Shown: piece after piece, positions 1 through 64,000 of the stretch | How positions within the stretch are numbered: the stretch's first letter is position 1 | Layout of the letters: each line of letters begins with the position of its first letter | From: Lepisosteus oculatus | Lineage: Eukaryota > Chordata > Actinopteri > Semionotiformes > Lepisosteidae | Length of the DNA: 64,000 nt | Direction: 5' to 3' | Assembly: GCF_040954835.1 (NCBI RefSeq) | Contig: NC_090704.1 | Coordinates: 44,334,979-44,398,978, forward strand | The notes under the pieces: model-generated | Seen by the model: the letters and a program-made list of their open reading frames with translations, nothing else | Databases searched by the model: none | What the model was told of the DNA's origin: nothing | Position numbers and translations under genes: made by a program

Positions 1-159
1 ACCGTCGCACAGTGATTCAGTGTTCAGTCAAATTAAAGATAATGACAACAACAGCAGTAACATCACAATGATATCGAATTTCAGCCTTTGCAGTAGTATA
101 GGATTGTTATTACAATCAGCTTGCGAAATGTCCAGTAAAGCTAAGTCCCTTTTCAGGCC

Positions 160-419
160 ATCAGAGGCCCATGGGGGAATGGGGGGAGGCAAGGGCCACC
201 ATTTTCTTGACCATCTGACACTGGAGGTGATGTGGTCAGCATCACACTCTGGCCAGCCTATTACCTCCGGTACTCATTTGGAAAGTAGGCTGAGTGGACC
301 TGGGAGCTGTCTGGAAGGAGATAGGGTAAGCCACATCACTTGCCCCTATGTGGGATTGAACCCAAGACCTACCTGTCAGGAGCCAGATGCCCTTGCCATC
401 TGAACTACCACGGCTCCGC
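160..419 (-). repeat. tRNA-derived SINE (minus strand)
   Basis: Read on the minus strand, the element starts near 418 with a tRNA-like head. It has an A-box-like stretch (TAGTTCAGATGG, around 395-406) and a B-box-like GGGTTCAATCCC (around 352-363), the internal RNA polymerase III promoter layout of tRNA-derived SINEs. The body runs to about 160 without coding potential. The family name is not known to me, and the inner end is approximate. Confidence 0.6.
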
Positions 420-2095
420 TGAATATACTGTATAGTAGTTTAAGTAAATCGGTTAAGGGAATGGAGAGTTGATTCAAGAACGCAATTTGTTCAAGGGGTA
501 TCCTTGTTCAATCAGTCCTGTAATCTAAACTTCCTCCAAGGATCCTTTACAGGAGAATCTGATAGAAAGTAATGGAAATACAACATCTGGTCTGTTGGAA
601 TTTAGAAAGCTGTTTACATGCATTGCACATGAAACTGTACCTGCCGTATGTTCGACAAGGTTTTTCCACTTGAAACTTCGGAATACAGTTTTTCATTTTG
701 CATGTAACTGTTTATCAGTCCCATCCTGTACATCCTTCCTGCTTTTCCCCGGGGTTCACAGCACCAGGTGATGATGCAGTGGCCCAGCTTTGCACCGCAA
801 ACATTCAACACAGCAGTGGGGAAAGAAGAACAGGTCAGATCAATGCCGACTTGCAAATCAGCACCGCAAGGAAAAACTATGGTACTGTCCCAGGAGGAAG
901 GTTTACTTGAGGAGAGCCGGTCCGGTTATTTGAAATTGCAAATGCCCTTCAGAATATCAGTCAGCCAGTTCCTTTTCTAATATTTGCAGAGTGTGACCCA
1001 TCTCGATGAAGGAAATGTCCAAGTGTAACTGAGTGAAGGTTCACTTCCATTCCATTCTTTTTGCACACCATAGGAGGTTGTCTGGTATTTATTTCCATTC
1101 GAGGAGTAAAACCTTAAATAGGATATATATTTGTATTTTTTAAAACAAGCATGGGTGTCCTGCACATATAGTATCTGTGAAGCTTGTAAAAAGAATTTGC
1201 ACATTGAAAAACAGCAGAAGGGAAAAATAAGTGGAGAAAATTGCAGAGATCCCAAACTGAACACTCTATTAATTCTGAATATTGCAGTAAATAATCGGAC
1301 TCTTCATTACAGAGGCTCAACCTCATGTCCAAACATTATTTTCTTTGGCTAAAGAAGTCGTGTTAAATTGATTAGGAGGTACAAACAGTGCAATGTGTAA
1401 TCCGACCAGCAATCTTTTAAAAAATCGATTGCACCTTAAATTAGACTTACCCTAACAAGCCCTACTTAAAAATCGCAGTCATTCACTGCACACTGTTGGA
1501 TCACATGCTCTAGACAGACTTTTACCTCATTAAGCAGAGATGCAGGACAAACTGGGCATGTTGTCCCCTGATCAAAGGAACTTGCCTGTAAAGGCCTCCA
1601 TTTACTATTAGCAATAACAGTTATCTACATTATGGCAAAGTACTGAAATGAATCATTTCTGAATTTATGTTTAAAGAATAATAATTCACCCTGTAGGTGG
1701 GATGCCACCTGCCTGCCAATATCTTTTGGTTTGACACATAACACTTGTTCTGTCAGTGGTCTCCAAAGGGGACAGTGTTAGTGGGCTGTGAAGGAAGGAG
1801 TAAAAATCACAGTCAATCTGTGCACGCTGTTGGATCACATGCAGCATGACTGCTCTGGATGGACTTTTAACTCATTCATCTAACGGAACACGCCAGCACG
1901 TTCCCCCAGTCAGGTGGGACATGGCCGTGGGTGCAGGTTTGAGCAGAGACGCAGGACAGACTTGGCACGTCGTCCGCTGGTCGCCTGGCCTTCACTGGGG
2001 GCAGATGCGAGGAACTGGGAGCAACAGCGGACTTTCACCAGCTCTACGTCCGCAAGCCGCCACCACAGATCCCCCGGGAGGGGGGACCCGCCGCG
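420..2095. other. 3' flank of the MCH receptor gene, no gene seen
   Basis: No convincing coding exon on either strand. The stretch contains an imperfect direct repeat (about 1470-1565 and 1802-1985). Because the receptor gene is on the minus strand, its 3' UTR should lie in the right-hand part of this interval, but I could not pick a convincing poly(A) signal. Confidence 0.5.
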
Positions 2096-3132
2096 TCAGC
2101 GGACCGCCACAGTGACGGGCAGCCCGCTGTGGGAGAAGTCCCCCAGGAACGGGCACTGCTGCAGGGACTCGGGGACCACTCTCAGGCTGACGCTGCCCTC
2201 CGTCGTGCTGTTGTTGACCCGGCACTCCTTGCTGGCGGGCCGGATGGCCACGACGAGCCGCCGCTTGAAGGTCTCGCTGAGGGCGATGTAGAGGAAGGGG
2301 TTGATGCAGCTGTTGGCGTATCCCAGGCTGATGGCGATGTTGTAGGCGTAGACGAAGGCGACAGTGGGCCTCTGCACGCCCAGATGGGCCAGCTGCAGGA
2401 TGTAGTAGGGAGCCCAGCAGACGAAGAAGGCCAGGCAGATGGCCACCGCCATGCGGGTGACCTTCCGGGTGCGCAGCCGCAGGCTCCTCGGGGGCAGGGG
2501 GGCCACGGAGGAAGACATGTGCTGGAGCATCTTGAAGTAGACAGCGCAGATGACGGCCAGGGGGAAGGCGAAAGCCAGCAGGAACTGGGAGAGGGTGAAC
2601 CAGTAGGCATCCGTGGCGGGGTTGGGCAACAGTAGGGCACAGCCCACAGAGCCGTCACTGAGGGGCATCAGGCCCGCGTACATCCAGACAGGGACGATGG
2701 TCAGGAGGGACAGCAGCCACACCAGGCCGATGACCGCCGCCGCCACGCAGGGCGTGCGCACGTAGTTGGACTGGATGGGGTGGACGGTGGCCAGGTACCT
2801 GTCCAGGGTCATGGCCGTGAGGATGTAGGTGCTGACGATCTGGCTGTTGGAGTCCAGCGCGGTGATGATGGTGCACATGGCGGCGCCGAAGCACCACGAG
2901 CCGTTGCCCAGCAGCTGGTGGATGAGGAAAGGCATCCCCAGCAGGAAGAGCAGGTCCACGATGGACAGGTTGAAGATGAAGATGTCTGGCACCGTTTGCT
3001 TGGCTCGGAACTTGGTCTTCTTCACGATGGTGTAGATCACGATGCAGTTCCCGATGATCCCCGAGAAACAGATGACCCCGAAAATGCTGGGCATGATCAC
3101 ATCGGTATAGGGCGCATGGCCCCTTTCCGCAG
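2096..3132 (-). CDS. mchr1b: MCH receptor exon 2 (seven-helix core, stop codon)
   Basis: Encodes residues 33-377. The acceptor is the cccag just upstream of 3132, preceded by a pyrimidine-rich tract on the minus strand. The last nucleotide of exon 1 plus CT completes an Ala codon, and the frame then runs through VIMPSIFG into TM1. A reading frame starting at the GTG near 3100 is only the exon interior, not a true start. The exon is very GC-rich compared with its flanks. Confidence 0.9.
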
Positions 3133-3986
3133 CTGGGAGGGAGACAGGGAATAACGGGGGTTAACGACGCGCTAAGCACTTCACGGCAGGACCTTGGAGT
3201 TACAGAACACTTGCAGAACTGTAACATTTTCCACATCGCTCAAATCGTTGCATTTTGTGGCTCGGCCGTTCAGATTCCCACTTTAGGTGTTGTTGTTTTT
3301 TTCAGACTGCATTCTTTAGGACATCAACAAAACAAGTCACGAGATACACCACCTGCGGCATTAAAAATGTAAACACCGGGCTGATTCTAGAAGGACCAGT
3401 CCACCCATACAAAACCGGGTAGATAAAACCAGTTGTAAAGACAAAAGGCGGTCGTTCAGTGAAAGAGCCCCCGTGTCTCCCGGGTTGCTAGGTCGAGTCA
3501 GAGACATCGATGCAGTTCAGGACTCCCGGTGCTCAATTCACAAGGGAATCGGCTCGGGGAGATTTGCTAAATGCAGCTTCTTCACACGTTCCTGCGATTT
3601 CAAAGTGTACGAAACGCATTCGTTTCGTAGAACTGGATTCTAATAACTTTGTAAATCGTGAAACCACATTACTGTAACAGGACAAATTCGTCTTTTTTCC
3701 TCTTTCACGCTTTGCTAAAATATTTCACCACATCGCCAAAATTGCTTGTCGAATTAAGCCAGTTCATTCGTCTGCTCACCAATACGTTAAACACTGCTTA
3801 TATAAACGACCTTCTCTCGGTGGAGACCTTGTCAGTAGTTAGAAGAAATGAAATAATACTTTGTTCCAAGTAAATTGGAGCGCTCTTACCTGTCTGGTTA
3901 CTGGAAGAATAATTTTTGGAGACGAGTGATGAGTTTACGTAGGTCATGTTTTCAAGAACGAAAGGTGTGTTTCTTTCAAAACCCAT
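2096..3986 (-). CDS. mchr1b: Melanin-concentrating hormone receptor, MCHR1 type (two exons)
   Basis: Rhodopsin-family GPCR for the neuropeptide MCH, expected in the plasma membrane and coupling to Gi/Gq. Exon 1 is 3986-3890 and exon 2 is 3132-2096; the splice joins GACAG|gtaag to cccag|CTGCGG in phase 1. The product is 377 aa. The N-terminus has four N-glycosylation sequons (N13, N18, N25, N30). Seven hydrophobic segments follow. Visible landmarks are D92 in TM2, C119 and C197 (the usual disulfide pair), D126 in TM3 (equivalent to the amine-binding Asp of human MCHR1), DRY at 143-145, CWAP at 271-274 and NPFLY at 310-314. Stretches such as LLFLLGMPF and FFVCWAPYY match MCHR1 much better than MCHR2. 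No break is seen. The gene is head-to-head with GRB2. The suffix 'b' is inferred from location and is uncertain. Confidence 0.9.
3133..3889 (-). other. Intron of the MCH receptor gene
   Basis: A 757 bp GT-AG intron between the N-terminal exon and the core exon. It has no recognisable repeat or nested gene. Confidence 0.8.
3890..3986 (-). CDS. mchr1b: MCH receptor exon 1 (extracellular N-terminus)
   Basis: Encodes the first 32 residues plus one base, beginning MGFERNTPF and ending SNQT before the donor GTAAGAG. Four NxS/T sequons in 32 residues fit the glycosylated N-terminal tail of MCHR1. The two-exon structure with a short first exon agrees with known MCHR1 genes. The start is inferred as the only upstream ATG in frame. 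Confidence 0.8.
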
Positions 3987-4534
3987 CAGTCTCAGAACTG
4001 TGATCTAGACACAATAACAACGCGTCAAACCAATGTTGTCAAATAAAAATCAGCTACTTCAAAATGCGAAGATACTTTGATGGAAAATCATATAAAAGTG
4101 TGAAAATTCAGCTGATTTTTTACTGTATTGAAAGACTTAGAAGAGCTATAAAATTGAGTCAGTGTCAATATTTTAACCCTTCGTGCCAATTGCTTATTTT
4201 CAATTAGATGCTCTTACATATGATTTGCTAGAATCGCTCCTATCGCTCGTATTAATTTCACGTCAGTAGGAAAGAAAGATGAATATTTCTGCTCTTTAAG
4301 CCTCCTCACCTACTGTTCGATCTGTTGTGCGCACGCAGATCTCAATCCGCACTGAGATGCTCCGAACTACCGATGTTTTGCTTCTGTTCGTCAGGTATTT
4401 CAAACTCGTCAGCCTCTGACGTGTAGCGAACGTGACCGCTCTCTTCACGTCCCGACTCCGTCTAGCGCCTCTCTCCCTGTGACACCCCAGTTCACGTCCA
4501 AGAATGCCACGGCTGTGTCTCAATTCTAGTCTGC

Positions 4535-4617
4535 TCTGATGTCTGTCTTGCTTTTCTTGGGCTGGGCTGCTGTAACGCCTCACTTTCCCGTAATTATGAT
4601 TAATGAAGTCTTATCTT
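4535..4617 (+). repeat. LINE-type 3' tail fragment
   Basis: The sequence reads TGATGTCTGTCTTGCTTTTC, then a CTGGGCTGCTGTAACG core, and ends in a degraded GATTAATGAAGTCTTATCT. A closely similar tail lies at 6520-6607. Endings of the type 'GGGATTAATAAAGT...ATCT' are typical of the 3' ends of fish non-LTR retrotransposons. The family is not resolved. Confidence 0.5.
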
Positions 4618-5504
4618 GAATATAGCGAGGCACTTGAACAAGAAATGTAAAGCTTAAGGTTGCAAATAATGCTTTAGATATAGAAAAAAAAAACAGTAAA
4701 TGAACCGTCAAAATTACATTGATAAACATTTAAATATAAAGATGGTTTATTATGTACTTAAACATTCCGTTAAGGTTAATAGCAACCCTGTTAAATCTAC
4801 TTTTAAGATATAAAATGTGTTCATAGAATTTCCAAGCCCTAATCTGAAGTGATAGCAACTAATTGGTGCCAGACTGTTCACGTTCCTCAGTCTAACTATT
4901 TATGATCAGAATCAAACACGTTCTAGAAATTTTCAAACTCCTGCTTTCTGCTTATCCGAAGGTGTCAGATTCTCAGCACTAAATGCGGTCGCCGCATCAG
5001 CAGGACCGGCGGCGAGTTTTTCCAGCACCACCTGGAAGCAGCGAGTCCTGTCCTGTGTGTCCTTGCCCACAAGGTGGCGCCAGAGGTCAGGGAATAAAAT
5101 CCCAGTTTCTTCACAGGCTTGGCGCTCACCGGCTGTTTCTCCGTTCGCGAAAGAAGTTGTTGTATAATCGCAGGCGGGGAGCGTATTCAGAATTTGTACA
5201 AGACAGGCTCACTGTAGCCTATAAATTAATCATAGTGCATGGTAATTAAAGGGAAATCATGACTTATTTAAGAGTATAGGATTTTAGGAAGAGATCTGGG
5301 CAAGGGCAGCCCCACCGCAAGCACATATCATGAGAACGAGGGGAGACCACTCGGCACATCTGTGTGCTGTGCGTGACAGTAGCTAAGGGATCTGAGCCAT
5401 CCTAGATCAGAGGTCACAAGCTGGATTCCAGGTTAGCCATGGTGTGTTATGCTTTCTCCCCCAACTCGAGCAGTCAATGAGTTGACCCCGCTGTTGTCTA
5501 CTCG

Positions 5505-5900
5505 GCCAGCAGCCGTGTCACACTGCCACACTGTCAACTCGCAACTGGCAGCCGCCTGAAGCTCAACAGGTGCCGGGTCAGTACCTGGATGGGAGACCTC
5601 CTGGGAAAAACGAAGGGTGCTGCTGGAAGGGGTGTTAGTGGGGCCAATAGGGGGCGCTCACCCTGCGCTCTGTGTGGGGCTAATGCCCCAGTATAGTGAC
5701 CTTGCAACTTGTAACAACTTGTAAAAAAAAGGCGCCGTCGTTTGTATGAAATGGAAAACCGAGCGCTTCTTGACAGGAGTGATCATGATCTCCTAATAAT
5801 CCCCATCTATGAACTGGCTCCATCACTCCACGCATTACCTGTAAAGCGCTTTGAGCGGAGAGTCCAGAAAAGCACTCTATAAGTGTAAGGAATTATTATT
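5505..5900 (+). repeat. 5S rRNA-derived SINE, complete-looking copy
   Basis: The head (about 5505-5625) resembles 5S rRNA: GAAGCTCAACAGG matches the 5S A-box region, and CTGGATGGGAGACCTCCTGG matches the intermediate element and C box of the 5S internal promoter. A unique body with TAGGGGGCGCTCACCCTG follows. The 3' end (GTAAAGCGCTTTGAG, then a CCAGAAAAGCACTCTATAAG block) resembles an L2-type LINE tail and finishes in ATTATT. This is SINE3-class architecture, presumably mobilised by an L2-like reverse transcriptase. A second copy is at 53146-53615 and a tail-only copy at 8613-8708. Confidence 0.75.
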
Positions 5901-6519
5901 ACCTATTTTTCTTACACATACCTAGTTTTTTTTCTTAATGCCTTGTACAGCCGACTGCCCACACGCATTCACTTCATTAAAAATAAACTCATCTATAAAC
6001 ACCTCGGAAATGGGTTAAAAACGCTACGGCTGTGCAGGTGAGTAAACAATTGAAACCAGCAATTAAGACCGAGCTCCGGGTCTGATAGGTCTCTTTAACC
6101 CTCCATCTCATGAAGAAGGAAAGGCGTCAAATTGCCCAGTTAAATCAATACGGATAGCAAATAAGGACTCGGGGTGGAAACAAGTTAGCATTTCCACCCG
6201 AGTATCTATAAAAGTCTACTCGGCTGAAGTATTGCTCTGACAGCAATGACAAGGAGCGCGGGAGAGCTGGAATTCGCACTTCCGCAATGAGTCACGACAA
6301 TGAGGGGAACACCTTTAATAGGGATACGAAGATGAAAAGACAGGCGAGATTGTATTATTGTAATATCGTAATATGCATTTGCTCCTCTATGGACAGCATG
6401 TTTACTCCATTGTACTTTTTTGGCAATCAGTGTGTATACACATATTTTATTGTTTTTACAGCGACTATGATCGGCACGTTTTGCACACACCTATGTATTT
6501 ATTTATTTTGTTTTATAAC

Positions 6520-6607
6520 TATTCTGATGTCTGTTTTGCTTGTCTTGGGCTGGACTGCTGTCACACATCCATTTCCCTACGGGATTAATAAAGTATTATC
6601 TATCTAT
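6520..6607 (+). repeat. LINE-type 3' tail fragment ending in (TATC)n
   Basis: Second copy of the tail seen at 4535-4617, here better preserved: CTTGGGCTGGACTGCTGTCA, then CCTACGGGATTAATAAAG and a short ATCT-type microsatellite. It is plus-oriented and abuts the minus-strand L2 fragment that starts at about 6616. Confidence 0.5.
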
Positions 6608-6615
6608 CGAACAAT

Positions 6616-6712
6616 AGTGGAAGGAGACGGTGGAAGGTGGCGCTAAGAAGAGCAGAGGGGTGAGGAATGGAACCAGTTCAGTAAAGGCTTTTCTGAAGAA
6701 GAGGGTTTTGAT
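6616..6712 (-). repeat. L2-type LINE 3' fragment (copy C)
   Basis: On the minus strand it encodes the end of an L2-like reverse transcriptase protein (KTLFFRKAFTELVPFLT) and short 3' sequence. It matches the same region of the longer copy at about 28190-28265. Heavily truncated and non-functional. Confidence 0.7.
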
Positions 6713-6774
6713 CATAGTGACCAAGGCAGCTTCGGAAGCGAGCATGCCCACCGGCCTGGCGGCTATGCTAATCT

Positions 6775-7115
6775 GACGCCCACCCCGCAGAGCCCCCAGC
6801 AAGGGGTCCGAGGCTCCTCCCCCTCACCCCCCGCCAAGCCCCGCCCCAGTCCCGCACGCCGCGGGCAGGTATCGCGAGATCCGGCTCGAGCCGTGAGGCA
6901 GGCAGCGAGCAGGACCGCATCTGGAAGGAAACGGAAATAAATATCGGGATTTTTTTTTTTAACGGGTACAAAAAAAAGAAGAAGAAAGGGGGGGGGGATT
7001 CAGAGAAAGGGTTACAAGTTACTATTCCTGTGTAACAAAGTGTGTATTTCCCAACCCCGAGAACGGTCAAGCTGTGTGTTTGAGCTGGATTCACCCGGTT
7101 AAAGTTGAAGTGGGG
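6775..7115 (+). promoter_or_regulatory. grb2: GRB2 core promoter and candidate non-coding exon 1
   Basis: A GC-rich, CpG-rich block with a GC box (GCCCCGCCCC, 6838-6847) and the palindromic TCGCGAGA motif (6872-6879), both common at housekeeping CpG-island promoters without a TATA box. A strong donor, GTGAGT at 7116-7121, could end a 5' non-coding exon at 7115 that splices to the ATG exon at 9388. The transcription start is inferred to lie around 6880-6950 and was not observed. Confidence 0.5.
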
Positions 7116-7626
7116 GTGAGTTACTGTTTTTTTTTTCTCTCTCTCGTCTCCTGTTATTTTGGCCTGGTGTTTTTTGAAACAGGAAAGACGCGAAGTGTTG
7201 TCTTCAGTTTTTTTTTTTCCGCTCCTGGGGCCTGGGACACAGTCAGCGTCCGAGGGAGGAAACCGAAAACAAGGAGCCCCCTAGAAAGTGGAAGTTTTTT
7301 TTTTAAAGAAAATAAATAGATAAGTCGGGGTGGGGGGAGAGACGCTCCTGACAGACGGCGTGCGGAGCAGCTCTCGGCTCGTCAGCGCTTCCCTTCGTCG
7401 TACCGACGGAGAGGTTATATATATATTTTTTTTTAAAAAAACCCGAGCGTTTCGCCCAGCGAGTGCGACACTTCGCCCCGATGTCAGCGCGGTCGCCCCG
7501 GTGCACAGGCGCCCAGATGTCCCCTCACGGTGCCAGTGCACGGCGAAGTTGGTGTTTGTTTGTTTTCCACCCCTCTTAATCACGAAATCCCAAATCAGGC
7601 CGGTGCCATCTAACGCCAGGGCTCCG

Positions 7627-7662
7627 GTTGTAGTAGTAGTAGTAGTAGTTGTTGTTGTTGGG
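7627..7662. repeat. Triplet microsatellite (TAG)n(TTG)n
   Basis: Runs of GTA/TAG units pass into TTG units just downstream of the candidate GRB2 exon 1. Simple tandem repeat with no further function seen. Confidence 0.85.
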
Positions 7663-8612
7663 GTTTTGAGGGCCATTAGCTAGAAGTGATCTTTGACTTG
7701 AGTGGTTGGTGTTGGCTGTCGAGTCTGCGAGCTACGGCGCAGGGCACAGCTGTTTATTAACTCCCATCGAGGAACCATCTAGAACAAATCCGGCTGGGAG
7801 ACTTCCCTGTCGGGACGGAGGGGGCTGTGCTCGGGTCATTCAGCGCGTAAGACCCTTTTAAACTTAAACTCACGAGTATTTATTCTGGACGAGCGATGCT
7901 ATTCGGTAGCGCAGTGGTTCAGAACGGATGCCTTCATTGGTTTTTCTTTCAACCAACATTTATTTATCGTTGCTGTTGTTTTCAAAAATGTGAATGTAGG
8001 CAGATTTCTTATTTATGTCTAGTCGGGATGTTTCGGGGGTATCGCTGGATCGATCTTTCCTGGCGTTATCGATAGTTTTGTCCAAGTTAATCGACACTTT
8101 GATTTCGAATTTCAATTGATAAATGTCATGAGTGGGGTAGGCAACAAACGTTTATGGGTGTAACTCGGTTGACGAAGTTACGAAAGGGATTACGAAGTTT
8201 GTTGTTCGCGATAAAACGGTAGTCGTGTTAAATAATATTCTTTGGAAGTTGTAAACGGTTGTAAATAAGATCGGGTCAGGTCTCGAGCGTGAAGTTTTAA
8301 GAAAACTGGCGATGGTGGGGTTGGATATTGAGTTGTGGAAATATTAATACCTTGTCTGCGACATTGGCTAGGTTTTCTAATTCTACGAAGAAAAAAATTA
8401 AGCTTTATTGTCTAGATCGATCAGCAATAAAAAAAGTAAAATGCTATACGAGAATTAAATTGCGCACATGATCAAAATACTGACGTCGCGAAGGAAGGTG
8501 GATCGAGACTTCCACGAAAGTTTTCTTAAGATGATGCTTTCCGTATTCTGCGAGACGTCTGCGGTTCAGGGTTTCTGACATTTTAAGAATTTATTATCGG
8601 TGGTGGTGGAGG

Positions 8613-8708
8613 GAATCTCCATTACCTGTAAAGCGCTTTGAGTGGAGTGTCCAGAAAAGCGCTATATAAGTGTAAGCAATTATTATTATTATTATTATTA
8701 TTATTATA
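8613..8708 (+). repeat. 5S-derived SINE 3' tail with (ATT)n
   Basis: Contains CATTACCTGTAAAGCGCTTT followed by GTCCAGAAAAGCGCTATATA, the same 3' end as the SINE at 5505-5900, and ends in about nine ATT units. The 5S head is missing, so this is a 5'-truncated copy. Confidence 0.75.
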
Positions 8709-9006
8709 ATTCGGAAGCAAACGCACAGTTCCTGTACACAAAGGGTTACTTTTTCTTGCATTCTTGTAAGAGCTGACGAATTATGTTTCCATCCTACATT
8801 TTAACGACTGTTTTTTTTCCCTGTTTCTCGGTGTGTGTTTTTAAGTCATAACGGGGAGCATTGACGTTAACGGCAAAACGCGACTGATCCCATGTGTGGC
8901 GCTTGTAGCTTTAAAGTGTTACTTTGTGCCATGTAGCAGACGGAGAGATCAATGCAGTGCATGATTGATAAATATGGAAGCGGCCTGTGGCCTATGCGGA
9001 GGCCGG

Positions 9007-9191
9007 ATTGGTCACTCCGCGGAAGCTGGGCTGATGTGTGATTGGCGCTGTCAACATTCCTGGCGGCTGATTGGACGAGCCGGAGGACTGGGGCGTCCCA
9101 TTGGTGGAGAGCGATTACGTCGGCTCTAATTGGACGTTATAAGCTTGCCCCATCCTGATTGGCTGTCGGGACGCAGTGGGGTTGCGGTTGG
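9007..9191 (+). promoter_or_regulatory. grb2: Periodic array of ATTGG (inverted CCAAT) boxes upstream of the GRB2 ATG exon
   Basis: Six perfect ATTGG pentamers begin at 9007, 9041, 9070, 9100, 9129 and 9158, and a GTTGG begins at 9187. Steps are 34, 29, 30, 29, 29 and 29 bp, and all face the same way. The DNA between boxes is not repeated, so the array is not an obvious minisatellite. CCAAT boxes are the binding site of the trimer NF-Y, and about 30 bp is close to three helical turns. The array lies about 200-380 bp upstream of the exon carrying the GRB2 start codon. It is either an intronic enhancer/alternative promoter or the main promoter. Confidence 0.6.
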
Positions 9192-9387
9192 CTAACTCGC
9201 ATGTCAGCCAGATGGTTTCCTTCCTCTTTTGCTGAGCGTTTGCCTTTCATTGCAAGTCGGATCTCCAGGGCGCGGCTCGATCAAACACTTTTAAATTAGT
9301 CCCTTATTATTATATTTTTGTGCTTTACTGATACTATTTAAATTACGTAGCCTGGGGAGGCTCACTGATGTATCTTTGCCTTTGCAG

Positions 9388-43658
<34,271 letters not shown>

Positions 43659-46600
43659 AGCCCGGAGGAGTTCTCCCCGAAAGCGGAAAGCGGAAAAACA
43701 GGAAGAGGAGCGTGTGCGTGATTCCCAGACTCCACCCCAGGGTGGCTGAGAAAAACCAATCTGATACTGAGAATGTTCGCCTTGACAGTGAACGCTGCAG
43801 TCTTGATGGAACTGTCATTAATATAAAAGTATATATAAAGAAAAACAATAAAAAAGAAAAAAAGTGTAGAGCACCAAAATCTAAGTTAAAATAAAAGACA
43901 AATTATTTTATCTCTAGGTTCCCACAGCTGCTTCTGCCGTCTCCTTTGTTTTTTTGTTTTGTCTTCTTTTGCGCATGTTTTAGTTACTTTAAACACACAA
44001 TCACACGCAAAAAAAGAAAAATCCTAACGCTGTTTAAAAATTGCCAGACGCAAATTTTAAAAGGAACTGGATGCCAGCGGGGCGCCACGTCTCCTCCATG
44101 TCAGAGACCAAAACTTCACCATTAGCATTTTTACATTGGCCTTGGACTCTTTAAATCAAAGTATATATAAATCTGTTTTTTTAAGAATATATATTTTTTG
44201 TGTTTGTCTGTTTCTTTCACCGTAGTTTGTTTTTTCTAATGTAAATTATGTTTGGATTTGTGTTAATCTTGTTAAAACCGTAGCAGCTCTGGGATCAGTC
44301 TGATTGGTTATAATTGGACTCTCTGACTGCTTTCATGCTATGTAGTATGATACTTCAGGTATAGCAATCCCCTTTTAAATTGTTCCTTCCCCTCTTAAAC
44401 CTTCAAAAAGTAAGACGGATTAGGATGGAGGTACCCCAAATACTTACAGAAAGGGTAGCAGAGTCCTTTCGTCATAGGAGGGGTGGTATCTGAAACAAGT
44501 ACAGTCCATTCAGAAGCTGCCCGCCATTTGGAAAATGTTTTTTACGGCTGTTTGCTGTAGGAGTATGAATGTGGGAGGCCCAGGGCCTTGGGAAAAAGTA
44601 AACAAGCTTAGAGAAGTGAAGCAGTTGGTTGCCAATTGGTTTTATAGACTAAATGATATGAGATGTATATGTACACATACGTGTGTGTATATATATGGTT
44701 TAAACAGAATTATCTGGAAAGAGTCAGGATAGAGCTGGCTTTGGAACAGTTTCAAAGGAGAAGGGGTCTTTCAGATTAAGATGGAATTGTTTTATCAATG
44801 TGTGTGTTGGTCTTAAAAGGTGTACGGTTGAGCACTTTTCTTTTTTTTGTCTTTCGTTTCTCTCTTTGATAGTGCCTTTTTCCATTTTTCCCCTCTTATG
44901 TTTGTGTCTTCAGGCCTCCTAGGTGATTTCCCCAGTCAGGACACCGTTGTAAATAACCTGTTCTCCCAGTTGTTGCATTTTGATGATCATGGAAAAATTA
45001 TTTCAGCGACTTTACCTTTTTATTATTTAAATGTTTTGCCATCTCTTTCCTAATGATACTTAATGTTTTCTTTTTTTTTTGCAATTAATAAAATAAAATG
45101 ATAAAAAAGGAACTTTTACTGATAGTGTTTTAGTCCAAGAGATGTCACTTAGTGGCACAGGATTATTTTTCATGCAGTATCAAAAGACTGTAGGCTCTTT
45201 TGTTTTTTTTTTCCCAACCAGTGGAGCCTGGAGAAGAAACAGTTGTATCTCTAGGTGTTTAAAATCTGAATGTATCAAGAGGGCTCTAGCTCTTGTAAAG
45301 CCAACTGCAACACAGTGACTCTGAATGCAGCTATTTTTTTTAATTTAAAGGGGTGCTGCATCAAAAACAGTGGTCTCGGTTACTTTTATCCATTACTGCA
45401 AAGAGTACAGTCTTGTGTTGTTACTCGTGTATTTTGTGTGGCCATATGTTTGTTTATGGTTTATCTCTCTAACAGTAATTAAGGCCAGGGGTGTCAATAC
45501 ATTCTCTTGATTTGGACTAATCTGAATAAAGAAATCGGACAAAACCTGTGTACTTTTTAAAGTATCTGCTTTCAATAAGGTCACTGTTGATTTCTTTGTA
45601 GGTGTTCCATTTGTTAAAATGTACATACTTTTGTTGGACAAAAACCCAACGTGTTCCTCTACAGCTGGTAACTTTAAACATTAAAGATACCAAGGCAAAA
45701 CCTTGTTGCTATTCTCAGATACACCTGAGCCATATGTACATCACATGAGCTGTTCCTGTTTTCGCGATTGTCTTTAATGAAATTTAATCTGAGTCGTCTG
45801 TATTTTAACTAAAAAAAAAGCATCCAATATTTGTTATTGCAATCATAAAACTGTGGTGATAATAGTAAAAAAAAATCTACACGTATGAAGGACATTCCTG
45901 TGTCCACATCATTTTAAAGTCCCTCCAGTATTCTTCGTTCTTTCATTGACAACGATTTGCGTTTGTAAGAATTGCAAAACACAGCATTCTTTTCTGTCTG
46001 TACCTGTATTATAGAAAAGCATTTTAAATGATCATCTAACATTCCTGCAGTGTTTGTGCATAGACCGCTTGCCCACTGTGCAGCATTTTTTCACATGGTT
46101 TCTATAAAGGGTTATGACTCGGTGCAAAGTGTACTGAGATGGTGCTCGGTATTTGAAGTATCTCGCATAAAAAGAGCTGACTGCAGTGGATTTATTAAAT
46201 TGTTGATAAATTAGTTACTGGTGCATTTGGTATTTTGTTTCTATGGTAAATCAGAACCTTGCAGTGAGTACTTTATCCCTCGGTTGTCTAAGGGAAGATT
46301 GTGAGCAATCTAAATTTAAAGCTTGAGCCAAAGCAACTTGGATTAATACTCTTTCTTCAAATTGCTGTGTTTTACCCATTTAATGTTTTTTTGTGATGTC
46401 AGAGAGCCTGTTTATGTGCAAACATTCCCTACAGTGTAAGAGTAAAATCAGCATGTTAATTCTGAGAATTTTGGTATCGGTTGGCACCAGTTACAGAAGA
46501 GCTCATTGGTCTGAACTAGAGTAGTGCTTCGAGGCCGAGAGCTCTTAAGGGTTACTTCAGCATGTGACAATGTCTGTGACAACGTGTACGTCTTGGACCT

Positions 46601-47800
46601 CACGGTCAGGGTTGCCATGGTGCAAAGGGAGGCTAGGATTTATCTGTTTTTGTTTTTTTAAGTAAACTTCTGGTACTGAGGAGAAGATGTCTAAGGACTG
46701 TTGCCCTGTCTTGGGTTAAATTGTCTCTCTTTTTCTTTAAGGAAGCTTCCAGTTGTTTTGAGTGCTTCTCTGGTTTGAATTAGGCTGAATTCTACTAAAT
46801 GTTTTTCCCGTTACTGCCTAGAATTCATAATGGACTTGACGAACTGCTGGTCTTTTCTCGATTGGAACTGCCTTGCACTTATCCCTACAAACAATTTAAA
46901 GACTGTGTTTCCCTCCACTCTACCCTGTTCAATGTAGCATTTAAAACTGTAGTTATGCAACTTGGAATTAAAAGAATTTTAAAAATATCAAAGGGTTCTT
47001 GTAAAATTCAGAAATCTGGGCTATTTTTTTAACTTAAAAGATTGTGTGGCGCTTTTCAAAAATGGTACTTTTTTTTTCTCCTGACCAAAATTATTTGCTC
47101 TTGGTGGACAGTGATGTATCCCAGAAGTTACCTCAGGCCTAAATGAGGAATCTGGGTGGACGTGAATGTTAGAGAGAGATGCTCATTTGTTTTCCATGTG
47201 CTCAAGCTTGCAGACCCCTTTGCAAAACTCAGAATCGAGAATTTAAAACCCTTTGTATAGTGCTAGATTGTACATTCAGAACTACTTCCCCTTCTGTATG
47301 TCGCTTGGGCTTTAAGATTCAAGTTGTTGTAATTTTTTTGTCAGTCTGCCTTCCTTCATGAACCTTTATTAAAACGTGACAACCTGTGGCGTACTTAAAA
47401 GTCCATAATTGTTCTTTTTCATTACTGTGTCTTTTGTCATCTTCTCCTGAATTGTGTTAACTAAAGTGACATATTACACCTAGACCATGTGATTGTTGAC
47501 TTTCTACTGGAGATGTATATAAGAAAGTCTCAAGAGACATTTCATGTACACATTAAAAATCAGTTTAAATGAAAAAATGTACTCATCCCTTTAATTCTGA
47601 TGCAGCATTTCAGTAGGTAGCAAATAACTGTGAATAATAAATACTGCTATGTAGCCTTCACTACTCATTTTACGGTTTTGATTGTGGGGCTGGGCTAATT
47701 TCTTACCTATAATTTGGATTGATAAATGCTGCTTTACGGCTGGTATTTGTAGTTTTGTTTTTCAGAATGTGGAATTAATAAATTGAAAAAAGGGTCCACA
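43659..47800 (+). other. grb2: GRB2 3' UTR and downstream A/T-rich DNA
   Basis: No coding sequence. The DNA is uniformly A/T-rich, T-tract-rich and free of recognised repeats, as expected of a long 3' UTR. Several AATAAA hexamers allow ends near 43.9, 45.1, 45.55 and 47.65-47.8 kb. The true end cannot be settled without transcripts; 45.1-45.6 kb best fits a UTR of about 1.5-2 kb. Confidence 0.5.
45087..45097 (+). terminator. grb2: Candidate GRB2 poly(A) signals (overlapping AATAAA pair)
   Basis: AATAAA at 45087-45092 and 45092-45097, after a T-rich stretch. Further AATAAA hexamers occur at 43890-43895, 45525-45530, 47636-47641 and 47777-47782. The choice among them is inference. Confidence 0.4.
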
Positions 47801-48009
47801 AGTAGTCTTTTATTAGTAAATGCATACACCAAAGCTGCAATTTCTGTCAAATCAAGATGGGTCATTCATTCTACAGATAATGCTAGATCGGGAGATATAA
47901 AATGCCTTGAGCTTTTAGTGCCTAGATCAACACATTAAAAGCCCACATTCTCCTGCTCTTCACGGTCTATTCCTAATTTGAACATGGACTTCATTCCTTG
48001 GCTTGGTAG

Positions 48010-48210
48010 TGTGTTGGTCAGCTCTATGCATCTAGGGTCCCGGGTTTTATTTCCAGCTGGAGGTGTCTGTGTGGAGTCTGCATGTTCTGTCCAGATTCAC
48101 ATCCATTTTTGCAAGATGCTGTGGTTCACTCCCCAATCCCTTGCCCAAGGACTTCCAAGTGGTTTCAGTGGGAATCTTCCCCAGTGACGCTACCTTGCTT
48201 GTGATGTCAA
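48010..48210 (+). repeat. tRNA-headed SINE family fragment, diverged
   Basis: GGTCCCGGGTTTTATTTCC (B-box-like) followed by GTGTGGAGTCTGCATGTTCT resembles the head-to-body junction seen on the minus strand at 51599-51923. The rest has diverged, so the boundaries are approximate. Confidence 0.45.
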
Positions 48211-49195
48211 GCTGATGTAAGTTTCCTTTTCTGTAGCCAATAACTGCCATTTTAATTTTTCATGTTCCGGCAGACTAATTCATTATTTTTTTTTATACTT
48301 AAACTTTTAAAACCTTAACCATTGTTTATAAAGAGCAACATACTCCAGCAAGACATCACGCATTAGATTTCGCATTTTAACCGTGTCATCGATTAGAAAT
48401 GCTTCCTGAGGCATTGTGGTGCATTGTGGTCCATCGTTTGGTTGAACTGCACAGTCCCTGCCATATCTTTTTTTCTTAAAACAAAATACCATCGTTTTCT
48501 ATCCACGTCTGTATGCGAGTTTACTCACGTCTGTTTTCAGCACATCCAGGGTTAGGGGTGCTAACATTGTTATGCTACTCGTCTCACTGAGGTGCCTCGC
48601 GTTGACACCCAAATCATTTCGGTCAGCAGAATAGAGAAAATACTCTTTCCGCCCATTCCCCTTGGACAACGACACAGCGAGCCACAGCTGCAAGCCCAGA
48701 TGTGCTGCACTTAAACAACACTCTCCGGGAGTGACTGTGGTCTGAAACAACCGGCCCTGTTTGTTGTCTAAACCGATTCCCTTGGGATTATCCAGGAAGA
48801 GGATGGACCAGATTTGGGGAGTGTGTGTGTGCGTCTAGGGAGAGGGGATGTTCACTTCGCTACCACCAGTCCAAAAAAAAAAAAAGATGGGACAAAAGTC
48901 TTAAAGCAGTTCTCGCTCTTTCTTCCACGGTCTAAACTACTCAGAACTATCGAAAAGTGAATTCCTTAACCGTTAAAATCGCTTTCAGGCACAAATGCAA
49001 CAATTCAGATAATACGATTCACGGGCTGGAGGGTGTAAAAACCCTTCGAGTGAAAATTGCGCAATTTTGCTTTAAAGATCGAGCAGAAATCGTTAAAAAA
49101 TGAACGGGACAAGCGTTATGCTGGGAACGTGAATAATTGTCGCCCTCTGGTGGTATTTTTTTGGACCAGTAAAGTTTAGTAACCACACTCCAGGG

Positions 49196-49330
49196 ACAGG
49201 CGTGCTGGGACACTGGCCCTGGTGCGAGTGTGACTGCCCTGTGATGGACTGGCGTCCCGTCCCGGATCTATCCCGCCTTGCGCCTGTTGGATGAAGGGGT
49301 TAGAGGATGGACGGATGAGAAGGGTTGAAA
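49196..49330 (+). repeat. tRNA-headed SINE family 3' fragment
   Basis: Contains CCCTGTGATGGACTGGCGTC followed by CCGGATCTATCCCGCCTTGC and ends in GGATGGACGGATGAG, a typical 3' end of this dispersed fish SINE. The 5' part is absent. Confidence 0.6.
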
Positions 49331-49767
49331 AGGACGGGGAAGGTGCCCCTGCATCTCGCTTGAGTGGTATTTTACCATCTAAGTGAATCTCCATTTTCGT
49401 CCCGTCTTTTCTTTAAAGTGCCCAGAATGTCGGACTCCACCGCGTTGCTGAGACGCCTTTTCCACGGGGAAACGTTTCCTCTTCTTTTAATTTCTTTTAA
49501 CTTTCCAGTTGTGACCCTGCATAATTATTTTGCTACTGCGTCTGGGACAGGCCCCTAGTTTAATCCCGCCTGTAAGCCCTATGAATCCTATAGTGTGTCA
49601 TTGAATCAAAGCTCAAGAGAAGAGAAATCAGACTTGTTCTAGACCCGAGCTGCCTGCGGGTTTACCTTAGTACTAAACTACATCCACAGGTTACTGGCTT
49701 ACCAGCAACGATTTAACAAGGTTTCCCAGCTCTGCAGATGCTGCAGCTGCCATAAAGAGTTCTCCAG

Positions 49768-49823
<56 letters not shown>

Positions 49824-50195
49824 GATTTTATTGTATATAGCGCCTTTAAAAGTGGCTTCCCAAAGCGCTTTAAACAAAGAAAAGTATAAAACAGTGAGAG
49901 GATATCTCTGTCACACCGTTACAATGAGGGTTTGAATACAGTGGGAGAGCAAATTATTATTATTATTATAGAGAGAACCAGTTCATTAAAAGCCCTTCTA
50001 AAGAAGACGTTTTGAGTGTGGATTTGAACGTGCGCAGGGAAGGTGGCTCTCTGATATCCCTGGGGATAGATTTCCAGATTTCACCCATATTATGCAGACG
50101 GGCTTGGGGACAGACAGGAAACTAGAATTAGACGGATGGAGGTGCGAGGTGGGGAATAGGATGATAGTAACTCAGTCAAGTATTGCGGTGCCCAA
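49768..50195 (-). mobile_element. L2-type LINE 3' fragment (copy B) with (TAA)n tail
   Basis: Begins with about seventeen TAA units (the tail of a minus-strand insertion). AGCGCCTTTAAAAGTGGCTT follows, and then degraded sequence for the end of the RT protein that parallels 28045-28480 (copy A). Several stops and a small internal ATT repeat (about 49954-49968) show it is inactive. It ends about 180 bp before the SLC25A19 promoter. Confidence 0.8.
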
Positions 50196-50369
50196 TTTAT
50201 TCCCTTTCATTACTCATTACGTTTCTTTAGGGTTTTTTTTTAAATAAATAAATCCGGTAACTGACGTGTGTTACCCAATCTGTTTTTCTTCCCACATTCC
50301 TTTCCCTGATAAATTAAACGATTTCTATCCCTATCCGCCAGGACACTCTACCGACCTAGAGTCGGGACG

Positions 50370-50730
50370 AACTGCGCATGCGCCGCTCTCCCTCGCTCCC
50401 GGCCACCCTGCGTGACGTCGGCGCACCACCCTCCTGGCCTGGTGCGATTGGCCGAGAGCCTTGACAAGCCCTCGGTAGCGAGCCATCCCATTGGGTACTG
50501 AGGTCGAGCAGCGCTGTCAGTTAAACAGAAGGCGGAACCTCGCCAAGCAGGAGGGGGTGGACAGGAGTAGCCGTGTGCTGTAATGTCACATTTAACCAGC
50601 GCTGTCCCAGCGTTAAGCGGTCCTTCACGGTGGTTATGTTTTATCTGACTATTTATGTATTTTTAAAAGGAAGTTGGCATTGTTCGGGGTTTGAATTGCG
50701 TATGTTCCCGAAGCTGCCGCCGCGGTTTAG
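50370..50730 (+). promoter_or_regulatory. slc25a19: SLC25A19 promoter and candidate non-coding exon 1
   Basis: A CpG-rich block with a palindromic NRF1-type site (TGCGCATGCGCC, 50373-50384), a CRE-like TGACGTCG (50413-50420) and two ATTGG boxes (50447-50451 and 50490-50494), with no TATA box. A strong donor, GTGAGT at 50731-50736, would end a 5' non-coding exon at 50730 that splices to the ATG exon at 51280. NRF1 control is common for nuclear genes of mitochondrial proteins. The transcription start is inferred. Confidence 0.55.
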
Positions 50731-51279
50731 GTGAGTCCGACTTTGTGGTTTACGGCATCCGCTCAATTCTAGTGTGTTAAACTGCACAAGAAGTTTAACT
50801 GATTTTTATGCGTGCCAAGGCAGTGTTAGTTTTTTTGCCTTTGTTCGGGGGCAGCTGGCTGTGTAATTTCGCGAGTCTGATACAAGAGCAGGATGTCGTG
50901 TCCGCCAATGTCAAACGCACGCCGGACGGCAATGTGCTGTGACCTAGTCCTCACATTTCTTAAAGTGCTCCTTTGAAACCGACTGACGACAGCTCGTCTG
51001 GCTCTCTTTTCGCTTTCATAGCTCCTGTTGTCAGTAGATGGATTCATTGTCCATATGATTTACCCATTTACCGTCAAGATCTTTCTCATAATAACACACC
51101 TTAATTTAAATCCCGCTTTTGAAAGTAGCTTCTCAAAACGCTTTACAGTAAGAAAAACACCTGTCGAGGTGTAATGTTTGCGAAATTCATTTATCTTCCT
51201 CTACGGCTTACTGACTTTGAACCTTATGGGAATCTCTTTCTGTGCCTTGTCCCTGTGTTGTGTGTGTGTGTTTTCTCAG
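50731..51279 (+). other. slc25a19: Candidate first intron of SLC25A19
   Basis: Runs from the GTGAGT donor to the TTTTCTCAG acceptor at 51279. Contains a worn L2-type tail (about 51085-51160, minus) with GAAAGTAGCTTCTCAAAACG. Confidence 0.5.
51085..51160 (-). repeat. L2-type LINE tail, diverged (copy D)
   Basis: Shares the CGCTTTTGAAAGTAGCTTCT, CAAAACGCTTTACAG order with the tails at 28050-28100 and 49828-49875. Older and partial. Confidence 0.5.
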
Positions 51280-51294
51280 GGGACCCGTGCAGTT

Positions 51295-51426
51295 ATGGTG
51301 GGGTATGACCCTGGGGCGCAGGGAGCGACGCTCTCCACAGAGGAGGTGATGCTGGCCGGTTCTCTGGCCGGCATGGTGACCAGAGCTCTGATCAGCCCCT
51401 TGGATGTTGTCAAAATCCGATTCCAG
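51295..51426 (+). CDS. slc25a19: SLC25A19 coding exon 1 (residues 1-44)
   Basis: The acceptor ends at 51279 and the ATG is 15 bases into the exon. Encodes [10 protein letters not shown] through [10 protein letters not shown], which is TM1 and the first carrier signature. Phase 0 donor CAG|GTGTGC. Confidence 0.93.
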
Positions 51427-54400
51427 GTGTGCTCTGAGGACATGTGGGCAGCTGTTGTGGGGGCTTCAGTTCGTTGTCTTGCAGATGTTGTACGAGGAGG
51501 AGGGCAAGGACCGGGAGATTTGTACAATCTTTTCAAAGGTTGTACTTGTGTTGGTGGGAGGAACACGGTACAGCACATCACACCCCTTTAAAACACTTCA
51601 TCCATTTTTTTAACGAATGTATCCAGGACTTGGGGAGCCGGAGCCTATCCTGGCAGGCAATGGGAGTCAGGCAGGGTACACCCTGGATGGGACGCCAGTC
51701 CATGACAGTGCACGCAAAGACACAGGCGCAAACGTTAACACACTCACACCAGGGCCGGTTTCCCCAGAGACCATTGAACCTACCAGCATGTCTTTGTGAG
51801 GGAACCCACGTGAACATGGCGAGAACATACAAACTCCATGCAGATAGCAGCACCGTAATTGAACCCAGGACCCCAACGCTGCTGTGAGGCAGGAATGCTA
51901 ACTACTGCGCCACCGTGCTGCCTGCAAAACATTTCATGCTTTACAAAAGTAAAAAAAAAGGATTTAAGTACACAATGAAAATAGTATGCCAAACATGAAC
52001 GTTTACATTTCATTTGGATTTATTCCAAGTATAAATCTCCTGACGGCAACAATTAGGCAGCGTCTTTGAAAGCACCAGCACCCTGCAAGTAGTTTGTTTT
52101 GTAGCAGGAGGCTCTTCGGGCGCTCGAGCAACAGCTCCTCAGTGAAGCTCGAAAGGAACGTGTCCTGAACTCTGCCATTTCAGTCATTCGGCATGCTTAA
52201 CTGCTCTATTAAGAGATTCTTCCCAGGTGGACGAGCTTGCGTTGTCAGTGAGTGAGTGAGTCACTGGGCCCCACCCCAACCCACAGGGAAGCAAAGAGAA
52301 TAAGGCAGCCAAGCAGCCACAGTTAGAGATGCCCACAGTCTAACAGACACTCTCCTCCGGGAATCAGTTTGCAGGATAATCGCTCATTTATATAGGGCTC
52401 TGCCCGGTTTTCCTATCACATTAGCCGAAAAGATGAGTATTTTTACCCGCAGTAAAACTTGTAAATACATTTCAGGGAGTTTAATAGCCCTTCAAGGTTC
52501 TGCCTTGTTACTGCCATCACTCTGCCTTGAAGGTAGGTACTGAGTGTCCCGGAGCAGTGCTGAAGGCGAGGTCTGAGATTTCGGGATGCCGCGAAGGGAG
52601 CTTTTTCAGCGATGGCTGTCTCTGTGCCCGGTCTTGCAGCTGCAGATCGAGAAGGTGTCGGCGCGGTCTCCCCAGGGGAAGTACCACGGCCTGTGGCAGG
52701 CCTGCCAGCGCATCCGCGCGGAGGAGGGCCTGCGGGCTTTCTGGAAGGGCCACATCCCCGCCCAGCTCCTCTCCATCGGCTTCGGGGCCGTGCAGGTGTG
52801 CTGCCGTGCTCTCTCACCTGCTTTCTCCCCGTCGCAGGTCCCTTCTCGCACTCTCGTTTCAGGGGCTCCAGGCCCCCCCCGCTCTTCCTCTCTCCCTCCA
52901 CTCCTCCCTCTGCTTCTGGGAGGTTTCAAAGGAACACGAGAACAGGTTCGGGTACGAGGAGGCTGTTGCGCCCGTCTAGCCTGCCTGGATGTTTACTAGC
53001 TAATGAATCCGAAGATCTCATCCAGCCCTTTCTTTGAATACACCCAGGGTTCGGCTTCAGCCTCATAGCTTGGTAGCTTGTTCCATACTCCCGCAACCTT
53101 TTGGGTAAAGTAATGCTGCCTGTTTTTGGTTTTACATGCATTTACACCAGCAGCCATATCGCCCTGCAGCTCACAGCTGGCAGCCCACTGAAGCTCAGCA
53201 GGTGTGAGCCTGATGGGAGACCTCCTGGGAAAAACTAAGGTTGCTGCTGGAAGAGGTGTTAGTGGGGCCAGCAGGGGGCGCTCACCCTGCAGTCTATGTG
53301 GGTCCTAATGGCCCAGTATAGCGACGGGGACACTATACTGTAAAAAGGTGCCGTCCTTCAGATGAGACGTAAAACCAAGGTCCTGACACCCTGTGGTCAT
53401 TAAAAATACCAGGGTGAGTAGGGGTGTAACCTTACCAATCATGGCCTGCTATTAATCCCTGTCTATGAACTGGCTTCATCACTCTGCTCTCCTCCCCACT
53501 GAGAGCTGGTGTGTGGGGAGAGTACTGGTGCACTATGGCTGCCAGGTGGGAGTAACACACAGTGGTCGTGGAGAAGAGTCCCCATTACCTGGAATTGTAT
53601 TTCATTATTATTATTTCCACTACACAACTGGTCTCAGATTGGTCCGCTCTGCACTCTGTGTCCAGCTACTGTGTGCCCCTTTCTCTCCTTCACTCTGTTC
53701 ATTTCCTTTCTCATTTGCTGCCTGTAATCCTTGCTGAGATTCTCCTTTTCCTCTGCAGTGGAAAGTTCAGACATATAGTGTCAATTATATCACTGCTATA
53801 CGTGGAAAAAAAAACTAAACAAAACATGGTGAGTTATTGAATTGAGAAAGAAGGGTGACCGAGACGGTTTGTCCCGTTTTATCCTGTTTCCTCAGTTCGC
53901 CAGTTTTGAGTTCCTGACGGAGTTTGTGCACAAGGCCACCCCCTACAACAGCAGGACGGCAGGGGTGCACTTCGTGTGCGGGGGGCTCGCAGCCTGCTCG
54001 GCCACTGTGGCCTGCCAGCCCCTGGACACCCTCCGCACGCGTTTCGCAGCTCAGGGAGAGCCCAAGGTGAGGGCTGACAGCTCAGACCGAGGCACCAGAG
54101 ACAGAGCACTTCGCTGGTCACGATGTGTCTGGGCTCATACCTCCCAAAGCAGGAGAAAGAACAGGCCATACTGCTTTGTTATTTGTTATTTAATCCTTTC
54201 ATTTTTATTCACATATAGATTCGGCCCCTGTACCTTCATTTATTACCTCTGATGTTGACCATTTGCATGGGTCATACATATGTTGTGTTATTGGCGTGTG
54301 TGCCTTTAGGCTAAGTTAAAGCACCTTTTGTCTGCTGTGTTCCAGTTCACCTTGGGGTTTTGTTGTTTTGAAGGTGTACCATAACCTGAGGCATGCCCTG

Positions 54401-55874
54401 TCCACTATGTATCGCACTGAGGGTGTCCTTGCATTCTACCGGGGCCTGACGCCCACCATGATCGCCGTCTTCCCCTACGCTGGGATGCAGTTCTTCTTCT
54501 ACAACATCTTACAGCACGTCTACCTTTGGGCCATGCACAGCAATGCCAGCGCCACAGGTCAGGGGTCAGGGGTCAGGGGTCAGGGGTTAGGGGTCACAGG
54601 GTCATGGCCAGAGCTGCAAGGGAGCCAGGCTCGTGGTTTTCCGGGCCAATAGGAGGGGAGCCATCCCCCCTTCCAGCTGAAGGGGTTGGGGAATGAGTGA
54701 CTTACATTTGCTTTGGCAACACTGATTGTAGCCATCGGTCATGCTAATAAAGCACCTTGAATTGAATTGAACAGGGGAGATGTGGATGAAGATGAGTCCC
54801 AGTAGACACGTTAATCGAAAGAAAATGCATAAACCAAGTAAAATACATCATGAGACAGTCAAACAAGTCCAGATGCGACTTATCAGAAGGATATGGTTCT
54901 AGCGTTCAGGAGAGGATGTCTTAAAAAGACAGGTTGCATGAGAATTGAACAGTTCTTGCTCTGGAAAATGATTAACTGTTTTTTTCTCCCATCATCAGAG
55001 TATCTTCGGTTTTCTCTCATTTCAGATAATGTTCGTAACCTCGTGTGTGGTGGCTGTGCTGGGGTGATCAGCAAGACCATCACCTACCCTTTTGACCTCT
55101 TCAAGAAGAGGCTGCAGGTCCGGGGGTTTGAGGAGGCCAGGATCCCCTTTGGACAGGTAAGCTCTCACCTCCTTTTCCTCGTCTCCCCCTAATTCATGTT
55201 GTCCGAGTATCTGTTCATCTACTGCGACTAAACTTTCCTTTCCTCTAAAACACGAGTAATCGTGACAGCCATTCCCTCAGCAGGGCAGCGGGTGTTGTAA
55301 TTATTGACAATTTATTTGGCTGATGTTTTTTTTTTAAAAAGCGATTCGCTGGACAGCCGCTGTGCTTGCGAACAGATCAGGGACAGAGCCTTTGTCATTG
55401 AGAGGTTGGCCGGTTGTAAGGAAGGAAAAGGAAGTACCTGCAGGTCCTCCCAAGTGATACAAATGACTCAAGAGTTTCCAGCCCATTCGTTGTCATTCTG
55501 TGTGCAGAAGGTGCCGTGCTTCTTCATTGCATGGTCCGCTCTAAACAGATCGAGAGCACGTGGAGGAATCTAAGTGTGCTGAAGGGTATAACAGCAGTGC
55601 CAAACCATCTTAACCTCACCTAGTCTATGTCCTCATCGGCGTTGCAGGGGGGGTGTTTCAGGAGGGTTAACTGTGTCTGTTGTTTGCGAAGGTCCGGTCG
55701 TACCAGGGGTTTGTGGACTGCATGGCGAAGATCGCCCAGGAGGAGGGCCTGCGGGGCTTCTTTAAGGGCCTCTCCCCGAGCCTGATCAAGGCGGCCATGT
55801 CTACGGGGTTCACCTTCTTCTGGTACGAGCTCTTCTGCGACTCCCTGCGCCTCCTGAGGGGAAGGAGGGACTGA
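51295..55874 (+). CDS. slc25a19: Mitochondrial thiamine pyrophosphate carrier SLC25A19, six coding exons
   Basis: Inner mitochondrial membrane carrier that imports thiamine pyrophosphate for pyruvate and oxoglutarate dehydrogenases. Coding exons are 51295-51426, 52640-52795, 53896-54066, 54374-54557, 55026-55156 and 55692-55874. All phases agree, giving 318 aa (human: 320, from memory). The three mitochondrial-carrier repeats each keep PX[DE]XX[KR]: PLDVVK (35-40), PLDTLR (138-143) and PFDLFK (236-241). The start MVGYDP, CGGLAAC (124-130), [11 protein letters not shown] and VISKT.TYP identify the family member. Glycines 125 and 177, altered in human disease alleles, are both present. It sits between GRB2 and MIF4GD on the same strand. 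No damage is seen. Confidence 0.95.
51427..52639 (+). other. slc25a19: SLC25A19 intron with SINE and possible cassette exon
   Basis: Contains the tRNA-headed SINE at 51599-51923 and, at 51485-51538, a stretch flanked by a good acceptor and a weak donor that would add 18 codons in frame. The remainder holds nothing recognised. Confidence 0.7.
51599..51923 (-). repeat. tRNA-headed SINE, near-complete copy (minus strand)
   Basis: On the minus strand it begins GGCAGCACGGTGGCGCAGTA, with an A-box-like GTGGCGCAGTAGTTAGCA. The B-box-like GGGTTCAATTAC is followed by GCATGGAGTTTGTATGTTCT. It continues to the block read as GTCATGGACTGGCGTCCC near 51692-51709 and ends at the AGGCTCCGGCTCCCC block. This family is widespread in fishes; I do not assign a name. 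Fragments occur at 32530, 48010 and 49196. Confidence 0.75.
52640..52795 (+). CDS. slc25a19: SLC25A19 coding exon 2 (residues 45-96)
   Basis: Acceptor GGTCTTGCAG, donor CAG|GTGTGC. Encodes [10 protein letters not shown] to GFGAVQ, with the matrix helix and [15 protein letters not shown] of repeat 1. Confidence 0.93.
52796..53895 (+). other. slc25a19: SLC25A19 intron hosting a 5S-derived SINE
   Basis: A 1.1 kb intron. Its central part is the plus-strand SINE at 53146-53615. Nothing else recognised. Confidence 0.8.
53146..53615 (+). repeat. 5S rRNA-derived SINE, long copy
   Basis: The head CAGCCATATCGCCCTG aligns with the start of 5S rRNA (GGCCATACCACCCTG). GAAGCTCAGCAGG and TGATGGGAGACCTCCTGGG match the 5S internal promoter. 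The body carries CAGCAGGGGGCGCTCACCCT and a GTCCTTCAGATGAGACGTAA block, longer than in the copy at 5505-5900. It ends in (ATT)n without the full GTAAAGCGCTTTG tail block. Confidence 0.8.
53896..54066 (+). CDS. slc25a19: SLC25A19 coding exon 3 (residues 97-153)
   Basis: Acceptor GTTTCCTCAG, donor AAG|GTGAGG. Encodes [10 protein letters not shown] through [10 protein letters not shown], with the second PX[DE]XX[KR] signature. Confidence 0.94.
54067..54373 (+). other. slc25a19: SLC25A19 intron between coding exons 3 and 4
   Basis: A 307 bp unique intron. Nothing recognised. Confidence 0.85.
54374..54557 (+). CDS. slc25a19: SLC25A19 coding exon 4 (residues 154-214 plus one base)
   Basis: Acceptor TTGTTTTGAAG. 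Encodes [10 protein letters not shown] through MHSNASAT and includes G177. The donor GTCAGG is itself the first unit of a GTCAGGG tandem repeat, so neighbouring units offer alternative donors. The phase-1 end agrees with exon 5 (G|AT = Asp). Confidence 0.9.
54558..54603 (+). repeat. GTCAGGG tandem repeat at a splice donor
   Basis: Four perfect GTCAGGG units, then GTTAGGG and GTCACAGGG variants. The first GT is the donor of SLC25A19 coding exon 4. Confidence 0.85.
54658..54772 (+). repeat. LINE-type 3' tail ending in (AATTG)n
   Basis: Ends TAATAAAGCACCTTGAATTG AATTGAA, a characteristic fish non-LTR retrotransposon 3' end. Upstream coding sequence is not recognisable. Lies in the intron after SLC25A19 coding exon 4. 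Confidence 0.55.
55026..55156 (+). CDS. slc25a19: SLC25A19 coding exon 5 (residues 215-258)
   Basis: Acceptor CTCATTTCAG, donor CAG|GTAAGC. Encodes [10 protein letters not shown] through EARIPFGQ, with the third carrier signature. Confidence 0.94.
55157..55691 (+). other. slc25a19: SLC25A19 last intron
   Basis: A 535 bp intron. Nothing recognised. Confidence 0.85.
55692..55874 (+). CDS. slc25a19: SLC25A19 coding exon 6 (residues 259-318, stop)
   Basis: The acceptor is TTGTTTGCGAAG, an AAG-type site with a modest pyrimidine tract. Encodes [10 protein letters not shown] through LRGRRD and ends with TGA at 55872-55874. Contains [15 protein letters not shown] of the last transmembrane pair. Confidence 0.93.
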
Positions 55875-58200
55875 AGGGAGCAGCTGGGGAGAGGGGAGGA
55901 GAGGCACATCTGTTTCCAGACCACCTCGTGCCCTGCCTCACTGCCTCCTGTTCTCCTTACGCCGGCCCAGACAGGCGGGCCACGTTACTGACATTCTGCA
56001 CCAGGGGTGGCCGGTGCGACCCACGCTCCAGCGGGCTCTCCGCTCCTCCGTTGTGAAAGACCCGGGAGGAAAAATGTCAGCTGGTAAATCTTGAGGCGGG
56101 AGGTGACCAGCAACCAGCCCGACTGACCAGCACGGGGCTGTGAATGATTCCTGACTGGCTGCGCCCTAAGCGACGCAGGAGTTTCTGTTGTTACTTTCAT
56201 CTGCCAAACGAATTCACTGATCGGTCAGTCACCTGTGGTGGTTTTGTTGTTGTTGCTGTTTTCAAGTCTTTATTATTTGAGGGCGTCTGTCCAGGAGACT
56301 GGGCCTGGCCTCCACCCCTTGGTAGAGAATATCCTATACCTCAAAACCTAAGACACCACAGGGTGTCGGTCAGCTCCTCTTCTCTCTGCATGCTATCCTT
56401 TATCTTGCAGCTCTCCACTGAAAGCGCACATGTCAATTCACTTATGCACGTCACTGCATGTTCACGTGCAAAGAGAAATAGTTTAAACATTACAGCTGCA
56501 TCAGTTCTCCATTCAGACAGAAATGCAGTGTGCCTTACACAACGCACAGCTCTTATTTATTTATCTGTTGCACGCAGTGTTAACTATGAATGTATTTTGT
56601 GTTCAGGCAGAAGTTGGGGGTTTTGCTCTTGGCTTTTCAGCATGTTTCCTGTGAGGTCAACTCCAGTTCCGCGCACACACAAATACACCCACCGTTAAAA
56701 CACAAAACACGTTGATCCTGATTCAAGACAATTCACAGAGGTTTACACTTTGAAACGTTAACACTGCATTCTTACAGAAAAACATGTTGAGTAGCTAATC
56801 CACTTCATTAAAGGAATGTTGCTTGCCCTTTTATTTACAGTTGGCGTACTCTTTTCAGAAAATGAACAAATGGTTTCATAGGAAATTATAAAGATGGAGG
56901 CTTTCTGAAAGGCTCTGTCCTACTCAAGGGATTTACTGAGGAACTAAAGCCTCAGTTTAACACAAAGTTTGTGAATCGGAGAGATATGGTTTTAGGTTGT
57001 TAAACTGAATAACCATAGCGTACACGCTTCTGGTGTTTAACAAGAAGTGAGTACAGCTAAGAATTGAATCTGTCTTTCAGCAAAATCATTATCTTGTGTG
57101 CACATACTTTATATGACTGCTTAAACCATAGTCTTCAAAAGTGTTTGACGAGGGAACCAGCAACTGAAGTGCCTGTATTTAAAAAGTATAAGGGTGTATA
57201 ATAGTTTTTAGATCTTTATCTTCTTAGGCAATGCAGCAGTGTTTAGTGGTGCATTTACATGTGGTGTCCACAGAGATGGCTTTTGAAATACTCATTTGTC
57301 AGCTTGTTGATGGGAAGAGCTTAATTATTCACCTAATATGTCACGTTCTCTATATTGTTTGTGGAAAATACAGTGAAGGTGCACACTGGACCATCATGTA
57401 TTTAACTAAAGCACAGAATTAGCAGTGACTAGCTGTTATGGATGTAGAAGACCTGGGAGGAGGGAGGTTAATCTTGGAAAATACTTTCTTAAGTGAGATT
57501 TTTTTCTCAGTCTCTCCTCACCCAGATCAATCTGAGCCCCTGTATCCCCATTCAGAAAAAAAATCAGCTGGACTTTAGAAGCATCCAAGCCTTTTTCATT
57601 CTTTAAATGTATTGTTAAATTTGTTTTTAAATAGTATCTCACTATGTAGCACAGTGTTATGAGATTAGTTACTGGGTAAAAATGGAACTGGCTGAACAGC
57701 AGTACTCAGCCTTTGCGTAAGTACCTGTTTCATACCAGTGTTCATGCTGCTTTAATTGTGTGTGAGTTTGTATGTCTGTTGGTGGGTTTTTTCTCTGAAA
57801 GCAGTTTCACTGAAATCCGTCCTCCACCGTATTTAGGTCTCCAGTTCATGTGTGTATATTCAACAATTAGTAAGTGTGCTTTACAGCAAAATATTGGCTG
57901 TGTTTGCCCCTCGATAGTCGCCATCGGTGGGCTGTATGACTCTCTTGTCATTCTGGGGGGAAAACAATTTAAGTGTTTTTGTCAGAGGCCAAGAACACAC
58001 AGTGTGTGCTTATCTCAGACCTACGTACAGTACTGTACATCCAGAGTCTCTTTGTGGTCACCAGATCACACCGAACTAGCTGTTCTATCTCTCATGTATA
58101 TTTTTTTTACTTTAAAGAAGATATAATAAAATATAAAATCTTGACTGAACTGCTTTTTCGTTGTTTTTTATATCAACGATATAGTATTAAAAATACAGCA
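55875..58200. other. SLC25A19 3' UTR and intergenic DNA up to MIF4GD
   Basis: No coding sequence recognised. Possible poly(A) signals are ATTAAA at 56807-56812 and AATAAA at 58125-58130. There is no clear AATAAA in the first kilobase after the stop codon. Confidence 0.5.
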
Positions 58201-58204
58201 CCGC

Positions 58205-58374
58205 ACTGTGCGCCGCCTATACCCTCCAAGCGTTAGTAAAATGTATTTTAAACCAAGCCTGTAGGCGGCGCTGCTGTTTGTTAATCCTGCGGAAATGACC
58301 TAAAGGCGAGGAGGAAATTTGAGGCCACTCAGTGGCATGGAAATATTTCGGCGATAGGAAGGAGTTGCTTTAAA
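58205..58374 (+). promoter_or_regulatory. mif4gd: Candidate MIF4GD promoter / non-coding exon 1
   Basis: A local rise in G+C with a perfect 10-bp inverted repeat (58210-58219 and 58262-58271), followed by purine-rich sequence and a strong donor, GTAAGT at 58375-58380. This could be the non-coding first exon that splices to the ATG exon near 59884. Weak evidence: no transcript data and no canonical core element. Confidence 0.3.
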
Positions 58375-58380
58375 GTAAGT

Positions 58381-59905
58381 GTCTGGAGTTTATCTGTCGT
58401 GTACCTGTATGGTTTTTAATGATGTAGCTTGGTTAGCTGAATGTTGTTTTCGTGTAGTTGGGCTAGATTTTATCGTTTTCAAATGTTGATATTTGGTGCA
58501 TTCTCTTAATGTCTTGTTAAATCGAATAGACAAGAAAATCAATGTTTACCTGTCCCGCAGGTTTGCTCTGTGAAATACTTCATGTAATGCAGCTAAAGAG
58601 CTAGTGTTAGTAGTATTTACTGTAGCCATTACTGCACAGAAAGCAAAATAGTTTGCATAGCGCTTCAAAAGGTTTGTTTGTGTTCAACATTTTTTTTTCT
58701 TGTATAAAATCTGCACGGGAAAACGTGACGTAGAGCTGCCGTAACGTGGAAAACGAAAACTGGATACATTTTTCGAAATTAAAAGCATGTCGTGGATTTT
58801 TTTTTTTAAAAAACAAGTTTTCATGTCTAGTGAAAATTGCAAAAAACACTTCTGTTGTTTTTTTTTTTTCCCCCACCTGCGTGGATTGGACGAGCCCGTC
58901 CGGTCGGGAGACAGCACTGCCTTTTTTAAGTTGAAAAAAAAAACTGGTTTACGGGGTGAAATACACGGGGTATATTTGAATCGAACGGGAATTTGGTAAA
59001 ACTAAAATAAAGTCTCGGTGTGTCGCTAGTCATTAGTAGACGAGTGCAGTTATTTCAGTAACGCTGTGATCTTTGGCATACATTGTGAAACGTCACTTTT
59101 GTATCCGCAGGTAACTTTGAACCAAGTCTAAGGAAGTATAACACTACACACACACACAAAACAAAACATGCATTAGTTATTTTTAAGAACCCATTGAGCC
59201 GCTGTTGTGTTGTTGGTCAGTGTGCTGTAATCCTGTAATCCCGCTGTCAAAAGGCTGTCTGTTGGAGTCCGGCTTTGGGGCGAAACCAGTTGATGACAGG
59301 GCATGTTTCCGTGCAAGGGGGGTATTTTCGCCGTGAGCTTGGTGGAAACACTCAACGCGGGAGTGTGGCAGAGTACACGTGTTTTGATTATTTTAATATC
59401 CCCTTGCAAAAAAAAAGATCTTTTCATCCTTTTTATACCTGCTTCTCTAAGGAAAGCTTTGGGGAATGCGTGATAGGACAGTAATAAGTGAAATAGGTGC
59501 GTTTACATGTCCGTGAGCCTATTGTCATTAACTGGGACTTCAGTTCTGAAGCTTACTGGGCCAGTTCAGATTGGTAAGCATGTGCTGACTGGGGGCTGTG
59601 GGATTGGATCGGGGTTTTAGGGGCCAGACTGGGAAGCTGGGGACTCAGTTCCCAGGTGAGGCCCTGTCCTTGTAACCTTGAGCAATGTGCTCCTCTCAGA
59701 CTGCCCCGGTAAACCACCTGCTGTACCGTTGCAAGCGAGAAGTTGTTCTCAGACGACTCGCCTAGTAAAATCCGCAGTCGGGCGAGTCCAGGGACCCTGT
59801 TTAATTGTTGTCTGTGCTGTAATGGAGCTGCCCCGCCGCTGCTCCACCGGCCTGTTCACCTGTCCTGTTGTCTGCGCTGCACAGAGCGCAGGAAGTCCCG
59901 GAAAC
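58381..59905 (+). other. mif4gd: Region upstream of the MIF4GD start codon
   Basis: Probably the first intron plus 5' UTR of MIF4GD. Contains poly-T/poly-A tracts and a short (CA)n near 59146-59157. An acceptor, GTCTGCGCTGCACAG, ends at 59883 just before the start-codon exon. Confidence 0.45.
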
Positions 59906-59987
59906 ATGGAGAGCTCCGCCAACGAGGAGTACAAAATCCAGTCCTTCGACAACGAGACGCAGCAGCTGCTCAAGACGGCTCTGAAAG
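59906..59987 (+). CDS. mif4gd: MIF4GD coding exon 1 (residues 1-27 plus one base)
   Basis: ATG in an A(-3)/G(+4) context. Encodes MESSANEEYK to LLKTALK and ends in phase 1 at AAAG|GTCAGC. Confidence 0.92.
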
Positions 59988-61492
59988 GTCAGCTGGCCTG
60001 GGCGCAAATGGGCAGAGAATTAAAAAAAAAACGAAGAGGTTGTGTTTGCCTGGGTGTGTATAGTTGTGGGGGGCGAGATCTGTATTCCTCAAAAGAAGAC
60101 TGACTGCCTCATAATACAGATAGAAACTTCAGCCAATATTCTGCTCTGTAGAGGCTTTTCCACAGCTCCTTCAGTACACCCTAGGAGCTGGGTAAATGCT
60201 GTAGAGTATGAGTGAAATTTCAATGGAGTCCCTTAAACCACTTTAATTGGAGAAGTAAATGATCAGTCTGAGAATTTTAATGTTGCACTTCATTGTTTTA
60301 CTGATTCTATTCCTCTTTATAATAAACACTATCGCTCTGCAGTATTGCTGTGCGTTTTGTAATTCTTTGCTTGCTTTTATGAAGCAAGCTTATGGTTTAT
60401 TAGAGCCGTTTGATGCTGCATAAGCCCATTATATGATCTTCGGCGTTTGGAAAAGCAACTGGAAAGCTGTGGTTCAGAGAGTCCTCTGCCTGTCCCCCCC
60501 ATTAGAGCCGAGCGGAGTGGATCTGGAGAAGGTGGCCAACGTGATCGTGGACCAGTCGCTGAAGGACCAGCTGTTCAGTAAAGAGGCAGGCCGGATCTGC
60601 TACACTATAGTCCAGGTATCAGTGAGCTGCAAGCGCCGTTGATGTTGTTCACATCGACTGACCGGCGTGTCTCTGCCTTTGTGGAATCCGGTGTTGATCT
60701 TGAAGAGTTCTGTCTTTAGTCTGCCTCGTTAAACCTGCTTTAGAAGGACCATTGCCTCGCTTTCCTCTGGTTGCTCTCCCATCCATACAGGACATTTATG
60801 ACAGACGGTGCTTGAGGAAAGCTCTAACATTATCAAAGACCCCACACACTCCAGCTACAGACTGTTTGACCCTCTACCATCTGGAAAACGGTACCAGAGC
60901 ATTCGGGCCAGACTACCAGACTCAGAGACAGTTTTTACCCCACACTATCAAACTATTAAACTCCCAGCCGCTCTCACCTACAATCCGAACCCACACAGTG
61001 CCTTCTCTCTTCATCAAATCCCAAACACACATTGAAATCTACCTCTACCTCACATGCCTAAAAGTTCACTCCCCATAATTTCTATCCTTTTATTTCGTTC
61101 TGTTGATGCATGTTTTTGCACATCTGATGTTGTTTTTGCACATTAGCTGTTACCTTTTTGTTGTTTTTGCACACTTCCTGTTGGTGTTTTGCACACTGCC
61201 TGTTGTCTCTGTCTTTCTTTTATTATACGATTGTATTGTTGTTTTTTTTGTACTACGTATCATCTGAGAGCTAGCTAAATAGCATCTCGTTATACCATAT
61301 ACCTGTGTATGAGTATAATGACAATGAACTTGAACTTGTTCGGCAGTGGGTGTCTCTTGCGAGGAGTGTTCTGACTGCTCTAGGCATGAAAAGGTGCTTC
61401 ATTTAGGCTTGTGGGTCCAAGCAAGCAGTCGCCACGATTCTGTGGCTCCACTGGAAGAGGGGGGCCGGAGGAGTCCTCCGCTGACCGTGGCG

Positions 61493-61531
<39 letters not shown>

Positions 61532-62811
61532 GCTGCTCAGGCAGAAGCCAAGCAGAGCAACTCCAGCGCCTTCCGGCGGAGTCTCCTGAACCGCCTGCAG
61601 CAGGAATTCAAGCGCCGGGAGGAGATCCGGAGCCGCTCCACCCAGGAGTGGGTCTGCTACGTCACCTTCATCTGCAACGTCTTCGACTACCTCAAGGTGG
61701 GAGAGCTCGTGTCTGGGGCCTGGCCCTGCCTGCCGGTCGGGATGAGAGAGGGCCCAGAAATTGGCTCAAGGCGGCTGCGGGCAGGGGAGAGAATCTCTTT
61801 CTTTTGAAGATGCAGGGGCAGTTCTAACTGAGGACTGGTTTCCAATCCGTGATTCCGATGGGGGGGGAGAATGCTGTCTGTGCAGAGATGTGGCTGTAAC
61901 CTGCTACCACTTTTCCTGGCTTAGCCGGCGTGCACTAGGGCACCGCTAGGAAAAATAAAGACTGTGTTTGGTTCCAGGTGAATAACATGCCAATGATGGC
62001 TCTGGTGAACCCCGTGTACGACTGCCTGTTCAGGCTGGCCCAGCCGGACTCTCTGCAGAACGAGGAGGAGGTGAGTGAGCCTGGCTGACGACGCAGACCC
62101 CCTCCCGCGATCGCTGGGGTCCGTCGCGCCGTCTGATTCGTTGAGAGTAGCCCGCCGCGTGGCGGGTCCGCAGACCAGCCGGGGGAAATCGCTCTGCTTG
62201 CTGGAGCGCGCCGCTGGTCTTTTCCACCTCGGTGGTGATTAACGCAAGCGAAGACGTGAGCCGGCTCCCTTCTGCTGCTAGGGTCGTTAGTGTCAGGCGA
62301 ACAGATTGCAGCTCCGCACTGGGCGAGTTTTGTACCGGGGGGGTCTCGACAGCTTGAGGCCGTCTCCACCGAGCTCGCTCTGAAACTCATGGGTGTCGTG
62401 TGTTCGCGGGCGACATCCTAGGATGGGTAGCATTAGTGGGTGCAGAGGATGGAGGGATAAAACCGGCTCGCGGATGGGAAAGTGGGGGGATACACGCCGG
62501 GGGGGGAGCAAACGCCGGAGTTGCACGAATCCCGATCGGCGCCGAACGGCAAAGAGCAACGTCCCGCCCTGTGTGTCCCGCAGGTCGACTGCCTGGTGCT
62601 GCAGCTGCACCGCATCGGGGAGCAGCTGGAGAAGATGCGCGCGGAGCGCATGGACGAGCTCTTCTTCCTGCTGCGGGACGGCTTCCTGCTGCAGGAGGGG
62701 CTGAGCTCGCTGGGCCGCCTGCTGCTGCTGGAGATCCTGGAGTTCAGGGCGGGGGGCTGGTCCCTCAGCGGCACGGCGCAGAAGTACTACTACAGCGAGG
62801 TGACCGACTGA
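59906..62811 (+). CDS. mif4gd: MIF4G domain-containing protein (MIF4GD / SLIP1), five coding exons
   Basis: Partner of the histone stem-loop binding protein SLBP; promotes translation and turnover of replication-dependent histone mRNAs by bridging to eIF4G/CTIF-type factors. Coding exons are 59906-59987, 60506-60615, 61541-61696, 61978-62070 and 62584-62811. All borders are GT-AG and the phases agree, giving 222 aa, equal to the human length recalled. Almost the whole protein is one MIF4G HEAT-type helical domain. Diagnostic stretches are EEYKIQSFDNETQQLLKTAL (8-27), VANVIVDQSL, WVCYVTFICNVFDYL, MALVNPVYDCLFRLAQPDSL and VDCLVLQLHRIGEQLEKM, ending KYYYSEVTD. It lies downstream of SLC25A19 on the same strand. 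No damage is seen. Confidence 0.95.
59988..60505 (+). other. mif4gd: MIF4GD first coding intron
   Basis: A 518 bp intron. Nothing recognised. Confidence 0.8.
60506..60615 (+). CDS. mif4gd: MIF4GD coding exon 2 (residues 28-64)
   Basis: Acceptor CCCCCCATTAG, donor CAG|GTATCA. Encodes (E)PSGVDLEKVANVIVD to ICYTIVQ. Confidence 0.93.
60740..61339 (+). mobile_element. Non-LTR retrotransposon 3' end fragment in MIF4GD intron
   Basis: Plus-strand remnant of a LINE protein end (LPSIQDIYDRRCLRKAL, then LLPSGKR-like and TIKLLN in alternating frames), so it carries frameshifts. It is followed by TTTTTGCACA repeats and the tail ATAATGACAATGAACTTGAA. Tails of this type belong to fish LINEs different from the L2 copies above. 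Clade not assigned. Confidence 0.7.
61495..61526 (+). repeat. (TC)16 microsatellite serving as polypyrimidine tract
   Basis: Sixteen TC units immediately precede TTCTCGCTGCTCAG, the acceptor of MIF4GD coding exon 3. Confidence 0.9.
61541..61696 (+). CDS. mif4gd: MIF4GD coding exon 3 (residues 65-116)
   Basis: The acceptor CGCTGCTCAG is preceded by a (TC)16 microsatellite. Donor AAG|GTGGGA. Encodes AEAKQSNSSAFRR to CNVFDYLK. Confidence 0.94.
61978..62070 (+). CDS. mif4gd: MIF4GD coding exon 4 (residues 117-147)
   Basis: Acceptor TTTGGTTCCAG, donor GAG|GTGAGT. Encodes VNNMPMMALV to SLQNEEE. Confidence 0.95.
62071..62583 (+). other. mif4gd: MIF4GD last intron
   Basis: A 513 bp, GC-rich intron with frequent CpGs and no recognised element. 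Confidence 0.8.
62584..62811 (+). CDS. mif4gd: MIF4GD coding exon 5 (residues 148-222, stop)
   Basis: Acceptor TGTCCCGCAG. Encodes VDCLVLQLHR to YYYSEVTD and ends with TGA at 62809-62811. Strongly GC-rich with a leucine-coding CTG run (LLLLE). Confidence 0.95.
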   Translation, partial: VDCLVLQLHRIGEQLEKMRAERMDELFFLLRDGFLLQEGLSSLGRLLLLEILEFRAGGWSLSGTAQKYYYSEVTD

Positions 62812-64000
62812 GGGGGGCCGGGGGGCGGAGGATGTGGGGACCCCACGACTGAGGATGGGGACTGGGAAACCTAGACCTCAGTGCAGGCACGGACCTGCAC
62901 GAATGAATAGCCGCTCCCAAAAAGCATTTGGAACAGTTTGTTGGTTGAATAAAATAATGACAGCGATCAAATGTGTGCATTGGATTGACGTTCGCTTGAA
63001 ACACTGCCTGGATTTTGAAAATAGGTTTAGTTAGAAAAGGCCCTCAGAACAAAAATTTGTCCAATTGCCAGCTGACAGCGATGGCTGGTCTGTGTTCCTC
63101 ATTGACCCTAGTGATCGCTGGGCGCGGTGTTCGGCTCTGTGCCGCACAAAGCCTTGACCACGTTTCACCGCACGGCTAGCAGGGCGAGAAAGGTGCTTTT
63201 AAATTAAAGTGAAGCAGTTTTGAACACGTTGGTTATCATGGTTTTGCTGCCTTTTTTTTCCCCAAGGGTTTGAAAGATGGTGTCTCAAGGGTCTACGCTG
63301 TTCTTCATTGGCAGAGTTTGCTCTTGACTTCTCTAAGGTGGTGAATTGAATTCAGATAGTGTAAGTCTGGTACTGGAGACGGTTCATTTAGGTTTCTGAA
63401 GGCTGTAGAGTTGAGAACGTGTGTAAGTGATACAGAATGCTGATAGATCGTAGGTCGGTGAATAAGTAGCAGACATACAAGCCCTTTTTCTGCTGCCTTT
63501 AGTTACAGAGTTATGATTGTTTTGGGGGGGTCAGTGTCATTTTTTCCCAGCTCTTTAATACTCCAAGAGTACTAAACTTATTTTAGCTTAGAGGGAAGAT
63601 CCTGCAAGGCTGCAGTAATCCAAAAACGAAATCACTCATCTGCATTTCGGCAATCTACATATGCCTTAAAGTTGATTTTTTTAACCTAGAAGCTTATTTC
63701 AACAAGTTCAGTAACATCACCCCCTCTGCCTAGTCAACACTCTCAGTGATGAGGTTATTTAGGGTTAATGCAGCAGTCACAGCCATTCGGTCAGTTAATC
63801 CAAATAATGCCCAAACCATCCAAATCCATATATGTTATCTAAAAACATTTAGAATTACATGTATAATTCACCATAGAATCTGGGATCCATAAACTGTCAT
63901 GATTTAACAATTACCTGAATAAAAAGAAATACAAATGCTGAAATCCCCCTTCACATCACCTGTAGATTGCATTTACCTGCATTCATTTATAAGTTTGTTT
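62812..64000. other. MIF4GD 3' UTR and downstream DNA, no further gene seen
   Basis: A short GC-rich 3' UTR leads to AATAAA at 62948-62953. The remaining kilobase is A/T-rich and has no recognisable exon. By human synteny the next gene would be MRPS7, but nothing of it is visible here. Confidence 0.6.
62948..62953 (+). terminator. mif4gd: Likely MIF4GD poly(A) signal
   Basis: A canonical AATAAA 137 bases after the stop codon, the first such hexamer downstream. Confidence 0.6.

Follow-up and report, generated by a model that had tools for sequence, protein, structure and literature searches.

Evenly spaced same-strand CCAAT boxes upstream of the GRB2 start codon in Lepisosteus oculatus: a candidate tandem NF-Y element

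The GRB2 locus and its CCAAT boxes

The 64,000-nt stretch of Lepisosteus oculatus DNA analyzed here (the window) contains GRB2, five coding exons of which could be placed: the start-codon exon and further exons at ~36.9, 40.4, 42.5, and 43.5 kb, which match a human GRB2 sequence at 91 to 93% identity (the first at 89%). This confirms the identity of the exon beside which an earlier note, made from the sequence alone, had reported a regular array of CCAAT boxes. The array lies ~430 bp upstream of the start codon, and its coordinates are given with those of the surrounding features in Table 1.

Three other coding features occur in the window. An uninterrupted open reading frame (ORF) for a rhodopsin-type G protein-coupled receptor (2096 to 3160, minus strand; Pfam 7tm_1, E = 6.5e-53), which by eye resembles melanin-concentrating hormone receptors, is oriented head to head with GRB2. 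Inside GRB2, an ORF at 28241 to 29278 (minus strand) resembles a LINE reverse transcriptase, with a Pfam RVT_1 match (E = 1.7e-4) below the cut-off. Downstream of GRB2, the exons of a mitochondrial carrier (53833 to 54652, plus strand) presumably belong to SLC25A19, as judged from synteny.

Table 1. Coordinates of the array and of features near the 5′ end of GRB2
Feature	Position	Strand	Remarks
Probable main GRB2 promoter	6830–6980	+	GC-box at 6841, TCGCGAGA at 6872; near skew break
Best splice donor of 7000–9600, GGG/GTGAGT	7113–7121	+	Intron from 7116; candidate end of noncoding exon 1
CpG-retaining block	7201–9900		CpG o/e 0.61–2.31 in 200-bp windows; covers inferred intron 1 and start-codon exon
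Whole array, six ATTGG and one GTTGG	9007–9191	+	Unrelated spacers; 8850–9390 single copy
ATTGG box 1	9007–9011	+	G directly before
ATTGG box 2	9041–9045	+	TG directly before
ATTGG box 3	9070–9074	+	CTG directly before
ATTGG box 4	9100–9104	+	CC directly before
ATTGG box 5	9129–9133	+	TA directly before; weakest flank relative to consensus
ATTGG box 6	9158–9162	+	CTGATTGGCT; nearest to NF-Y consensus
GTTGG, degenerate seventh box	9187–9191	+	In register
5′ untranslated part of start-codon exon	9388–9615	+	Candidate first bases 9388, 9519, 9522
Coding part of GRB2 start-codon exon	9616–9693	+	26 residues, start of first SH3 domain

Counting the degenerate seventh box, the distances between box starts are 34, 29, 30, 29, 29, and 29 bp; a re-scan reproduced the positions, steps, and strand of the earlier note to the base, and no exact box occurs on the opposite strand within 9007 to 9191. 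If a tandem element is defined by at least two CCAAT boxes in the same orientation, this one has six exact members and one degenerate member spread over ~185 bp, which is roughly the length of one nucleosome. The NF-Y consensus is approximately YSATTGGYY, from which boxes 1 to 4 depart at one flanking position and box 5 at two (read by eye).

The CpG-rich setting ascribed to the array is borne out: positions 9001 to 9200 have a GC content of 0.60 and a CpG observed/expected ratio (o/e) of 0.93, compared with a CpG o/e of 0.54 for the whole window. The putative intron 1 also contains a stretch of odd composition (8001 to 8600), which is AT-rich (GC content, 0.36 to 0.41) with a CpG o/e of ~1.5 to 2.3. 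The endoplasmic reticulum stress element (ERSE; CCAAT-N9-CCACG) is absent from 8801 to 9620, and no Rfam RNA reaches its gathering score within 6000 to 10500.

Position of the array relative to the probable main GRB2 start

Three features bear on where GRB2 transcription begins. The first is strand skew. When T/A and G/C skews are added in 500-bp bins, the total departs from zero by no more than 0.11 in the bins covering 1 to 7000 and amounts to 0.22 to 0.36 in those covering 7001 to 9500; all later bins up to 20 kb are positive as well (minimum 0.05, at 9501 to 10000). After masking of simple repeats, the best single break falls at 7626 (interval, 6331 to 7971; log-likelihood gain, 18.8). The masked skew rises only from ~7.5 kb, apart from one earlier 500-bp window (6251) at 0.18, such that it does not pin the main start to 6.9 kb; it is back to about 0 in the windows from 9251 and 9501. 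The second feature is the splice donor at 7116, scored with an approximate donor matrix. The third is the TCGCGAGA motif, the core of the Kaiso site TCTCGCGAGA, which reads TATCGCGAGA here; it is the only copy in the window, but 38 of 100 shuffles also contain one, making it unremarkable by itself. A figure legend in PMC12133338 places a Kaiso site in the GRB2 promoter on the basis of ENCODE data.

Taken together, the strand skew, the donor, and the Kaiso-type site point to a main GRB2 start near 7 kb, ~1 to 2.7 kb upstream of the array, which is therefore probably not the main promoter. On this gene model, noncoding exon 1 would end at 7115 and the array would lie inside intron 1. In a GRB2 paralogue (L071), the start-codon exon is likewise preceded by an acceptor-like site, located 79 nt upstream of the ATG.

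Should the array instead be the main GRB2 promoter, transcription would start at ~9220 to 9290, and the leader would extend into the exon with the start codon, with a possible short intron between a donor-like site at 9409 and an acceptor at 9519. The array is CpG-rich, its boxes would lie ~30 to 280 bp upstream of such a start (a usual position for CCAAT boxes), the site at 9409 is the third best donor in 7000 to 9600, an acceptor-like site precedes 9519, and the masked skew falls just past the array. We nevertheless regard this arrangement as unlikely: skew of the transcription type is already present 1.5 to 2 kb upstream of the array, a single break at ~9200 attains a log-likelihood gain of just 8.2 and is worse than the best break by ~10 log units (masked; 3300 to 20000), and a separate promoter-like stretch exists at 6.83 to 6.98 kb. 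Between the two roles that the earlier note had offered, GRB2 promoter or intronic enhancer, the intronic one thus fits better, and the main promoter is disfavored by the skew, the donor, and the site at 6872. No description of CCAAT boxes or NF-Y in the GRB2 promoter was found in the open-license PMC literature.

Regularity of the array

Short words such as ATTGG will cluster by chance, and the outcome of a chance calculation depends on whether spacing is considered. In the window, ATTGG occurs 91 times versus 167 predicted from dinucleotides, and two 2-Mb runs of first-order Markov sequence produced no six-box cluster within 155 bp. For the 1.2-Gb assembly (813 contigs), six same-strand boxes within 152 bp are expected 0.19 times at the observed ATTGG density and 11 times under the dinucleotide model; clustering alone, with pitch ignored, is hence indecisive on a genome-wide scale. 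When four steps in a row must also measure 29 or 30 bp, the analytic expectation in 1.2 Gb drops to between 1.7e-7 and 9.8e-6. With the span fixed and a 24-bp minimum imposed, the probability that four of the five steps between exact boxes share a 2-bp bin is 0.011, and it is 0.0017 for five of six steps when GTTGG is included. All of these tests are post hoc, the pattern having been known beforehand.

The array is too regular for chance. A functionless chance cluster, for which the density model would allow 0.2 to 11 occurrences per genome if pitch is disregarded, is very improbable given an expectation of 1e-7 to 1e-5 at the observed pitch and the position of the array in CpG-rich DNA beside an exon.

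Spacers and repeat ancestry

Regular spacing could also be inherited from a tandem repeat. Tandem Repeats Finder, run with a score threshold of 30, detects a single repeat between 8000 and 10500, an ATT microsatellite at 8679 to 8711. Spacers that align with one another as a decayed minisatellite had been named in the earlier note as grounds for abandoning its view of the array; in this comparison, similarity among spacers does not exceed that among their own shuffles, whether measured as a gapped total (P = 0.35) or in register (P = 0.096), and two scorings yield z values of 0.7 and 0.5. A search of the 1.2-Gb genome with 8850 to 9390, in which very common words are skipped, returned one match, the query itself. 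The description of the DNA between the boxes as nonrepeated accordingly holds, and with unrelated spacers in a single-copy stretch, we rejected both a recognizable minisatellite and an LTR or SINE mobile element as the source of the array.

A mobile element with tandem CCAAT repeats would be comparable to human LTR12, in which CCAAT boxes are 24 and 41 bp apart according to PMC4982600. The steps of the array differ from these, and the sequence matches nothing else in the genome, so that we consider such an origin extremely improbable.

The array does not appear to be common to the two closest GRB2-like genes: in L071 and L072, whose start-codon exons are 69 and 72% identical, the 3.1 kb around this exon contains no comparable array, and we rejected a shared array for these two genes.

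ATTGG arrays elsewhere in the genome

Three-box ATTGG patterns with steps of 28 to 31 bp occur at 328 places genome-wide. The counts for reversed patterns (8992 and 10982) far exceed those for ATTGG, presumably swollen by telomere-like GGTTA repeats, and were set aside. Among those of the 328 places that extend from C1 to most of C4 (about one-quarter of the genome), all of them arrays with two consecutive steps of 28 to 31 bp, 36 clusters were recognized by eye and 30 were examined; the six left out resemble plain tandem repeats (C2:69821371, C3:18757897, C3:74619453, C4:2722011, C4:9915188, and C4:13759227). Because the search imposes the step length, the sampled arrays say nothing about step preference. 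Loci from a wider pattern were examined as well (L022, L026, L028, and L059 to L061 around three places); one of these, L061, has five boxes and related spacers (z = 15.7).

All eight of the 30 sampled clusters with at least five boxes have clearly related spacers, with z values of 11 to 52. Unrelated spacers (z < 2) characterize 13 clusters, 12 with three boxes and one (L052) with four. The GRB2 array, with six boxes and a z of 0.5, is without equal among the 30. Two of the sampled clusters are four-box arrays with constant steps in CpG-rich DNA: L052 (C2:77780031; four boxes; steps 30/30/30; CpG o/e, 0.81) has unrelated spacers (z = 0.2) and is a possible analogue, and the CpG-rich L053 (C4:65520852; four boxes; steps 31/31/31) has partly similar spacers (z = 5.4) and is a possible intermediate.

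Spacers are unrelated in 6 of 7 CpG-rich clusters (o/e ≥ 0.65) versus 7 of 23 CpG-poor ones (Fisher P = 0.015), with a cut-off picked post hoc and with related copies included (the six contain L018 and L079; the seven contain, by eye, L007 and L084). This hints that arrays with unrelated spacers are commoner in CpG-rich DNA, to which the GRB2 array also belongs.

Six minisatellites (L009, L054, L055, L056, L058, and L082) have units of ~30 to 32 bp, contain 5 to 11 ATTGG boxes, and lie in DNA with a low or moderate CpG o/e (0.10 to 0.53); they are NF-Y-compatible arrays that arose by tandem duplication. A multicopy three-box family, recognized by eye, shares GATTGGGTGA...CTCTGATTGG or a near version of it and is represented by L018 (1501 to 1566), L079, C1:33016074, C1:34137332, and C1:68796726; the L018 and L079 copies are CpG-rich, with steps of 31/30. 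One ORF beside each of three array loci (L064, L067, and L068) gave no Pfam match.

These surveys bear on a repeat origin in which the array descends from a minisatellite with a ~29- to 30-bp unit containing ATTGG, or from one later adopted by NF-Y, such that the boxes were selected and the spacers became saturated. The genome does contain clear ATTGG minisatellites like the six above (steps mostly 30 to 32 bp), L053 illustrates a partly diverged case in CpG-rich DNA, a faint remnant is compatible with the fairly low in-register P (0.096), and the ABO minisatellite enhancer, on which work by Kominato in 1997 (cited in PMC10067109) reportedly found NF-Y, sets a precedent for NF-Y acting on such a repeat. 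The spacers of the GRB2 array, however, have no residual similarity, unlike those of the other eight arrays with at least five boxes, and a shared origin would require at least ~1.7 substitutions per site between spacers (a rough bound), too many for all six boxes to survive intact in a remnant evolving neutrally. We judge descent from a minisatellite to be quite unlikely. Retention of the boxes alongside spacers without residual similarity is what would be expected if the boxes and their pitch are what matters.

Spacing, close packing, and helical phase

That NF-Y reads tandem CCAAT boxes at such spacing is described in parts of PMC4982600. The same parts of that source give 24 bp as the minimum distance for adjacent NF-Y trimers; all steps of the array (29 to 34 bp) exceed this value, and steps of 29 to 30 bp would therefore place neighboring trimers in close packing.

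The earlier note had gone further and proposed that the trimers occupy one face of the DNA, which the phases do not support. At 10.5 bp per turn, the seven boxes lie at 0, 86, 0, 309, 223, 137, and 51 degrees, a scattered arrangement with a mean vector length of 0.30; across 10.2 to 10.6 bp per turn, and assuming unbent B-DNA, this length ranges from 0.30 to 0.35 for all seven boxes and from 0.21 to 0.54 for the first six. We thus rejected a common helical face for straight B-DNA, and the steps lack the 10- to 11-bp periodicity that parts of PMC4982600 describe for the spacing in human tandem CCAAT promoters. NF-Y bends DNA by ~80 degrees, as also stated there, and the true phasing of the boxes in bent DNA may differ from that in straight B-DNA.

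Proposed function

On balance, we favor, if by a modest degree, the reading of the array as a tandem NF-Y element in GRB2 intron 1 with the role of a second promoter or an enhancer. NF-Y trimers, six or perhaps seven in number, could sit almost side by side over ~185 bp and hold this DNA free of nucleosomes as an open island within the intron. The open array could then serve as a second, downstream GRB2 promoter with initiation at ~9220 to 9290, the usual initiation distance being 60 to 100 bp past the last CCAAT box; alternatively, it could enhance, from within the intron, transcription from the promoter near 7 kb, and we divide our expectation about evenly between these outputs. We infer NF-Y binding, nucleosome exclusion, the position in intron 1, and the output of the array from sequence. 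Parts of PMC6624317 report that, in mouse embryonic stem cells, NF-Y keeps nucleosome-depleted regions open at promoters and that CCAAT motifs are more numerous in targets with a shifted start after loss of NF-Y.

A bolder form of this proposal, which we put forward as a long shot, is an NF-Y “filament”: six or seven histone-fold trimers, winding around the helix at a fixed pitch of 29 to 30 bp, would take the place of roughly one nucleosome within intron 1 of GRB2 and set an alternative start. Here, pitch rather than helical face would be constrained, and any ancestry of the spacers would have been erased during long assembly or retention of the array.

If the pitch proves to be conserved while the spacers drift, the array would offer a natural test of close packing of NF-Y versus a shared helical face, and of the ability of consecutive histone-fold trimers to replace a nucleosome at a central signaling gene. 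If the pitch is not conserved, the array would exemplify the gain and loss of regular box arrays next to promoters.

Comparison with known systems

Tandem CCAAT elements are well known; what is unusual at GRB2 is that the boxes are so many, that their pitch is nearly constant, and that no repeat ancestry can be detected. The ABO enhancer resembles the array in having NF-Y sites in a repeated arrangement near a gene, but it is a true repeat, whereas the spacers at GRB2 are unrelated.

The array also resembles the class of tandem CCAAT (NF-Y/c-Fos) promoters described in parts of PMC4982600, in which same-strand boxes within promoter-type DNA are separated by about three turns of the helix. Members of that class are mainly dimers, with distance peaks at 31, 41, and 52 bp, in contrast with six or seven boxes at 29 to 30 bp (distances in that source are “edge-to-edge,” and the difference between 29 and 31 bp should not be over-read), and the GRB2 array, unlike them, is probably not located at the main promoter.

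In the number of boxes, the array is matched by the P4HB (PDI) promoter, which, according to a passage of PMC3500226 citing Tasanen 1992, has six CCAAT elements close together, mutation of any of which cut activity by up to 50%; the six P4HB boxes differ in being spread within 378 nt. Finally, LTR12 (ERV9) carries same-strand CCAAT arrays that are bound by NF-Y, as described in parts of PMC4982600, and NF-Y binding at GRB2 is putative; LTR12 is a repetitive element, whereas the GRB2 stretch is single copy.
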